Origin: Streptomyces rimosus
GTDB taxonomy: Bacteria > Actinomycetota > Actinomycetes > Streptomycetales > Streptomycetaceae
Assembly: GCF_008704655.1 (NCBI RefSeq)
Contig: NZ_CP023688.1
Location: 7,570,501 to 7,634,500 of the forward strand
Reading direction: 5' to 3'
DNA length: 64,000 nt
Below, piece by piece: positions 1 through 64,000 of the stretch; position 1 is the first letter of the stretch, and every line of letters starts with the position of its first letter. A program made the position numbers and the translations under genes. Below the pieces are notes generated by a model, which was not told the origin of the DNA, did not search any database, and saw only the letters and a list, made by a program, of their open reading frames with translations.

Positions 1-465
1 GGGCTCGGCGTCCTCGGGCCCATCGAGGGGATCTCCGAGGAGGACGTGGACCGCGTCCTGGCCGTCAACGTCCGCGCGCCCTTCATCGCGGCGCAGGCCG
101 CCGCCGGACGGATGACCGAGGGCGGGCGCATCATCAGCATCGGCAGCTGCATGGCCGAACGCGTCGCCTTCCCCGGTGGCTCGCTGTACGCCACGAGCAA
201 GGCCGCGCTCACCGGCCTGACCAGGACCCTCGCCAGGGAACTGGGCCCGCGCGGCATCACCGCCAACCTGGTCCATCCGGGCCCGATCGACACCGACATG
301 AACCCGGCCGACGGCGAGAGCGCGCCGATGCAGGCCCAGTTGACGTCGCTCGGGTCCTACGGGCGGCCGGCGGACATCGCCGCGACCGTGGCGCACCTCG
401 CGGGCGAGGGCGGCCGGTATGTGACGGGCGCGTCGATCGCGGTGGACGGCGGGTTCGCCGTCTGA
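1..465 (+). CDS. SDR family oxidoreductase (C-terminal part)
   Basis: The frame is open from the first base, so the N-terminus with the TGxxxGxG nucleotide motif lies outside the window. What remains is the C-terminal two thirds of a short-chain dehydrogenase/reductase. It has the helix with N-V-R, a catalytic serine (ISIGS), the Y-x-x-x-K pair in LYATSKAA, the PG segment after it (VHPGPIDT), and the closing YVTGASIAVDGG motif typical of FabG-like enzymes. It is expected to be a cytosolic NAD(P)(H)-dependent oxidoreductase; the substrate cannot be told. It is convergent with the GntR-type gene 32 bp downstream, which may regulate it or a linked catabolic unit to the left. Confidence 0.9.
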   Translation, partial: GLGVLGPIEGISEEDVDRVLAVNVRAPFIAAQAAAGRMTEGGRIISIGSCMAERVAFPGGSLYATSKAALTGLTRTLARELGPRGITANLVHPGPIDTDMNPADGESAPMQAQLTSLGSYGRPADIAATVAHLAGEGGRYVTGASIAVDGGFAV

Positions 466-497
466 CGTAAGGGGAGGGGCGCGGCCGGCGCCCCTCC

Positions 498-1169
498 TCA
501 CAGCGTCGAGCGCAGCCACTGCTCCACGCTGGCGATGTGCACCGTCGCCCAGGCCCGCGCCGCCTCCGCGTCCCGGTCGCGGAGGGCACCGAGGATCGCC
601 CGGTGCTCGGTGAGGGTGCGGCTCACCGCGTCCTTCTGTGTCAGGCCGCGCCAGACGCGGGCCCGGGTCGTCGGCCCGGACAGGCCGTCGAGCAGGGAGC
701 ACAGCACCGTGTTGCCGGCCGCGGCCACGATCCGGCGGTGGAACTCCAGGTCGCGGGCGACCAGCTCTTCCACCGCGGGGTGCGGGCCGAGCGCGTCCAA
801 CTGGCGCGCCAGTTCGTCCAGTTCGGCCGCGGTGATCCGGCCGGCGGCCATCGCGGTGGCGGCCGGTTCCAGGATGCGGCGTACGGCCAGGAACTCCAGG
901 ACCGTGTCGTCGCGGTGGAAGTCCACCACGAAACTCAGCGCTTCCAGGAGGAGCTTCGGGTCCAGGCTGGTGACGTAGGTGCCGTCGCCCTGCCGTACGT
1001 CCAGGATGCGGATCAGCGACAGGGCGCGCACCGCCTCGCGCAGCGAGTTGCGGGACAGCCCCAGGTCGGCGGCGAGTTCGCTCTCCTTGGGCAGCCGGTC
1101 GCCGGGCCGCAGCGCGCCGGAGACGATCATCGACTTGATCTTCTCTATGGCCTCGTCCGTGACCGCCAT
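498..1169 (-). CDS. GntR-family regulator (FadR/FCD subfamily)
   Basis: This 223-aa protein has an N-terminal winged helix of the GntR type (about residues 5-72, with PKESELAADLGLSRNSLREAVRALSLI) followed by an all-helical FCD effector domain (about 90-215). FCD domains usually bind a metal plus a small carboxylic acid. The ATG at 1169 is chosen because GGGGAGG sits 6-7 nt upstream and the family N-terminus begins there. The frame stays open further upstream, but that extension looks non-coding. A 19-bp perfect palindrome lies 38 bp before the start and suggests autoregulation. The ligand is unknown; the adjacent SDR suggests control of sugar-acid or alcohol catabolism (inference). Confidence 0.88.
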   Translation of the reverse strand: MAVTDEAIEKIKSMIVSGALRPGDRLPKESELAADLGLSRNSLREAVRALSLIRILDVRQGDGTYVTSLDPKLLLEALSFVVDFHRDDTVLEFLAVRRILEPAATAMAAGRITAAELDELARQLDALGPHPAVEELVARDLEFHRRIVAAAGNTVLCSLLDGLSGPTTRARVWRGLTQKDAVSRTLTEHRAILGALRDRDAEAARAWATVHIASVEQWLRSTL

Positions 1170-1207
1170 GCCCGGCCTCCCCGCTCGCGCCCGCCCGCCG
1201 GATCCCC

Positions 1208-1226
1208 GCAGACATCCGATGTCTGC
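1208..1226. promoter_or_regulatory. Palindromic operator upstream of the GntR gene
   Basis: GCAGACATC-C-GATGTCTGC is a perfect inverted repeat with 9-bp arms and a single central base. It lies between a CATAAT-like sequence on the minus strand and the GntR start codon. Its position suits an autoregulatory FadR-type operator; binding by the adjacent regulator is inference. Confidence 0.65.
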
Positions 1227-1285
1227 GCCATTATGGCCACGCAACCCCGGGGCGGGGAGGGAGAGCGGGGAGTTGCCCGCCGTCC

Positions 1286-2614
1286 TCAGACGGACCGGAC
1301 GACCGCCTCCGCCGCACCGGCCACGGCCGCCTCGTCCAGCGTCGTCAGCCGGCGGTCGCGCATCAGGACCCGGCCGTCGACGACCGTGTCCCGGACGTCG
1401 CCGGCCCGCGCCGAGTACGCCAGCGTCGACCACGGGTCGTGCCGCGGCGCCAGGTGCGGACCGCCCAGGTCCAGTACTGCCAGGTCCGCCCGCTTGCCCA
1501 CCTCCAGCGAACCGAGGTGCCCGCCGAGCCCCAGCGCCCGCGCGCCCTCGATCGTCGCCATCCGTACGGCCTGCTCGGCGCCGACCGCCGTCGGGTCGCC
1601 GCCCGCCTTGTGGATCAGCGCCGCCATGCCCAGCGCCCCCACCATGTCCAGGGAGTTGGAGCTGACCGCGCCGTCCGTGCCCAGCCCGACCCGTACGCCC
1701 TGGCGCAGCAGCTCCGGGACCCGGGCGACGCCGCAGCCCAGCTTGAGGTTGGAGACCGGGCAGTGCGCGACGCCCGTACCGCTACGGGCCAGCGCCGCGA
1801 TCTCGGTGTCGGTCAGCTCGACCGCGTGCGCCAGCAGCGTGTCCGGGCCCAGCAGGCCCAGCGACTCCAGCAGCTCCACCGGCCGCTTGCCGTACCGCTC
1901 GCGCACCGTCGCCACCTCGGCGGCGTTCTCCGCCGCGTGCAGGTGCAGCAGCGCGCCGTACTCCTTCGCCAGCGCCGCGATGTCCGTCAGCTGCCCGGCG
2001 TCCAGGGTGTAGGCGCTGTGCGCGAAGACCACCGGCCGGGTGCCGGGGGAGGGACGGAGGCCGTCGAGGTGGCGGCGCGCCCAGTCCATCCGGTTCCCGT
2101 ACGGCATCCGGTCGGGCGGCCCCGGTACGTCCATGAACGTCGGGCCGGACAGCAGCCGCCAGCCCGCGTCCCGCGCGACCCGCTCGGCCGCCTCGTGGAA
2201 CCAGTACATGTCCAGCGCGGTGGTCACCCCGCCCCGCACGCTTTCCGCGATGGCCAGCCGCAGGCCCGCGGTCACCGCTTCGGGGGACAGCAGCGCGTTC
2301 TCCCGCGGCACCACCCTGCCCAGGAATTCCTGGAGGTCCACGTCGTCGGCGTGGCCGCGCAGCAGCGTCATCGCCAGGTGGGTGTGGGTGTTGACCAGCC
2401 CGGGGAGGACCAGGCAGCCGGTGGCGTCGATCTCCTCGGCCGCGGGGTGGGCGGCGCGCAGCGCGTCGGCCGGGCCGACCGCGATGATCTCCCCGTCCCG
2501 TACGGCGACCGCGCCGTCGGGCAGCACGGTGCCGGAGTCGTCGACGGTCAGGACCGTCCCGCCGTGCACCAGCAGGTCGGCGCCCGCCGCTTCGGTGTTC
2601 CGTACGGTGCTCAT
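1286..2614 (-). CDS. Amidohydrolase, MTA/SAH (adenosine-type) deaminase family
   Basis: This 442-aa enzyme belongs to the TrzN/ATZ-like amidohydrolases. It carries the metal ligands HxH in NTHTHLAM, a His in HLHAAENA, a His in LLAHAVELTD, and Asp in GLGTDGAVSSNSLDM. A GADLLVHGGTVLT start and a C-terminal urease-like beta-sandwich complete the fold. The family deaminates the adenine of methylthioadenosine, S-adenosylhomocysteine or 5'-deoxyadenosine to the inosine form. The ATG overlaps the stop of the upstream nucleoside phosphorylase by 4 bp (ATGA), so the two are translationally coupled. With mtnB/C/D just upstream, an MTA to MTI to methylthioribose-1-phosphate route is the most economical role. 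Substrate assignment is inferred; guanine or 8-oxoguanine deamination is an alternative. Confidence 0.85.
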   Translation of the reverse strand: MSTVRNTEAAGADLLVHGGTVLTVDDSGTVLPDGAVAVRDGEIIAVGPADALRAAHPAAEEIDATGCLVLPGLVNTHTHLAMTLLRGHADDVDLQEFLGRVVPRENALLSPEAVTAGLRLAIAESVRGGVTTALDMYWFHEAAERVARDAGWRLLSGPTFMDVPGPPDRMPYGNRMDWARRHLDGLRPSPGTRPVVFAHSAYTLDAGQLTDIAALAKEYGALLHLHAAENAAEVATVRERYGKRPVELLESLGLLGPDTLLAHAVELTDTEIAALARSGTGVAHCPVSNLKLGCGVARVPELLRQGVRVGLGTDGAVSSNSLDMVGALGMAALIHKAGGDPTAVGAEQAVRMATIEGARALGLGGHLGSLEVGKRADLAVLDLGGPHLAPRHDPWSTLAYSARAGDVRDTVVDGRVLMRDRRLTTLDEAAVAGAAEAVVRSV

Positions 2615-3369
2615 CGGATCTCCTCCTCGGCCAGCGCCCGCAGCGCTTCCAACGCGACGACGGCGCCGCGCGCCACGCCCTCCGCGACGACGTCCCGGTG
2701 CGGGTCGTAGCCGCCGGTGGCCGTCTCGTCGACAAGTTCGTCCGCGTTCGCCCCGTCGATCACCAGCACCGCACCGGCCACCAGGCCGCGCAGCGAGGCC
2801 GTCACGAACAGTGCGGACGCCTCCATCTCGATCGCCGCCACGTCCGCCGCGGTGTACGCCGCGACCGGCAGCGGCAGCAGGCCCGGCTGGAACGCGGCAC
2901 GCGTCCACACCACCCCGCGGTGGTACGGCGCCCCGGCCTCCGCCGCCGCGCGCTGGAGCGCCAGCACCGCTTCCGGCGCGGCCACGGCGGGGTATTCCGG
3001 CGGCACCAGCTGCTGCGTCACCCCGTCGTCACGCACCGCCGCCTCGGCGATCACCAGGTCACCGTCACCGACCCCGGCCCGTATCGCCCCCGCCGTACCG
3101 AAGCGCACGAAGGTCCGCACGCCCGCGTCCGCCAGCTCCTGAAACAGCAGCACCGCCCCGGGCGCCCCCACGCCGTGCGACGCGACGACCACCGGCACGC
3201 CCTTCCAACTGCCGGTGAACGTCCGGTACTCGCGGTGGTACGAAATCTCCGCCGCCCCGTCGAGCAACTCGGCGACGGCCGCCGCACGGGCCGGATCACC
3301 GACCACGACGGCCTGCGGCGGCAGCCCGCCGCGGGGAAGACGGGCGATGGGGGACAGATCTGGGGTCAC
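2611..3369 (-). CDS. Purine nucleoside phosphorylase (PNP/UDP family)
   Basis: This 252-aa phosphorylase has the family phosphate/ribose motifs: VVVGDPARAAAVAELL near the N-terminus, RFGTAGAIRAGVGDGDLVIAEAA in the middle, and MEASALFVTASLRG, where Met-Glu contact the ribose. The GTG at 3369 is preferred because GGAG lies 7 nt before it; a longer in-frame ATG at 3426 has no ribosome site and would sit on the predicted -10 box. It is coupled by ATGA overlap to the deaminase. Together they would deaminate MTA (or SAH) and then phosphorolyse the resulting inosine nucleoside to hypoxanthine plus the sugar-1-phosphate that MtnA and MtnB use. Specificity is inferred from context. Confidence 0.85.
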   Translation of the reverse strand: MTPDLSPIARLPRGGLPPQAVVVGDPARAAAVAELLDGAAEISYHREYRTFTGSWKGVPVVVASHGVGAPGAVLLFQELADAGVRTFVRFGTAGAIRAGVGDGDLVIAEAAVRDDGVTQQLVPPEYPAVAAPEAVLALQRAAAEAGAPYHRGVVWTRAAFQPGLLPLPVAAYTAADVAAIEMEASALFVTASLRGLVAGAVLVIDGANADELVDETATGGYDPHRDVVAEGVARGAVVALEALRALAEEEIR

Positions 3370-3424
3370 GGGGCGGCTCCAGTGGCTCGCGCGGACAACG
3401 CGGACGGGACGACGGTTCCGTCCC

Positions 3425-3455
3425 AACCTACGGGCCGGGAGGGGCGCGCTTGCAA
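3425..3455 (-). promoter_or_regulatory. Putative promoter of the phosphorylase-deaminase pair
   Basis: On the minus strand a TTGCAA (-35, 3450-3455) and a TAGGTT (-10, 3425-3430) are separated by 19 bp, upstream of the GTG at 3369. This would let the two genes be transcribed independently of mtnD-mtnC-mtnB, which end 269 bp upstream. Confidence 0.45.
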
Positions 3456-3467
3456 CGTGGTCCGGGT

Positions 3468-3623
3468 GGTCCGCCGGAGTGGCCCGGTGTGCCCGTCGCC
3501 GCGAGCGGGAAAAGCCGCATCCCGTTCAGGGCGCGGGCGCCCGCCGTCCGGCTGGTCGGCCGCAGCAGCCCGGCATGCCCACCGCCACAAGCGAGAAGAG
3601 CCCCACCCCGTCCAGGCCACGGG
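3468..3623. repeat. Imperfect tandem repeat, 86-bp period, two copies
   Basis: Bases 3468-3537 and 3554-3623 align without gaps over 70 positions with about 17 mismatches (counted by eye), mostly transitions. They fill most of the non-coding gap between mtnB and the phosphorylase gene. No reading frame is convincingly conserved between copies. The role is unknown; a diverged duplication or a paired RNA element are possible. Confidence 0.6.
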
Positions 3624-3638
3624 AGCCCAGCCCCCCGC

Positions 3639-4256
3639 TCACCCCCGCCCCGCCTCTATCTCCAACTCCAGCAACCACTGCACCACTTCGGCATGATGCC
3701 GCGCCTGGAGCAGGTCCGCTCCCCACACGTACAGACCGTGCCCGGCGACGATCACGGCGGGCATCCGTGGGTCCCGGGCCGTCTCCAGTCGGTCCCCGAG
3801 TACGGTCATGTCCTGGCTGTTGGTGATGACCGGCAGGCGCGCCGCTGCCCCTTCCGCGGGCAGGCCCAGACCTTTGAGCATCTCCAGATCGCGGAAGACG
3901 ATCCCGCCCGGCCGGCGCCGCGCCATCGCCACCGCCGCGACCGTGTGGACGTGCACCACCGCGCCCGCGCCGGTCAGCCGTGCCACCCTCGCGTGCAGCC
4001 CGGCCTCCGCCGACGGCTTCCCGGCCCCGGTCGCCGTGCCCGCTACGGCGGCGCCCGCGCCGTCCACCAGCACCACGTCGTCGGCGGTCAGCTCACCCTT
4101 GTCCCGTCCGCTCGCGGTCACCGCCAGCCGCAGCGGATCGCGGGCCAGCACGATCGACAGGTTGCCGGACGTGCCGCGCATCCAGCCGAACGACGCGAAC
4201 CGCGCGGCCTCGGCCGCCAGCCGGGCCCCGGCCTGCCGTACCTCCTCGTCGCTCGC
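3639..4256 (-). CDS. mtnB: Methylthioribulose-1-phosphate dehydratase domain (MtnB)
   Basis: About 205 residues of class II aldolase fold. They include the phosphate-binding MRGTSGNLS, TASGRDKGEL, the Zn-type HxH in VVHVHTVAAVA, the acidic LEMLKGLGL segment, and a final His in VAGHGLYVWGADLLQA. The domain dehydrates methylthioribulose-1-phosphate in methionine salvage. There is no stop codon and no ATG, GTG or TTG start between the end of the MtnC sequence and this domain in the same frame; the first ATG (FGWMRG) would delete the N-terminal helix. It therefore appears as the C-terminal half of an MtnC-MtnB fusion. Whether it is made depends on the frameshift in the MtnC part. Confidence 0.85.
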   Translation of the reverse strand, partial: ASDEEVRQAGARLAAEAARFASFGWMRGTSGNLSIVLARDPLRLAVTASGRDKGELTADDVVLVDGAGAAVAGTATGAGKPSAEAGLHARVARLTGAGAVVHVHTVAAVAMARRRPGGIVFRDLEMLKGLGLPAEGAAARLPVITNSQDMTVLGDRLETARDPRMPAVIVAGHGLYVWGADLLQARHHAEVVQWLLELEIEAGRG

Positions 4257-4984
4257 GGGCCCGGCAGCCGCCGCCCCTACCCCGATCTCCAGCTCCGCGA
4301 ACGACGCCACCTCGGGATGGTCGCCCACCCCGCTCTCGTAGTACGGCTCGCCGGGCCGCCGCACCCCGGCCGTGCGCCACCCCGCCGCGCGTGCCGCGTC
4401 CAGTTCCCCGGGCCGGTCGGACAGGAACAGCACCCGGTCCGGCGCGGCTCCGGGTCGGCGGCGATCGTCTCGTACGACGTGGCCACCAGCTTGGGGCCGG
4501 CGTTCTCCGTGTCGTAGAACCGGTCGGCCAGCGTCCGCAGATCGCCTTCCGGGCTGTGCCCGAACCACGCCCGCTGCGCGGCCACCGAGCCCGACGAGTA
4601 CACGTGCAGCCGGACGCCCGCCGCGTGCCATGCGCGCAGCCGGGGCACCACGTCCGGGTAGAAGTGCGAGACCAGCTCCCCGTTCGCGAAGCCCTCGGCC
4701 CACACGATGCCCTGGAGCGTCTTGAGGGGCGTGACCTTGCGGTCCTCGTCCAGCCAGGCGCCGAGCGCCCGCTCGATCCGCGCGGCGTCGGCGCCCGGCT
4801 CGGCCAGCAGCTCCCGGATCTGTGCGACGGCCCGCCGTACCGCCGGCTCCTCGGCCCGCTCGGTCAGCAGCCGCCCGAACCGCTTGCGGGAGTACGGGTA
4901 CAGCTCGTCCACCACGAAGCCGGTCGCGCTCGTGGTGCCCTCGATGTCGAGCACCACGTGGTCCACGTCGAAGGTGTGGTTCAC
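4257..4984 (-). pseudogene. mtnC: Enolase-phosphatase E1 / acireductone synthase (MtnC), frameshifted and fused to MtnB
   Basis: This is a HAD-superfamily enolase-phosphatase that converts diketo-methylthiopentyl-phosphate to acireductone. From the GTG at 4984 the frame gives VVLDIEGTTSAT (catalytic Asp, motif I), then the cap, HVYSSGSVAAQRAWFG (motif II) and GPKLVATSYETIAAD. It is then lost. The expected DRVLFLSDRPGELDAARAAGW and EVASFAELE tail continue in the neighbouring frame, which runs without a stop into MtnB. One base appears to be missing near 4450-4454, in a short C/G run. The GTG overlaps the mtnD stop (GTGA), so the gene is translationally coupled. It may be a sequencing error or a real mutation; no good slippery heptamer is visible. 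Confidence 0.8.
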
Positions 4985-5577
4985 GCCGTGCCCCGTTCCG
5001 CCCGTCCGGCCACGAGCGTGTCGAAGTCCGGGAACCGCAGCGCGATGTCGTCCCCGGTGAACGTGCCGACCCAGCCGTCCTCCTCGTGGAAGAAGCGGAT
5101 GGCGGTGAACGACGGCCGGGTGCCCATGTCGAACCAGTGGGTGGTGCCCCGCGGCACGCCCAGCAGGTCGCCCTCCTCGCACAGCACGGCGTGCACCTCG
5201 CCGCCCGTGTGCAGGTAGAACACCCCGGCCCCGGCGACGAAGAACCGCACCTCGTCGTCGTCCTCGTGGGTGTGCTCGGCGAGGAACTTCTGCCGCGCCG
5301 CGCGGGCCGTCTCCGCCCAGCCGGGGGCCTCGCTCGGGTGCAGGGACGCCACGTCCACCGTCACGAACCCCTCCTCGGCGGTCAGCCGGTCGATCTCCGG
5401 GCGGTACGCCGCGAGGACGGCCGTCGGCTCCGCGTCCGGCGCCACGCCCGCGCGCAGCGGCCACTGCTCGTACCGCACCCCGGCGGGCGCCAGCGCCGCG
5501 GCGATCTCCGCGGGCTCGGACGTGCGCCGCAGCACGGTCCCGGGGCCGCTCTCCGACCAGGTGGTCAGCAAGGTCAT
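4981..5577 (-). CDS. mtnD: Acireductone dioxygenase (ARD, cupin)
   Basis: This 198-aa protein is the last-step dioxygenase of methionine salvage, turning acireductone into 2-keto-4-methylthiobutyrate (Fe form) or into an off-pathway product with CO (Ni form). The cupin metal ligands are His102 and His104 in [10 protein letters not shown], the acidic residue at 108/109, and the later His in [10 protein letters not shown]. There are four residues between HxH and the Glu, one more than in many ARDs but still within the cupin consensus. The ATG at 5577 has GGAG 6 nt upstream. It is the first gene of mtnD-mtnC-mtnB and is divergent from the GMC oxidoreductase. I recognise no SAM-type riboswitch in the roughly 200-bp leader. 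Confidence 0.93.
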
Positions 5578-5778
5578 GGGAATCTCCAAGGTCGGGTGAC
5601 GGGGATGGAGACACACGGGGGAGGACGCAAGGGGCGGCCAGGCCCCCTGTCCGGATGCTAGTCCGGCCGGGCCCGGGGCGAGGGGGCCGTCCGGGGGACG
5701 TGTGTGATCCGCGCGCCGCGGGTACCTCAGGCAGCCGGAAAGGTGAGCCGTACCCCGAAGGAGGCGAAAGCCCAGGCC

Positions 5779-7275
5779 ATGGACGCATGGGATGTGATCA
5801 TCGTCGGCGCGGGCTCGGCCGGCGGCGTACTGGCCGACCGGCTGACCGAGGACCCCGCACGCTCCGTCCTGCTGCTGGAGGCCGGACCCGACTACGGCAG
5901 CTCGCCCGACGGGCTGCCCGACGACGTGGCCACCAGCCCCGCCGCCACCCACAGCCACGACTGGGGATATGCCAGCGAGCCGGGCGCCCTCGGCCGGTCC
6001 GTGGGGCTGCCGCGCGGCAAGCTCGTGGGCGGCTCCTCGGCGATCAACTCCGCGATCGCACTGCGCGGCCACCCGCAGGACTACGACGACTGGGCCGCCC
6101 AGGGCAACGAGGGCTGGTCGTTCGCCGACTTCCTGCCCAGCCTGCGCCGCGTCGAACGGGATCTGGACCTCGCCACGCGCTGGCACGGCACGGACGGCCC
6201 GGTTCCCGTGGGGCGGTACGGGCCGGACGAGACCAACCGGTGGCAGCGCGCCTTCCACGACGCCTGCACCGCCCTCGGCCACCCGCCGGTCGAGGACCAC
6301 AACGCCCCCGGCGCGCGCGGCGTGGGCCCGGTCCCGGTCAACCGCGTCGGCGGCGTCCGGCAGAGCACCGCGCTGACCTACCTCGCGCGGGCCCGCGAGC
6401 GCGCCAACCTCACCGTGCGCGACGATGTCCTCGTGGACCGGGTCGTCCTGCGCGACGGCCGCGCGATGGGCGTCCAGCTGGCCGACCCGGCGCGTACGGT
6501 CCTGCCCGCCCGCCGCGTCGTCCTCGCCGCCGGCGCCTACGGCAGCCCGCCGATCCTGCTGCGCTCCGGCCTCGGCCCGGCCGCCCACCTGCGCGACCTC
6601 GGCATCCCGGTGGTGGCCGACCTGCCCGGAGTGGGGGAGAACCTGCAAGACCACCCCGCCGTCACCCTCACCTACGCCACGGACGCGCCGCCGCCCGGCC
6701 CCCGCGACCCGGTGCTGCAAACCTTTCTGACCTGCGACCTCGACTGCGGGGACGGCCCGGTCGACCTCCAGGTCTTCCCATCGGGGCCGGAGACCGGCGA
6801 GGACGGCTCCACGGTGCTCACCTTCTGGGTCGCCCTGCTGCGGCCGTCCTCCCGCGGCCGGCTGTGGCTGCGCTCGGCGGACCCCCGGGACGCGCCGCGC
6901 ATCGACGTCGGGTTCCTGCGCGATCCGGAGGACGGGCGGCGCATGGTGGCGGGCATGCGGCTGGCGCGCTCCCTCGCCCGTACGGCTCCACTGTCCGGCC
7001 TGCTGGGCGAGGAGCGCGCGCCGGGCCCCGCCGTCACCACGGATGACCAGCTGGCGCAGGCGCTACGGCAGAGGGTCAGCGGCTATCAGCACGCCGCCGG
7101 AACCTGCCGGATGGGACCGGCGGAGGACCCCGGCGCCGTGGTCTCCGCCACCGGCGCCGTCCACGGCGTCGAGGCCCTGGACGTCATCGACGCCTCCGTC
7201 ATGCCGACGCTGCCCGCCGCCAACACCAACCTCACCACCATGGCCCTCGCCGAGCACTGCCTGCGGCTGCTCTGA
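5779..7275 (+). CDS. GMC-family FAD-dependent oxidoreductase (choline dehydrogenase-like)
   Basis: This 498-aa flavoenzyme has the N-terminal Rossmann dinucleotide motif [18 protein letters not shown], the GMC signature [18 protein letters not shown], and the second signature around [13 protein letters not shown]. The C-terminal domain ends HAAGTCRMG and [16 protein letters not shown], with the His that acts as base. It would oxidise an alcohol to an aldehyde in the cytosol; the substrate is unknown. The ATG at 5779 starts the canonical N-terminus; AAGGAGG lies 14 nt upstream, which is rather far, and an upstream in-frame GTG is possible. It is followed by a strong bidirectional terminator and is convergent with glpD. 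Confidence 0.9.
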
Positions 7276-7292
7276 CGGCTGCGGATACGCCG

Positions 7293-7325
7293 GAGGGCGG
7301 CTCCCCGGGAAGGGGAGCCGCCCTC
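7293..7325. terminator. Bidirectional terminator between the GMC gene and glpD
   Basis: A perfect 14-bp stem (GAGGGCGGCTCCCC and its complement) with a 5-nt loop lies between the two convergent stop codons. Confidence 0.85.
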
Positions 7326-7349
7326 GTGACGGCAACGGGTGACGGGACG

Positions 7350-8960
7350 TCAGCCGCGCTGCTCCAGTATCGCCTTGGCCCGCGCCCGGACGTCCTCCGT
7401 GTCCAGGCCGCGGATGGTCAGCGTGGTGCGGCGGCGCAGCACGTCGTCCACCGTCTCCGCCCACTCGTGGTCCCGGGCGTAGACGACCTGGGCCCAGATC
7501 TCCGGCGCGTCCGGGTGGATGCGCTCGGCCAGGGCCGGGTCCTCGTTGGCCAGGCGCGCGATGTCGAAGGACAGCGAGCCGTAGTGGGTGGCCAGGTGAC
7601 GGGCGGTCTCCGGCGCCATGCGCGGGCCGGGGGCCGAACCGTCGACCAGCAGCCGGTGGGCCACCGCGTTCGGGTTGGCGATGCCCGGCAGCGGCAGCTT
7701 CTTCGGCAGCCGCGAGATCGGCTCCATGTCCTCGGCCAGCGGGTGGCCGGGCAGCGCCGCCAGCTTGTTCATGACCGTACGGCCGATGTGGCGGAACGTG
7801 GTCCACTTGCCGCCCGCGACGGACAGCATGCCGCCCGCGCCCTCGGTCACGACGGTCTCGCGCTTGGCCTTGGAGGTGTCGCCGGGGCCGCCCGGCAGCA
7901 CCCGCAGGCCGGCGAAGGAGTACGTGATCAGGTCACGGGACAGCTGCTGGTCGCGGACGGAGAAGGCCGCCTCGTCCAGGATCTGCGCGGTGTCCTTCTC
8001 GGTGACGCGGACGTCCGCCGGGTCGCCCTCGTACTCCTCGTCGGTCGTACCGAGCAGCAGCATGTCCTCCCAGGGGAGGGCGAAGGTGATGCGGTACTTG
8101 TCGATCGGGGTGGCCAGCGCCGCCTTCCAGGGGGAGGTGCGCTTGAGGACCAGGTGCGCGCCCTTGGACAGGCGGATGGAGGGCGCCGCGTTCGGGTTCT
8201 CCATCTTGCGCAGGTGATCGACCCACGGGCCGGTCGCGTTCAGGACCAGGCGCGCGTTGACGCCGAACTCGGTGCCGTCGGTGCCGTCCTTCAGCTCGGC
8301 ACCGGTGACCCGGCCCTGGGTGAAGCGCAGGCCGGTGACCTCGGCGTGGTTCAGGACGGTGGCGCCCGCTGCGACCGCCGCGCGGACCGTCATCAGGGCC
8401 ATCCGCGCGTCGTTCATCTGGTCGTCGCCGTAGACGGCCACGGCCTTCAGGTTGTCCGTACGCAGCTCCGGCACGTCGCGCTGGGCCTTGGCCGGGCTGA
8501 TGACGTGGCCGACGCCGTCGCCGAAGGCGGAGAGCGCCGAGTACGCGAAGACGCCCGCGCCCAGCTTGGCCGCGCCGTGCGGGCCGCCCTTGTAGACCGG
8601 CAGGTAGAAGGTCAGCGGGTTGGCGAGGTGGGGGGCCACCTCACGCGAGACCGCGCGGCGCTCGAAGTGGTTCTCCGCGACCAGCTTGACCGCACCGGTC
8701 TGCAGGTAGCGCAGGCCGCCGTGCAGCAGCTTGGAGGAGGCGGAGGAGGTGGCGCCGGCGAAGTCGCCGGCGTCCACCAGCGCAACCCGCAGCCCCGACT
8801 GCGCGGCGTGCCAGGCGGTGGAGATGCCCAGGATGCCGCCGCCGATCACCAGGAGGTCGTACGTCGCCTTGGAAAGCCGCTCCCGAGTCTCGGCACGGCT
8901 CGGGTTCGAACCGTCGGCCGGGTGCGTCCCGAGGGCCGGGACGCTCTGCAGGGTGCTCAT
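7350..8960 (-). CDS. glpD: Glycerol-3-phosphate dehydrogenase, aerobic, FAD-dependent
   Basis: This 536-aa enzyme oxidises sn-glycerol-3-phosphate to dihydroxyacetone phosphate and passes electrons to quinone at the inner face of the membrane. It has the FAD-binding DLLVIGGGILGISTAWHAA near residue 38, the GlpD signature SSKLLHGGLRYLQ, GTTDEEYEGDP, and a C-terminal DAO_C helical domain. The Streptomyces name is gylB. It is the last gene of glpF-glpK-glpD, 12 bp after glpK, with the strong terminator 25 bp beyond its stop. Induction by glycerol through GylR is known for the S. coelicolor operon and is expected here. Confidence 0.95.
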   Translation of the reverse strand: MSTLQSVPALGTHPADGSNPSRAETRERLSKATYDLLVIGGGILGISTAWHAAQSGLRVALVDAGDFAGATSSASSKLLHGGLRYLQTGAVKLVAENHFERRAVSREVAPHLANPLTFYLPVYKGGPHGAAKLGAGVFAYSALSAFGDGVGHVISPAKAQRDVPELRTDNLKAVAVYGDDQMNDARMALMTVRAAVAAGATVLNHAEVTGLRFTQGRVTGAELKDGTDGTEFGVNARLVLNATGPWVDHLRKMENPNAAPSIRLSKGAHLVLKRTSPWKAALATPIDKYRITFALPWEDMLLLGTTDEEYEGDPADVRVTEKDTAQILDEAAFSVRDQQLSRDLITYSFAGLRVLPGGPGDTSKAKRETVVTEGAGGMLSVAGGKWTTFRHIGRTVMNKLAALPGHPLAEDMEPISRLPKKLPLPGIANPNAVAHRLLVDGSAPGPRMAPETARHLATHYGSLSFDIARLANEDPALAERIHPDAPEIWAQVVYARDHEWAETVDDVLRRRTTLTIRGLDTEDVRARAKAILEQRG

Positions 8961-8972
8961 GATTACTCCTCG

Positions 8973-10514
8973 TCAGCTCTCGTCGTCGATCCAGCCCATG
9001 GTCCGCTCGACGGCCTTGAGCCAGTTCTTGTACTCGCGGTCGCGGGTCTCCGCGTCCATGCGGGGGGTCCACTCGGCGGCCCGGCGCCAGTTGGCGCGCA
9101 GCGCGTCGGTGTCCGGCCAGAAGCCGACGGCCAGACCGGCGGCGTAGGCGGCGCCGAGGCAGGTCGTCTCGGCGACCATCGGGCGCACCACGGGCGCGTC
9201 CAGGAAGTCCGAGATGGTCTGCATCAGCAGGTTGTTGGAGGTCATACCGCCGTCGACCTTCAGGGAGGTCAGGTCGACGCCGGAGTCCTTGGTCATGGCG
9301 TCGGTGATCTCGCGGGTCTGCCAGGCGGTGGCCTCGAGGACGGCGCGGGCGATGTGCGCCTTGGTGACGTAGCGGGTCAGGCCCGCGATGACACCGCGCG
9401 CGTCGGAGCGCCAGTAGGGGGCGAACAGGCCGGAGAAGGCCGGGACGAAGTACGCGCCGCCGTTGTCCTCGACGGTGGACGCCAGCGTCTCGATCTCGGC
9501 GGCCGAGTTGATCAGGCCCATCTGGTCGCGCATCCACTGCACCAGCGAACCGGTGACGGCGATCGAGCCCTCCAGGGCGTAGACCGGGGCCTGGTCGCCG
9601 ATGCGGTAGCCGACCGTGGTCAGCAGCCCGTTGTAGGAGTTGACGGGCTCGTCACCGGTGTTCATCAGCATGAAGGTGCCGGTGCCGTACGTGGACTTGG
9701 CCTCGCCCTTGTCGTAACAGGTCTGGCCGAACAGCGCGGCCTGCTGGTCGCCCAGTGCCGAGGCGACCGGCACGCCGGCCAGCGCGCCCGAGGCCGCGGT
9801 GCCGTACACCTCGGCCGACGAGCGGATCTCCGGCAGCACCGCCGCCGGGATGTCGATGGAGTGCAGGATCTTCTCGTCCCACTCCAGCTTGCGCAGGTTC
9901 ATCAGCAGGGTGCGCGAGGCGTTGGTGACGTCGGTGACGTGCACACCGCCCTCGGTGCCGCCGGTCAGGTTCCAGATGACCCAGGAGTCCATGGTGCCGA
10001 AGAGGATGTCGCCGGCCTCGGCGCGCTCGCGCAGGCCCTCGACGTTGTCCAGCAGCCAGCGGATCTTCGGGCCGGCGAAGTAGGAGGCCAGCGGCAGGCC
10101 GGTCTCGCGGCGGAAGCGGTCCTTGCCGACGTTGCGGCCCAGCTCGCGGCAGAGCCCGTCGGTACGGGTGTCCTGCCAGACGATGGCGTTGTGGACCGGC
10201 TCACCGGTGTTCTTGTCCCACATCAGCGTGGTCTCGCGCTGATTGGTGATGCCGATGGCCTTGACGTCCTTGGCGGTGATGCCGGCCTTCTCGACGGCGC
10301 CGGCCACGACCTGCTGGACGTTCTCCCAGATCTCCTTGGCGTCGTGCTCGACCCAGCCGGGCTTGGGGAAGATCTGTTCGTGCTCCTTCTGGTCGACCGA
10401 CACGATGCGGCCGTCCTTGTCGAACACGATGCAGCGGCTGGACGTGGTGCCCTGGTCGATGGCCGCGATGAACGGGCCGTGGCCGTGCGAGGCGGTGCTG
10501 TGGTTGTCGCTCAT
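8973..10514 (-). CDS. glpK: Glycerol kinase
   Basis: This 513-aa FGGY-family kinase phosphorylates glycerol. The sequence shows [16 protein letters not shown] (ATP phosphate-1 loop), [31 protein letters not shown] split across the glycerol site, [30 protein letters not shown], and [14 protein letters not shown] (adenosine motif). It starts at an ATG preceded by a purine-rich stretch and lies 42 bp after glpF. The Streptomyces name is gylA. The full length argues for an active enzyme. Confidence 0.96.
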
Positions 10515-10556
10515 GGGTGTCTGTGCTCCAAAAGTCTTCGGTGCGGGCGGCGCGGC

Positions 10557-11345
10557 TCAGGCGAACGCGAGGTTGTAGATACCACCGGCGATCGCGCCGC
10601 CGAGCAGCGGACCGACGACCGGGATCCAGGCGTATCCCCAGTCCGATCCGCCCTTGTTCGGCAGCGGAAGCAGCGAGTGGACGATACGCGGACCGAGGTC
10701 GCGGACCGGGTTGATCGCGTAGCCGGTCGGGCCGCCCAGCGACAGACCGATGCCGACGACCACGAAAGCGGTCAGCAGTGCTCCGACGACACCGACGCCC
10801 TTGCCGTTGTCACTGAGGCCCTGCGTGAGGATCGCCAGCACGAGCACGATGGTGGCGATGACCTCCGTGGTCAGGTTCTGCACCGCGTTGCGGATCTCGG
10901 GTCCGGTGGAGAAGATCCCGAGAACCGGGCCGGCCTTGGGGGCCGCCGCCTTGTCGACCATGCCTTCCTGGCCGCTCTGCTCGCCCACGATCTCGGGGTC
11001 GGTCAGATGGGCCTTGAAGTGGCCGTAGTACGCGAGCCACACGAGTACCGCACCGATCATGGCGCCGAAGAGCTCACCGGCGAAGTACACCGGCACGTCG
11101 CTCCACGGCGTACCGCCCTTGATCGCCAGGCCGACGGTGACCGCCGGGTTCAGGTGGGCGCCGGACTTGGTCGCGATGTACGCGCCGGTCAGTACGGCGA
11201 AGCCCCACCCGAAGGTGATGGCCACCCAGCCCGAGTTGAACGCCTTTGAGCGCTTGAGCGTGACGGCGGCACAGACGCCACCGCCCAGCAGGATCAGAAC
11301 AGCGGTACCGATGGTCTCGCTGATGAAGATGTCGGAGCTGGACAC
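10557..11345 (-). CDS. glpF: Glycerol uptake facilitator (aquaglyceroporin, MIP family)
   Basis: This 262-aa protein has six predicted membrane helices and two half-helix pore loops. The first loop carries HLNPAVTVG, the normal NPA motif. The second reads [12 protein letters not shown], so the usual NPA is NPV, while the Arg-Asp that selects for glycerol is kept. The GTG start at 11345 has AAAGGAG about 7 nt upstream; an in-frame ATG at 11450 would run through the operator region and is rejected. It is the first gene of the glycerol operon (gylC in Streptomyces) and provides channel-mediated glycerol entry. A C-terminal half insertion (residues about 100-150, acidic and charged) is typical of actinobacterial GlpF. 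Confidence 0.93.
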
Positions 11346-11449
11346 CCGCGACTCCTTTGTCCTTCGTCCAGGGGAAGGCGGACCCCGGGTCCCTCCGGTG
11401 GTCCGCGCCCTCCGAGAGGGCGTTGGTCGGCCTCCGGCACTGACCACCA

Positions 11450-11486
11450 TAACGAATATTGTCGTTAGGTGTTCGACAATGCCGAC
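11450..11486. promoter_or_regulatory. Putative GylR operator before glpF
   Basis: Two overlapping symmetries lie 105-141 bp before the glpF start: TAACGA-N6-TCGTTA (11450-11467), and ATTGTCG-N9-CGACAAT (11458-11480). TTCGACAATGCCGAC (11472-11486) closely matches a near-palindrome upstream of gylR itself (12426-12440). The shared sequence supports a common IclR-type operator. Confidence 0.6.
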
Positions 11487-11572
11487 CGACGAACGGCAGT
11501 TTTCTTCACACGTAGCACCCCGTCAAGGGTTCTGTGACTGAAAACTTAGGTGAAGATAAGGGGCAAAAGCGG

Positions 11573-12346
11573 TCAGAATCGCCCTGCGCCCAGGTCACGC
11601 GAGACCGCACGTGCGCAATCCCTCACAGCCGCGACGATTTCCGGCCGCAGCTCACCCGGCTCGCCGTCCCGGCAGACCCGCTCCACCGCACCCGTCACAC
11701 CCACCGCGCCCACCGGCATCCGCCGCCGGTCGTGAATGGGCGCGGCCACCGAGGCCACGCCCTCCCAGGTCTCCTCCACGTCGGCCGCCCAGCCCCGCGC
11801 CCTGGTCAGGTCCAGTACGCCTTCCAGCTCGTCCAGGGCGGTCACCGTACGCGGCGTGAACGCCTGCCGCTCCGCCTCCGCCGCCTCGCTGTGTGCCACC
11901 GGGTCGTACGCGGTCAGCACCTTGCCCAGCGCCGTGCTGTGCAGCGGGTGCATCGCGCCGACCTCCAGCACCTGGCGGCTGTCGTCGGGCCGGAAGACGT
12001 GGTGCACGATCAGCACGCCCTGCTGGTGCAGCACGCCCAGATAGACGCTCTCGCCGCTGGAGCGCGCCAGGTCGTCCGTCCATACGAGCGCGCGGGCGCG
12101 CAGCTCGTGCACGTCCAGATAGCTGTTGCCGAGCCGCAGCAGCTCCGCGCCCAGCTGGTAGCGGCCCGAGGCGGGGTCCTGCTCGACGAAGCCCTCCTGC
12201 TGGAGGGTGCGCAGGATGCCGTGCGCGGTGCCCTTGGCCAGGCCCAGCGCGGAGGAGATGTCGGAGAGCCCCAGCCGCCGCTCACCACCGGCCAGCAGCC
12301 GCAGCATCGCGGCGGCACGTTCCAGTGACTGGATGTTCCGTGCCAT
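11573..12346 (-). CDS. gylR: IclR-family regulator of the glycerol operon (GylR)
   Basis: This 257-aa protein has an N-terminal winged helix (RNIQSLERAAAMLRLLA...LGLSDISSALGLAKGTAHGILRTLQ, about residues 3-65) and an IclR effector domain (about 80-250) with typical HPLHSTALGKVLTAY. Its position directly upstream and in the same direction as glpF-glpK-glpD is the classic gylR arrangement of Streptomyces, where it represses the operon until glycerol-3-phosphate accumulates. The ATG at 12346 has GGAGG 7 nt upstream. The 226-bp gap to glpF contains operator-like repeats and no gene. Confidence 0.93.
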   Translation of the reverse strand: MARNIQSLERAAAMLRLLAGGERRLGLSDISSALGLAKGTAHGILRTLQQEGFVEQDPASGRYQLGAELLRLGNSYLDVHELRARALVWTDDLARSSGESVYLGVLHQQGVLIVHHVFRPDDSRQVLEVGAMHPLHSTALGKVLTAYDPVAHSEAAEAERQAFTPRTVTALDELEGVLDLTRARGWAADVEETWEGVASVAAPIHDRRRMPVGAVGVTGAVERVCRDGEPGELRPEIVAAVRDCARAVSRDLGAGRF

Positions 12347-12425
12347 CGGGAGACCTCCGGGTCGAGCGGTGTGGAGCGGGTGGTGTGGTGCAGTGTTCAA
12401 CAGCGCCGGGCGGCTCCGGGAGCGG

Positions 12426-12440
12426 TTCGGCAATGCTGAA
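12426..12440. promoter_or_regulatory. Putative GylR autoregulatory operator
   Basis: TTCGGCAATGCTGAA is a near-perfect 15-bp palindrome 80 bp before gylR. It shares 12 of 15 bases with 11472-11486 upstream of glpF. A further GAATGCCGACC at 12451-12461 repeats part of the motif. Confidence 0.55.
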
Positions 12441-12544
12441 CGATATCGGTGAATGCCGACCCTCCGGCAGTCGACCGAGCCATGTCAATGATCTTGACCA
12501 AGTCCACGCCGTGGGACGACAGAGCCCACAGCGGCGCCGCCCGC

Positions 12545-12615
12545 TACCCTGACCGGGTGCGCCTTCCACCGGAAGACGCAAAGCCGACAGCCGTCGCAAC
12601 CAGGGGAGCACCTCC
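12545..12615 (+). promoter_or_regulatory. Possible structured leader (RNA switch candidate) of metH
   Basis: A TACCCT (-10-like, 12545-12550) would start RNA near 12556. From there GGTGC (12556-12560) can pair with GCACC (12608-12612). Inside are a small hairpin TTCC-ACC-GGAA (12564-12574), then GACGCAAAGCC (12575-12585) and GAC-AGCC-GTC. The ribosome site GGGGAG (12603-12608) abuts the closing strand, so folding could hide it. I recall a comparative-genomics RNA motif named after Streptomyces metH but cannot verify a match. Confidence 0.4.
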
Positions 12616-15600
12616 ATGGCCTCGTACACGCCATCGTCCGCCAGCACATCCCGTACCACGGCCCTCCGCGAGGCCCTCGCCTCCCGCGTCGTGGTGGCCG
12701 ACGGGGCGATGGGCACGATGCTCCAGGCGCAGGACCCGTCACTGGAGGACTTCCAGCAGCTGGAAGGCTGCAACGAGATCCTGAACCTCACCCGTCCGGA
12801 CATCGTCCGCTCGGTCCACGAGGCGTATTTCGCGGTCGGTGTCGACTGCGTCGAGACCAACACCTTCGGCGCCAACCACGCCGCCCTCGCCGAATACGAC
12901 ATCCCCGAACGCGTCTTCGAACTGTCCGAGTCCGGCGCGCGCATCGCCCGCGAGGTCGCCGACGAGTTCACCGCCTCGACCGGGCAGCAGCGCTGGGTGC
13001 TCGGCTCCATGGGCCCCGGCACCAAGCTGCCGACCCTCGGCCACGTCGACTACGCGACGCTGCGCGACGCCTACCAGAAGAACGCCGAAGGCATGATCGC
13101 CGGCGGTGCCGACGCGCTGCTCGTCGAGACCACCCAGGACCTGCTGCAGACCAAGGCCGCCATCCTCGGCGCCCGCCGCGCCCTGGACGCCACCGGCACC
13201 GACCTGCCGGTGATCTGCTCGGTGACCGTCGAGACCACCGGCACCATGCTGCTCGGCTCGGAGATCGGCGCCGCGCTGACCGCGCTGGAGCCGCTGGGCA
13301 TCGACATGATCGGCCTGAACTGCGCCACCGGCCCCGCCGAGATGAGCGAGCACCTGCGCTACCTGGCCCGCAACGCCCGCGTACCGCTGTCGTGCATGCC
13401 GAACGCCGGTCTGCCCGTCCTCGGCAAGGACGGCGCGCACTACCCGCTGACCCCCGCCGAGCTGGCCGACGCCCAGGAGACCTTCGTCTCCGAGTACGGG
13501 CTCTCGCTCGTCGGCGGCTGCTGCGGCACCACCCCCGAGCACCTGCGCCAGGTCGTCGAGCGGGTACGCGGCGTGGCCCCCACCGAGCGTCACCCGCGCC
13601 CCGAGCCCGGCGCCGCCTCGCTCTACCAGACCGTCCCGTTCCGCCAGGACACCTCCTACCTGGCCATCGGCGAGCGCACCAACGCCAACGGCTCCAAGAA
13701 GTTCCGCGAGGCCATGCTGGAGGGCCGCTGGGACGACTGTGTGGAGATGGCCCGCGACCAGATCCGCGAGGGCGCGCACATGCTCGACCTGTGCGTGGAC
13801 TACGTCGGCCGGGACGGCGTCGCCGACATGCGGGAGCTGGCCGGCCGCTTCGCCACCGCCTCCACCCTGCCCATCGTGCTGGACTCCACCGAGGTCCCGG
13901 TGATCCAGGCGGGCCTGGAGAAGCTGGGCGGCCGCGCGGTCATCAACTCCGTCAACTACGAGGACGGCGACGGCCCCGAGTCGCGGTTCGCCCGGGTCGC
14001 CGCGCTGGCCCGCGAGCACGGCGCCGCCCTGATGGCGCTGACCATCGACGAGGAGGGCCAGGCCCGTACCGCCGAGCACAAGGTCGCCATCGCTGAGCGG
14101 ATCATCGAGGACCTGACGTCCAACTGGGGCATCCGCGAGTCGGACATCCTCATCGACTGCCTGACCTTCACCATCTGCACCGGCCAGGAGGAGTCCCGCA
14201 AGGACGGCGTCAACACCATCGAGGCGATCCGCGAGCTGAAGCGGCGTCACCCCGACGTACAGACCACGCTGGGCCTGTCCAACATCTCCTTCGGCCTCAA
14301 CCCGGCCGCCCGCATCGTCCTGAACTCCGTCTTCCTGGACGAGTGCGTCAAGGCGGGCCTGGACTCGGCGATCGTGCACGCCTCCAAGATCCTGCCGATC
14401 GCGCGCCTGGAGGAGGAGCAGGTCAAGGTCGCCCTCGACCTGATCTACGACCGGCGCGAGGAGGGCTACGACCCGCTCCAGAAGCTCCTGGAGCTGTTCG
14501 AGGGCGCCACCGCGAAGTCCCTGAAGGCCGGCAAGGCCGAGGAACTGCTCGCGCTGCCCCTGGAGGAGCGCCTCCAGCGCCGCATCATCGACGGCGAGAA
14601 GAACGGCCTGGAAGCCGACCTGGACGCGGCGCTCGCCGAGCGCCCGGCCCTGGAGATCGTCAACGACACGCTGCTGGAAGGCATGAAGGTCGTCGGCGAG
14701 CTGTTCGGCTCCGGCCAGATGCAGCTGCCGTTCGTGCTCCAGTCCGCCGAGGTCATGAAGACCGCGGTGGCCTACCTGGAGCCGCACATGGAGAAGTCCG
14801 ACGCCGAGGGCAAGGGCACCATCGTGCTGGCGACGGTGCGCGGCGACGTGCACGACATCGGCAAGAACCTCGTCGACATCATCCTGTCCAACAACGGCTA
14901 CAACGTCGTCAACCTCGGCATCAAGCAGCCCGTCTCGGCCATCCTGGAAGCCGCCGAGGAACACCGCGCCGACGTCATCGGCATGTCCGGCCTGCTGGTC
15001 AAGTCCACCGTGATCATGAAGGAGAACCTGGAGGAGCTCAACCAGCGCAAGATGGCGGCCGACTTCCCCGTCATCCTCGGCGGCGCCGCCCTGACCCGCG
15101 CCTACGTCGAGCAGGACCTCCACGAGATCTACGAGGGCGAGGTCCGCTACGCCCGCGACGCCTTCGAGGGCCTGCGCCTGATGGACGCCCTGATCGCCGT
15201 CAAGCGCGGCGTGCCCGGCGCCAGCCTGCCCGAGCTCAAGCAGCGCCGCGTCCCCAAGCGCGACATCGAGATCAAGGAGCCGGAGCCGGAGGAGGGCACC
15301 GTCCGCTCCGACGTGGCCACCGACAACCCCGTCCCCACCCCGCCCTTCTGGGGCACCCGCGTCGTCAAGGGCATCCAGCTCGCCGACTACGCGTCCTGGC
15401 TGGACGAGGGCGCCCTGTTCAAGGGGCAGTGGGGCCTCAAGCAGAACCGTACGGGTGACGGCCCCTCGTACGAGGAACTGGTCGAGACCGAGGGACGCCC
15501 CCGGCTGCGCGGCTGGCTGGACAAGCTCCAGACCGAGAACCTCCTGGAGGCCGCCGTCGTCCACGGGTACTTCCCCTGCTACTCCAAGGGCGACGACCTG

Positions 15601-16125
15601 ATCCTCCTCAACGAGGACGGCACCGAGCGCACCCGCTTCACCTTCCCGCGCCAGCGCCGCGGCCGGCGGCTGTGCCTGGCGGACTTCTTCCGGCCGGAGG
15701 AGTCCGGCGAGCGGGACGTGGTCGGCCTCCAGGTCGTCACCGTCGGCTCGAAGATCGGCGAGGCCACCGCCGAGCTGTTCGCCTCCGACTCCTACCGCGA
15801 CTACCTGGAGCTGCACGGCCTGTCCGTCCAGCTGGCCGAGGCGCTGGCCGAGTACTGGCACGCCCGCGTCCGCGCCGAGCTGGGCTTCGGCGGCGAGGAC
15901 CCGGCCGACGTCGAGGACATGTTCGCGCTGAAGTACCGCGGCGCCCGCTTCTCGCTGGGCTACGGGGCCTGCCCCGACCTGGAGGACCGCGCGAAGATCG
16001 CCGACCTGCTGCGGCCGGAACGTATCGGCGTCCAGCTCTCCGAGGAGTTCCAGTTGCACCCCGAGCAGTCCACCGACGCGATCGTCATCCACCACCCGGA
16101 GGCCAAGTACTTCAACGCACGGTGA
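12616..16125 (+). CDS. metH: Cobalamin-dependent methionine synthase
   Basis: This 1169-aa four-module enzyme transfers the methyl group of methyltetrahydrofolate via methylcobalamin to homocysteine. The homocysteine domain (about 20-325) has zinc ligands Cys236, Cys302 and Cys303 (NCATGP; GGCCGTT). The folate domain (about 345-610) contains GERTNANGSKKF. The B12 module has the DxHxxG motif with His746 (GDVHDIGKN) and MSGLLVKST. The C-terminal activation domain (about 890-1169) has RPERIGVQLSEEFQLHPEQST for AdoMet-driven reductive reactivation. The ATG at 12616 has GGGGAG 7 nt upstream. It stands alone, divergent from gylR, and ends at a strong terminator. Its product feeds AdoMet, linking it to the MTA salvage genes in this window. 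Confidence 0.97.
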   Translation: MASYTPSSASTSRTTALREALASRVVVADGAMGTMLQAQDPSLEDFQQLEGCNEILNLTRPDIVRSVHEAYFAVGVDCVETNTFGANHAALAEYDIPERVFELSESGARIAREVADEFTASTGQQRWVLGSMGPGTKLPTLGHVDYATLRDAYQKNAEGMIAGGADALLVETTQDLLQTKAAILGARRALDATGTDLPVICSVTVETTGTMLLGSEIGAALTALEPLGIDMIGLNCATGPAEMSEHLRYLARNARVPLSCMPNAGLPVLGKDGAHYPLTPAELADAQETFVSEYGLSLVGGCCGTTPEHLRQVVERVRGVAPTERHPRPEPGAASLYQTVPFRQDTSYLAIGERTNANGSKKFREAMLEGRWDDCVEMARDQIREGAHMLDLCVDYVGRDGVADMRELAGRFATASTLPIVLDSTEVPVIQAGLEKLGGRAVINSVNYEDGDGPESRFARVAALAREHGAALMALTIDEEGQARTAEHKVAIAERIIEDLTSNWGIRESDILIDCLTFTICTGQEESRKDGVNTIEAIRELKRRHPDVQTTLGLSNISFGLNPAARIVLNSVFLDECVKAGLDSAIVHASKILPIARLEEEQVKVALDLIYDRREEGYDPLQKLLELFEGATAKSLKAGKAEELLALPLEERLQRRIIDGEKNGLEADLDAALAERPALEIVNDTLLEGMKVVGELFGSGQMQLPFVLQSAEVMKTAVAYLEPHMEKSDAEGKGTIVLATVRGDVHDIGKNLVDIILSNNGYNVVNLGIKQPVSAILEAAEEHRADVIGMSGLLVKSTVIMKENLEELNQRKMAADFPVILGGAALTRAYVEQDLHEIYEGEVRYARDAFEGLRLMDALIAVKRGVPGASLPELKQRRVPKRDIEIKEPEPEEGTVRSDVATDNPVPTPPFWGTRVVKGIQLADYASWLDEGALFKGQWGLKQNRTGDGPSYEELVETEGRPRLRGWLDKLQTENLLEAAVVHGYFPCYSKGDDLILLNEDGTERTRFTFPRQRRGRRLCLADFFRPEESGERDVVGLQVVTVGSKIGEATAELFASDSYRDYLELHGLSVQLAEALAEYWHARVRAELGFGGEDPADVEDMFALKYRGARFSLGYGACPDLEDRAKIADLLRPERIGVQLSEEFQLHPEQSTDAIVIHHPEAKYFNAR

Positions 16126-16207
16126 CGCCGGGGCCCGCGAAGACGCGGAAGTCACCGAGCGCACCGCGGGCCACCGCACGCAGACGTACACTGGTCGGTC
16201 CGGTAGA

Positions 16208-16247
16208 GGCCGGTCGTCCTCCCCGCGCGGGAGGGCGGCCGGCCCTT
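16208..16247 (+). terminator. metH terminator hairpin
   Basis: A continuous 16-bp stem (GGCCGG at 16208-16213 pairs with CCGGCC at 16239-16244, including G-T pairs) has a 5-nt loop and is followed by CTTT. It lies 83 bp after the metH stop. Confidence 0.7.
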
Positions 16248-16285
16248 TCGTCCCTCCGGGGACGTTCGACTACGGAGGTGCACGG

Positions 16286-16987
16286 ATGACCAGCAGCATC
16301 CCCGCGGTGGGCACACGTACGGCCGACGGCGCGACCCTCCAGGCCGTCTTCCTCGACCTGGACGGCACCCTCGTCGACACCGAGGGCTTCTGGTGGGAGG
16401 CGGAGGCCGCGGTCTTCGCCGAGCTGGGCCACGTACTGGATGACCACCACCGCCAGGTCGTCGTCGGCGGGCCGATGACGCGCAGCGCCGCGTACCTGAT
16501 CGGCGTGACCGGCGCCGACATCGCCCTCGACGAGCTGACGGTGCTGCTCAACGCCCGGTTCGCGGAGCGCATCGCGCGCGGCGTGCCGCTGATGCCCGGC
16601 GCCCGCCGGCTGCTGGCGGAACTGGCCGCGCACGGCGTGCCCACCGCCCTGGTCTCCGCCTCGCACCGCACCGTCATCGACCGGATGCTGCCCTCCCTGG
16701 GTCCGGAGCACTTCCACCTGACGCTGGCCGGCGACGACCTGCCCCGTACGAAGCCGCACCCGGACCCGTATCTGACCGCCGCCGCCCGGCTCGGGGTGGA
16801 CCCGCGGCGCTGCGCCGTGGTGGAGGACACCGTCACCGGTGTGACGGCCGGGGAGGCGGCCGGCTGCCGGGTGGTCGCGGTGCCGTCGGTGAGCCCGATC
16901 GGCCCCGGCACCGGCCGTACCGTCGTCGGATCGCTCGAAGAAGTGGATCTCCCATTTCTGCGGTCCTTGATCACGGACGGCCGGTGA
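16286..16987 (+). CDS. HAD-family hydrolase (beta-phosphoglucomutase-like phosphatase)
   Basis: This 233-aa protein is a subfamily IA HAD phosphohydrolase. It has motif I FLDLDGTLVDTEG (nucleophile Asp), a helical cap, motif II VSASHRT, the Lys in PRTKPHPDPYL, and motif III-IV CAVVEDTVTGVTAGEAAG. It should remove phosphate from a small sugar phosphate or nucleotide; the substrate is not predictable. The ATG at 16286 has GGAGG 7 nt upstream. It follows metH in the same direction but is separated by the hairpin and a possible TACACT promoter box at 16187-16192, so it is probably its own unit. Confidence 0.88.
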   Translation: MTSSIPAVGTRTADGATLQAVFLDLDGTLVDTEGFWWEAEAAVFAELGHVLDDHHRQVVVGGPMTRSAAYLIGVTGADIALDELTVLLNARFAERIARGVPLMPGARRLLAELAAHGVPTALVSASHRTVIDRMLPSLGPEHFHLTLAGDDLPRTKPHPDPYLTAAARLGVDPRRCAVVEDTVTGVTAGEAAGCRVVAVPSVSPIGPGTGRTVVGSLEEVDLPFLRSLITDGR

Positions 16988-17360
16988 CGCGAACACCGAG
17001 CGTGCCCGGCGAAAAGGGAAGAAACTGTGAGCAGCGGGCCGCTCATTTTCCGTGACGAATGTACTGGCCGAATTCGCCCTCGGGAACTCCCCAATCCTGG
17101 AGTGACGTTTCTCACGCGTCAGCCCGTCGACAGTTCGGCCCGCGCTCGTTCCATGGGTGCTTTCTCCCGGTTTTCTTGGGGGCATGTGTCCGGATTGGTG
17201 GAGGCGCGTACGAATCGTTCCGGCGTCCGGATATCGGTCACCCGGCGGCCGTTATCCGGGCGTGATATCCGTTCAACTTGGTTGTGTCCCGGACGCGCTG
17301 GCCGTTCCTACTAATGTCATCGCGAGCAACACCTCTGCGCTGATAAGGAACCTGCCGACG
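16988..17360. other. Non-coding gap between the HAD gene and the peptide-binding lipoprotein
   Basis: 373 bp, noticeably less GC-rich than the surrounding genes, as promoter DNA often is. A TACTAAT sequence at 17309-17315 is a possible -10 box for the lipoprotein gene. Small open frames here have no recognisable product or ribosome site, and I see no repeat. Confidence 0.5.
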
Positions 17361-18971
17361 ATGAATCGCAAGACCTTGGTGCTGCCGGCCCTGGCCGGTC
17401 TGCTCGTCCCCACGCTCGCCGCGTGCGGCAGCTCGGACGGCTCCGGCGAGGGCGGCAAGCCGATCAAGGTCGGCACCACCGCCCAGCTGGAGGCAACCAA
17501 GGACGCGCCCGCCCCGCTCGACCCCGCCCAGGCGTACGACGTCGACGCGTGGAACGTGCTGCGCGGAACCCTGCAGACGCTGATGCGCCTGCCGCGTACC
17601 GGCACCGCGCCGGTGCCCGAGGCCGCCGAGTCGTGCGGATTCCGGGACACCCAGAGCGAGCAGTACCGCTGCAAACTCCGCGACGGTCTGAAGTTCACCA
17701 ATGGACACGCGCTCACGTCCAAGGACGTGAAGTTCTCCATCGACCGGATGCTGGCCATCAAGTACGACCGCGGCCCCGTCTCCCTGGTGGACAACATCGA
17801 CAAGGTGGAGACCCCCAGCGAATCCGAGGTGGTCTTCCACCTGAAGAAGCCGGACGCCACGTTCCCGCAGAAGCTCGCCACCCCGGCGGCCGCCATCGTC
17901 GACAGCGAGGTCTACCCGAAGAACGGCCTCTACAAGGGCTTCGAGGTGGCCGGCTCCGGCCCGTACACCGTCAAGGTCGAACACAGCGGAGAGCGCGTCA
18001 GCAAGGCCGTCTTCACCAAGAATCCCGAGTACAAGGGCGGAATCGAGGTGAAGAACTCCACCGTCGAGATGAAGTTCTTCGACGACTCCGAAGGCATGGA
18101 GAAGGCGCTGCGCAAGGGCGACATCGACCTGATGAACCGCAGCCTGGCGCCCGATCAGATCAAGGGCCTGGAGAACGCCCGCGACGAGCACGTCCGGTTG
18201 CAGGCCGTACCGGGCTCCGAGATCCGCTACCTCGCCTTCAACACCGACAACCCGTCGGTCTCCGACAAGGCCGTCCGGCAGGCCATGGCCCAGCTGATCA
18301 ACCGCTCGGCGCTGGTACGCGACGTGTACTCCTACACCGGTGACCCGCTGTACTCCATGGTCCCCAAGGGCCTCACCGGTCACATCAACTCGTTCTTCAC
18401 CAAGTACGGCAGCCCGAGCGTCCCCGCCGCCCGCAAGATCCTCCAGCAGGCACACATCAACACCCCGGTGAAGCTCACCCTCACGTACACCACGAACCAC
18501 TACGGCTCCAGCACCGCCAAGGAGTTCAAGACCCTGCAGAGCCAGCTCAACCAGGGCGGCCTGTTCGACGTGAGCCTCAAGGGCGTCGACAGCTGGCAGC
18601 AGTTCCGCAAGGAACAGACCGAGGGCAAGTACGCCGCCTACGGCATGGGCTGGTTCGCCGACCTCCCGGACGCGGACAACTACATCGCGCCGTTCTTCGG
18701 CAAGGGGAACTTCCTCAACTCCCCGTACCGCAACAACAAGATCGAGTCCCAGCTGATCCCCGGCACCCGGCAGCAGACCGACCGCAACTCCGCCGCGGAA
18801 CAGTTCAAGCAGGCCCAGGACATCATCGCGGACGAGGTGCCGATCCTGCCGCTGTGGCAGGGCAAGCAGTACGTCGCCGCCCGCGACGACATCACCGGCG
18901 CCGAGTGGGCGCTGAACTCGTCCTCGGCCCTGCAGATCTGGGAACTCGCCCGCGGAGTGAGCAGCAACTGA
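17361..18971 (+). CDS. Peptide/nickel-type ABC substrate-binding lipoprotein (SBP family 5), copy 1
   Basis: This 536-aa extracellular binding protein has a signal peptide with lipobox LAAC, so Cys22 would be lipidated. Family 5 features follow: FTNGHALTSKDVKFSIDRM, an RQAMAQLINRSALVRDVY helix, and the closing PILPLWQGKQYVAARDDI. The ATG at 17361 begins the signal peptide, with AAGGAA about 11 nt upstream. Neither this gene nor the paralogue 158 bp downstream is next to permease or ATPase genes, so it must borrow a translocator or act as a sensor. It shares many blocks with copy 2 (SCGF, NGHALTS, DVKFS, DATFP), showing an old tandem duplication. Confidence 0.92.
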   Translation: MNRKTLVLPALAGLLVPTLAACGSSDGSGEGGKPIKVGTTAQLEATKDAPAPLDPAQAYDVDAWNVLRGTLQTLMRLPRTGTAPVPEAAESCGFRDTQSEQYRCKLRDGLKFTNGHALTSKDVKFSIDRMLAIKYDRGPVSLVDNIDKVETPSESEVVFHLKKPDATFPQKLATPAAAIVDSEVYPKNGLYKGFEVAGSGPYTVKVEHSGERVSKAVFTKNPEYKGGIEVKNSTVEMKFFDDSEGMEKALRKGDIDLMNRSLAPDQIKGLENARDEHVRLQAVPGSEIRYLAFNTDNPSVSDKAVRQAMAQLINRSALVRDVYSYTGDPLYSMVPKGLTGHINSFFTKYGSPSVPAARKILQQAHINTPVKLTLTYTTNHYGSSTAKEFKTLQSQLNQGGLFDVSLKGVDSWQQFRKEQTEGKYAAYGMGWFADLPDADNYIAPFFGKGNFLNSPYRNNKIESQLIPGTRQQTDRNSAAEQFKQAQDIIADEVPILPLWQGKQYVAARDDITGAEWALNSSSALQIWELARGVSSN

Positions 18972-19129
18972 CGACGACCTCCGGCCGGCGCCCCGCGCGC
19001 CGGCCGGCTGCCGCACCCGACGGCGCGCACCACCACAACCGATGACGGCACCCGCCGGCACCCCGACTCCGGCACCCGCCGGCGCGGATCACAACGCTTC
19101 ACCGCCATACGACTGTGAGGAACACGCAC

Positions 19130-20722
19130 GTGAGGAAACGCGACCAGTGGCTGGCCGCACCGCTGGGGGCAGGGCTCGTCGCCGCCCTGCTCAGCGGCTG
19201 CGGAACGGGTGACGGCAAGAGCGCCGGGACCGGCAACCCGGTGGTGATGGGCATGACCGACAAGATCGTGTCCATCGACCCCGCAGGCGGCTACGACCCG
19301 GTCTCGTGGGTGCTGTTCACCAACGTCTTCCAGTCGTTGCTCAGCTTCCCCAAGGGCAGCACGACACCGGAACCCGAGGCCGCCGAGTCCTGCGGCTTCG
19401 CCGAGGGCGGCAGCACCGTCTACAAGTGCACCCTCAAGGACGGCCTGAAGTTCAGCAACGGCCACGCGCTGACCTCCGAGGACGTCAAGTTCTCCTTCGA
19501 CCGGATCAAGCGCATCAACGACAAGCGCGGTCCGGCCGTGATGTTCGCCGGGCTCGACAAGGTCGAGGCCCCCGACGCCAAGACCGTCGTCTTCCGCCTC
19601 AAGTCCGCCGACGCGACCTTCCCCATGAAGATCGCCTCCGGTGCCGGCTCCATCGTCGACCACAGCGAGTACGCGGCCGACAAGCTGCGCACCGACAACA
19701 AGGCCGTCGGCTCCGGCGCCTACACCCTGGAGGAATACGACCCCGAGGACGAGGCGGTCTTCGGCGTCAACGGCTCCTACGAGGGCCCCGCCAAGGTCAA
19801 GAACACCGGCATGACCATGAAGTTCTTCAAGAGCCCCGACAAGCTCAAGAAGGCGGTCCAGGACGGCTCCATCGACCTCGCCTACCGCGGTCTGGACATG
19901 AAGGACATCGCCTCGCTGGAGCAGGCGACCGCCACCCAGAAGCACGGCATCCAGGTCGTCCAGGGCAACAGCGCCGAGGTCATGCACCTCGTCTTCAACA
20001 TGCACGACCCGGTCGCCGGCAAGCTCGGCGTCCGCAAGGCCATCGCCCACCTCCTGGACCGCTCCACGCTGGTCCGGGACGTCTACAAGCGCACCGCCGA
20101 GCCGCTGTACTCGATCGTCCCCGCGGGCATCACCGGCCACAACACGGCCTTCTTCGCCAGCTACGGCGACCGGCCGCAGCCCGACAAGGCCGCCGCCGCC
20201 CTGCGCGAGGCCGGCTACGGCAACGGCAAGAAGGTGCCGCTCACCCTCTGGGCCACCCCCGTCCGCTACGGCCCCGGCACCGTCCCGGCCTTCCAGGAGA
20301 TCGCCCAGCAGCTCAACGCCAGCGGCCTCTTCGACGCCCAGGTCAAGAGCGTGCCCATCGACGAGTTCGAGAAGGGCGTCGAGGCCGGGAAGTACGGCGC
20401 GTACGTCAAGGGCTGGGTCCCCGACTACCCGGACCCCGACAACTTCACCCAGCCGTTCTTCGGCAAGGGCAACGTCCTCAACAACAACTACGACGCCAAG
20501 CGCATCACCTCGAAGCTGCTGCCCGGCACCGCGGGCCAGCCGGACCGGCAGGCCACCAAGCCCGCCTTCCGCGAGATGCAGGACATCGTCGCCGAGGACC
20601 TGCCCGTCATACCGATCTGGCAGGGCAAGCAGTACGCCGTCGCCGGCGAGAACATCGCCGGCCTCCAGTGGACGCTGGACGCCTCGACGGTGTTCCGGTT
20701 CTGGGAGATCAGCAAGGGGTGA
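19130..20722 (+). CDS. Peptide-type ABC substrate-binding lipoprotein (SBP family 5), copy 2
   Basis: This 530-aa paralogue of the upstream lipoprotein has lipobox LLSGC with Cys24. The GTG at 19130 is preferred because GAGGAA lies 8 nt before it; a GTG five codons earlier has no ribosome site. The domain pattern matches copy 1, including KFSNGHALTSEDVKFSFDRI, VRKAIAHLLDRSTLVRDVY and PVIPIWQGKQYAVAGENI. It probably binds a different oligopeptide or cation complex at the outer membrane face. No transport genes are adjacent. Transcription ends at an exceptionally stable hairpin. Confidence 0.92.
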   Translation: MRKRDQWLAAPLGAGLVAALLSGCGTGDGKSAGTGNPVVMGMTDKIVSIDPAGGYDPVSWVLFTNVFQSLLSFPKGSTTPEPEAAESCGFAEGGSTVYKCTLKDGLKFSNGHALTSEDVKFSFDRIKRINDKRGPAVMFAGLDKVEAPDAKTVVFRLKSADATFPMKIASGAGSIVDHSEYAADKLRTDNKAVGSGAYTLEEYDPEDEAVFGVNGSYEGPAKVKNTGMTMKFFKSPDKLKKAVQDGSIDLAYRGLDMKDIASLEQATATQKHGIQVVQGNSAEVMHLVFNMHDPVAGKLGVRKAIAHLLDRSTLVRDVYKRTAEPLYSIVPAGITGHNTAFFASYGDRPQPDKAAAALREAGYGNGKKVPLTLWATPVRYGPGTVPAFQEIAQQLNASGLFDAQVKSVPIDEFEKGVEAGKYGAYVKGWVPDYPDPDNFTQPFFGKGNVLNNNYDAKRITSKLLPGTAGQPDRQATKPAFREMQDIVAEDLPVIPIWQGKQYAVAGENIAGLQWTLDASTVFRFWEISKG

Positions 20723-20739
20723 CGCCCCCGGACGCACCG

Positions 20740-20786
20740 ACGGCCCGGCCCGCCGCCGCTCTTCGGAGCGGGGCGGGCCGGGCCGT
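20740..20786. terminator. Strong terminator with UUCG loop
   Basis: A long GC stem from ACGGCCCGG to its complement CCGGGCCGT is capped by CGCTC-TTCG-GAGCG. It sits between the convergent lipoprotein and response-regulator genes and probably serves both. Confidence 0.85.
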
Positions 20787-20839
20787 TGTGTGAGGTGGGG
20801 CGGGCCGCCGGCGCGGGGGCGCTCGTACGGCCGTACGGC

Positions 20840-21511
20840 TCACTGGGCGCCGGGGCGCACCAGGCCGCTCTCGTACGCGTACACCGCGGCCTGGACCCGG
20901 TCGCGCAGCCCCAGCTTCGTCAGCACATGCCCGACATGCGTCTTGACCGTCGTCTCGCTCACGAACAGGTCCGCGGCGATCTCCGCGTTCGACAGCCCGC
21001 GCGCCACCAGCTTCAGCACCTCCACCTCACGCTCGGTGAGGGTGTGCAGCGTGTCCGGCACCGGCTCCTCGCCGGACGGCAGATGGCCCGCGTACTTGTC
21101 CAGCAGCCGGCGCGTGATGCTCGGCGCCAGCATCGCCTCGCCCGCCGCGACCACCCGGATCGCCTGCACCAGCTCCTGGGCCGGCGCGTCCTTCAGCAGA
21201 AAGCCGCTGGCCCCCGCGCGGAGCGCCTCGACCACGTACTCGTCCAGGTCGAACGTCGTCAGCACCAGCACCTTCGCCGGACCGTCCTTCGCCGGGCCGG
21301 TGATCTGCCGGGTCGCCTCGACCCCGTCCATCCGCGGCATCCGGATGTCCATCAGCACCACGTCGGGCTGCAGCGCCCGCACCTGCTCCAGCGCCTGCAG
21401 ACCGTCCCCGGCCTCGCCGACGACCGCGAGATCCTGCTCGGCCTCCAGAATCATCCGGAAGCCGGTACGCAGCAGCGGCTGGTCGTCGACCAGCAGGACG
21501 CGGATTGCCAC
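20840..21511 (-). CDS. NarL/LuxR-type response regulator without adjacent kinase
   Basis: This 223-aa protein has a receiver domain with acidic pair Asp9-Asp10, phosphoacceptor Asp55 (VVLMDIRMPRMDG), Thr and Lys switch residues (LTTFD, LKDAP). A C-terminal LuxR helix-turn-helix follows (LTEREVEVLKLVARGLSNAEIAADLFVSETTVKTHVGHVLTKLGL). The GTG at 21511 has AAGGAG about 6 nt upstream. It follows the RecB-family nuclease by 13 bp on the same strand and may be co-transcribed with it, which would put it under the DNA-damage-type promoter. No histidine kinase is present nearby, so the partner is unknown. Confidence 0.92.
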   Translation of the reverse strand: MAIRVLLVDDQPLLRTGFRMILEAEQDLAVVGEAGDGLQALEQVRALQPDVVLMDIRMPRMDGVEATRQITGPAKDGPAKVLVLTTFDLDEYVVEALRAGASGFLLKDAPAQELVQAIRVVAAGEAMLAPSITRRLLDKYAGHLPSGEEPVPDTLHTLTEREVEVLKLVARGLSNAEIAADLFVSETTVKTHVGHVLTKLGLRDRVQAAVYAYESGLVRPGAQ

Positions 21512-21524
21512 AGGAACTCCTTCG

Positions 21525-22670
21525 TTAGACCAGGTCCATTCTGCCCTGCCCCTCTCCGGGCGCCGCCACAGGGAGCGACCGCGCCTGGCCGGGCACCGGC
21601 AGCGGATACGGCGGGGGAGTACCGCCGAATTCCGGGCACACCGCCTGGTGGTCGCACCAGCCGCACAGCTTCGTACGGCGCGGGCGCCAGTCGCCGGTCT
21701 CGGCCGCCCGCTGGATGGCGTCCCACAGCGCCAGCAGCTTGCGCTCCACACCGCGCAGATCCGCCTCGGTCGGGTCGTACGTCAGCACGTCGCCGCTGCC
21801 CAGGTACACCAGCTGGAGCCGGCGCGGCACGATGCCACGCAGCCGCCACATCACCAGCGCGTAGAACTTCATCTGGAACAGCGGGCCGTCGGCGTACTCC
21901 GGGCGGGGCGCCTTGCCGGTCTTGTAGTCGACGAGCCGCACCTCACCGGTGGGCGCCACGTCCACCCGGTCGATGAAACCGCGCAGCTGGAGGCCCGAGT
22001 CGAGCACCGTCTCCACATACAGCTCGCGGTCGGCGGGCTCCAGACGGGTCGGGTCCTCCAGCGTGAACCACCGCTCCACCAGCGCCTCGGCGTCCGCCAG
22101 CCAGGCCGCCAGCCGCTCGCCCGCCGGATCGTCCACGAACAGCTCGGCCAGCTCCGGCCGCTTCGCCAGCAGCTTCTCCCACTCGCCCGGCACCATCGCC
22201 CGCGCGCCGACCGCCGTACGCTGCGCCGCCGGGGCGTCGAAGAGGCGCTCCAGCACCGCGTGCACCACCGTGCCGCGCGTCGCCGCCGCACTCGGCTTCT
22301 CCGGCAGCTTGTCGATCACCCGGAAGCGGTACAGCAGCGGACACTGCATGAAGTCGCTCGCCCGCGACGGGGAGAGGGAGAGGGGGCGGGTGGCGGGGGA
22401 GGGGGGTGGTGGGGGTGCTGGGGTTTCCTTGGCTGCCGGGGCTGCCGGGGCTGCCGGGGCTGCCGGGGCTGCCGGGGCTGCCGGTGCGGCCGGTGCGTCC
22501 GGTGTGGCCGTCCCGGTCTCGTGGACCACCTCGGCCGTTCCCGCCTCGCGGGTCCCCTCGGCCTCAGCGGCCGTCGCGGCTCCGCCGGCCGCTCCGGCCC
22601 CGCCGGTGCCGTCCTGCCCGCCGTCCCCGCCCGCGGCGTCCGGCACGGCCTTCTCGGTGCTCGTTCCCAT
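21525..22670 (-). CDS. RecB-family PD-(D/E)XK exonuclease with Fe-S type cysteines
   Basis: This 381-aa protein has two parts. Residues about 1-95 are low-complexity Gly/Ala/Pro-rich sequence with an Ala-Ala-Pro repeat. Residues about 96-381 form a RecB/Cas4-like nuclease: SPSRASDFMQCPLLYRFRVIDKLPE, the early His of HAVLERLF, Asp in RLVDYKTGKAPR (PD-(D/E)XK core with Lys), and a C-terminal LCGWCDHQAVCPEFGG. With the Cys in MQCP these could hold an iron-sulphur cluster, as in AddB. It probably processes DNA ends. The start at 22670 lies 8 nt after a TAGGGT -10 box, so the mRNA is nearly leaderless. Confidence 0.88.
   Translation of the reverse strand: MGTSTEKAVPDAAGGDGGQDGTGGAGAAGGAATAAEAEGTREAGTAEVVHETGTATPDAPAAPAAPAAPAAPAAPAAPAAKETPAPPPPPSPATRPLSLSPSRASDFMQCPLLYRFRVIDKLPEKPSAAATRGTVVHAVLERLFDAPAAQRTAVGARAMVPGEWEKLLAKRPELAELFVDDPAGERLAAWLADAEALVERWFTLEDPTRLEPADRELYVETVLDSGLQLRGFIDRVDVAPTGEVRLVDYKTGKAPRPEYADGPLFQMKFYALVMWRLRGIVPRRLQLVYLGSGDVLTYDPTEADLRGVERKLLALWDAIQRAAETGDWRPRRTKLCGWCDHQAVCPEFGGTPPPYPLPVPGQARSLPVAAPGEGQGRMDLV
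22431..22484. repeat. Six perfect 9-bp tandem repeats inside the nuclease gene
   Basis: GGCTGCCGG is repeated six times without change, then degenerates. On the minus strand it encodes Pro-Ala-Ala units in the N-terminal tail of the RecB-family nuclease. Being a multiple of three, copy-number change would alter tail length without breaking the frame. Confidence 0.9.
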
Positions 22671-22678
22671 GACATACG

Positions 22679-22701
22679 ACCCTACGGCCCGCCACTGACA
22701 G
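22679..22701 (-). promoter_or_regulatory. RecA-NDp / PafBC-type DNA-damage promoter of the nuclease gene
   Basis: On the minus strand CTGTCAGTG (22693-22701) is followed by exactly 8 nt and TAGGGT (22679-22684). The actinobacterial RecA-independent damage promoter is TTGTCRGTG, 8 nt, TAnnnT; only the first base differs. The start codon lies 8 nt beyond the -10 box. PafB and PafC, the known activators in mycobacteria, are encoded in this window. Confidence 0.7.
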
Positions 22702-22862
22702 CTCCCGCAACCGAGGGATCACAATGGGAGACCGAGACGGGGCGTCGCGGAGCGTTCCGCATACCATCGACGCCAGACCCCTTCGCCCTGCATGATCGAC
22801 AGGCCGTACCGGACCGGAACCGGACGGACAGGAGCGAAGGCCGCAATCGACGAGGGGACACC

Positions 22863-24173
22863 GTGGACGAGAGTGGGAAGCCGCAGGACCCCGAGGAGTC
22901 CGCGCACCCCCAACCGCCCAACCCGCCCGGACCGTCCGACCCGGCCCGCGGTGCCGGCCGTACGCGGCCGTCCGGAAGCCGCCCCTCCCCGCAGCCGGCG
23001 CCCAAGGACCAGCCGGGGCGACGCACCGGCGGCGGCATCCTCATGGGCCGGCCCTTCGGCGTACCGGTCTACGTGGCGCCCAGCTGGTTCATCGTCGCCG
23101 CGCTGATCACCTGGGTCTTCGGCGGCCAGCTCGAACGGGTCCTGCCCGAGCTGGGCGCGGGCCGCTACCTGGTCTCGCTCTTCTTCGCCGTCGCCTTCTA
23201 CGCGTCGGTACTCGTGCACGAGCTCGCCCACACCGTCGCCGCGCTGCGCTTCAAGCTCCCCGTACGCCGCATCCAGCTCCAGTTCTTCGGCGGCGTCTCG
23301 GAGATCGAGAAGGAGTCCGAGACCCCCGGCCGCGAATTCGTCCTGGCCTTCGTGGGGCCGCTGCTCTCGCTCGTCCTGGCGGGGCTCTTCTACGGCGGCA
23401 TGGAGCTGGTCGAGCCCGGTACCGTACCGGGCGTCCTGCTCGCCGGTCTGATGATCTCCAACCTGATCGTCGCCGTCTTCAACCTGCTCCCCGGCCTCCC
23501 GCTGGACGGCGGGCGGATGCTCCGCGCCGTCGTGTGGAAGATCACCGGCAAGCCGATGACCGGCACCGTCGCCGCCGCCTGGGTCGGCCGCGCGCTCGCC
23601 ATCTCGGTCCTGATCGGGCTGCCGCTGCTCACCCACACCGGTGCCCTGGGCAACGCCCCCACGGACCTGGGCGGCGCCGACTCGATCACCGACGCGCTGC
23701 TCGCCGCGATCCTCGCCGCGATCATCTGGACCGGCGCGGGCAACAGCCTGCGCATGGCCCGGCTGCGCGAACGCCTCCCGGACCTCCAGGCCCGTACGCT
23801 CACCCGGCGCGCCGTCCCCGTGGAGGCCGACACCCCGCTGTCCGAGGCACTGCGCCGCGCCAACGACGCGGGGGCGCGCGCCCTGGTCGTCGTGGACCGC
23901 GCGGGCCGGCCCACCGCCGTCGTCCGCGAGACCGCCATCGTCGGCGTCCCCGAGCACCGCCGCCCCTGGGTCCCCGTCAGCGGCCTGGCGCAGGACCTCA
24001 AGGACGGCATGCGGGTCTCCGCCGAACTGGCGGGCGAAGACCTCCTGGACTACCTGCGCGCCACCCCGGCCACCGAGTACCTGGTGGTCGAGGAGACCGG
24101 CGAGATCTACGGCGTCCTGTCCACCGCGGACGTGGAACGCGCGTTCGTGGCGGCCATGGCGCGTCCGTCCTGA
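22863..24173 (+). CDS. Site-2 protease family membrane metalloprotease with CBS domains
   Basis: This 436-aa M50 protease has a Pro-rich cytosolic N-tail (about 1-55). Membrane segments follow, with HELAH at 119-123 (zinc and catalytic Glu) and PGLPLDGGRML with Asp215 as third zinc ligand. A C-terminal CBS pair (about 320-430; VEADTPLSEALRRANDAGARALVVVD, EIYGVLSTADVERAF) probably senses an adenine nucleotide. The family cleaves membrane-embedded anti-sigma factors or signal peptides. The GTG at 22863 has GAGGGGA upstream. It is divergent from the RecB-family nuclease and in the same direction as trmI, but 566 bp of repeat-rich DNA separates them. Confidence 0.92.
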   Translation: MDESGKPQDPEESAHPQPPNPPGPSDPARGAGRTRPSGSRPSPQPAPKDQPGRRTGGGILMGRPFGVPVYVAPSWFIVAALITWVFGGQLERVLPELGAGRYLVSLFFAVAFYASVLVHELAHTVAALRFKLPVRRIQLQFFGGVSEIEKESETPGREFVLAFVGPLLSLVLAGLFYGGMELVEPGTVPGVLLAGLMISNLIVAVFNLLPGLPLDGGRMLRAVVWKITGKPMTGTVAAAWVGRALAISVLIGLPLLTHTGALGNAPTDLGGADSITDALLAAILAAIIWTGAGNSLRMARLRERLPDLQARTLTRRAVPVEADTPLSEALRRANDAGARALVVVDRAGRPTAVVRETAIVGVPEHRRPWVPVSGLAQDLKDGMRVSAELAGEDLLDYLRATPATEYLVVEETGEIYGVLSTADVERAFVAAMARPS

Positions 24174-24217
24174 GGACGCGGGTATCGGCCCCCGCGGGCT
24201 TCGGGCGCGCCACGCCT

Positions 24218-24262
24218 GGGTAAGCCCCCGCCGGGGGGACGATCACCTGCGGACCTGTAGGG
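24218..24262 (+). repeat. Interspersed hairpin repeat, copy A
   Basis: Begins GGGTAAGCCCCCGCCGGGGGG, then GATCAC, and ends CCTGTAGGG. The CCCCC-GCC-GGGGG core forms a hairpin. Downstream of GATCAC it has diverged from copies B and C. Confidence 0.75.
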
Positions 24263-24451
24263 GCGCGGGTTTCCCCGGCCACGGACACGACCCCGGCCAC
24301 GACCCCGGCCACGGCGCCTCCGCGTTCGGCCCCAGAGCGGCCCCGCCCGGCCCCGGAGCCCGGCCTCAGCCCGGCTACGCTCCCCACCCGCCCCGGCCCC
24401 ACGCGGCTTCCCCCCCGCCCCGGCCCCACGCGGTTCCCGCCCGCCACCCCT

Positions 24452-24500
24452 GGGTAAGCCCCCGCTGGGGGAGCGATCACGTTCGATTTGCCCTGTAGGG
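24452..24500 (+). repeat. Interspersed hairpin repeat, copy B
   Basis: Begins GGGTAAGCCCCCGCTGGGGG, continues CGATCACGTTCGATTTGCCC and ends TGTAGGG. It matches copy C (42844-42891, opposite strand) almost throughout. Confidence 0.8.
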
Positions 24501-24569
24501 TGCCCGCCGGCCTGGGCCCGCCCGTCGGCCCGGTCCTGAGCCGGGGCCCGGCCCGCCCGTCCCACCAGC

Positions 24570-24663
24570 ACCCGACCCGCCCGTCCAGCCTTGGCGCCGG
24601 GCCCCGGCCCACCAGCGCCCGGCCCGCCCGTCCAGCCTTGGCGCCGGGGGCCCCGGCCCACCC
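24570..24663. repeat. 47-bp tandem duplication
   Basis: The block containing CCCGCCCGTCCAGCCTTGGC occurs at about 24576 and 24623 (period 47 bp), each followed by GCCGGG and a C/G-rich CCCGGCCCACC tail. It is non-coding. Confidence 0.7.
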
Positions 24664-24727
24664 CGCCCGCCCCTCGTCCCACCCATCCCCGTCCCACCAC
24701 CTGGTCCGAACCGCTCCCCGCGCCCGG

Positions 24728-24733
24728 TAGGCT
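24728..24733 (+). promoter_or_regulatory. -10 box of a leaderless trmI transcript
   Basis: TAGGCT is followed by 6 nt and then the ATG at 24740, placing the expected transcription start on the A of the start codon. No ribosome-binding site precedes the gene. Confidence 0.65.
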
Positions 24734-24739
24734 GGTCAC

Positions 24740-25648
24740 ATGTCCGAACCGACCGGTGCCGCCCGCCGTCGCGGGCCCTTCAAGGTCGGGGACCAGGTCC
24801 AGCTCACCGACCCCAAGGGACGCCACTACACGTTCACGCTCGAAGAGGGCAAGAGCTTCCACACCCACAAGGGAGCCTTCCCCCACGACGAGCTGATCGG
24901 TGCTCCCGAGGGCAGTGTTGTCCGTACCACCGGGAACGTCGCCTACCTCGCGCTGCGCCCGCTGCTCCCCGACTACGTCCTGTCCATGCCCCGCGGCGCC
25001 GCCGTGGTCTACCCCAAGGACGCGGGGCAGATCCTGGCGATGGCCGACATCTTCCCCGGCGCGCGCGTCGTCGAGGCGGGGGTGGGTTCCGGGTCGCTCA
25101 GCAGCTTCCTGCTGCGCGCCATCGGCGACCAGGGCATGCTGCACAGCTACGAGCGGCGCGCCGACTTCGCCGAGATCGCCACGCAGAACGTCGAGCGGTA
25201 CTTCGGCGGTCCGCACCCGGCGTGGACGCTCACCGTCGGTGATCTCCAGGACAACCTCTCGGACACGGACGTGGACCGGGTCATCCTGGACATGCTCGCC
25301 CCCTGGGAGTGCCTGGAGGCCGTCTCCAAGGCGCTCGTCCCGGGCGGCATCCTGTGCGCGTACGTGGCCACCACGACGCAGCTGGCCCGTACGGTCGAGG
25401 CCATCCGCGAGCACGGCACCTTCAACGAGCCGTCGGCCTGGGAGACCATGGTCCGCACCTGGCACGTGGAGGGCCTGGCCGTCCGCCCCGACCACCGCAT
25501 GATCGGCCACACCGGCTTCCTGCTCACCGCCCGCCGCCTCGCGGACGGCGTCGAGCCGCCGCTGCGCCGGCGCCGCCCGGCGAAGGGCGCGTACGGCGAG
25601 GACTACTCCGGTCCCGGCAGCTCCAGCGGGGGCGCGGAGCGCGGCTGA
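24740..25648 (+). CDS. trmI: tRNA (adenine-58-N1)-methyltransferase
   Basis: This 302-aa enzyme methylates A58 of tRNA in the T-loop using AdoMet. It has an N-terminal beta domain (GPFKVGDQVQLTDPKGRHYTFTL, about 12-75), a Rossmann fold with VVEAGVGSGSLSSFLLRAIG as motif I, and VDRVILDMLAPWECLEAV as the active-site motif. The length and order match the actinobacterial TrmI family, which forms tetramers. The ATG at 24740 is read from an apparently leaderless mRNA. A strong hairpin follows the stop. In actinobacteria trmI commonly stands next to the proteasome genes, as here. Confidence 0.95.
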   Translation: MSEPTGAARRRGPFKVGDQVQLTDPKGRHYTFTLEEGKSFHTHKGAFPHDELIGAPEGSVVRTTGNVAYLALRPLLPDYVLSMPRGAAVVYPKDAGQILAMADIFPGARVVEAGVGSGSLSSFLLRAIGDQGMLHSYERRADFAEIATQNVERYFGGPHPAWTLTVGDLQDNLSDTDVDRVILDMLAPWECLEAVSKALVPGGILCAYVATTTQLARTVEAIREHGTFNEPSAWETMVRTWHVEGLAVRPDHRMIGHTGFLLTARRLADGVEPPLRRRRPAKGAYGEDYSGPGSSSGGAERG

Positions 25649-25678
25649 CGCGCCCCGTACGCACCACCCGAACCAACC

Positions 25679-25724
25679 GGCGCCGCCGATGAGTTCCCGG
25701 CCCATGGGAACCGTCGGCGGCGCC
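25679..25724 (+). terminator. trmI terminator
   Basis: GGCGCCGCCGA (25679-25689) pairs perfectly with TCGGCGGCGCC (25714-25724). An inner GTTCCC-GGCCCAT-GGGAAC stem extends the hairpin, and CGCTTCGTTC follows. Confidence 0.8.
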
Positions 25725-25832
25725 GCTTCGTTCAGGGGGCGGAAGCCCCGCCCGGGTGTTCCCCGGCGCCCCGCCCTGTGGAACGATGCTGGGCACTCCC
25801 ACCGCCACAGCTCTTCACAGGAGTTACCCCGC

Positions 25833-26420
25833 GTGCAGCTCTCGGCAGGCCAGGACCTCCCGCACACCCGCACTCGCGCCCTGCACTGGCTCGCCACCGC
25901 CGCCGCCCTCGCGGCGGCCGTCGCGACCGCTTCCTTCGTCCAGCCGCCCGATGCCACGGCCACCACCGACGCCGCCTCCGGCGCCCGCGCGGCCGCCGTC
26001 GGCCCGGCCCCCGATCCGCACGCCGCCAGGTATCCGGTCGACTGCGGCCCCAACCGCCTCGACGTGGTCGACAGCGCCACCGGCGACCTCGACGGCGACG
26101 GCAGCCCGGAGACCGTCGCCGTGGTCCGCTGCCACACCGAGACGGGCACCCCTCCCAGCGGCGTGTACGTCCTGGCCCGCCCCGCTACGGGCAAGGGCGC
26201 CCCGCGGGTCGCCGCGACCCTCCTGGCGCCCGCACAGCAGCGCAGCGTCGAGGGCTTCGCCGTACGCGGCGGTGCGGTCACCGCGACCCTGCTGGGCTAC
26301 TCCACGACCGATGTGCCGCGCTGCTGCCCGGACGTCCGCGCGCGGACCAAGTGGCAATGGAAAGGCGGGAAGTTCGTCCAGAGCGAACTTCCCGCCTCCT
26401 CCGACACCGCCGGTGTGTGA
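25833..26420 (+). CDS. Secreted hypothetical protein
   Basis: This 195-aa protein has a Sec-type signal peptide (about residues 12-42: basic RTR, then a long Ala/Leu core and an AxA-like end). The mature part starts with an acidic DLDGDGSPETVAVVRC segment resembling FG-GAP/calcium-binding repeats. It contains four Cys, including a CC pair in DVPRCCPDVRARTKW, so disulphides are likely. The GTG at 25833 has AGGAG 9 nt upstream; the frame is open further upstream but crosses the trmI terminator. I do not recognise a named family. Its 3' end carries a perfect inverted repeat that may terminate the convergent ferredoxin gene. Confidence 0.8.
   Translation: MQLSAGQDLPHTRTRALHWLATAAALAAAVATASFVQPPDATATTDAASGARAAAVGPAPDPHAARYPVDCGPNRLDVVDSATGDLDGDGSPETVAVVRCHTETGTPPSGVYVLARPATGKGAPRVAATLLAPAQQRSVEGFAVRGGAVTATLLGYSTTDVPRCCPDVRARTKWQWKGGKFVQSELPASSDTAGV
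26363..26397 (-). terminator. Coding-embedded hairpin, likely ferredoxin terminator
   Basis: AGGCGGGAAGTTCG and its perfect complement (14-bp stem, 7-nt loop) lie within the last codons of the secreted-protein gene, 38 bp beyond the ferredoxin stop. On the minus strand it is followed by TTTCCATT, suiting termination of the ferredoxin transcript. Confidence 0.65.
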
Positions 26421-26435
26421 TCGGTCACACTGCGT

Positions 26436-26723
26436 CTACTTCGCGTCCGGTCCGTAGACCTCCACCCGGTCCGAGACGCGGCGTACGTGGATACAGTCGC
26501 CCGGGCACTCCTTCGCGGAGTCCCGTACGTCATTGAGCAGCGGCAGGGGTACGGGGGTGGTGGCCCCCTTCTCCTGGAGCAGCTCGTCGTCGGCGCTCTT
26601 CACATAGGCCAGACCGTCGATGTCGAGTTCGAAGACCTCCGGCGCGTACTGCGCACAGATGCCGTCGCCGGTGCAGAGGTCCTGGTCGATCCAGACCTCC
26701 AGTGCTTCGTCCTGCGCCGTCAT
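26436..26723 (-). CDS. Single-cluster ferredoxin
   Basis: This 95-aa electron carrier has the actinobacterial small-ferredoxin pattern: D-x-x-x-C-x5-C in DQDLCTGDGICAQYAPEVFEL and a C-terminal CPGDCIHV. The first loop has C-x5-C, as in 3Fe-4S or 4Fe-4S ferredoxins that serve cytochromes P450 and other redox enzymes. It has an acidic surface and no signal peptide. It is convergent with the secreted-protein gene (15 bp apart) and divergent from arc. The redox partner is unknown. Confidence 0.9.
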   Translation of the reverse strand: MTAQDEALEVWIDQDLCTGDGICAQYAPEVFELDIDGLAYVKSADDELLQEKGATTPVPLPLLNDVRDSAKECPGDCIHVRRVSDRVEVYGPDAK

Positions 26724-26898
26724 CTCGCCTGCCGTTCCTGCGTACGTGAATCAAATGGGGCCCACCCTGACGGGTGTTGACCGTCTCGACGATACAACCG
26801 TCCGCTTTCTGATGTTGTTGGGTGGGTATCCCCCTGAGGTGAGGACGTGCGCAAGGGTGAAGATCGGACACGCCCCGACAGTCTTTTCGATCTAGGGG

Positions 26899-26926
26899 TT
26901 TCAACCTGCACCGGCCCAGGTAGGGT
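26899..26926 (+). promoter_or_regulatory. Putative arc promoter
   Basis: TTTCAA (26899-26904) and TAGGGT (26921-26926) are 16 bp apart and give a leader of about 30 nt before the GTG at 26965. Confidence 0.4.
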
Positions 26927-26964
26927 CAGGAAGCGTCCAGCTCCCCTTGGAGGAGGTGAGGACC

Positions 26965-28731
26965 GTGGCAGCCCACGACGACGACATCAACCGCGGCATC
27001 CGGCCGGGGCGGGGGTCTGACGACCCTGCCGGCCAGGTTGCCTATCTCGAGCAGGAGATCGCCGTCCTGCGACGCAAGCTCGCCGACTCTCCGCGTCACA
27101 CGAGGATTCTCGAAGAGCGGATCGTCGAGCTGCAGACCAACCTGGCCGGCGTTTCGGCACAGAACGAGCGACTCGCCAACACGCTGCGCGAGGCGCGCGA
27201 CCAGATCGTCGCCCTCAAGGAAGAGGTCGACCGGCTGGCGCAGCCGCCGGCCGGCTTCGGCGTCTTCCTGCAAGCGAACGAGGACGGCACGGCCGACATC
27301 TTCACCGGAGGCCGAAAACTCCGCGTGAACGTCAGCCCGAGCGTCGACCTCGACGAGCTGCGGCGTGGCCAGGAGGTCATGCTCAATGAGGCGCTCAACG
27401 TGGTCGAGGCCATGGAGTACGAGAACGCCGGGGACATCGTCACCCTCAAGGAGATCCTGGAGGACGGCGAGCGCGCCCTGGTGATCGGGCACACCGACGA
27501 GGAGCGGGTGGTGAGGCTCGCCGAGCCGCTGCTGGACATCACCATCCGCCCCGGCGACGCCCTGCTCCTGGAGCCGCGCTCCGGCTACGTCTACGAGGTC
27601 ATCCCGAAGAGCGAGGTCGAAGAGCTCGTCCTCGAAGAGGTCCCGGACATCGACTACACGAAGATCGGCGGTCTGAGCGGTCAGATCGAACTGATCCGCG
27701 ACGCGGTCGAGCTCCCGTATCTGTATCCGGACCTCTTCAAGGAGCACGAACTGCGCCCGCCCAAGGGTGTGTTGCTCTACGGGCCGCCCGGCTGCGGCAA
27801 GACGCTGATCGCCAAGGCGGTCGCCAACTCGCTCGCCAAGAAGGTCGCGGAGGTGACCGGCAAGCCCGCGGGGAAGAGCTTCTTCCTCAACATCAAGGGC
27901 CCCGAGCTGCTGAACAAGTACGTCGGCGAGACCGAGCGGCACATCCGCCTGGTCTTCCAGCGGGCCCGGGAGAAGGCGAGCGAGGGCACCCCCGTCATCG
28001 TCTTCTTCGACGAGATGGACTCCCTCTTCCGCACCCGCGGATCCGGGGTCAGCTCGGACGTGGAGAACACCATCGTCCCGCAGCTGCTCTCCGAGATCGA
28101 CGGTGTGGAGGGCCTGGAGAACGTCATCGTCATCGGCGCCTCCAACCGTGAGGACATGATCGACCCGGCGATCCTGCGCCCCGGCCGCCTGGACGTCAAG
28201 ATCAAGATCGAGCGTCCGGACGCCGAGGCCGCCAAGGACATCTTCTCGAAGTACCTCACCGAGCGCCTGCCGCTGCACGCCGACGACCTCGGCGAGCACG
28301 GCGGAGTCCGCTCGGCCGCGGTCAGCGCGATGATCCAGTCGGTCGTCGAGCAGATGTACGCGGAGTCCGAGGAGAACCGCTTCCTTGAGGTCACCTACGC
28401 CAACGGTGACAAGGAAGTTCTCTATTTCAAGGACTTCAACTCCGGTGCGATGATCGAAAACATCGTCGGCCGCGCGAAGAAGATGGCCATCAAGGCATTC
28501 CTCGAACACAACCAGAAGGGTCTGCGCGTCTCCCACCTGCTCCAGGCATGCGTGGACGAGTTCAAGGAGAACGAGGACCTGCCCAACACCACCAACCCGG
28601 ACGACTGGGCCCGCATCTCCGGCAAGAAGGGCGAGCGGATCGTCTACATCCGCACCCTGGTCACCGGCAAGCAGGGCGCGGACACCGGCCGCTCCATCGA
28701 CACGGTGGCGAATACCGGCCAATACCTGTAA
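26965..28731 (+). CDS. arc: Proteasome-activating AAA+ ATPase (ARC/Mpa)
   Basis: This 588-aa ring ATPase recognises Pup with its N-terminal coiled coil and threads pupylated proteins into the 20S proteasome. It shows a coiled coil at about 20-80 ([18 protein letters not shown] onward), tandem OB folds to about 220, Walker A GPPGCGKT at 273-280, Walker [10 protein letters not shown] near 345-353, and sensor/arginine-finger region [17 protein letters not shown]. The C-terminus TGQYL, with a penultimate Tyr, is the docking tail for the alpha ring. The GTG at 26965 is preceded by GGAGGAGGTGAGG. It is the first gene of the arc-dop-pup-prcB-prcA block, followed by its own hairpin. Confidence 0.97.
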
Positions 28732-28740
28732 CACCGCCGA

Positions 28741-28778
28741 CCGGCTGCGGATGTCCTGCACGGGGCGTCCGCAGCCGG
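28741..28778 (+). terminator. Hairpin after arc
   Basis: CCGGCTGCGGA (28741-28751) pairs perfectly with TCCGCAGCCGG (28768-28778), and ACGCATTT follows. A TAGGCT at 28888-28893 further on may start a separate dop transcript. Confidence 0.6.
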
Positions 28779-29007
28779 ACGCATTTCCGGGGCCGCGGGG
28801 GTGATCCCCGGAAGGCGGCGACGGAGCAGGTGAAAACCGGACTGGAGCAATGACTGTAATGATCTCCCCACCGCCGCAAAGGCGTTCTAGGCTCTTCGGT
28901 ACCGCCGCGTCGCGCACTGCGGAAGCGGGGGCCGCACACGGACCGGAAGCGCAGCGGTACTTGAGCGCCGACCCCATCCGGGGGCGCCGCCGGGCAAGGA
29001 GGGCCGC

Positions 29008-30519
29008 ATGACCGTACGGCGAGTAATGGGAATCGAGACGGAGTACGGGATCTCCGTCCCCGGCCACCCGAACGCCAATGCCATGCTCACCTCGTCCCAG
29101 GTCGTCAACGCCTACGCGGCGGCGATGCACCGGGCGCGACGCGCCCGCTGGGACTTCGAGGAGGAGAACCCGCTGCGGGACGCCCGAGGCTTCGACCTCG
29201 CCCGCGAGAACGCCGACGCCAGCCAGCTCACCGACGAGGACATCGGGCTGGCCAACGTGATCCTGACCAACGGGGCACGCCTGTACGTCGACCACGCGCA
29301 TCCGGAGTACAGCTCGCCGGAGGTCACCAACCCGCGCGACGCGGTGCTCTGGGACAAGGCCGGTGAGCGCATCATGGCCGAGGCCGCCGAGCGCGCGGCC
29401 CAGGTCCCCGGCGCCCAGCCCATCCACCTGTACAAGAACAACACCGACAACAAGGGCGCCTCCTACGGCACGCACGAGAACTACCTGATGAAGCGGGAGA
29501 CGCCGTTCTCGGACATCGTGCGCCACCTGACGCCCTTCTTCGTCTCCCGCCAGGTCTTCGCCGGCGCGGGCCGGGTCGGCATCGGCCAGGACGGCCACGA
29601 GCACGGCTTCCAGATCAGTCAGCGCGCCGACTATTTCGAGGTCGAGGTCGGCTTGGAGACCACGCTCAAGCGCCCCATCATCAACACCCGCGACGAGCCG
29701 CACTCGGACGCGGAGAAGTACCGCCGGCTGCATGTGATCATCGGGGACGCGAACCTCTCCGAGATCTCCACCTATCTCAAGCTGGGCACCACGGCACTGG
29801 TCCTGTCCATGATCGAGGACGGCTTCATCGCCGTGGACCTCGCCGTCGACCAGCCCGTACGCACCCTTCACCAGGTCTCCCACGACCCGACGCTGCGGCA
29901 CCTGATCACGCTGCGCAGCGGCCGCACGCTGACCGCCGTACAACTCCAGATGGAGTACTTCGAGCTGGCGCGCAAGTACGTGGAGGACCGGCTCGGCGCG
30001 GACGCCGACGAGCAGACCAAGGACGTCCTGGCCCGCTGGGAGGACGTGCTGGGGCGCCTGGAGCACGACCCGATGAGCCTGTCCGGCGAGCTGGACTGGG
30101 TGGCCAAGCGGGAGCTGATGGAGGGCTACCGGCGCCGGGACGGCGTGGAGTGGGACGCGCCCCGGCTGCACCTGGTCGACCTGCAGTACGCCGACGTACG
30201 GCCCGACAAGGGCCTGTACAACCGGCTGGCGGCCCGCGGCAAGATGAAGCGGCTGCTGACCGACGCCGAGGTCGCGCGGGCGGCACAGGCGCCCCCGGAG
30301 GACACCAGGGCGTACTTCCGCGGCCGCTGCCTGGAGCAGTACGCGGACGACGTGGCGGCGGCCTCCTGGGACTCGGTGATCTTCGATCTGCCGGGCCGTG
30401 ACTCTCTGCAACGGGTACCGACGCTGGAACCGCTGCGCGGCACCCGTAATCACGTCAAGGAGCTGCTCGACCGGTGCCGTACGGCCGAGGACCTGGTGCG
30501 GGTCCTTTCCGGAGGGTGA
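29008..30519 (+). CDS. dop: Pup deamidase/depupylase
   Basis: This 503-aa enzyme is related to glutamine synthetase. It converts the C-terminal Gln of Pup to Glu and also removes Pup from substrates. It has the Mg-ATP Glu of MGIETEYG (Glu10), catalytic Asp95 in [15 protein letters not shown], the Dop-specific loop (about 55-80: [18 protein letters not shown]), and [19 protein letters not shown]. The ATG at 29008 has AAGGAGG upstream. It is needed here because the encoded Pup ends in Gln. It lies between arc and pup in the standard actinobacterial order and is a paralogue of pafA, 5 kb downstream. Confidence 0.97.
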
Positions 30520-30523
30520 CCGG

Positions 30524-30552
30524 AGCCCCGATCGGGCACCCGATCCGGGGCT
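30524..30552 (+). terminator. Hairpin after dop
   Basis: AGCCCCGATCGGG and CCCGATCCGGGGCT form a stem with one bulged base directly after the dop stop codon. It may attenuate read-through into pup. Confidence 0.55.
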
Positions 30553-30623
30553 AAAGGTTGCCCTGGCGGGAATCATCGGGGTGACTCCCGGACGTTGCAC
30601 GAAGACGACGAAGAGCAGGGCCG

Positions 30624-30650
30624 ATGTCAGACCTTGCTTGTAGGGTCTGA
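30624..30650 (+). promoter_or_regulatory. Putative pup promoter with damage-box-like element and dyad
   Basis: ATGTCAGAC (30624-30632), 8 nt, then TAGGGT (30641-30646) has the spacing of PafBC-type promoters but matches only 6 of 9 box positions (core TGTCAG). The same bases form an inverted repeat, TCAGACC (30627-30633) with GGTCTGA (30644-30650), spanning the -10 box. Confidence 0.4.
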
Positions 30651-30696
30651 TCTTGACAGTCACATCGAGCGGGGCGAACCGAGCGGGGTGAGGGAC

Positions 30697-30915
30697 ATGG
30701 CGACCAAGGACACCGGCGGCGGACAGCAGAAGGCGACGCGTTCGACCGAAGAGGTCGAGGAGCAGTCGCAGGACGCGCAGGCCGCGGACGATCTCAAGGA
30801 ACGGCAGGAAAAGCTGTCGGACGACGTCGACTCCGTCCTGGACGAGATCGACGACGTGCTGGAGGAGAACGCCGAGGACTTCGTGCGGAGCTTCGTGCAA
30901 AAGGGCGGACAGTAA
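30697..30915 (+). CDS. pup: Prokaryotic ubiquitin-like protein Pup
   Basis: This 72-aa, highly acidic, largely disordered modifier is attached to lysines of target proteins and marks them for the proteasome. It has a Gln-rich N-terminus (GGGQQKATRSTEE), a helical Arc-binding region (DDLKERQEKLSDDVDSVLDEIDDVLEEN split over residues 31-58), and the conserved end FVRSFVQKGGQ. The last residue is Gln, so Dop must deamidate it before PafA can ligate it. The ATG at 30697 follows a G-rich ribosome site. Dop, PafA, Arc and PrcBA are all in this window. Confidence 0.97.
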   Translation: MATKDTGGGQQKATRSTEEVEEQSQDAQAADDLKERQEKLSDDVDSVLDEIDDVLEENAEDFVRSFVQKGGQ

Positions 30916-31127
30916 GGCACGTGCCGGTTTCCGTCGGCGACGGGCGCGGGTCCGCGGGCGCGGTGGCACACCGGCCGCGTACGCCCCGTACGAGAACCGC
31001 CCCGACGGGCTCCGGTCCCGGCCCCGGGAGTGTGTGGCCGCGCAGGCTGCCGCGCGCTTCCGGTGCCGTTCGAGCGCGCTCGGCGAGCGCGTGCGCACAG
31101 GCCGCGCCGGGCGCGGGCCGCACGTGC

Positions 31128-31314
31128 GGGGGAGCCGGGGGCGAGGGCTGCCGCAGCCGTCGTCCCGTCCGTTCCCGCGTGCATGTGGATCACGGCCCCA
31201 GGACAGGTAAGGTCCGGGAACGTACTGTGCTTCAGCTGCAACGCAGCGCTGGGCCAATTCAAGGATCGGCCGGACGTCTTGGGGCGGGCGGCCGATATAT
31301 CCGGAAGGAAACGT
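31128..31314 (+). pseudogene. Remnant of an endonuclease VII-like HNH gene
   Basis: One frame reads [14 protein letters not shown] and the next frame continues [25 protein letters not shown]. Together these match the core of recombination endonuclease VII proteins (HVDH..TG.VRG.LC..CN..LG...D). One base too many near 31218-31221 splits them. No convincing zinc CxxC pair or start is visible upstream, where about 200 bp (30916-31127) look decayed. The second frame runs without a stop into the prcB start. From memory, intact endonuclease VII genes occupy this slot between pup and prcB in other Streptomyces. Confidence 0.6.
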
Positions 31315-32160
31315 GTGGAAGCCAACACTCGTAGCACCGGGCGTCTACCAGCGGCCTTCCTGACGCCCGGGTCCTCGTCGTTCATGGATTTCCTCGGGGA
31401 GCACTCGCCGGAGCTGCTGCCGGGCCGCCGGCCGCCGCTGCCCGTGCAGGGCGCCGTCGAGGCGCCGCACGGCACGACGATCGTGGCGGCGTCCTTCCCC
31501 GGCGGCGTGGTGCTCGCCGGTGACCGCCGCGCGACGATGGGCAACGTCATCGCGCAGCGCGACATCGAGAAGGTCTTCCCCGCCGACGAGTACTCGGCCG
31601 TCGGCATCGCCGGTACGGCCGGTCTCGCCGTCGAGATGGTCAAGCTCTTCCAGCTGGAGCTGGAGCACTTCGAGAAGGTCGAGGGCGCCCAACTCTCCCT
31701 GGAGGGCAAGGCGAACCGCCTGTCGACGATGATCCGCAGCAACCTCGGCATGGCCATGCAGGGCCTGGCCGTGGTGCCGCTGTTCGCCGGCTGGGACGTG
31801 GACCGCGCGAAGGGCCGCATCTTCTCGTACGACGTGACCGGCGGGCGCTCGGAGGAGCACGGCTTCGCGGCGACGGGCTCCGGCTCGCTCTTCGCCCGCG
31901 GCGCCCTCAAGAAGCTCTACCGCGACGACCTCACGGAGAACCAGGCCGCCACGGCCGTCGTGCAGGCGCTGTACGACGCCGCCGACGACGACTCGGCGAC
32001 CGGCGGCCCCGACCTGGCGCGCCGGATCTACCCGATCGTCACGGTCATCACCGAGGAGGGCTTCAAGCGGTTCACCGAGGCCGAGGTGTCGGAGATCGCC
32101 CGCGCCATCCACGAGCGCCGGATGGAAGAGCCCGACGGCCCGCGCGCCGCGCTGCTCTGA
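31315..32160 (+). CDS. prcB: 20S proteasome beta subunit
   Basis: This 281-aa precursor is processed to leave Thr54 as nucleophile ([26 protein letters not shown]). The 53-residue propeptide (with [16 protein letters not shown]) aids assembly. Conserved beta-subunit features include [41 protein letters not shown] and [16 protein letters not shown]. The GTG at 31315 has GGAAGGAAA upstream. Fourteen subunits form the inner rings of the chamber. It is separated from prcA by 64 bp and co-directional, as in all actinobacterial loci. Confidence 0.96.
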
Positions 32161-32224
32161 GGACGGGAAGTCCGCCATGCATGCGCCACTGAGAGAGTCA
32201 TTGACAGAAAGGGACGGATAGCCG

Positions 32225-33010
32225 GTGTCGACGCCGTTCTATGTCTCACCCCAGCAGGCCATGGCCGACCGCGCCGAGTACGCCCGCAAGGGCATCGCGC
32301 GCGGCCGCAGCGTCGTGGTGCTGCAGTATGCCGACGGCGTGGTCTTCGTCGCCGAGAACCCGTCCCGCGCCCTGCACAAGGTCAGCGAGATCTACGACCG
32401 GATCGCCTTCGCCGCGGTCGGCAAGTACAACGAGTTCGAGAACCTGCGCATCGGCGGCGTGCGCTACGCCGACCTGCGCGGCTATACCTACGACCGCGCG
32501 GACGTGACCGCGCGCGGCCTCGCCAATGTCTACGCCCAGACCCTCGGCACGATCTTCTCCAGCGCCGCCGAGAAGCCGTACGAGGTCGAACTGATCGTCG
32601 CGGAGGTGGGCAACGCCCCCGAGGACGACCAGATCTACCGTCTGCCGCACGACGGATCGATCGTGGACGAGCACGGCTCGGTCGCGGTCGGCGGCAACGC
32701 CGATCAGATCAGCAGCTACCTCGATCAGCGGCACCGCGACGGCATGACGCTGGGCGAGGCGCTGAAGCTGGCCGTCGAGTCGCTCTCGCGCGACAACAAC
32801 GGCGGTGAACGCACCCTGACCGCCGAGCAGTTGGAGGTCGCCACCCTCGACCGCACGCGCCCGCAGCAGCGCAAGTTCAAGCGCATCCTGGGCCGTCAGC
32901 TCTCCCGGCTGCTGGAGGAGAACGGCGCCGCGGTGTCCGCGGAGGGCTCCGAGGGGGCCGCGGACGAGGCGTCGGGCTCCGAGGACACGTCCGGCTCCGA
33001 GAGCTCGTAA
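32225..33010 (+). CDS. prcA: 20S proteasome alpha subunit
   Basis: This 261-aa outer-ring subunit gates the chamber. It has the N-terminal gating segment [27 protein letters not shown], the alpha-type fold ([46 protein letters not shown] split over residues 30-75), and [21 protein letters not shown] Ser/Glu/Ala-rich acidic tail follows from about 230. The pocket it forms accepts the QYL tail of Arc. It starts at a GTG after a purine-rich site and ends at a strong bidirectional terminator facing the LacI-type gene. Confidence 0.96.
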
Positions 33011-33032
33011 CCGGGGCGCACACGGGCAGCTA

Positions 33033-33064
33033 CGCGCCCCGGCGGGACGACCCGCCGGGGCGCG
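33033..33064. terminator. Bidirectional terminator between prcA and the LacI gene
   Basis: A perfect 14-bp stem (CGCGCCCCGGCGGG and its complement) with an ACGA loop lies between the convergent genes. Confidence 0.85.
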
Positions 33065-33091
33065 CCGCGTTGTGCGGGCCGGGGCGTACCC

Positions 33092-34138
33092 CTACGGCAC
33101 CGGCCCTGTGGAGCCCCGTACGACCAGTTCCACCGGCAGGCTGACCGGCGCGGGCGGACGGCCCTCCAGCGCGGCCATCAGGGCGTGCATGCCGGCGGCG
33201 CCGACCTCCTCGGCGGGCAGCCGGACGGTGGTCAGCTCCGGTTCCACGGCCCTGGACAGGGCCAGATCGTCGAGGCCGGTGACGGAAAGGTCCTCGGGCA
33301 CCCGCAGGCCCAGCCGGCGCGCCGCCTTGCAGGCCCCGGCCGCCACGAGGTCGTCGTCGCACAGCAGGGCGGTCGGGCGCGGGCCCGGCCCGGTCAGGGC
33401 GGCGTGGGCGGCGCGCAGGCCGCCGTCGACGCTCAGCGCGGCGGGCTCCGTACGTACCTCCGCGTCCGCGACGCCCCGTAGCGCCTCGGCGAGCGTCGCG
33501 GACCGTACGTGGAAGGTCCAGGAGTCGACGGCGGCGGCGAGGTGGGTGATGCGGCGGTGGCCGAGCCCGAGCAGGTGGGCCGCGAGGCGCCGGACGCCGT
33601 CGGCGATGTCGAGGTTGACGGTCGCGGTGGCGCCGGGGTCGTCCGGGTCACTGTCGAGCATCACCAGCGGCAGTCCCTCGCCGCGCAGCGCGGCCAGCGC
33701 GTCGGTGGCCATGGCGGCGGCGATCACGCCGTCCAGTGCGGAGCGCGCCGAGGCGAAGGGGTCGCGCGCCGGGCCGATGCCTTCGGGGGAGGGGTAGAGG
33801 ACGACGCCGAAGTCGTGGTCGGCGGCGACGCGGGCCGCCCCGGTGTAGACGCGGGCGAAGTACTCGGTGGTCAGGGCGGGCACCACGAGGAGCGCGGTGC
33901 GGGTGCGGCCCATCCGGAGGCTGCGCGCCGCGAGGTTGGGGCGGTAGCCGAGGTCGCGCGCGGCGGCGCGCACGGATTCGGCCTTGTGCGGCGAGACCCG
34001 GCCGCGCCATTTGTCGCCGAGGACGAGCGAGACGGCGGCCTGCGAGACCCCGGCGGCGCGGGCGACGTCGCGGCTGGTGACGCGGGGCCCGGCGGCGGTG
34101 CGCGGGCGTGCGGATGTCGGCTGCTCGTGGGCGGTCAC
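33092..34138 (-). CDS. LacI/GalR-family transcriptional regulator
   Basis: This 348-aa regulator has the family helix-turn-helix and hinge (VTSRDVARAAGVSQAAVSLVLGDKWRGRVS...VRAAARDLGYRPNLAARSL, about 20-75) and a periplasmic-binding-protein-like core to about 340. The GTG at 34138 has GAGGAG 9 nt upstream. It is divergent from an MFS transporter, and two identical 8-bp palindromes sit in the shared control region, which makes local repression of both genes likely. It interrupts the proteasome block between prcA and pafA. The effector, probably a sugar or the transported solute, is unknown. Confidence 0.92.
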   Translation of the reverse strand: MTAHEQPTSARPRTAAGPRVTSRDVARAAGVSQAAVSLVLGDKWRGRVSPHKAESVRAAARDLGYRPNLAARSLRMGRTRTALLVVPALTTEYFARVYTGAARVAADHDFGVVLYPSPEGIGPARDPFASARSALDGVIAAAMATDALAALRGEGLPLVMLDSDPDDPGATATVNLDIADGVRRLAAHLLGLGHRRITHLAAAVDSWTFHVRSATLAEALRGVADAEVRTEPAALSVDGGLRAAHAALTGPGPRPTALLCDDDLVAAGACKAARRLGLRVPEDLSVTGLDDLALSRAVEPELTTVRLPAEEVGAAGMHALMAALEGRPPAPVSLPVELVVRGSTGPVP

Positions 34139-34197
34139 CGGGGTCGGGCTCCTCGCGTCGGCGTCGTCGCGGTATGGACCCGCGAGACTAGGACATG

Positions 34198-34226
34198 ATA
34201 CGTATGACGCCGCACGTTATACGTAT
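34198..34226. promoter_or_regulatory. Twin ATACGTAT operators between LacI and MFS genes
   Basis: The perfect palindrome ATACGTAT occurs at 34198-34205 and 34219-34226. Centres are 21 bp apart, two helical turns, so both face the same side of the DNA. The region is AT-rich within a GC-rich genome, typical of an operator/promoter. Confidence 0.7.
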
Positions 34227-34266
34227 TACTAGCTGCCGGCGCTGTGCCGGACGGAAAGGGGCGGGC

Positions 34267-35535
34267 ATGAGCGCCGGATACGCGCAGCTGCTCCGCACAC
34301 GGCACGCGGCCCGGCTGCTGGCCGGGACGCTGGTCGGCAGGCTGCCGAACGCGACCGGGCCGCTGGCCGTGGTGCTCTTCACCCGCGCGGAGGGCGGCGG
34401 CTATGTCCTGGCGGGCGTGCTGTCCGCCGTGTACGGGGTGGGCAACGCGATCGGGCAGCCGCTGCTGGGGCGGGCGGTGGACATGTACGGGCAGCCGCGC
34501 GTGATGCTGCCGGCGGCGGTGCTCTCGGCCCTGGCCATGGGGCTGCCGGCGGTCATCGGCCTGGAGCCGCTGGCCCTGGTGTACGCGGCCATGGCGGTCG
34601 CCGGGTTCTTCACGCCGCCCCTGGAGGGCGGGCTGCGGGCGCTGTGGCCGTCGGTGCTCAAGCGCGAGGACCGGGTGCACGCCGCGTACGCGCTGGACGC
34701 GGTGGCGCAGGAAGTGCTGTTCGCGGTCGGGCCGTTGCTGGTGACGACGTGCGTGGCCCTGTGGTCGGAGCGCTGGGCGCTGCTGGTGATCAATGCGATC
34801 GGGGTGCTCGGCGCGCTCTCCGTGGTGGTGTCGCCGCCCTCCCGGCAGTGGCGCAGCGCGCCGCGCGAGGCGCACTGGCTGGGGGCGCTGCGCTCGTCCG
34901 GGATGCTGGTGCTGATCGCCTCGTTCTTCTTCGTCGGGCTGGCGCTGGGGTCGATCGCGGTGGCGGCGGTCGCGTACGCCGACGAGCACGGCGGCGGCAT
35001 GGTCTCCAGCTACCTGCTGTCCGCGCTCGGCGTCGGTGCCCTCCTGGGCGGCGTCGTGTACGGCGCGCGGCAGTGGCCCGGCCATCCGGAGAACCGGCTG
35101 CGGCTGCTGGCGACCCTGCTGGCGCTCGGGTACGTACCGCTGGCGCTGACGCCGGGCGTGCTGGGGATGACGCTGCTGACGGGCCTGGCCGGGGTCTTCC
35201 TGGCGCCCGCGCTGGCGTGCGCGTTCGTGGTGGTGGACCGGCACGCGCCGCGGGGGACGGTCACCGAGGCGTTCTCCTGGCTGGTGACGACGTTCGGGGT
35301 CGGTTCGGCGGTGGGGATGACGGCGGTCGGCCCGGCGGTGGAGCGGGGCGGCCCGGCCGCGGGGTTCGCCGTCGCCGGGGCGGGCGGGGTGCTCGCGTTG
35401 CTCGTACTTGTGTCGACAAAGCGCTTTCTTTCCCCCGTCCCTGACGCCGCTGTGCACGCGCCCGCGCAGGTCACGGCGGAAACTGATCGAAACGAGGCCG
35501 TCCAACCCGGTTTCAGAGCAGGCCATCAGGCGTAA
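34267..35535 (+). CDS. MFS transporter
   Basis: This 422-aa protein has about 12 predicted membrane helices and the major-facilitator loop motif between helices 2 and 3 (GQPLLGRAVDMYGQPRVML, a variant of G-x-x-x-D-R). The ATG at 34267 has AAAGGGG upstream; an earlier in-frame ATG would lie inside the operator palindromes. It probably exports a small molecule, but the substrate cannot be told. It is divergent from the LacI regulator. The stop codon TAA is part of the -10 box of pafA, so transcription of pafA starts at the end of this gene. Confidence 0.9.
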   Translation: MSAGYAQLLRTRHAARLLAGTLVGRLPNATGPLAVVLFTRAEGGGYVLAGVLSAVYGVGNAIGQPLLGRAVDMYGQPRVMLPAAVLSALAMGLPAVIGLEPLALVYAAMAVAGFFTPPLEGGLRALWPSVLKREDRVHAAYALDAVAQEVLFAVGPLLVTTCVALWSERWALLVINAIGVLGALSVVVSPPSRQWRSAPREAHWLGALRSSGMLVLIASFFFVGLALGSIAVAAVAYADEHGGGMVSSYLLSALGVGALLGGVVYGARQWPGHPENRLRLLATLLALGYVPLALTPGVLGMTLLTGLAGVFLAPALACAFVVVDRHAPRGTVTEAFSWLVTTFGVGSAVGMTAVGPAVERGGPAAGFAVAGAGGVLALLVLVSTKRFLSPVPDAAVHAPAQVTAETDRNEAVQPGFRAGHQA

Positions 35536-35538
35536 TGT
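35533..35538 (+). promoter_or_regulatory. -10 box of a leaderless pafA transcript
   Basis: TAATGT overlaps the MFS stop codon. Six nt later comes the pafA ATG, so the expected transcript starts at the start codon. No ribosome-binding site is present. Confidence 0.65.
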
Positions 35539-35544
35539 TCAGTC

Positions 35545-36906
35545 ATGGACCGCCGCATTTTCGGGCTGGAGAACGAGTACGGCGTCACATGCACGTTCAG
35601 GGGACAGCGCCGACTGTCTCCTGACGAAGTGGCGCGGTACCTCTTCCGCCGTGTCGTGTCATGGGGCCGCAGCAGCAATGTCTTCCTGCGGAACGGCGCC
35701 CGCCTGTACCTGGACGTGGGTTCGCACCCGGAATACGCAACCCCCGAGTGCGACAACGTGACCGAGCTGGTCACCCACGACAAGGCCGGTGAGCGCATTC
35801 TCGAAGGTCTGCTGGTCGACGCCGAGCGCCGCCTGCACGAGGAGGGAATCGCGGGCGACGTCTATCTCTTCAAGAACAACACCGATTCCGCCGGAAACTC
35901 CTATGGTTGCCACGAAAACTATCTCGTGGCCCGGCACGGGGAGTTCTCCCGGCTCGCGGACATTCTCATTCCGTTCCTGGTCACGCGCCAGCTGCTGTGC
36001 GGCGCCGGCAAGGTCCTGCAGACGCCGCGCGGGGCCGTCTACTGCGTGAGCCAGCGCGCCGAGCACATCTGGGAGGGCGTCTCCTCGGCGACCACCCGCT
36101 CCCGTCCGATCATCAACACCCGCGACGAACCGCACGCCGACGCCGAGCGCTACCGCCGGCTGCACGTCATCGTCGGCGACTCCAACATGTCGGAAACGAC
36201 GATGCTGTTGAAGGTCGGCGCCACCGATCTCGTGCTGCGCATGATCGAGGCCGGCACGGTCATGCGCGACCTGACCCTGGAGAACCCGATCCGCGCCATC
36301 CGGGAGGTCAGCCACGACATAACCGGTCAGCGCAAGGTGCGGCTGGCCAGCGGGCGGGAGGCGTCCGCGCTGGAGGTCCAGCAGGAGTACTACGAAAAGG
36401 CGGTGGACTTCTGCGAGCGGCGCGGTATCCGTACGGGCATGGTCGAGCGGGTTCTTGAATTGTGGGGCCGTACGCTCGACGCCGTACGGGAACAGGATCT
36501 CGACCGGATCGACACCGAGATCGACTGGGTGATGAAGTACAAGCTCATCGAGCGCTACCGCGCGAAGAACAACATCACCATGTCGCATCCGCGGGTGGCG
36601 CAGATAGATCTCGCGTATCACGACATCCACCGCCGACGGGGTCTTTACTACCTGCTGGAGCGCAAGGGACAAGCCGCGCGCATCTGCAACGACTTGAAGA
36701 TCTTCGAAGGCAAGTCGGTGCCGCCGCAGACCACCCGGGCCCGGCTGCGCGGCGACTTCATCCGCCGCGCCCAGGAACAGCGCCGTGATTTCACGGTGGA
36801 CTGGGTGCATCTGAAGCTCAACGACCAGGCACAGCGCACGGTGCTGTGCAAGGACCCGTTCCGGTCCGTGGACGACCGGGTGGAGAAGCTGATCGCCGGT
36901 ATGTGA
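35545..36906 (+). CDS. pafA: Pup-protein ligase
   Basis: This 453-aa glutamine-synthetase-like ligase phosphorylates the C-terminal Glu of deamidated Pup and joins it to substrate lysines. Glu9 (GLENEYG) binds Mg-ATP, and Asp57 in [16 protein letters not shown] is the conserved catalytic Asp of the mycobacterial enzyme. Other features are [19 protein letters not shown] and [20 protein letters not shown]. The C-terminal domain (about 410-453) ends VEKLIAGM. It is a paralogue of Dop but lacks the Dop-specific loop after residue 50. It is read from an apparently leaderless mRNA and ends at a strong terminator. Confidence 0.97.
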
Positions 36907-36947
36907 GTCCAGGGGGTCACCGGATTCGGTGACGGCCGGACGTGGCT

Positions 36948-36978
36948 GTGCCGGGAGCGCCCGCGCTCCCGGCACTTT
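36948..36978 (+). terminator. pafA terminator
   Basis: GTGCCGGGAGCGC (36948-36960) pairs perfectly with GCGCTCCCGGCAC (36963-36975), and TTT follows. Confidence 0.85.
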
Positions 36979-37077
36979 GCCGTATTGCCCGGTGGTGTTG
37001 CACAGGGAAATGCCCCCCGGGTCAGGTCGTAGAGTGACGGCCATTGCCCATCCGCCCCACGATCCGAGTTGGACTCC

Positions 37078-38064
37078 ATGAACCTCACGAAGAACACCCG
37101 CCGCGCCGCCGCAGCGGCGCTGGCCGTGCCCGTCCTGCTGTTCACCGCCGCCTGTGGGTCCGATGACGGCAAGGGCTCGTCGGCCGCCACGGTCGCCGAG
37201 GTGGAGGGCAAGGCCGGTGAGCAGCCCAAGATCACCGTGCCGAAGGACGCCAAGGCGCCCGGGGAACGGGCCACCAAGACGCTGATCGAGGGCAAGGGGG
37301 CGACGGTCAACAAGGGCGACTTCGTCCGGCTGGACTACGCCGCCCAGGCCATGAAGACCGGCCAGAACCTCGGCAGCTCCTGGATGAAGCAGCCCGGTGC
37401 GGACGCGAAGGCGCCGCGGACGCAGGTGGTCGGCGAGGTCAGCGACCAGGCCCAGTCGCAGCTGCCCCCGAAGGTGATGGGGGCCGTGGCGGGTCAGAAG
37501 GTCGGCAGCCGGGTCCAGATCGAGGGCACCGCGAAGGAGCTGGTCGGCGAGAACCTGAACCCGCAGCTCGGCCTCAAGCCGGAGGACGGCCTGGTGTGGG
37601 TGGTGGACATCGCCGCCGCGAAGAAGGTCGACAAGAAGGCCAAGGCCGAGGGTGAGCAGGCGAAGCCCGAGGAGGGCATGCCCGAGGTGAAGGCGGAGGG
37701 CGACAAGGCCGCCACGATCACGGTCCCCAAGGGGGAGAAGGCGCCCACCGAGCTCAAGGAGCAGGTGCTGGTCAAGGGCAAGGGCCCGAAGGTCAAGGCC
37801 GGTGACGGGCTGATCGCGCAGTACACGGGCGTGAAGTGGGAGGACGGCCAGAAGTTCGACTCCTCCTGGGACCACGGCGGGGCCACCGCCTTCCAGATCG
37901 GCACTGGTTCCGTCGTCAAGGGCTGGGACCAGGCCCTGGTCGGCAAGAACGTCGGGGACCGGGTGGAGCTCGTCGTGCCGCCGAACCTGGGCTACGGCGG
38001 CACGCAGCACCAGCTGGCCAAGAACACCCTCGTCTTCAGCGTCGACATCGTCGGCACCGTCTGA
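37078..38064 (+). CDS. FKBP-type peptidyl-prolyl isomerase, lipoprotein
   Basis: This 328-aa exported lipoprotein has a signal peptide ending LFTAAC, so Cys26 would be lipidated. Two FKBP-like domains follow. The first (about 65-185) is degenerate. The second (about 225-328) is complete: YTGVKWEDGQKFDSSWD, VVKGWDQALVGKNVGDRVELVVPPNLGYG and LVFSVDIV. A Lys/Glu-rich linker joins them. It would help fold secreted proteins at the membrane face. The ATG at 37078 is preferred over a TTG three codons upstream. It stands directly before a cytosolic FKBP in the same direction, and both lie between pafA and pafB. Confidence 0.92.
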   Translation: MNLTKNTRRAAAAALAVPVLLFTAACGSDDGKGSSAATVAEVEGKAGEQPKITVPKDAKAPGERATKTLIEGKGATVNKGDFVRLDYAAQAMKTGQNLGSSWMKQPGADAKAPRTQVVGEVSDQAQSQLPPKVMGAVAGQKVGSRVQIEGTAKELVGENLNPQLGLKPEDGLVWVVDIAAAKKVDKKAKAEGEQAKPEEGMPEVKAEGDKAATITVPKGEKAPTELKEQVLVKGKGPKVKAGDGLIAQYTGVKWEDGQKFDSSWDHGGATAFQIGTGSVVKGWDQALVGKNVGDRVELVVPPNLGYGGTQHQLAKNTLVFSVDIVGTV

Positions 38065-38121
38065 ACATGATCTGCCAGACTGTGCCCGTAGCTGTGCAGA
38101 TTCTTTCGTAGGAGCACTTTC

Positions 38122-38496
38122 GTGAACATCGACAAGCCCGAGATCGACTTCCCCGAGGGCCCGGTTCCCACCGACCTGGAGATCGTGGACCTGTGGGAGG
38201 GGGACGGGCCGGTCGCCAAGGCGGGGGACTTCGTCAAGGTCCACTATGTCGGGGTCGCCTACAGCTCCGGCGAGGAGTTCGACGCGAGCTGGAACCGTGG
38301 CAAGCCGCTGGAGTTCCAGCTCGGCGCCGGCCAGGTCATCTCCGGCTGGGACCGGGGCGTACAGGGCATGAAGGTCGGCGGCCGCCGTCGGCTGACCATT
38401 CCCCCGCACCTGGCGTACGGCGACCAGGGCGCCGGTGGCGGCCGGATCGCACCGGGCGAGACGCTGATCTTCGTCTGCGACCTGATGTCCGTCTGA
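38122..38496 (+). CDS. fkbP: FKBP-type peptidyl-prolyl isomerase, cytosolic
   Basis: This 124-aa protein is a single complete FK506-binding domain: VHYVGVAYSSGEEFDASW, LGAGQVISGWDRGVQGMKVGGRRRLTIPPHLAYG and a FVCDLMSV end. The residues lining the macrolide pocket (Tyr, Phe, Asp, Trp, Tyr) are present. It has no signal peptide, so it acts in the cytosol. The GTG at 38122 has AGGAG 7 nt upstream. It lies 57 bp after the lipoprotein FKBP and may share its transcript; a perfect terminator follows. Confidence 0.95.
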   Translation: MNIDKPEIDFPEGPVPTDLEIVDLWEGDGPVAKAGDFVKVHYVGVAYSSGEEFDASWNRGKPLEFQLGAGQVISGWDRGVQGMKVGGRRRLTIPPHLAYGDQGAGGGRIAPGETLIFVCDLMSV

Positions 38497-38539
38497 GAAC
38501 GGCAGCACCCGGCCGCGGCACAGCGGCGGCCGTCCCACC

Positions 38540-38569
38540 GAGGGCCCGTACCGTCCGGTACGGGCCCTC
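38540..38569 (+). terminator. fkbP terminator
   Basis: GAGGGCCCGTACC and its perfect complement, with a GTCC loop, lie 44 bp after the stop codon. Confidence 0.8.
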
Positions 38570-38678
38570 GGCCGTCGCCGCCCGTACCCCCGCCCCCGGC
38601 CCCCGGTACCCTCGGCTTTGCCGCAGGTCCCCGGAGCGGTACGGTCATCGGTCGGGAGTCCGACAAGAAGGGGCGTCG

Positions 38679-39668
38679 ATGGCCATTGCCAAGGCCGAGC
38701 GGCTGATGAATCTGGCGCTGTGCCTTCTGGGTACCCGTCGCCCGCTGACCAAGCGTGAACTGCGTGCCTCCATCGAGGCGTACGTGGAGGCGTTCGGCAC
38801 CGGGGACGGCGGCACCGGCAGCGACGACTCCTTCAACCGGATGTTCGAGCGCGACAAGGACGACCTGCGCGAACTGGGCCTGGTCATCGAGACCGTCGAG
38901 GGACTGGACGGCGAGACCGGCTACCTCGCGCGCCGGGACAGCAACCGCCTCCCCCCGATCACCCTGGACGCCGCCGAGGCCGCGGCCCTGGGCCTGGCCG
39001 CCAAGATCTGGCAGCAGGCCCGGCTGGCCGGCGCCGCCAGCGGCGCCCTGCAGAAGCTCCGCGCGGCCGGCATGCCCTTCGAGGACGACGGTTCCTTCGA
39101 GGCCCAGCAGCCGCACAGCGCGCTCGAGCCCCGTATCCCCGCCCACGAGGCCGCCTTCGAGCCCCTGATGCTCGCCTGCCGCGACCGCCGGCCCGTGGTC
39201 TTCGACTACCGCAAGTCCAACGCCGCCCGCCCCGAACAGCGGCAGGTCGAGCCCTGGATACTGGAGTGCTGGCGCGGCCACTGGTACCTGGCCGGCTGGG
39301 ACCGCGGCCGCCAGGCCGAACGCGTCTTCCGGCTCTCCCGTATCACCGGCAAGGTCCGCTCCCGGCAGGGGAAGTTCACCGCCGAGGTGCCCGACCACGT
39401 CACCGTCCGCGAGACGGTGGAGAGCTGGGCGGGCGAGACCGCCACCGGCACCGCCCGCATCAGACTGCGCGCCGACCACGGCTACCCGCTGCGCGCCCGC
39501 GCGCTGTCCATCCGCGAGCTGGGCGGCGGCTGGGACGAGCTGGAAATCCCCTACGGGCACGGACTCGACGCCTGGCTCGTCGAGTTCGGCCCCGACGTGG
39601 TGGTGCTGGAACCCGCCGAACTGCGGGCCGACGTCGTGGACCGGCTGCGCGCCGTGGCCAAGGGCTGA
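38679..39668 (+). CDS. pafB: WYL-domain regulator PafB
   Basis: This 329-aa protein has an N-terminal winged helix (AKAERLMNLALCLLGTRRPLTKRELRASI, FERDKDDLRELG), a central WYL domain (about 150-240; VFDYRKSN, WYLAGWDR, RVFRLSRITG) and a C-terminal WCX extension. In mycobacteria PafB and PafC together activate the LexA-independent DNA-damage regulon from TTGTCRGTG-type promoters and appear to sense single-stranded DNA. The name comes from its location near pafA, not from a role in pupylation. The ATG at 38679 follows AAGAAGGGG. It is 21 bp from pafC. Confidence 0.94.
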   Translation: MAIAKAERLMNLALCLLGTRRPLTKRELRASIEAYVEAFGTGDGGTGSDDSFNRMFERDKDDLRELGLVIETVEGLDGETGYLARRDSNRLPPITLDAAEAAALGLAAKIWQQARLAGAASGALQKLRAAGMPFEDDGSFEAQQPHSALEPRIPAHEAAFEPLMLACRDRRPVVFDYRKSNAARPEQRQVEPWILECWRGHWYLAGWDRGRQAERVFRLSRITGKVRSRQGKFTAEVPDHVTVRETVESWAGETATGTARIRLRADHGYPLRARALSIRELGGGWDELEIPYGHGLDAWLVEFGPDVVVLEPAELRADVVDRLRAVAKG

Positions 39669-39689
39669 GAGGGACGGGACGCACACTCC

Positions 39690-40640
39690 ATGGCTACGAA
39701 CGCGATCGACCAGACCCGGCGCATGCTGTCGCTGGTGACGTACCTGCGCGAGCGCCCCGGCGCCCGGGTCTCCGACGTCGCCCGCGCCTTCGGCATCTCC
39801 GAGGACGAGCTGATCGCCGACCTCGACGTACTGCCGATGTGCGGTACGAGCTTCCGCGGCGGCGACCTGCTCGACATCGACACCGACGGCGACCGCATCT
39901 GGTGGCACAACCCCGACGACGTCGCCGAACCGCTGCGCCTGGCCGCCGACGAGGCCACCGCCCTGCTCGTGGCCGCGCGCGCGGTCGCCACCCTGCCCGG
40001 TCTGCGCGAGGGCGACCGGCAGGCGCTGCTGCGCGCCACCGCCAAGCTGGAGGCCGCGGCGGGCGAGGCGGCCGGCGCCAGCTCCCGCGTCTCGGTCACC
40101 TTCGAGTCCGAGGGCGGCGTCTTCGCCGACGTCGACCGGGCCATCGCCGAGCGGCGCCGGCTGTGGCTTCGCTACTACTCGCCCGCGCGCGACGAGCTGA
40201 CCGAGCGCGAGGTGGACCCGATCCGGCTGTTCGCGGTGGGCCACACGTACGTGGAGGCGTGGTGCCGGCTCTCGGAGGCGCGCCGCACCTTCCGGCTCGA
40301 CCGGGTCGCCGAGATCAAACTGCTGGACGCCCCCGCCGACCCGCCGCCGGTCGAGCTGCGCGATCTGTCCGAGGGGCTGGTGCAGCCGGCCGCCGAAGAT
40401 CCCGAAGTCGTCGTCGAGGTGGGACCCGGCGGGCGATGGGTGGCCGAGTACTACCCCCACGACAGCGCCGAGGAACTGCCCGACGGCGGCCTGCGCATCA
40501 CCCTGCGCACCCCCGACCCCGCCTCGCTGCGGCGGCTCGCGCTGCGCCTGGGCCGGGACGGCCGTATCGTCGCGCCCCAGGCACTCGCGGACAGCGCGCG
40601 GCAGGCGGCCCGGCAGGCCCTAGTGGCGTACGGCGAGTAG
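39690..40640 (+). CDS. pafC: WYL-domain regulator PafC
   Basis: This 316-aa partner of PafB has an N-terminal winged helix (QTRRMLSLVTYLRERPGARVSDVARAFGISEDELIADLDVL), a WYL domain (about 140-220; RRLWLRYYSPARDELTEREVDPIRLF, TYVEAWCRLSEARRTFRLDRV) and a WCX domain. The tandem pafB-pafC order and tight spacing suit the known PafBC heterodimer. Candidate targets in this window are the RecB-family nuclease and the helicase. The start is ATG at 39690. Confidence 0.94.
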   Translation: MATNAIDQTRRMLSLVTYLRERPGARVSDVARAFGISEDELIADLDVLPMCGTSFRGGDLLDIDTDGDRIWWHNPDDVAEPLRLAADEATALLVAARAVATLPGLREGDRQALLRATAKLEAAAGEAAGASSRVSVTFESEGGVFADVDRAIAERRRLWLRYYSPARDELTEREVDPIRLFAVGHTYVEAWCRLSEARRTFRLDRVAEIKLLDAPADPPPVELRDLSEGLVQPAAEDPEVVVEVGPGGRWVAEYYPHDSAEELPDGGLRITLRTPDPASLRRLALRLGRDGRIVAPQALADSARQAARQALVAYGE

Positions 40641-40666
40641 GCACGGCGAAAGGGCGGGCGGCAACG

Positions 40667-40927
40667 ATGACGACGACCACGGCGGGCGCGATGACCACGA
40701 CCCTGACCGGCCCGGTGCTCTTCAAGGCGGCCTGCCCCGACTGCCGCGGCAGCTTCGAGCTCTCCTCGGACGCCCTCCGCCTGGCCATCGGCGCCACCCG
40801 CCGCACCACGTTCTACTCCTTCACCTGCCCGGACTGCGGCAGCGCCGTCCGCAAGCCGGCGGGGGAGCGGATCGTCGAACTGCTCACGGGGGGCGGGGTG
40901 CGGACGTTGCGGGTGCACCGTGGGTGA
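40667..40927 (+). CDS. Small zinc-ribbon-like protein
   Basis: This 86-aa protein has two CPDC knuckles (AACPDCRGSF and FTCPDCGSAVRKP) about 30 residues apart, the layout of a zinc ribbon. The N-terminus is Thr-rich, and a second ATG at 40691 could be the true start. It begins 26 bp after pafC in the same direction and may be part of that operon. No function can be assigned; zinc ribbons of this kind bind DNA, RNA or protein. Confidence 0.72.
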   Translation: MTTTTAGAMTTTLTGPVLFKAACPDCRGSFELSSDALRLAIGATRRTTFYSFTCPDCGSAVRKPAGERIVELLTGGGVRTLRVHRG

Positions 40928-41007
40928 CCGCGCCGACGCGGCCTCCGCCTCCGAAGAACCGTAGTATGTCCCACTTTTCGTGGGATCCGTCACGTTCACG
41001 CCCCCGA

Positions 41008-41013
41008 TAGGCT
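41008..41013 (+). promoter_or_regulatory. -10 box of a leaderless small-protein transcript
   Basis: TAGGCT is followed by 7 nt and the ATG at 41021. A TCCCAC-TTTTC-GTGGGA inverted repeat lies upstream at 40969-40985 and could be an operator or a terminator for the pafBC unit. Confidence 0.55.
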
Positions 41014-41020
41014 TCGCCCC

Positions 41021-41224
41021 ATGCTCTGGCCCATGATCGCCATCGCCCTCGGATTCCTCGGCATCGCCGTCCTGGGCATCCTCGCCGTCCGCGTCTTCGT
41101 GGAGGTGCGGCGGCTGGCCCGCCAGGTGGGGGAGACCTCGCAGCGCATCCAGCGGGCCGCCCAGGACCTGGAGCGCGCGGCGACGCCGCTGGCCGCGCGG
41201 GCCCATGAATCCCTGCGGGACTGA
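41021..41224 (+). CDS. Small single-pass membrane protein
   Basis: This 67-aa protein has one N-terminal transmembrane helix (about residues 4-28, PMIAIALGFLGIAVLGILAV) and a cytosolic amphipathic helix (about 29-66) rich in Arg, Glu and Gln. The topology resembles TatA/TatB in outline but lacks their conserved motifs. It lies directly before tatA and appears conserved in position, from memory of actinobacterial loci. The ATG is supported by a leaderless-type promoter. Confidence 0.75.
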   Translation: MLWPMIAIALGFLGIAVLGILAVRVFVEVRRLARQVGETSQRIQRAAQDLERAATPLAARAHESLRD

Positions 41225-41431
41225 TACCGCACCCTGCTGCTACGGGTGTGCGGGCGGTACGCTGCTGTTCGCAGTACCGACCGCGAGGCGGGGGAGGAAA
41301 CCCACGGTATGCACGCGCATTGCCGCCCGTTCACCGCCGAACGTTACGATCGCTGTCAGCACTAGCACGCCAGTCCGACCCCCACGGCAGGCACCGAAGT
41401 AGACGCCGACCCGGCGAGAAGGTAGTCGCAC

Positions 41432-41716
41432 ATGCTCAGCAACCTCAGGGCCCCCGAGATCATTCTGATCCTCGTCGTCATTGTGCTGCTGTTCGGCGCG
41501 AAGAAGCTCCCGGACATGGCACGTTCGCTCGGCAAGTCGGCCCGCATCCTCAAGAGCGAGGCCAAGGCGATGAAGAAGGACGGCGGCGAGGGCGAGGCCC
41601 CCGGCAAGGACGCCTCCGCCGACTCCCAGGCCGCCCCGCGGACGATCCAGGCAGCCCCGGGCGACGTGAACAGCTCGCGCCCCGTCGCCGAGCCGAACCG
41701 CACCACCCAGAGCTGA
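41432..41716 (+). CDS. tatA: Sec-independent protein translocase TatA
   Basis: This 94-aa pore-forming subunit of the twin-arginine translocase has an N-terminal helix ([29 protein letters not shown]) with the conserved FG hinge and an amphipathic helix. An acidic, disordered tail runs from about 48. The start is ATG at 41432. It is 67 bp upstream of tatC in the same direction, the usual actinobacterial arrangement; tatB is normally elsewhere. The preceding gap (41225-41431) holds no gene. Confidence 0.96.
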
Positions 41717-41783
41717 CCGGAGCCGACCAGCCCGGCCGGCCAGGTCGGCCGGCGGCGGCAGATGCACGAGACGAGGACGTGGG

Positions 41784-42752
41784 TTGCTCAAGTCTGCCCG
41801 CAAACAGCAGAGGGATCCCGAGGGGCGCATGCCGCTCGCGGAGCATCTGCGTGAGCTGCGCAACCGGCTGCTGAAGTCGGTACTGGCGATCGGCGTGGTC
41901 ACCGTCGTGGCCATGCTCTATTACAAGGACATCGCCCAGTTCATCACCGGCCCGGTCATCGACTCCGTCGGCTGTCCGCGCGGTACGCCCGCGGGCACCC
42001 CGACGCCGGGCCACCCCTGCGCGGAGGTCACGGCGCAGGGCATGCTGGCGCCTTTCACGATCCTGCTCAAGGTGTCGCTCACCACGGGCGTCGTGGTCGC
42101 CAGCCCGGTGTGGCTCTACCAGCTCTGGGCGTTCCTCGCGCCCGGTCTGCACAGCACCGAGAAGAAGTACGCCCTCAGCTTCGTGGCGGCGGGTGTCCCG
42201 CTGTTCCTCGGTGGCGCCTACCTCGCGTACGCGGTGCTGCCGACCACGGCCGCCGCGCTGGTCGGTCTGACCCCCGACAACTGGTCCAACCTCTTCCCGG
42301 CGGACGAGTTCCTGGACATCGTCACGCGCATGGTCGTCGTCTTCGGCCTGGGCTTCGAGCTGCCGCTGCTGCTCGTCCTGCTGAACTTCGGCGGCGTGAT
42401 CACCGGGCGGCGGGTGCTGAGCTGGTGGCGCTTCATGGTGCTGGGCATCACGATCTTCGCCGCGATCGCCACGCCCACCGGCGACCCGCTGACCATGGGC
42501 CTGGTGGCCGCCCCGATCGTGGTCCTCTACTTCGGCGCCGTGGGGATCTGCCTGTTCAACGACCGCCGTCGCCGGCGCGCCAACCCCGACCGCGAACTGA
42601 GCGACGACGAGGCATCCGAGCTCGACCTGACCCCCGAGGCCATCACCGGCTCCGAGCCCGTGTCCGGCAGCCGGATGCTGCCGGGGCAGGTCAACGGTGA
42701 CGGGCATGGCGAGGGGACGCCGCGGCGGAACGGGTTCGACGATGTGACCTGA
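41784..42752 (+). CDS. tatC: Sec-independent protein translocase TatC
   Basis: This 322-aa signal-receptor subunit has six membrane helices, the cytosolic MPLAEHLRELRNRL motif with the conserved Glu that contacts the twin-arginine signal, an external loop with two Cys (SVGCPRG...HPCAEV), and SPVWLYQLWAFLAPGL. The C-terminal 70 residues are acidic and disordered. The start is TTG at 41784, supported by GAGGA 6 nt upstream. The end of the gene carries a 12-bp direct repeat (42741-42752 and 42759-42770), and a very long perfect palindrome follows. Confidence 0.96.
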   Translation: MLKSARKQQRDPEGRMPLAEHLRELRNRLLKSVLAIGVVTVVAMLYYKDIAQFITGPVIDSVGCPRGTPAGTPTPGHPCAEVTAQGMLAPFTILLKVSLTTGVVVASPVWLYQLWAFLAPGLHSTEKKYALSFVAAGVPLFLGGAYLAYAVLPTTAAALVGLTPDNWSNLFPADEFLDIVTRMVVVFGLGFELPLLLVLLNFGGVITGRRVLSWWRFMVLGITIFAAIATPTGDPLTMGLVAAPIVVLYFGAVGICLFNDRRRRRANPDRELSDDEASELDLTPEAITGSEPVSGSRMLPGQVNGDGHGEGTPRRNGFDDVT

Positions 42753-42769
42753 TGCGGTGATGTGACCTG

Positions 42770-42811
42770 ACGCCCCCGGGCGTGACGCGGCCGCGTCACG
42801 CCCGGGGGCGT
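42770..42811. terminator. Perfect 42-bp palindromic terminator after tatC
   Basis: Bases 42770-42790 and 42791-42811 are perfect complements (21-bp arms, no spacer, NotI-like GCGGCCGC centre). CTTGGG follows. The real loop must use a few central bases. Confidence 0.85.
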
Positions 42812-42843
42812 CTTGGGTCTCGTGCCCGGCCTCGGATCGCGCT

Positions 42844-42891
42844 CCTACGGGGCAAATCGAACGTGCACATCCCCCCAGCGGGGGCTTACCC
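42844..42891 (-). repeat. Interspersed hairpin repeat, copy C
   Basis: On the minus strand it begins GGGTAAGCCCCCGCTGGGGG, continues GTGCACGTTCGATTTGCCC and ends GTAGG. It lies between tatC and the helicase, in opposite orientation to copies A and B. Confidence 0.8.
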
Positions 42892-42989
42892 GGAGGCCGG
42901 CTACGGGAACCTCGCGCGGCCGGGTGCCCAGTGTGTCGGCCCGGTTCCCCGGTGGCCCCCGGTAAAGCCCGTCCATAATGATCGGCTCG

Positions 42990-43012
42990 TTGTCAGAGGT
43001 GGCCGGTAGGCT
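42990..43012 (+). promoter_or_regulatory. RecA-NDp / PafBC-type promoter of the helicase gene
   Basis: TTGTCAGAG (42990-42998), exactly 8 nt, then TAGGCT (43007-43012). It matches TTGTCRGTG, 8 nt, TAnnnT at all but one box position. The ATG follows 10 nt later, giving a leader of only a few bases. Confidence 0.7.
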
Positions 43013-43022
43013 CGTAAGCACG

Positions 43023-45842
43023 ATGACCGAGGACATGTCCCCTGCTGAGCGCTACGCCGCCGCCAAGCTGCGGGCGGCGGAGCAGGCCACCGCACTCGCC
43101 CCCTTCCGTGAGATGTACGACTTCGCGCTGGATCCGTTCCAGATCGACGCGTGCAAGGCTCTGGAGGCCGGGAAGGGAGTGCTGGTCGCGGCCCCGACCG
43201 GATCCGGCAAGACGATCGTGGGCGAGTTCGCCGTCCACCTGGCCCTGGAGCAGGGCCGCAAATGCTTTTACACGACGCCCATCAAGGCGCTGTCCAACCA
43301 GAAGTACCAGGACCTGGTGCGGCGCCACGGCGCGGACCGGGTCGGGCTGCTGACGGGTGACAACAGCGTCAACTCCGAGGCGCCGGTGGTCGTGATGACC
43401 ACCGAGGTGCTGCGGAACATGCTGTACGCGGGCTCCCGGTCGCTGGCCGGCCTCGGCTATGTGGTCATGGACGAGGTGCACTATCTGTCCGACCGCTTCC
43501 GGGGCGCCGTCTGGGAAGAGGTGATCATTCACCTGCCCGAGTCGGTCACCCTGGTCTCGCTGTCCGCGACGGTCTCGAACGCCGAGGAGTTTGGCGCCTG
43601 GCTGGACACCGTACGCGGCGACACGGAAGTGATCGTCTCCGAGCACCGCCCGGTGCCGCTGTGGCAGCACGTCCTCGCCGGGCGCCGGATGTACGACCTC
43701 TTCGAGGAGCGCGAGGGCCAGGGGAAGGGCAAGGCCGGGCGCCGCGAGGTCAACCCGGATCTGGAGCGGCTGGCCCGGCTGGAGAACAGCCGCCCGACGT
43801 TCGGCCGCGACAAGCGCCGGGGCCGCAACCAGCGCGAGGCGGACCGGGAGCGCGAGCGGCGCCAGCGCAGCCGTATCTGGACCCCGGGCCGCGCCGAGGT
43901 GATCGACCGGCTGGACCAGGAGGGCCTGCTGCCGGCGATCACGTTCATCTTCAGCCGGGCCGGGTGCGAGTCCGCCGTGCAGCAGTGCCTGTATTCGGGC
44001 CTGCGGCTCAACGACCAGGAGGGCCGGGCCAGGGTCCGCGCCATCGTGGAGGAGCGGACGGCCGGCATCCCCGACGAGGACCTGCATGTTCTCGGCTACT
44101 ACGAGTGGCTGGAGGGGCTGGAGCGGGGGATCGCCGCGCACCACGCGGGCATGCTGCCGACCTTCAAGGAGGTCGTCGAGGAGCTGTTCCTGAAGGGGCT
44201 GGTCAAGGCCGTCTTCGCGACGGAGACGCTGGCGCTGGGCATCAACATGCCCGCGCGTTCGGTGGTGCTGGAAAAGCTCGTCAAGTGGAACGGCGAGCAG
44301 CACGCCGACATCACCCCCGGCGAGTACACCCAGCTCACCGGCCGTGCCGGGCGCCGCGGTATCGACGTCGAGGGCCATGCGGTGGTGCTGTGGCAGCGCG
44401 GCATGGACCCGGGCGCCCTGGCGGGCCTCGCCGGTACGCGTACGTATCCGCTGCGCTCGTCCTTCAAGCCGTCGTACAACATGGCGGTCAACCTCGTCTC
44501 GCAGTTCGGGCGGCACCGCTCGCGCGAACTGCTGGAGATGTCGTTCGCGCAGTTCCAGGCGGACAAGTCGGTGGTCGGGATCTCCCGGCAGGTGCAGCGC
44601 AACGAGGAGGGCCTGGACGGCTACAAGGAGTCCATGACCTGCCACCTCGGCGACTTCGAGGAGTATGCGCGGCTGCGCCGGCAGCTCAAGGACCGCGAGA
44701 CGGAGCTGGCCAAGCAGGGCGCGGCGCAGCGCCGGGCCGCCGCCGCTGCCGCGCTGGAGAAGCTGCGGCCGGGCGACGTCATCCACGTACCGACGGGGAA
44801 GTACGCGGGCCTGGCGCTGGTGCTGGACCCGGGCATGCCGTCCGGGCGGACCAACGGGCACCGCGGCCATGACGCGCACGACGGGCCCCGCCCGCTGGTG
44901 CTGACCGCCGAGCGGCAGGTCAAGCGGCTGGCGTCGATCGACTTCCCGGTGCCGGTGGCGCCGCTGGACCGGATGCGCATCCCCCGGACGTTCAATGCGC
45001 GCAGCCCGCAGTCGCGCCGCGACCTGGCGTCCGCGCTGCGCACGAAGGCCGGGCACATCGCGCCGGAGCGGCACCGCAAGCAGCGGGCGACGGCGGCCGA
45101 CGACCGCGAGATCGCGCGGCTGCGCACGGAGATCCGCGCGCATCCCTGCCACGGCTGCGACGAGCGCGAGGACCACGCGCGCTGGGCCGAGCGCTACCAC
45201 CGGCTGCTGCGGGACACCCGGCAGCTGGAGCGCCGTATCGAAGGCCGTACGAACACCATCGCGCGCACCTTCGACCGGATCTGCGGTCTGCTGACCGAAC
45301 TCGGCTATCTGGAAGGCGACACGGTCACGGACGAGGGCCGGCGGCTGGCGCGGCTCTACGGCGAACTGGACCTGCTGGCGAGCGAATGCCTGCGCGCCGG
45401 CGTCTGGAACGGACTGGGCCCCGCCGAACTGGCCGCCTGCGCTTCGGCGTTGGTCTACGAGTCGCGCCAGGCGGACGACGCGGTGGCGCCGAAGCTGCCG
45501 TCGGGCAAGGCGCGGGACGCGCTCAGCGAGATGGTGCGGATCTGGGGCCGGCTGGACGCCCTGGAGGAGGATCACAAGATCAACCAGGCGGAGGGCGTCG
45601 GCCAGCGCGAGCCTGACCTCGGCTTCGCCTGGGCCGCGTACCGCTGGGCCTCCGGCTTCGGCCTGGACGAGGTGCTGCGCGAGGCGGAGATGCCGGCCGG
45701 TGACTTCGTGCGCTGGTGCAAGCAGCTGATCGACATCCTCGGCCAGCTCGCCGCCGCCGCACCGCCGGAGGTGGCGCGCAACGCCCGCAAGGCCGTGGAC
45801 GCGGTGCTGCGCGGCGTGGTGGCGTACTCGTCGGTGGGGTGA
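43023..45842 (+). CDS. helY: Ski2/Mtr4-like DEAD/DEAH-box helicase (HelY family)
   Basis: This 939-aa superfamily 2 helicase has the Walker A APTGSGKT near residue 57, the DEVH box in VVMDEVHYLSDRFRG, motif III SLSATVSN, a second RecA domain with TFIFSRAGCE and motif VI QLTGRAGRRGID, and a C-terminal DSHCT-type helical domain (about 740-939). It unwinds RNA or DNA:RNA. The ATG at 43023 (MTEDMSPAERYAAAK) is preferred over an upstream ATG inside the promoter. The DNA-damage-type promoter suggests a role in repair or RNA surveillance after damage (inference). Confidence 0.94.
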   Translation: MTEDMSPAERYAAAKLRAAEQATALAPFREMYDFALDPFQIDACKALEAGKGVLVAAPTGSGKTIVGEFAVHLALEQGRKCFYTTPIKALSNQKYQDLVRRHGADRVGLLTGDNSVNSEAPVVVMTTEVLRNMLYAGSRSLAGLGYVVMDEVHYLSDRFRGAVWEEVIIHLPESVTLVSLSATVSNAEEFGAWLDTVRGDTEVIVSEHRPVPLWQHVLAGRRMYDLFEEREGQGKGKAGRREVNPDLERLARLENSRPTFGRDKRRGRNQREADRERERRQRSRIWTPGRAEVIDRLDQEGLLPAITFIFSRAGCESAVQQCLYSGLRLNDQEGRARVRAIVEERTAGIPDEDLHVLGYYEWLEGLERGIAAHHAGMLPTFKEVVEELFLKGLVKAVFATETLALGINMPARSVVLEKLVKWNGEQHADITPGEYTQLTGRAGRRGIDVEGHAVVLWQRGMDPGALAGLAGTRTYPLRSSFKPSYNMAVNLVSQFGRHRSRELLEMSFAQFQADKSVVGISRQVQRNEEGLDGYKESMTCHLGDFEEYARLRRQLKDRETELAKQGAAQRRAAAAAALEKLRPGDVIHVPTGKYAGLALVLDPGMPSGRTNGHRGHDAHDGPRPLVLTAERQVKRLASIDFPVPVAPLDRMRIPRTFNARSPQSRRDLASALRTKAGHIAPERHRKQRATAADDREIARLRTEIRAHPCHGCDEREDHARWAERYHRLLRDTRQLERRIEGRTNTIARTFDRICGLLTELGYLEGDTVTDEGRRLARLYGELDLLASECLRAGVWNGLGPAELAACASALVYESRQADDAVAPKLPSGKARDALSEMVRIWGRLDALEEDHKINQAEGVGQREPDLGFAWAAYRWASGFGLDEVLREAEMPAGDFVRWCKQLIDILGQLAAAAPPEVARNARKAVDAVLRGVVAYSSVG

Positions 45843-45876
45843 GGTGAAGGCGCGGGGAGCCGTGCTTTCCGCCACG

Positions 45877-45915
45877 GTGCCGCACGTCCGGCCCAGCGGT
45901 CCGGGCGTGCGGCAC
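45877..45915. terminator. Bidirectional terminator after the helicase gene
   Basis: GTGCCGCACGTCCGG pairs with CCGGGCGTGCGGCAC with one mismatch and a 9-nt loop. It lies between convergent stop codons. Confidence 0.8.
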
Positions 45916-45923
45916 CCCGCCCT

Positions 45924-46838
45924 TCACCCCGCCGGATTGACGGCCGTTCCCTTGAAGAACGTGTAGTGGAACGTGCCGCCCTCCTCCGCCGTACGCCGTA
46001 GATCGCGGATGCCCCGGTCCCATTCGGCCTCGGTCGTCAGCCCGGCGGCCAGGGCGTCGTCCCGTACGGACGCGACCATCGCGATGAACGTGTTGCGGGT
46101 GAAGCCGTCGACCAGGCCGGGCCGGGTCGCGTCGGCGTAGACCGTGCGCGGCCGTACGGTGACGTCCGCGTACCCGGCGGCGGTCAGCAGGGGCTGCACC
46201 TCCCGGCCGAGCAGCGCGTTGCCGCCGGCCGCCGCCTGCAACCGGACCTGGTGGCCGATGGCCGCGCGGGCGTGTGCGCTGTCGGGGTGGAAGAACGCCG
46301 ACCCGTGGTCCCCTTCGATCACGGTGATGCTGCCGCCCGGCCGCAGCACGCGCCGCAGGCCCGTCAGTGCCTGCGCGGGGTCGGGCAGGTGCTCCAGGAC
46401 GAAGCAGACGAAGAGGTGGTCGAAGGAGGCGTCGGGGTACGGGAGGTCGGTCAGGTCGGCCTGCTGCCAGTGCACCGTCGCGGCGTGCGGCCGTGTGGCG
46501 AGGCGGTCGCGGGCCCGGGCCAGCGACGCTGCGGAGATGTCGACCGCGGTGATGTGCGCCCCCGGGCTGGACGCGGCAAGGTGCACCGTCTGGGCGCCGA
46601 CCCCGCACCCTGCCTCCAGGACCCGGCTGCCCGCCGGGTATGCCGTGCCCGCGTGCAGGAGCGCCGCCAGGGTCTCCGCCTGGTCGGTGAGCCGCCGGGT
46701 CTCGTGCTCCGAATAACCGTGTACGTAACGGGGGCTGTGGTCCGAACGGCCGTGTACGTGACCGGAGTCCTGGAGCGGGGCCGGGTGCTGGTCCCCGGGG
46801 GCGCCGGTCCCGTCCGTCGCCGTAGCTGCTGTACTCAT
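45924..46838 (-). CDS. Class I SAM-dependent methyltransferase
   Basis: This 304-aa protein has the SAM-binding motif I SRVLEAGCGVGAQTVHLA at about residue 70, ITAVDISAASLARARDRL, and motif II FDHLFVCFVLEHLPDPAQALTGLRRVLRPGGSITVIEGDHG. It resembles UbiE/Methyltransf_11 enzymes. The N-terminal 35 residues are polar and His-rich (HVHGRSDHSPRYVHGYSEHE). The ATG at 46838 is chosen from the divergent promoter spacing; its ribosome site is weak. It is divergent from the MocR-type regulator, which may control it. The methyl acceptor is unknown. Confidence 0.88.
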   Translation of the reverse strand: MSTAATATDGTGAPGDQHPAPLQDSGHVHGRSDHSPRYVHGYSEHETRRLTDQAETLAALLHAGTAYPAGSRVLEAGCGVGAQTVHLAASSPGAHITAVDISAASLARARDRLATRPHAATVHWQQADLTDLPYPDASFDHLFVCFVLEHLPDPAQALTGLRRVLRPGGSITVIEGDHGSAFFHPDSAHARAAIGHQVRLQAAAGGNALLGREVQPLLTAAGYADVTVRPRTVYADATRPGLVDGFTRNTFIAMVASVRDDALAAGLTTEAEWDRGIRDLRRTAEEGGTFHYTFFKGTAVNPAG

Positions 46839-46854
46839 GTCGTCACTCTGGCCG

Positions 46855-46860
46855 CACAAT
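46855..46860 (+). promoter_or_regulatory. -10 box of a leaderless MocR transcript
   Basis: CACAAT is followed by 6 nt and a GTG at 46867. The same short intergenic stretch must hold the promoter of the divergent methyltransferase. Confidence 0.5.
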
Positions 46861-46866
46861 GGTCCG

Positions 46867-48378
46867 GTGCCCAGGTCCAAAGACGTGCCGTCCGACCGGT
46901 CCATACCGTCCGGGTCCGACTTCCTCCAGCTCAACGCGGCCGACGCGCCCGCGGGCGGGCTGTCCGACTGGCTGGCGCGGCGGCTGCGGCTGGCGATCGC
47001 CGACGGCCGCCTCGCGGTCGGCGACCGGCTGCCCGCCACCCGCACGCTGGCCGAGGAACTGCGGGTCTCCCGGGGCGTGGTGACCGAGGCGTACCAGCGG
47101 CTGATCGAGGACGGGCACGCCGCCGGACGGGGCCGCGCCGGTACGGTCGTCGTCGCCGCGCCCGTCGCGGCACCGGCTCCCGCGCCCGCCCGTACGCGTA
47201 CGGCCGCCGGGCCGCCGCCCGGCGCGGTGTTCACCGCCGAGCCCGGCGCGGTGTTCACCGCCGAGCCCGGCGCGGACGTCTTCGACGTGGTGCGGGCGGC
47301 ACCGGCCCGTATCGACCTCGGCCCCGGCACGCCCGACCTGGCCTCCTTCCCGCGTACGGCGTGGCTGCGCGCGGAGCGGCGGGTGCTCGGCACGCTGGCC
47401 GCCACCGGCCTGGGGTACGGGGACCCGCGCGGCACACCGGAGTTGCGGCGCGCCGTCGCCAGGTGGCTGGCCCGCAACCGTGGCATCGCGGCCGGCCCGG
47501 ACGAGGTGCTGATCGTCAACGGCACCGCGCAGACGCTCGGTCTGCTCGCCCAAGTCCTGCGCGGGCGGGGCGTCTCCGAGGTGGCGGTGGAGGACCCCGG
47601 ATCGCTCGGGGCCCGTCAGCACCTCCGGTACTGGGGGCTGCGCACGCCGCCGGTCCCGGTCGACGCGGACGGTATCCGGGTCACCGAGCTGCGGGACCGC
47701 GGCGCGCCCGCCGTCATGGTGACACCGGCGCACCAGTTCCCGACCGGGGTGGTGCTGGGCGGCGGGCGGCGCCGGGAGCTGATGCGCTGGGCCACCGATA
47801 CGGGCGGTCTGATCGTCGAGGACGACTACGACGCGGAGCACCGCTACGACCGGCCGCCGGTGCCCGCGCTGCGCGCGATGCTGCCCGAGCACGTCTGTTA
47901 CGCCGGAAGCGTCTCGAAACTGCTGGCGCCGACGCTGCGGACCGGGTGGGTCGTGGCGCCGCCGGAGCTGCACGGGGCGCTGGTCGACGCCAAGCGGTTC
48001 ACCGACCTGGGCAGTGCCGCGCTGCCGCAGCTGGTGCTCGCGGAGCTGATGGAGACGGGCGAGCTGGAGCGGCGGCTGCGGCAGGTGCGCCGACGCCACC
48101 GGGCGCGTCGCGACGCGATGATCCGGGCGGTCGACACGCACCTTCCGGGCGCCGCCGTTCAGGGGGCCGCGGCGGGTCTGCACCTGACGGTCACCTTCGA
48201 CGCGGGCTTCGCCGACACGGACCTGGCGGCCGCGGCACTCGCCCAGGGGGTCAAGGCGCACCCGCTGTCGTGGCATTGCCAGCGTCCCGGGCGGCCGGGG
48301 CTGGTGCTGGGCTACGCGGCCAGCACGGTGACCGAGATCGAGGAAGGGGTGGCGGTCATCGGGAAGGTGCTGGCGTAG
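46867..48378 (+). CDS. MocR/PdxR-type regulator (GntR HTH fused to aminotransferase fold)
   Basis: This 503-aa chimera has a GntR winged helix (about 25-95; GLSDWLARRLRLAIADGRLAVGDRLPATRTLAEEL), a linker, and a type I aminotransferase-like domain (about 135-500). That domain has VEDDYDAEHRYDR (PLP-ring Asp) and the Schiff-base Lys in AGSVSKLLAPTLRTGWV. MocR proteins sense pyridoxal phosphate or its adducts and activate a divergent gene. The GTG at 46867 is preferred over an ATG 30 bp upstream because the latter overlaps the -10 box. The linker holds a 24-bp tandem duplication. The divergent methyltransferase is an unusual MocR partner, so its target is uncertain. Confidence 0.9.
   Translation: MPRSKDVPSDRSIPSGSDFLQLNAADAPAGGLSDWLARRLRLAIADGRLAVGDRLPATRTLAEELRVSRGVVTEAYQRLIEDGHAAGRGRAGTVVVAAPVAAPAPAPARTRTAAGPPPGAVFTAEPGAVFTAEPGADVFDVVRAAPARIDLGPGTPDLASFPRTAWLRAERRVLGTLAATGLGYGDPRGTPELRRAVARWLARNRGIAAGPDEVLIVNGTAQTLGLLAQVLRGRGVSEVAVEDPGSLGARQHLRYWGLRTPPVPVDADGIRVTELRDRGAPAVMVTPAHQFPTGVVLGGGRRRELMRWATDTGGLIVEDDYDAEHRYDRPPVPALRAMLPEHVCYAGSVSKLLAPTLRTGWVVAPPELHGALVDAKRFTDLGSAALPQLVLAELMETGELERRLRQVRRRHRARRDAMIRAVDTHLPGAAVQGAAAGLHLTVTFDAGFADTDLAAAALAQGVKAHPLSWHCQRPGRPGLVLGYAASTVTEIEEGVAVIGKVLA
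47221..47268 (+). repeat. 24-bp tandem duplication in the MocR linker
   Basis: Two identical 24-bp units (47221-47244, 47245-47268) encode GAVFTAEP twice, and the first 8 bases of a third unit follow. It sits between the DNA-binding and aminotransferase-like domains and changes linker length by whole codons. Confidence 0.9.
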
Positions 48379-48989
48379 GGCGGGTGCCGGGGAGCGGCGG
48401 CGCGTGGGTTCGTACGGCCGGTGGGCCGCTTCCGTACGGCGTGTCGCGCGCCGCGCATGCGCCCGTCCGACGCGCCGTGCGTGCCCTCGGCCGCGTACCC
48501 CTGCGGTGCTGGAGTGCCGACCGGACCACCGGCACTTCTCCGCCATGCCACCGGGCGGTCGCATACCGCTGCCGGAGGGGGGTGTTCCGCCTTGCATTCC
48601 GAGGTCATGCGGAGCGGAGACCACCGCTCCGCAAGGAGACGCGCCGCCGCACCGTCATTCGAACCTTTCCGGCCACCTGGACGCGGCGCCGGAGCGCCGG
48701 GTGTGTGTCACGGGGCGCGCGGGAGTGTCGGCCCCGGGGCGCTGTGCGGGTTACGGCGTGTCGCACTGTGCCGTACGACTGGGCCGTACGGCGTGGCGTG
48801 CGGCCCGCGGGCGGGGCGCGCCGGGCTCGGCGGACACCGGGCCTCCGCCACTGGGCGTCAACACCCAAGGGCGGGCCCGCAGTTCACGTACCCGCCGTAC
48901 GTCCGTCCAACCCCGCCCACGCTCCGGAGGGCGCCCGGTGACGGCGGGCGCCCTCCGGCGGGGAGCGTACGGGGGAGAGCCGGGACGGG
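48379..48989. other. 611-bp gap without a recognisable gene
   Basis: Open frames on both strands give Arg/Pro/Gly-rich shadow sequence without ribosome sites or known motifs. A 9-bp perfect hairpin lies at 48609-48632, with an alternative CCTTGC/GCAAGG pairing across it, and the terminator of the siderophore-interacting gene is at 48924-48958. Nothing else is evident; a decayed gene is possible. Confidence 0.5.
48924..48958 (-). terminator. Terminator of the siderophore-interacting protein gene
   Basis: CCGGAGGGCGCCCG and its perfect complement (14-bp arms, 7-nt loop) lie 32 bp beyond the stop codon of the minus-strand gene. Confidence 0.8.
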
Positions 48990-49847
48990 TCAGGAGGCGG
49001 TGGGGACGGCCTTCTCCTGCTCGGCCTCGATCTGCTCGTTCCACACCTTCTTGGACGCCTGCCAGCCGTCCTCGTCGTGGCCGCGGCGCCAGTAACCGGA
49101 GATGGACAGGTCCTCGCGCGGAATCTCGCGCTCGACGCGCAGCAGCTTGCGCAGCTCCTTCACGAAGCCCGCCTCGCCGTGCACGAACGCCTGGACCCGG
49201 CCCGCGGGGAAGACCAGCGCACGGACGGCCTCGACCAGGAGCTCGCCCACCGGCGCGTCGCCGCGGTGCAGCCAGGTGATCTCGGCGCCCGCCGGGGCCT
49301 CCAGCTTCTGCTCCTCCTCGGGGCCCGCGACCTCGATGAACGCGTGTACGGGCACATCCTCGGGCATCCGCGCCAGGGACGCGGCGATGGCCGGCAGGGC
49401 GCTCTCGTCACCGGCGAGCAGGTGCCAGCCGGCCTCGGCGTCGGGGGCGTACGCGCCACCGGGGCCCAGGAACAGCGCCTCGTCGCCCGGACGCGCCCGC
49501 ATCGCCCACGGCCCGGCGAGGCCCGTGTCGCCGTGCACGACGAAGTCGACCGCCATCTCCCGCGCGTCCGGGTCCCAGCTGCGCACCGTGTACGTGCGTG
49601 TCCTGGGCCACTGGTCGCGCGGGAACGTGGCGCGGATCTCCGCGATGTCCAGCGGCTTCGGGTAGTCGACGCCGGGGACCGGGAAGACGAGCTTGATGTA
49701 ATGGTCGGTGTACTCGCCCGCCGAGAACTCCGCCAGGCCGTCACCGCCCAGCATCACCCGCACCATGTGCGGCGTGAGCTGTTCGGTGCGCAGTACCTGC
49801 GCGGAAATGAGCTTGGGCTTTTTGCGGGCCGGACGCTCTGCTGCCAC
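48990..49847 (-). CDS. Siderophore-interacting protein (FAD-dependent ferric-siderophore reductase)
   Basis: This 285-aa protein has an N-terminal FAD domain (QLTPHMVRVMLGGDGLAEF, RTYTVRSWDPDAREMAVDFVVHG) and a C-terminal SIP domain (HLLAGDESALPAIAASL, FVHGEAGFVKELRKLLRVE, SISGYWRRGHDEDGW). It releases iron from imported siderophores by reduction. The GTG at 49847 has GGGGAG 6 nt before it; a GTG six codons upstream would put that site inside the gene. The iron box 25 bp upstream predicts repression by DmdR1/IdeR when iron is plentiful. No siderophore biosynthesis or import genes are adjacent. Confidence 0.93.
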   Translation of the reverse strand: MAAERPARKKPKLISAQVLRTEQLTPHMVRVMLGGDGLAEFSAGEYTDHYIKLVFPVPGVDYPKPLDIAEIRATFPRDQWPRTRTYTVRSWDPDAREMAVDFVVHGDTGLAGPWAMRARPGDEALFLGPGGAYAPDAEAGWHLLAGDESALPAIAASLARMPEDVPVHAFIEVAGPEEEQKLEAPAGAEITWLHRGDAPVGELLVEAVRALVFPAGRVQAFVHGEAGFVKELRKLLRVEREIPREDLSISGYWRRGHDEDGWQASKKVWNEQIEAEQEKAVPTAS

Positions 49848-49871
49848 GACGATCTCCCCTGCCACGATTTG

Positions 49872-49890
49872 TTAGGTATACCTAACCTAA
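49872..49890 (-). promoter_or_regulatory. Iron box (DmdR1/IdeR/DtxR-type operator)
   Basis: TTAGGTATACCTAACCTAA agrees with the 19-bp actinobacterial iron box TTAGGTTAGGCTAACCTAA at 15 positions. Its first 14 bases form a perfect palindrome. It overlaps the promoter region of the siderophore-interacting protein gene. Confidence 0.85.
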
Positions 49891-49916
49891 CAGTTCGTCG
49901 GGCGGTGCGTCGCGCC

Positions 49917-50855
49917 TTATCGGCCCGCCGGGCGCAGCGTCGCGAGCAGCCGCTGCAAGGAGCCGCCCAGTCCCCACTGCTCCGCCAGCGCCTCCAGCCG
50001 CTCCGGATCGGCCGGCTCGCCGGGCAGCGCGGCGTCGAAGTCCGGTACCGGCACGTCGGTGGCGACCCGTACGACCTTCGGCGCCACCTCCACGTACGGG
50101 CGGGCCTCGGTCAGGCGCTTGCGCTGCGACGGGGTGAGCTTGGACGCGGGGTCGTCCACCGCTGCCATGATCCCGGCGAGATCGCCGTACGTCGCCAGCA
50201 ATTTGGCGGCGGTCTTCTCGCCGATTCCCGGCACGCCCGGCAGGCCGTCGCTGGGGTCGCCGCGCAGCAGCGCCAGGTCCGCGTAGCCGCGCCCGTCCAC
50301 GCCGTACTTCTCGCGCAGCAGCGCCTCGTCGGTCGTCCGGAGTGTGCCGACGCCCTTGAGCGGATACAGGATGCGGATGCCGCGCCCGTCGTCGGCCAGC
50401 TGGAACAGGTCACGGTCGCCGGTGACGATGTCCACCGGCCCGGTGGCGCGGGCGGTGAGCGTGCCGATGACGTCGTCCGCCTCGTACCCCGCGGCGCCGA
50501 CCCGGGCGATGCCGATCGCGTCGAGCACCTCCTCGATCACCGGGACCTGCGGGGACAGGGTGTCCGGCACCTCCTCCGCGTCCGGTTCGGGGGAGCCGGC
50601 CGGGGCCTCCTCGGCGACCCGGTGCGCCTTGTACGAGGGGATGAGATCGACTCGCCACTGCGGGCGCCAGTCGAAGTCCATGCAGGCCACCAGGTCGTCC
50701 GGCTGGTGGTCCTGGACGAGCCGGGCGATGAAGTCCAGCAGCCCGCGCACCGCGTTGACCGGGGTGCCGTCCGGGGCCCGTACCGATTCCGGGACGCCGA
50801 AATAGGCCCGGAAATAGAGCGAGGCGGTGTCGAGGAGCATCAGGCGTCGAGTCAC
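49917..50855 (-). CDS. 5'-3' exonuclease (FEN/PolI N-domain family)
   Basis: This 312-aa protein is a stand-alone flap nuclease domain. It has MLLDTASLYFRAYFG (metal Asp9), ACMDFDWRPQWRVDLIPSYKAHR (Arg/Lys of the arch), GYEADDVIGTLTA and VTGDRDLFQLAD (acidic metal cluster), and a helix-hairpin-helix in DGLPGVPGIGEKTAAKLLATYGD. It removes RNA primers or flaps. Streptomyces usually carry this in addition to polA. The GTG at 50855 follows a CATCAT box by 6 nt, so it may be leaderless. It is divergent from the betaine transporter operon. Confidence 0.92.
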   Translation of the reverse strand: MTRRLMLLDTASLYFRAYFGVPESVRAPDGTPVNAVRGLLDFIARLVQDHQPDDLVACMDFDWRPQWRVDLIPSYKAHRVAEEAPAGSPEPDAEEVPDTLSPQVPVIEEVLDAIGIARVGAAGYEADDVIGTLTARATGPVDIVTGDRDLFQLADDGRGIRILYPLKGVGTLRTTDEALLREKYGVDGRGYADLALLRGDPSDGLPGVPGIGEKTAAKLLATYGDLAGIMAAVDDPASKLTPSQRKRLTEARPYVEVAPKVVRVATDVPVPDFDAALPGEPADPERLEALAEQWGLGGSLQRLLATLRPAGR

Positions 50856-51095
50856 ACCCCGATGATGCCGTACCCCCGCTGACGTGCGCGGCCGGTGCCG
50901 CGGGGCCGGGCGGAGCGGAGCATGTGAACTGGGTCACTGTTGCGTTTGTCATACCGGAAAGGGGGCAGGCGCGCGGCCGGAGCGGAGCCGGTGGAAATTC
51001 AACTTTTCCATCGGTTAAGGCGGGCCCGACCCGTACCGCACCACGACCTGTCCACGGGGGAGACGGGTCGTACTCAGTCAATTCGAGAGGTGTAT

Positions 51096-52295
51096 GTGGC
51101 CAGGCTGCAAGCCGAGCACGTGTACAAAGTGTTCGGGAGACGACCCGAGGACGCGGTACGACGGCTCGAGGACGGAGCGAGCCGCGATGAACTGCGGGCC
51201 GACGGTACGACCGCCGCGGTGATCGACGCGTCCTTCTCCGTGGACGAGGGCCAGATCTTCGTCGTGATGGGTCTGTCCGGATCCGGCAAGTCCACGCTCC
51301 TGCGGACCCTCAACGGGCTGCTGGAGCCGACCGCCGGGAGCGTGCGGTTCGACGGCCAGGACCTGACCTCGCTCAGCGACAAGGAACTGCGCAAGGTCCG
51401 CTCGGAGAAGATCTCCATGGTCTTCCAGCACTTCGCGCTCTTCCCGCACCGCAGCGTGCTGGAGAACGCCGCGTACGGGCTGGAGGTGCAGGGCGTACCG
51501 CGGGCCGAACGCGAGAAGCGCGCCACGGAAGCGCTGCACCTGGCGGGCCTCAAGGGCTGGGAGAAGTCCTGGCCCGACGAGCTGTCCGGCGGCATGCAGC
51601 AGCGGGTGGGCCTGGCCCGCGCGCTGGCCACCGACGCCGATCTGCTGCTGATGGACGAGTCCTTCAGCGCCCTGGACCCGCTGATCCGCCGCGACATGCA
51701 GGACCAGCTCCTGGAGCTCCAGAAGACGCTGAAGAAGACCATCGTCTTCATCACCCACGACCTGAACGAGGCCATGCGCCTCGGCGACCGGATCGCCGTC
51801 ATGCGCGACGGCCGCATCGTGCAGATCGGCAGCGCCGAGGACATCCTCCTGACTCCGGCCAACGACTATGTCGCGTCCTTCATCCAGGACGTCGACCGCT
51901 CCCGCGTGCTCACCGCGGGCGCCATCATGGTCGACGCGGACGAGGTGCTGGGCGGCACGGCGCAGGACGGTACGGAACTGCGTACGGCCGCCGACCTGCT
52001 GGCCGCCGCGCCCGCCACGGTCCACCGGGACACGCCGGTCGCGGAGCTGTTCGGGCCGTGCTCGACCGGGTCCGTACCGGTCGCGGTGATCGGCGCGGAC
52101 GGCGAACTGGTCGGCGCGGTGCCCGTACAGCGGCTGCTGTCCGTGCTCAGCGACGGCGGGCAGCCGGACGGGGATCAAAAGGTGACGCCGGCTCCGGCGC
52201 GGACGGCGGTCCGGGACTCCGGCGATGCCGCCGCGGAAGAGCCCGCGGGCGAAGCGGGCGACAAGCCCGAGGGCAAGGTGACCGCCGGTGCCTAG
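51096..52295 (+). CDS. proV: Glycine betaine/proline ABC transporter ATP-binding protein
   Basis: This 399-aa ATPase powers osmoprotectant uptake. It has Walker A GLSGSGKST, Q-loop VFQHFALFPHRSV, signature LSGGMQQRVGLARALA, and Walker B LLLMDESFSALDP. The N-terminus YKVFGRRPEDAVRRLEDGASR is typical of ProV/OpuAA. The C-terminal part (about 270-355) resembles a CBS module with HRDTPVAELFGP and VIGADGELVGAV, which in this family senses ionic strength. The GTG at 51096 has GAGAGG 5 nt upstream. It overlaps the next gene by 8 bp. The 240-bp upstream gap holds no gene; a GTGA-N6-TCAC dyad lies at 50924-50937. Confidence 0.92.
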   Translation: MARLQAEHVYKVFGRRPEDAVRRLEDGASRDELRADGTTAAVIDASFSVDEGQIFVVMGLSGSGKSTLLRTLNGLLEPTAGSVRFDGQDLTSLSDKELRKVRSEKISMVFQHFALFPHRSVLENAAYGLEVQGVPRAEREKRATEALHLAGLKGWEKSWPDELSGGMQQRVGLARALATDADLLLMDESFSALDPLIRRDMQDQLLELQKTLKKTIVFITHDLNEAMRLGDRIAVMRDGRIVQIGSAEDILLTPANDYVASFIQDVDRSRVLTAGAIMVDADEVLGGTAQDGTELRTAADLLAAAPATVHRDTPVAELFGPCSTGSVPVAVIGADGELVGAVPVQRLLSVLSDGGQPDGDQKVTPAPARTAVRDSGDAAAEEPAGEAGDKPEGKVTAGA

Positions 52296-54885
52296 GATCA
52301 ACGTCGGCTCCTGGGCCGATACCTGCGTCGAGTGGCTGCGCCACCACCTCACCTGGCTCTTCGACTTCGTCTCCCATGTCCTGACGGACATGTACAACGG
52401 CATCGAGGCGGTGCTGACCGCCCCGCACCCGTTGCTGCTCATGGGCATCTTCGCGGTGCTCGCCTGGTGGCTGCGCGGCCTGCCGGCCGCCGTGCTGACC
52501 TTCGCCGGTTTCGCGCTGATCGACTCGATCCAGCAGTGGGAAGCCACCATGCAGTCCCTGGCGCTGGTGCTGGTGGCCTGCATCATCACCGTCGTCGTGG
52601 CGGTCCCGCTCGGCATCTGGGCGGCCCGCAACCGCGCCGTCGGCGGCGCCCTGCGCCCGGTCCTGGACCTGATGCAGACGATGCCCGCGATGGTCTACCT
52701 GATCCCCGGCATCCTGTTCTTCGGCATCGGCGTGATGCCCGGCATGGTGGCGACGATCATCTTCTCGATGCCGCCCGCCGTGCGCATGACCGAGCTGGGC
52801 ATCCGCCAGGTCGACGGCGAACTGGTCGAGGCGGCCGAGGCGTTCGGCACCCACCCGCGCCGCACCCTGTTCCGGGTGCAGCTGCCGCTGGCGCTGCCCA
52901 CCATCATGGCCGGTATCAACCAGGTCATCATGCTGGCGCTGTCCATGGTCGTCATCGCCGGCATGGTCGGCGCCGAGGGCCTGGGCTCCTCGGTCTACAA
53001 CGCGGTCAGCTCGGTGAACGTCGCCCTCGGCTTCGAGGCCGGTCTCGCCGTCGTCATCCTGGCCATGTACCTGGATCGGATGACCGGCGCCCTCAACGAG
53101 CGGGTCTCGCCGCTGGGCCGCCGCGCGCTGGCCAAGGCGCAGGCCGCGCTGGGCGGCCTGAAGTTCCTGTACTGGAAGCCCGCCACGTCCGTCGCGATGG
53201 CCGGTGTCGTCGTGCTCGCGCTGGTCGCGGGCGGTCTGAACGTCTTCGGCAAGGACGGCGCGAAGACCGACGGCGGCGGCCGGCCGATCACGCTCGGGTA
53301 CGTCAACTGGGACGAGGGCAAGGCCACCACGTACCTGTGGAAGGAGATCCTCGAACAGCGCGGCTTCAAGCCGAAGGCGCAGGCCCTGGAGGCCGGGGCG
53401 CTGTTCACCGGGCAGGCCCGCGGCGACGTGGACGTGCAGACCAACGCCTGGCTGCCCACCACGCACGCCGAGTACTACAAGAAGTACAAGGACAAGCTCG
53501 AAGACCTGGGCGCCTGGTACGACAAGACCTCGCTGGAGATCGCGGTCCCGTCGTACATGAAGGACATCAAGACCCTGGACGACCTCAAGGGCAGGGCCGG
53601 CGAGTTCGGCGGCAAGATCACCGGCATCGAGCCGGGCGCCGGCGAGATGAAGATCCTCAAGGGCAAGGTCCTCGGGGACTACGGCCTGGACGGCGAGTAC
53701 AAGGTCGCCGAGTCCAGCACCGCGTCCATGCTCACCGAGCTGGACCGGGCGTACGCGGCGAAGAAGCCGATCGCCGTGACGCTGTGGTCGCCGCACTGGG
53801 CGTACGACAAGTACGACCTCACCAAGCTGGAGGACCCCAAGGGCTCCTTCGGCTCGGGCGACAGCCTGCACCTGCTCGGCCGCAAGGGCTTCGCGAAGGA
53901 CGAGCCGCAGGTCGCCAAGTGGATGAAGAACTTCCACCTGGACGAGAAGCAGCTCACCAGCCTGGAGAACGCCGTCAAGAGCGCGGGCGAGGGCCACGAG
54001 CAGGACGGCGTGCGCACCTGGCTGAAGAAGAACCCGGGCCTGGTCGACACGTTCGCCCCGTCGGCGAACGTCTCGTACGCCAAGGGCAAGGACGCCGGCG
54101 CCGCGCCGAACATCGGCTACCCGGCGTGGGACGAGGGCATCGCCACCACGTACCTGTGGAAGAACGTCCTGGAGAAGCGCGGCTACAAGCCCACCGTCCG
54201 CAACCTGGACGTCGGCCCGATGTGGACCGGTCTGTCCAGCGGGCAGATCGACGTCGAGTTCGACGGCTGGCTGCCGGTCGCGCAGAAGCAGTACTGGGAC
54301 CAGTACAAGGACGACCTCGTCGACGTGGGCGCCTGGTACGACAAGACGTCGCTGGAGATCGCGGTCCCGTCCTACGTCAAGGGCGTCAAGACGCTGGACG
54401 ATCTGCGCGAGCACCGGGACGAGTTCAAGGGCAAGATCATCGGCATCGAGCCGGGCACCGGTGAGATGAAGCGCCTGAAGAGCACCGTCGCGCCCGCGTA
54501 CGGCCTGGAGGACTTCCAGGTCACCGAGGCCGGCACCAGCTCCATGCTGGCCGAGCTGGACCGGGCCTACGCCAAGAAGGAGCCGATCGCGGTCGTGCTG
54601 TGGTCGCCGCACTGGGCGTACAGCAAGTACGACCTGACCAAGCTCGCCGATCCGCAGCACACCTGGGGCGACAACAACCAGATCAAGACGCTCGGCCACA
54701 AGAGCTTCCCGGAGAAGTTCCCGGAGTTCAACGGCTGGCTGAAGAACTGGAAGATGACGCCCGACGAGCTGGGGAGCCTGGAGAAGGACATCCAGGACGC
54801 GGGCAAGGGCCACGAGAACGACGGCGTCGAGAAGTGGATCGCCGACCACCCGGGCATCGTGGACAAGATGGCGCCGGTGAAGTGA
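52288..54885 (+). CDS. Glycine betaine ABC permease fused to two substrate-binding domains
   Basis: This 865-aa fusion has residues about 30-295 as a ProW-type permease with the EAA loop (ELVEAAEAFGTHPRRTLFRVQLPLALPTIMAGINQ). An extra membrane helix follows (about 299-322), and then two tandem OpuAC-type binding domains (about 330-590 and 603-865). The binding domains share blocks such as WDEG-ATTYLWK, GAWYDKTSLEIAVPSY, SMLTELDRAYA and LWSPHWAY, whose Trp/Tyr build the cation cage. Both would face outside, tethered to the permease. The GTG at 52288 overlaps the ATPase stop. A dimeric transporter would carry four binding domains. Confidence 0.93.
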   Translation: MPRINVGSWADTCVEWLRHHLTWLFDFVSHVLTDMYNGIEAVLTAPHPLLLMGIFAVLAWWLRGLPAAVLTFAGFALIDSIQQWEATMQSLALVLVACIITVVVAVPLGIWAARNRAVGGALRPVLDLMQTMPAMVYLIPGILFFGIGVMPGMVATIIFSMPPAVRMTELGIRQVDGELVEAAEAFGTHPRRTLFRVQLPLALPTIMAGINQVIMLALSMVVIAGMVGAEGLGSSVYNAVSSVNVALGFEAGLAVVILAMYLDRMTGALNERVSPLGRRALAKAQAALGGLKFLYWKPATSVAMAGVVVLALVAGGLNVFGKDGAKTDGGGRPITLGYVNWDEGKATTYLWKEILEQRGFKPKAQALEAGALFTGQARGDVDVQTNAWLPTTHAEYYKKYKDKLEDLGAWYDKTSLEIAVPSYMKDIKTLDDLKGRAGEFGGKITGIEPGAGEMKILKGKVLGDYGLDGEYKVAESSTASMLTELDRAYAAKKPIAVTLWSPHWAYDKYDLTKLEDPKGSFGSGDSLHLLGRKGFAKDEPQVAKWMKNFHLDEKQLTSLENAVKSAGEGHEQDGVRTWLKKNPGLVDTFAPSANVSYAKGKDAGAAPNIGYPAWDEGIATTYLWKNVLEKRGYKPTVRNLDVGPMWTGLSSGQIDVEFDGWLPVAQKQYWDQYKDDLVDVGAWYDKTSLEIAVPSYVKGVKTLDDLREHRDEFKGKIIGIEPGTGEMKRLKSTVAPAYGLEDFQVTEAGTSSMLAELDRAYAKKEPIAVVLWSPHWAYSKYDLTKLADPQHTWGDNNQIKTLGHKSFPEKFPEFNGWLKNWKMTPDELGSLEKDIQDAGKGHENDGVEKWIADHPGIVDKMAPVK

Positions 54886-54905
54886 CGCGCTGAACCCTGC
54901 GCGTG

Positions 54906-54942
54906 GGCCCCGCCCCTGGCTGTACTGCCGGGGCGGGGCCTT
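54906..54942 (+). terminator. Terminator of the betaine transport operon
   Basis: GGCCCCGCCCC (54906-54916) pairs perfectly with GGGGCGGGGCC (54930-54940), and TT follows, 20 bp after the stop codon. Confidence 0.85.
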
Positions 54943-54968
54943 CGCGCGTGCGGGGCGCGTCGGCCGCG

Positions 54969-54974
54969 TACCGT
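54969..54974 (+). promoter_or_regulatory. -10 box of a leaderless transcript
   Basis: TACCGT is followed by 6 nt (GGGGTG) and an ATG at 54981. That ATG is one base out of frame with the receptor-like gene it precedes, because of a C7 tract at 55003-55009. Confidence 0.5.
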
Positions 54975-55011
54975 GGGGTGATGACGACCGGTCACCGCAG
55001 CGCCCCCCCGG

Positions 55012-55725
55012 GTGGTCTCCCTCGTGCCCTCGCTCACCGAGGCCGTGGCCGCCACCGCACCCGACCTGCTCATCGGCGCCACCGACTGGTGCAGCCACCC
55101 CGCCGGTCTGGATGTCGCGCGCGTCGGCGGCACCAAGAACCCGGACACCGCCCGCATCGCCGCCCTCGCGCCCGACCTCGTGCTGGCCAACGAGGAGGAG
55201 AACCGGGCGCCGGACCTCGGGGCGCTGCGGGCCGCCGGGCTGGACGTGTTGGTCACCGAGATCCGCGACCTGGACCAGGCGCTGCGCGAACTGGAACGCG
55301 TACTGGTGCGCGGCTGCCGGCTGCCCCGGCCCGGCTGGCTGGACGACGCGGCGGACGCCTGGCGGGACGTACGGGCCGGGGCGGCGGACCTGCGCGGCGC
55401 GGTGGTGCCGATCTGGCGGCGGCCGTGGATGGTGCTGGGCCGGGACACCTTCGCGGGCGATCTGCTCGCCCGGCTGGGCGTGCGGAACCTGTACGCGGAC
55501 CACGCCGACCGGTACCCGCGCGTCCCGGTCGAGGAGCTGAACGCACGCGGCGCCGACCTGGTGGTGCTGCCGGACGAGCCGTACCGCTTCACGGCCGACG
55601 ACGGCCCCGAGGCGTTCGCCGGACTGCCCGCCGCGCTGGTCAGCGGGCGTCATCTGACCTGGTACGGGCCGTCGTTGGCGGAGGCCCCGGCGGTGCTCAG
55701 GGCCGCGCTGGACGCGGCCCGGTGA
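55012..55725 (+). CDS. Cobalamin/helical-backbone metal receptor-like protein (BtuF fold), 5' end disrupted
   Basis: This 237-aa frame from GTG 55012 has the class III binding-protein fold: VVSLVPSLTEAVAA, IGATDWCSHPAG, VGGTKNPDTARIAALAPDLVLANEEENR, a long linking helix, and WRRPWMVLGRDTFAGDLLARLGVRNLY. It has no signal peptide, so it is probably cytosolic. The natural start is likely the ATG at 54981 (ATGACGACCGG), read from a leaderless mRNA. With one C fewer in the C7 tract at 55003-55009 that ATG would join this frame. As sequenced, only the unsupported GTG is available. Its 3' end overlaps the convergent TDT gene by 29 bp. Confidence 0.8.
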   Translation: MVSLVPSLTEAVAATAPDLLIGATDWCSHPAGLDVARVGGTKNPDTARIAALAPDLVLANEEENRAPDLGALRAAGLDVLVTEIRDLDQALRELERVLVRGCRLPRPGWLDDAADAWRDVRAGAADLRGAVVPIWRRPWMVLGRDTFAGDLLARLGVRNLYADHADRYPRVPVEELNARGADLVVLPDEPYRFTADDGPEAFAGLPAALVSGRHLTWYGPSLAEAPAVLRAALDAAR

Positions 55726-56875
55726 CCGGGGCGGCCGGGACTGCCGCGGGTGCGGGAACCAGCAGCCGTCCGCCCGCCAGCCCCCGCGCCGTACGCACCC
55801 CCGCCACCAGCCAGGCCGTCACCAGCACGCCGAACAGCCCCACCGCGAGCCAGGTGAAGGCCGCGAGGCCGGTGTGCCGGGCCAGCCCGGCCGCGCCCGT
55901 CACACACGTACCGACCGGGAAGGTGAACGCCCACCAGGTCATCGAGAACGTCATCCCGGCGCGGAAGGCCCGTACGACCAGGGCCGCCGCCAGCGCCAGC
56001 CACAGCAGCGCGAAGCCCATGACCGGCACGCCGTACAGCAGCGCGAAGCCGCTCATCGCCCGCGCGTATCCGGCGCCGACCGCGCCGGGCGCCGCGTCGG
56101 CGAGGTTGCCGACCGCGGTCGTGGACTGGCCCAGCGGGCCGAGGACGAGGAAGAGCGTCGGGGTCAGCGCGAGCGGCAGCGGGCCGTGGTGGATCAGCCG
56201 GGTCACGACCAGCGGCAGCATCAGCAGCGTGGCCAGCAGCGACATGCCGAACAGCGCGTAGCAGGCGAGGAGCATCGCCTCCTGCCACTGCCCGGCGGGC
56301 AGGTGCGGCACCAGGCCGGGGCCGAGCGCCGCCGAGACCATCGGCGCGACCAGCGGCAGCAGCCACACGGGCGAGGCGGTGCCGGGCTCGATCCGGTGCC
56401 GGGTCACCATCAGGTACGGGACCGCCGCGGCCGCCGCGAGTCCGACCGCCGTACCGGCGCACCACAGCGCGGCGTCCACCGCGACCGCGGTCCCCTCGCC
56501 GAGCACATCGGTGCCGACGGCGAGCGTCCCGCCGCCGACCGCCAACAGCGCCATCGACAGACAGCCGTAGAACGGGGCCACCGCCGGGTCGAGCAGATGG
56601 CGGCGCGCCTGGTCGGCGTGGTGGAGCCAGTGGGCGGTACGGGCGGCCAGCAGGACCACCAGCAGAGCGGCGGACAGCGCCCAGACCGCGACGTACGCGC
56701 CGCGCAGGAGCGGGGTGTGGGGCAGGGCGGCGCCGGCGTTGGCGACGATGGCGGTGCCCATGACGGCGGCGTACCAGTTGGGGCCGAGATGGCGCAGGGC
56801 CGCCGGAGGCGCGGCGGGGGAGCGGGTGGCGGTGCGGGGGCCGGTGCGGGCGGGGGACTGCGTCGGGGATGCCAT
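55697..56875 (-). CDS. TDT-family transporter (TehA/SLAC1-like)
   Basis: This 392-aa protein has about ten membrane helices. It begins with the family start LGPNWYAAVMGTAIVA and has LVTRHRIEPGTASPVWLLPLVAPMV, GPLGQSTTAVGNL and TWWAFTFPVGT. TDT proteins carry C4-dicarboxylates, sulphite, tellurite-related anions or act as anion channels. The ATG at 56875 has GGGAG close by. It is divergent from a LysR regulator with a palindrome in the 70-bp gap between them, which suggests control by that regulator. Its end overlaps the receptor-like gene tail to tail. Confidence 0.9.
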   Translation of the reverse strand: MASPTQSPARTGPRTATRSPAAPPAALRHLGPNWYAAVMGTAIVANAGAALPHTPLLRGAYVAVWALSAALLVVLLAARTAHWLHHADQARRHLLDPAVAPFYGCLSMALLAVGGGTLAVGTDVLGEGTAVAVDAALWCAGTAVGLAAAAAVPYLMVTRHRIEPGTASPVWLLPLVAPMVSAALGPGLVPHLPAGQWQEAMLLACYALFGMSLLATLLMLPLVVTRLIHHGPLPLALTPTLFLVLGPLGQSTTAVGNLADAAPGAVGAGYARAMSGFALLYGVPVMGFALLWLALAAALVVRAFRAGMTFSMTWWAFTFPVGTCVTGAAGLARHTGLAAFTWLAVGLFGVLVTAWLVAGVRTARGLAGGRLLVPAPAAVPAAPVTGPRPARP

Positions 56876-56921
56876 GCTCCCAGCGTCATCCCCTGCCCCG
56901 CCTCCCACCAGGGACCTCGTT

Positions 56922-56939
56922 CTTATGAGGGCATAAGCT
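56922..56939. promoter_or_regulatory. LysR operator overlapping a leaderless -10 box
   Basis: CTTATG-AGGG-CATAAG (56922-56937) is a perfect inverted repeat resembling a LysR box. TAAGCT (56934-56939) is 6 nt before the lysR-type ATG at 56946, so repressor binding would cover the promoter. Confidence 0.7.
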
Positions 56940-56945
56940 GGGGTT

Positions 56946-57893
56946 ATGGCCAGCGTGAACGAAGAGCGCCCCGGGACGGGCCCCGTGACCCCGCTCGCGC
57001 ACCGCGTGCCGGACCTCGGCGCGCTGGAGCTGCTGCTCGCCGTCGCCCGGCTCGGCAGCCTCGGGCGGGCCGCACGCGAGCGGGGCATCAGCCAGCCCGC
57101 CGCCAGCAGCCGCATCCGCTCGATGGAACAGCAGCTGGGCGTGTCCCTCGTCGAGCGCTCCCCGCGCGGCTCGCGCCTGACGGACGCCGGGGCGCTGGTC
57201 ACGGACTGGGCGCGGCGGGTGGTGGAGGCCGCCGAAGCCTTCGACGCGGGCGCGCAGGCGCTCCGGGGGCGGCGGGACTCGCGGCTGAGGGTGGCCGCCA
57301 GCATGACCATCGCCGAATATCTGCTGCCCGGCTGGCTCATCGCGCTGCGCGCGCAGCGCCCCGACACCGCGGTGTCGCTGCTGGCCGGGAACTCCGCCGC
57401 GGTCGCCGAACGCCTCCTCGCGGGCGAGGCCGATCTCGGCTTCGTGGAGGGGCTGGACGTACCCGCCGGGCTGGACGGGGCGGTCATCGGCCATGACCGG
57501 CTGGTGGTGGTCGCCGCGCCCACCCACCCGTGGGCCCGGCGCCGTACGGACCTGACGGCCGCCGAACTGGCCGCCACCCCGCTGATCCTGCGCGAACACG
57601 GCTCCGGCACCCGCCAGGTCCTGGACGCGGCCCTGGCCGGACACGGCGGCCTGGCCGCCCCCTTGCTGGAACTGGCCTCCACCACGGCGGTCAAGGCGGC
57701 GGCGGTGAGCGGGGCGGGCCCTTCCGTACTGAGCGAACTGGCCGTGGGAGAAGAACTGGCCGCCCGGCGGCTGGTCGAGATCCCCGTCCACGGCACCCGC
57801 TTCGGCCGCGACCTGCGGGCGGTCTGGCCGTCCGGCCAGCGCCCGGCAGGCCCTGCGCGCCAGCTGCTGGGGCTGACGCGGGCGGTGCCATGA
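56946..57893 (+). CDS. LysR-family transcriptional regulator
   Basis: This 315-aa protein has the LysR helix-turn-helix (DLGALELLLAVARLGSLGRAARERGISQPAASSRIRSMEQQLGVSLVER, about 22-75) and a two-lobe effector domain (about 105-310) with LPGWLIALRAQRPDTAVSLLAGNS. The ATG at 56946 is read from an apparently leaderless transcript. It is divergent from the TDT transporter, so an anion or sulphur compound may be the effector (inference). Its stop lies 19 bp from that of the convergent PuuD-like gene. Confidence 0.92.
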   Translation: MASVNEERPGTGPVTPLAHRVPDLGALELLLAVARLGSLGRAARERGISQPAASSRIRSMEQQLGVSLVERSPRGSRLTDAGALVTDWARRVVEAAEAFDAGAQALRGRRDSRLRVAASMTIAEYLLPGWLIALRAQRPDTAVSLLAGNSAAVAERLLAGEADLGFVEGLDVPAGLDGAVIGHDRLVVVAAPTHPWARRRTDLTAAELAATPLILREHGSGTRQVLDAALAGHGGLAAPLLELASTTAVKAAAVSGAGPSVLSELAVGEELAARRLVEIPVHGTRFGRDLRAVWPSGQRPAGPARQLLGLTRAVP

Positions 57894-57912
57894 CCGAGCG
57901 GCCCTGCGTCCT

Positions 57913-58605
57913 TCAGTTCCTGCCCGCCGCCGACACCAGCGCCTCCATCACCCGCGTATCGTCCCCGGCCTCCGGATGCCACTGCACCGACAGCACGAAG
58001 TGGTCCGCGTCGGGGAGTTCCAGGGCTTCGACCGTGCCGTCCGTCGCGTGGGCGGACGGGAGCAGGCCGTTGCCGAGGCGGTCGACGGACTGGTGATGGT
58101 AGGTCGGGACGGAGACCGCCTCGGGCAGGATGCCGCCGAGCAGGGTGCCCGGTTCCGGCTTGACCTCGTGGCGGGCGAAGAGGCCCGCGGGGCCCGCGTG
58201 GCCGTCGATGTGCTGGACGAGGGTGCCGCCCAGGGCGACGTTCAGCAGTTGCATGCCCCGGCAGATGCCGAGCAGCGGCACGCGCGCCTGTAGGGCGGCG
58301 TCGATCAGCGCCAGTTCCCAGATGTCCCGGTCGCGGGCCGGGGGGCCGGTGCGCGGGTCGGGGTCGGCTCCGTACCGTACGGGTTCGACGTCCGGGCCGC
58401 CCGCGATCACCAGGCCGTCCAGCCGGGCGACCACCTCCGCCGCGGTGCCGGGGTCGCCGGGCGGCAGCAGGGCGGCGAGGCCGCCGGAGCGCTGGACGAG
58501 GCGGTGGTAGCCGGCGGGGAGCAGCGCGGCGGGCAGGGCCCAGACGCCCCAGCGGGCGTCGTCGGCGAGGTAGGTGGTGATGCCGATGAGGGGTTGTGCG
58601 GACAC
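57913..58605 (-). CDS. Gamma-glutamyl amide hydrolase (PuuD-like class I amidotransferase fold)
   Basis: This 230-aa enzyme has the catalytic Cys in PLLGICRGMQLLN and His-Glu in LSVQWHPEAGD, with ITTYL at the start. PuuD cleaves gamma-glutamyl-GABA to glutamate and GABA. Here, next to a GlnA4-type synthetase, gamma-glutamylglycine or a similar end product of ethanolamine breakdown is the likely substrate. The GTG at 58605 has GGAGG 4 nt upstream. It follows the permease gene by 39 bp on the same strand. Specificity is inferred. Confidence 0.88.
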   Translation of the reverse strand: MSAQPLIGITTYLADDARWGVWALPAALLPAGYHRLVQRSGGLAALLPPGDPGTAAEVVARLDGLVIAGGPDVEPVRYGADPDPRTGPPARDRDIWELALIDAALQARVPLLGICRGMQLLNVALGGTLVQHIDGHAGPAGLFARHEVKPEPGTLLGGILPEAVSVPTYHHQSVDRLGNGLLPSAHATDGTVEALELPDADHFVLSVQWHPEAGDDTRVMEALVSAAGRN

Positions 58606-58644
58606 GGGTCCTCCGGAGGGTGGGCTGCCCCAGCAGATGGGTGG

Positions 58645-60117
<1,473 letters not shown>

Positions 60118-60236
60118 GAGCCGCTCCTGCTCGCCGGGGGGGGGTGAGTTGAGGGGGAAGTGCTGCGGTAAAGGTTTAGCCGCATACCTTTGCCTCGTGA
60201 GGCGGCCGGGCGCAAGCCCCCTGCGTAAAAGACTGG

Positions 60237-61004
60237 TTACGGGGGCGGAGCCGTCAAGAACCCGCGCAGCAGCGCCGCCGTACCCGCGCAGTGCTCGCGC
60301 ATCACCTCCCGCGCCCCGTCGGCGTCCCCCTCCAGCACCGCTTCGACCAGGGCGGTGTGCTGCGCCTGCGAGTGCTCCAGGTTGCGTACCAGCAGCGGGA
60401 TGCAGTCCAGCAGCTCGTTCACGCCCGCCCGCACCGCGGCGTACTGCGCGGCCAGCGACGGGGAACCGGCCAGCTCGGCCAGCGTCAGGTGCAGCAGCGT
60501 GTCCCGCCGCCGGTAGTCCGCCAGCGGCGCGTCGTGGGTCGCCGCCAGCGCCTCCCGCAGCCGCCGCGCCTGCGCGTCGTCCAGGCCGTGCGCGGCGCAC
60601 AGCCCCGCGGCGCCCACCTCCAGCACCTCGCGGAACCGCAGCGTGTCCTCGACATCGACCTTGTCGATGCGGCGCCGCAGTTCGTCCTCGTCCGCGCTCT
60701 GCCGGCGCGGCCGCACGAAGGTGCCGCCGTAGCGGCCGCGCCGGCTCTCCACCAGACCCTCGTCCTGAAGGACCTTGAGCACCTCGCGCAGCGTCACCCG
60801 GCTGATGTGCAGCCGCTCCGCCAACTCCCGCTCCGCGGGCAGCCGTTCACCGGCGGCCACCAGACCCAGCCGGACGACCTGGAGTATCTGCTCCAGCGCC
60901 TCCTCGAAGCCGTTGCCCGCCCGTACGGGCCGCAGTACGGGCGCCAGCCGGTCGGCGGGGCGCTCCCCCCGGCCGTCCGCCACGCCACCTCTGGCACCGT
61001 CCAC
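60237..61004 (-). CDS. GntR-family regulator (FadR subfamily) of the glnA4-like cluster
   Basis: This 255-aa protein has a GntR winged helix (FEEALEQILQVVRLGLVAAGERLPAERELAERLHISRVTLREVLKVLQDEGLVESRRGRYGG, split about 35-95) and an FCD domain (about 115-245). The GTG at 61004 has GGAAGGGG 5 nt upstream; the frame is open much further but runs into the divergent glnA-type gene. The palindrome AACCA-A-TGGTT in the 73-bp divergent gap is a likely operator. The sensed compound may be an ethanolamine catabolite (inference). Confidence 0.9.
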   Translation of the reverse strand: MDGARGGVADGRGERPADRLAPVLRPVRAGNGFEEALEQILQVVRLGLVAAGERLPAERELAERLHISRVTLREVLKVLQDEGLVESRRGRYGGTFVRPRRQSADEDELRRRIDKVDVEDTLRFREVLEVGAAGLCAAHGLDDAQARRLREALAATHDAPLADYRRRDTLLHLTLAELAGSPSLAAQYAAVRAGVNELLDCIPLLVRNLEHSQAQHTALVEAVLEGDADGAREVMREHCAGTAALLRGFLTAPPP

Positions 61005-61018
61005 CGGAACCCCTTCCC

Positions 61019-61029
61019 AACCAATGGTT
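61019..61029. promoter_or_regulatory. Palindrome in the GntR/glnA4 divergent promoter
   Basis: AACCA-A-TGGTT is a perfect inverted repeat midway between the two start codons. It is short but well placed for a GntR-family operator. Confidence 0.5.
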
Positions 61030-61077
61030 CGTCGCCCTACCTTATGACCTCCGGACGCAGCGACAGGAGGCCCCACC

Positions 61078-62445
61078 GTGGCAGACCGCACGCCCCCGCT
61101 CTCCGTCGAGGAGCTGAGACGGCTCGTCGACGCCGGGGAGATCGACACTGTCGTCCTGGCCTTCACCGACATGCAGGGCAGGCTCACCGGCAAGCGGTTC
61201 GCCGCCCGTCACTTCCTCGACGAGGTGCTGGAGCACGGCACCGAGGGCTGCAACTACCTCCTCGCCGTGGACGTGGACGTCAACACCGTCCAGGGCTACG
61301 CGATGTCCTCCTGGGAGCACGGCTACGGCGACTTCGCCATGCACGGCGACGCGGCCACCCTGCGCCGCACCCCGTGGAACCCCGGCACCGCCCTGCTCAC
61401 CGCCGACCTCGCCTGGCACGACGGCTCGCCGGTCGCCGCCTCCCCGCGGCAGATCCTGCGCAGCCAGCTCGACCGGCTCGCCGAGCGCGGCTGGAGCGCG
61501 TACGCGGGCACGGAGCTGGAGTTCATCGTCTTCCGCGACACCTACGAGGACGCCTGGAACCGCGGCTACCGGGACCTGACCCCGGCCAACCAGTACAACA
61601 CCGACTACTCCGTCCTCGGCACCGGCCGCGTCGAGCCGCTGCTGCGCCGCATCCGCAACGAGATGGGCGCCGCCGGGATGACCGTGGAGTCCGCCAAGGG
61701 CGAGTGCAACCTCGGCCAGCACGAGATCGCCTTCCGCTACGACGAGGCGCTGACCACCTGCGACCAGCACTCCGTCTACAAGACCGGCGCCAAGGAGATC
61801 GCCGCCCAGGAGGGCATGGCGCTGACCTTCATGGCCAAGTACAACGAGCGCGAGGGCAACTCCTGCCACATCCACCTCTCGCTGCGCGACGAGGCCGGGC
61901 AGCCGGTCCTCGCGGACGGCTCGGGGCCGTACGGCATGTCGCGGGTCATGCGGCACTTCCTGGCCGGACAGCTCGCCGCGCTGCGCGACTTCACGCTCTT
62001 CTACGCCCCCAACATCAACTCCTACAAGCGCTTCCGGCCCGGCTCCTTCGCCCCCACCGCCGTCGCCTGGGGCCCGGACAACCGCACCTGCGCGCTGCGC
62101 GTCATCGGCCACGGCCCCGGCCACCGCCTGGAGAACCGGCTGCCCGGCGGCGACGTGAATCCGTACCTCGCGGTGGCCGCCATGGTCGCGGCGGGCCTGT
62201 ACGGCATAGAGCACGAGCTGGAACTCCCCGAGGCGTGTACCGGCAACGCCTACACCGGCGACGCCGAGCACGTGCCCACCACGCTGCGCGAGGCCGCCGC
62301 GCTCTGGGAGGCCAGCCCGATCGCCCGCGAGGCATTCGGCGACGCGGTCGTCGAGCACTACCTCCACATGGCCCGCGTCGAACAGGACGCGTACGACGCC
62401 GCCGTCACGGACTGGGAGCGCTTCCGCTCCTTCGAGCGCATGTAA
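61078..62445 (+). CDS. glnA4: Glutamine synthetase-like gamma-glutamylethanolamide synthetase (GlnA4 type)
   Basis: This 455-aa GS-family enzyme has an N-terminal beta-grasp domain (VVLAFTDMQGRLTGKRF) and catalytic ligands in GTELEFIVF, ESAKGECNLGQHEIAF, NSCHIHLSL, RFRPGSFAPTAVAWGPDNRTCALRV and ENRLPGGDVNPYLA. S. coelicolor GlnA4 joins glutamate to ethanolamine rather than ammonia. This protein has the same neighbours (permease, GntR, aldehyde dehydrogenase, SDR, PuuD-like hydrolase), so the same role is likely. The GTG at 61078 has AGGAGG 7 nt upstream. It heads the plus-strand operon. Confidence 0.88.
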   Translation: MADRTPPLSVEELRRLVDAGEIDTVVLAFTDMQGRLTGKRFAARHFLDEVLEHGTEGCNYLLAVDVDVNTVQGYAMSSWEHGYGDFAMHGDAATLRRTPWNPGTALLTADLAWHDGSPVAASPRQILRSQLDRLAERGWSAYAGTELEFIVFRDTYEDAWNRGYRDLTPANQYNTDYSVLGTGRVEPLLRRIRNEMGAAGMTVESAKGECNLGQHEIAFRYDEALTTCDQHSVYKTGAKEIAAQEGMALTFMAKYNEREGNSCHIHLSLRDEAGQPVLADGSGPYGMSRVMRHFLAGQLAALRDFTLFYAPNINSYKRFRPGSFAPTAVAWGPDNRTCALRVIGHGPGHRLENRLPGGDVNPYLAVAAMVAAGLYGIEHELELPEACTGNAYTGDAEHVPTTLREAAALWEASPIAREAFGDAVVEHYLHMARVEQDAYDAAVTDWERFRSFERM

Positions 62446-62458
62446 GGAAGACCGCCAC

Positions 62459-63826
62459 GTGTTGCAAGAGCTGCGCATCATCAACCCGGCGACCGAGGAG
62501 CAGGTAGCCGTCGTCCCCGTCACCACCCCCGCCGAGGTGGACGAGGCGGTCCGGCGGGCCGCTGCCGCACAGCAGAAGTGGGCCGCGCTGCCGCCCGGCG
62601 ACCGTGCCCGCCTGCTGCGGCGGTTCGCCGAGGTCGTACGGGACAACGTCCCCGCGCTCGCCCGGCTCGAACTGACGGAGGCCGGGCACCCCCTGGGCAA
62701 CGCCGAGTGGGAGGCGAACAACGTCGTCGACCTGCTGCACTACGCCGCCGGGGGAGTGGAGCGGCTGACCGGCCGGCAGATCCCCGTCGCCGGCGGGCTC
62801 GACATCACCGTCCAGGAACCGCTGGGCGTCGTCGCCGTCATCGCGCCGTGGAACTTCCCGATGCCGATCGCCGCCTGGGGCACCGCCCCGGCCCTGGCGG
62901 CCGGGAACGCCGTCCTCCTCAAGCCCGCCGAGACCACCCCGCTCACCGCGCTCCGGCTCGCCGAGTACGCGCTGGAAGCGGGCCTGCCCGAGAACCTGTT
63001 CCAGGTGCTGCCGGGCGAAGGCGCCGTCACCGGCAACGCCCTGGTCGAACACCCCGGCGTCGCCAAGGTCGTCTTCACCGGCTCCACCGCCACCGGCCGG
63101 CACATCGCCGCCCGGTGCGCCGCACAGACCAAACGGCTCACCCTCGAACTCGGCGGCAAGAGCCCCAACATCGTCTTCGCCGACGCCGACATCGAGCGGG
63201 CCGCGGCCGCGGCCCCCGGCTCCTTCCTCGACAACACCGGCCAGGACTGCTGCGCCCGCAGCCGCATCCTCGTCCAGCGCTCGGTCCACGACCGCTTCAT
63301 GGAGCTGCTGGAGCCCGCCGTGCGGTCCTTCGTCGCGGGCGACCCGGCCGACCCCGCCACGCAGATGGGCCCGCTGATCTCCGCCGCCCAGCGCGAGCGC
63401 GTACGGTCCTACGTCCCCGAGGACGCGCCCGCCGCCATCCGCGGCGAGGCCCCCAAGGGCAAGGGCTTCTGGTACCCGGCCACCGTCCTGGAGGGCCGCC
63501 CGGACGACCGTACCGCCGTCGAGGAGATCTTCGGACCGGTCGCCGTCGTGATCCCCTTCGACGACGAGGCCGACGCGATCCGCCTCGCCAACGCCACCGA
63601 CTACGGCCTGTCCGGCTCCATCTGGACCCGCGACGTGGGCCGCGCCCTGCGCGTGTCGGGCGCGGTCGCCGCCGGGAACCTCTCCGTCAACTCCCACAGC
63701 AGCGTCCGCTACTGGACCCCGTTCGGCGGCTACAAGCAGTCCGGCCTCGGCCGCGAACTGGGCCCGGACGCGCTCGCCGCCTTCACCGAGACCAAGAACA
63801 TCTTCATCAGCACCGAGGAGAGCTAA
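62459..63826 (+). CDS. Aldehyde dehydrogenase
   Basis: This 455-aa NAD(P)-dependent enzyme has APWNFPMPIAAWGTAPALAAGNAVLLKPAE (cofactor site), catalytic Glu in LELGGKSPNIVFADAD, and catalytic Cys in NTGQDCCARSRIL. It ends GGYKQSGLGRELG. In the proposed pathway it oxidises the gamma-glutamyl aldehyde formed from gamma-glutamylethanolamide. It starts at GTG 62459 with AAGGAAG 9 nt upstream, 13 bp after glnA4, and is contiguous with the following SDR, whose GTG directly follows the TAA. Confidence 0.92.
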   Translation: MLQELRIINPATEEQVAVVPVTTPAEVDEAVRRAAAAQQKWAALPPGDRARLLRRFAEVVRDNVPALARLELTEAGHPLGNAEWEANNVVDLLHYAAGGVERLTGRQIPVAGGLDITVQEPLGVVAVIAPWNFPMPIAAWGTAPALAAGNAVLLKPAETTPLTALRLAEYALEAGLPENLFQVLPGEGAVTGNALVEHPGVAKVVFTGSTATGRHIAARCAAQTKRLTLELGGKSPNIVFADADIERAAAAAPGSFLDNTGQDCCARSRILVQRSVHDRFMELLEPAVRSFVAGDPADPATQMGPLISAAQRERVRSYVPEDAPAAIRGEAPKGKGFWYPATVLEGRPDDRTAVEEIFGPVAVVIPFDDEADAIRLANATDYGLSGSIWTRDVGRALRVSGAVAAGNLSVNSHSSVRYWTPFGGYKQSGLGRELGPDALAAFTETKNIFISTEES

Positions 63827-64000
63827 GTGACCGACCAGACCCCCGTGTGCCGTCGCCTCGTCGGCCGCACCGCCGTCATCACCGGCGCCGGCAGCGGCAT
63901 CGGCCTGGCCACCGCCCGCCGCCTGGCCTCCGAGGGCGCCAACGTCGTGTGCGCCGACATCGACGAGAAGGCGGGCAAGGCCGCCGCCGAAGACGTCGGC
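63827..64000 (+). CDS. SDR-family oxidoreductase (N-terminal part)
   Basis: Only the first 58 codons are in the window. They hold the SDR nucleotide motif VITGAGSGIGLATARRLASEGANVV split as TGxxxGIG, and the Asp after beta-2 (CADID), which favours NAD(H). The GTG at 63827 immediately follows the aldehyde dehydrogenase stop and has GAGGAG 7 nt upstream. It probably oxidises the hydroxyl of gamma-glutamylethanolamide before the aldehyde dehydrogenase acts. It is a different gene from the SDR at the left end of the window. Confidence 0.9.
   Translation, partial: MTDQTPVCRRLVGRTAVITGAGSGIGLATARRLASEGANVVCADIDEKAGKAAAEDVG

Follow-up and report, generated by a model that had tools for sequence, protein, structure and literature searches.

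The question raised by this locus is how transcription is initiated at a gene for a RecB-family nuclease that is located within the window, by which is meant the whole 64-kb stretch of DNA analyzed. The initial annotation proposed that a short sequence immediately preceding the gene is a DNA-damage promoter of the RecA-NDp type, with PafB and PafC as its likely activators. The features that bear on this proposal are listed in Table 1. Read on the minus strand from 22701 to 22679, the sequence is composed of the box CTGTCAGTG, an eight-nucleotide spacer (GCGGGCCG), and the -10 element TAGGGT; it is followed by CGTATGTC and then by the ATG at 22670. The start codon occupies positions 22670-22668, and eight nucleotides lie between it and the -10 element. 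Upon re-reading of the sequence, this arrangement proved to be just as originally described, including a fit to the box consensus at all positions except one. The sole mismatch is a C in place of the first T. Because this base varies among the 64 distinct sites of the genome (T in 38, C in 14, G in seven, and A in five), as described below, the deviation is an ordinary one.

Table 1 Features of the window that are relevant to the proposed promoter and its activator.
Feature	Position	Strand	Remarks
-26 box CTGTCAGTG (PafBC/RecA-NDp box)	22693..22701	-	8/9 to TTGTCRGTG; core in 80/80 listed orthologs
8-nt spacer GCGGGCCG	22685..22692	-	N8 in 51/53 genome sites
-10 element TAGGGT (TANNNT)	22679..22684	-	T, A, and last T present in 79/79 usable orthologs
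Predicted transcription start	22670..22672	-	At the ATG or up to 2 nt before it; based on the usual -10 to +1 distance
PD-(D/E)XK (RecB-family) nuclease, 381 aa	21525..22670	-	Pfam PF12705 (PDDEXK_1), E 1.1e-36
CAGGGCAGAATGG element, possible regulator promoter	21536..21548	-	Before the response regulator
NarL/LuxR-type response regulator	20840..21511	-	Pfam Response_reg + GerE; 13 nt behind the nuclease
PafB, presumed activator subunit	38679..39668	+	Best PDB hits 7p5x, 9fnd, 6sj9; WYL + WCX
PafC, presumed activator subunit	39690..40640	+	Best PDB hit 7p5x, chain named PafC; HTH_PafC + WYL + WCX
Second site, TTGTCAGAGGTGGCCGGTAGGCT	42990..43012	+	One mismatch in the core; the ATG at 43023 follows after 10 nt
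DEAD/DSHCT helicase gene downstream of the second site	43023..45842	+	Pfam

A search of the 64-kb window with the pattern TTGTCAGTGGC-N6-TAGGGT, which contains 17 fixed bases, yielded two matches with three or fewer mismatches versus 0.11 expected on the basis of shuffled sequences, and the nuclease site differs from the pattern at a single position. When the shorter pattern TGTCRGTG-N8-TANNNT was allowed up to two mismatches, 11 matches were observed versus 8.3 expected, and thus matches of this looser kind within the window are at the level of chance and uninformative. The site before the nuclease gene is not due to chance.

The conservation of the site was assessed in the best 80 of 574 confirmed relatives of the nuclease gene, and these 80 all belong to Streptomyces. 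All 80 of these orthologs have the site, with the core perfect in 77 and altered at one position in three. The distance from the -10 element to the ATG is confined to eight (49 loci), seven (28 loci), or six nucleotides (three loci). For the 79 usable loci, thinned to 54, the column conservation is 0.98 for the box, 0.92 for the spacer, and 0.91 for the -10 element, as compared to 0.48 for the upstream flank. In Nonomuraea gerenzanensis, which belongs to another order, the sequence TGTCGGGG-N8-TAGAGT, with one core mismatch, is positioned seven nucleotides 5' of the ATG. An additional 21 genomes were sampled from another family of the class, suspected by us to be the Mycobacteriaceae; one of these (G100) had no match to the nuclease and was left out, leaving 20 loci. 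The full core is exact in three of them and contains one mismatch in seven. A looser form, TGTC-N12-TANNNT, which was chosen after inspection of these same 20 loci, is found 5-9 nucleotides before an in-frame, open start codon in 18, versus none of the 20 with the reversed pattern and 1.0 of 20 with shuffled upstream stretches. In the other two of these 20 loci, not even this relaxed pattern was found.

The gene product itself has the hallmarks of its family. All 80 listed orthologs share, without variation, a histidine, aspartates, a DYK motif, and four cysteines. The PDDEXK_1 profile, together with the catalytic residues, fits a RecB-like nuclease of the PD-(D/E)XK type, for which nuclease activity is predicted. 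Nucleases of the Cas4/AddB type carry an iron-sulphur cluster with such cysteines, and by analogy the four-cysteine pattern suggests a cluster in this protein as well. A sequence search with the nuclease against solved structures gave no hits up to an E value of 0.1. The promoter was also thought to fix the start of a gene with an odd N-terminus, and indeed the reading frame from the ATG is open, and full length, in each of the 80 listed orthologs. The region preceding the nuclease domain is of low complexity, and in these 80 proteins it ranges from 12 to 285 residues with a median of 27. In the window, a GGGGCTGCC-type repeat at 22430-22490 encodes an Ala/Pro stretch in the N-terminus of the nuclease. 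The S. rimosus ortholog of the nuclease shows 95% identity over the best segment.

A scan of the entire genome, as put forward in the initial annotation, gave 65 matches to the exact core TGTCRGTG-N8-TANNNT in the 9.36-Mb chromosome that contains the window, whereas the reversed pattern gave two. Note that two of the matches, L001 and L145 (C1:3319 and 9357815), are copies of one site that face in opposite directions, each ∼3 kb from an end of the chromosome, in an apparent terminal repeat; downstream of the site is encoded a 182-residue protein without a Pfam match. L145 was left out as a copy of L001, and 64 distinct sites were retained. The box has the A of TGTCAGTG in 55 of these. When the spacing was varied from two to 14 nucleotides (TGTCAGTG-N2..14-TASNNT), 51 of the 53 matches were found at N8, and the reversed pattern gave six over all spacings combined. 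This rigid spacing bears on one alternative, namely that the site is an ordinary, constitutive sigma-HrdB promoter with CTGTCA or TTGTCA as its -35 hexamer. Such a hexamer does resemble TTGACA, and TAGGGT would serve reasonably well as a -10 element, but the two are separated by 11 nucleotides instead of 16-18, and the N8 spacing holds in nearly all of the sites. In addition, a simple consensus scan of positions 20700-23000 revealed neither a sigma-70-type promoter nor a standard -35 element at 16-18 nucleotides from the -10, and many of the other sites in the genome precede repair genes. A constitutive promoter of this type is considered very unlikely.

Similar sets of sites are observed throughout the genus. 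The genome of S. coeruleorubidus contains 56 core sites and no reversed matches. Eight further named Streptomyces contain 19 to 76 core sites each, for a total of 400, with four reversed matches; one of the eight is a genome of S. rimosus that is closely related to the one to which the window belongs. Altogether, nine of the ten Streptomyces genomes counted have 41-76 core sites, and the tenth has 19. The strict form, TTGTCAGTG, was employed for a class-wide scan of 148 genomes. It occurs six to 37 times in each of 14 Streptomyces genomes, that of the window included, with no reversed matches. One of the eight genomes mentioned above, that of S. cyaneofuscatus, appears by its coordinates to be among these 14. 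In the remaining 134 genomes of the class, the strict form is matched in 43, at most 11 times in any one, and the reversed pattern occurs seven times. A match to PafB was found in 146 of the 148 genomes, and 89 of these 146 have no strict motif match. A comparison of PafB presence with motif counts was considered as a test and was uninformative: the two genomes without PafB lack a strict site, but so do the 89. As judged from these sequences, there is in Streptomyces a large and conserved set of sites, which we regard as a weightier result than the single site before the nuclease gene. The window itself holds a second candidate site in front of a helicase gene (Table 1), and the orthologous helicase gene of S. 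coeruleorubidus (L174) is preceded by an exact core.

The genes located behind the sites were identified by selecting, for each of the 64 distinct sites, the open reading frame of best coding character that starts within 400 nucleotides. Sixty of the encoded proteins were scanned with Pfam, the frames behind L025, L027, L115, and L127 having been left out. Twenty-one of the 60, the nuclease included, are repair, replication, or nucleotide-pool proteins; in the remaining 39, Pfam gave domains of different kinds or no domain at all. As a general figure, repair genes make up on the order of 1-2% of a Streptomyces genome. Represented among the 21 are RecA, ThyX, two UvrD helicases, the large subunit of exonuclease VII, an HhH-GPD glycosylase, DnaX, a DinG-like helicase (a DEAD domain protein, assigned to DinG by eye), an Mfd-like protein (UvrB_inter domain, assigned to Mfd by eye), MazG, an AlkZ-like protein, DNA polymerase III alpha, an O6-methylguanine methyltransferase, UvrB, an exonuclease with a BRCT domain, an HHH protein of the RecD2 type, the PD-(D/E)XK nuclease, RuvC, MgsA/RarA, a uracil-DNA glycosylase, and an AlkB-like 2OG oxygenase. 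For 19 of the 64 sites, a site of S. coeruleorubidus is followed by a gene for a relative with 50% identity or more, and for the other 45 there was no match at these thresholds. The S. coeruleorubidus set adds UvrA, UvrC, a beta-clamp protein, and a protein read as RadA-like.

Several other genes behind the sites deserve mention. Transporters of the MFS and ABC types occur behind sites in both of the genomes compared (L121/L187 and L015/L214), which hints that export may form part of the response. In the S. coeruleorubidus set, a 78-residue frame without a Pfam match (L220:1529-1762) contains two stretches that match the 181-residue macrodomain chain of 5e3b, presumably the structure of SCO6735; in comparison to 5e3b, the frame appears to be internally shortened. 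In the genome of the window, a GAF histidine kinase (L166:3762-5595, near 7307733 of C1) has a PafBC-type site ending six nucleotides before its start codon, and an overlapping frame resembles a regulator of the NarL type.

Given the nature of these genes, the classical SOS response has to be weighed. The LexA regulon of S. venezuelae is likewise a damage response, and according to the available excerpts of PMC9380542 its LexA targets include recA, ruvC, and possibly uvrA, which are of kinds also present in the sets described here. A repair-type gene such as that for the nuclease might be under LexA control. LexA, however, is a repressor with a box of its own, and that box was not found at the nuclease gene. 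Specifically, there is no GAAC-N4-GTTC with one or fewer mismatches in positions 22601-22900, and CGAAC-N4-RTTY is absent from both strands between -250 and +60 of the site in all 80 listed orthologs. An exact GAAC-N4-GTTC lies near just one of the 64 genome sites (none in the control region), although degenerate SOS boxes, of which the one at S. venezuelae recA is an example, would escape so strict a pattern. That the nuclease gene belongs to the LexA regulon is exceedingly improbable.

The position of the start codon with respect to the -10 element is a second feature of the sites. As can be seen from the 64 distinct sites, an ATG or GTG begins at +6 after the -10 element in 17 and at +7 in 15, for a combined 32, whereas at offsets of 12 to 79 the mean is 1.7 per offset and the maximum is six. 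In S. coeruleorubidus, the corresponding numbers are seven and 22 of 56 sites with a background of 1.9. By contrast, 23 of the 64 sites, including those of thyX, ruvC, and dnaE as judged from the open reading frames chosen, have no ATG, GTG, or TTG at 5-9 nucleotides downstream. The leaderless arrangement is frequent, but not universal, among the sites. With a -10 to +1 distance of the usual length, the mRNAs having a start codon at +6 or +7 would begin at the start codon itself. On the same basis, the leader of the nuclease mRNA is predicted to be zero to two nucleotides long, and hence the message would be leaderless. A literature search by title and abstract for PafBC in combination with leaderless mRNA returned nothing on the topic.

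The initial annotation further suggested that the promoter may bring the response regulator located 13 bp downstream into the damage response. The nuclease stop codon is at 21525-21527, the regulator starts at 21511, and 13 nucleotides lie between them. A regulator that is 92-100% identical follows the nuclease gene in all 80 listed loci, with a gap of 13-15 nucleotides in 36 and an overlap in three, and no terminator-like site was found in positions 20700-23000. All of this would suit a two-gene operon carried by the damage promoter. At other loci, however, the gap extends to 274 nucleotides. Two apparent gaps of 938 (L097) and 1017 (L067) nucleotides are likely to be artefacts of the stop search, as the usual element and a ribosome site precede the regulator there as well. 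That element, CAGAATGG, is found within 160 nucleotides before the regulator in 76 of the 80 listed loci, and in 53 of the 80 it is located 31-36 nucleotides from the regulator start. By eye it is also maintained past the end of the nuclease frame, in noncoding DNA, for example in L053, L062, L084, L092, L094, and L107. On this pattern of conservation, the element is likely to be the regulator's own promoter, and co-induction of the regulator with the nuclease is therefore a toss-up. In short, the regulator follows the nuclease in all of the listed loci, their joint induction by damage is doubtful, and the operon remains a tentative proposal, somewhat less favored than separate transcription. 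A histidine kinase that is itself preceded by a PafBC-type site (L131) was considered as the partner of this orphan regulator and set aside; by eye, the overlapping frame behind it looks like a response regulator belonging to the kinase.

Which protein, then, would act at the site? The two activator genes had been placed 16 kb away, and this is correct: PafB begins at 38679, ∼16 kb from the site. Over nearly their full lengths, the PafB and PafC proteins of the window match 7p5x and 9fnd, which we take to be RNA polymerase-PafBC complexes of M. smegmatis and which contain mycobacterial proteins and a mycobacterial promoter. The sequence RMFERDK, a stretch of the recognition helix, is identical in the PafB of the window, in 7p5x, and in 6sj9, and by our own count it contains R44 and R48. 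These are the two arginines of the PafB recognition helix that point outward, as stated in the part of PMC6789036 available. The complex described in print has PafB on the -26 motif and PafC in contact with sigma domain 4, with single-stranded DNA serving as the signal (PMC11804915, in excerpt).

A variation on this theme is that the damage promoter is real and conserved but is served in Streptomyces by a different activator, either ClgR or another regulator with a WYL domain. ClgR is reported to recognize the motif in mycobacteria (cited in the accessible portion of PMC5656591), and with PafB occurring in 146 of the 148 class genomes, motif counts cannot be set against its presence. Against such a substitution are the RMFERDK sequence of the recognition helix, which is unchanged between the PafB of the window and the two solved PafB proteins, and the box, spacing, and -10 element, which are those given for M. 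tuberculosis PafBC, namely TGTCGG/TGTCAG-N10-TA-N3-T (PMC8151990, in the part available). We regard a different activator as improbable.

The proposal that the site is of the PafBC/RecA-NDp type is thus supported by its conservation across the genus, the near-obligatory spacing, the many repair genes behind other sites, and the conserved stretch of the PafB recognition helix. We assign a probability of roughly 85% to the reading in which the housekeeping RNA polymerase uses the site as a PafBC-dependent (RecA-NDp) promoter, with PafB on the box, a leaderless nuclease mRNA, and membership in a LexA-free set of sites. In this scheme, single-stranded DNA would accumulate and be bound by PafBC. 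PafB would then contact the TGTCAGTG box at -26, and PafC would contact sigma region 4, standing in for a -35 element. Transcription would begin at the ATG of the nuclease gene or within two nucleotides of it to give a leaderless mRNA, and the promoter would be part of a LexA-free damage-response set with some 40-76 members in most Streptomyces genomes. The binding of PafBC, the induction by damage, the dependence on PafBC, the precise point at which transcription begins, and any continuation of the transcript into the regulator gene are all inferred from sequence. For the genus as a whole, Streptomyces quite probably possesses a large, LexA-free PafBC regulon that would encompass recombination, excision repair, base repair, replication, and transport, with about half of its members expressed as leaderless mRNAs in which the start codon keeps a fixed place relative to the -10 element.

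The motif was reportedly defined by Gamulin in 2004. A close known counterpart is the RecA-NDp/P1 promoter of mycobacterial recA, a member of the PafBC regulon. The Streptomyces sites resemble it in the TGTCRG-type box, in the distance to TANNNT, in the lack of a -35 element, and in the repair genes downstream. They differ in that the box is mostly TGTCAGTG, in that half of the sites have a start codon 6-7 nucleotides after the -10 element, and in that their dependence on PafBC is presumed. Within the genus itself, RecA-NDp promoters with the same motif have been described for other genes, recA and SCO6735 of S. coelicolor, and that of SCO6735 is induced ∼5-fold by ultraviolet light (PMC5087735, in excerpt). 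A review extends the motif to other Actinobacteria (PMC8223512, as excerpted). The available part of PMC8151990 describes overexpression of Rv2119, the gene for a RecB-like exonuclease of M. tuberculosis, when a recA mutant is treated with mitomycin C; the likeness to the nuclease of the window that is drawn here is one of annotation and of presumed damage response.

For Streptomyces as a whole, the literature is less settled. From the excerpts of the 2022 study of LexA in S. venezuelae (PMC9380542), an initial search suggested that the PafBC motif of M. smegmatis is not conserved in that organism, and the existence of such a response in Streptomyces remains to be shown. Every Streptomyces genome counted here has sites; S. 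venezuelae is not among them. A possible reason for the discrepancy is the preference for A in the Streptomyces box as opposed to the TGTCGG that is frequent in mycobacteria (PMC8151990, in the portion available). A search by title and abstract yielded no paper on a PafBC regulon in Streptomyces. Known already were the motif, its activator, and the occurrence of the motif at a minimum of two Streptomyces genes. What is new is the scale, that is, dozens of sites per genome with a near-obligatory spacing, many of which are located before repair genes.

The presence of the same switch before dozens of genes, many of them repair genes, suggests that Streptomyces have a second, LexA-free response to DNA damage. 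If true, a large PafBC regulon would answer the question about Streptomyces that the 2022 study left open. That start codons gather 6-7 nucleotides after the -10 element raises a further question, namely why genes of the damage response so often dispense with a leader for ribosome binding.
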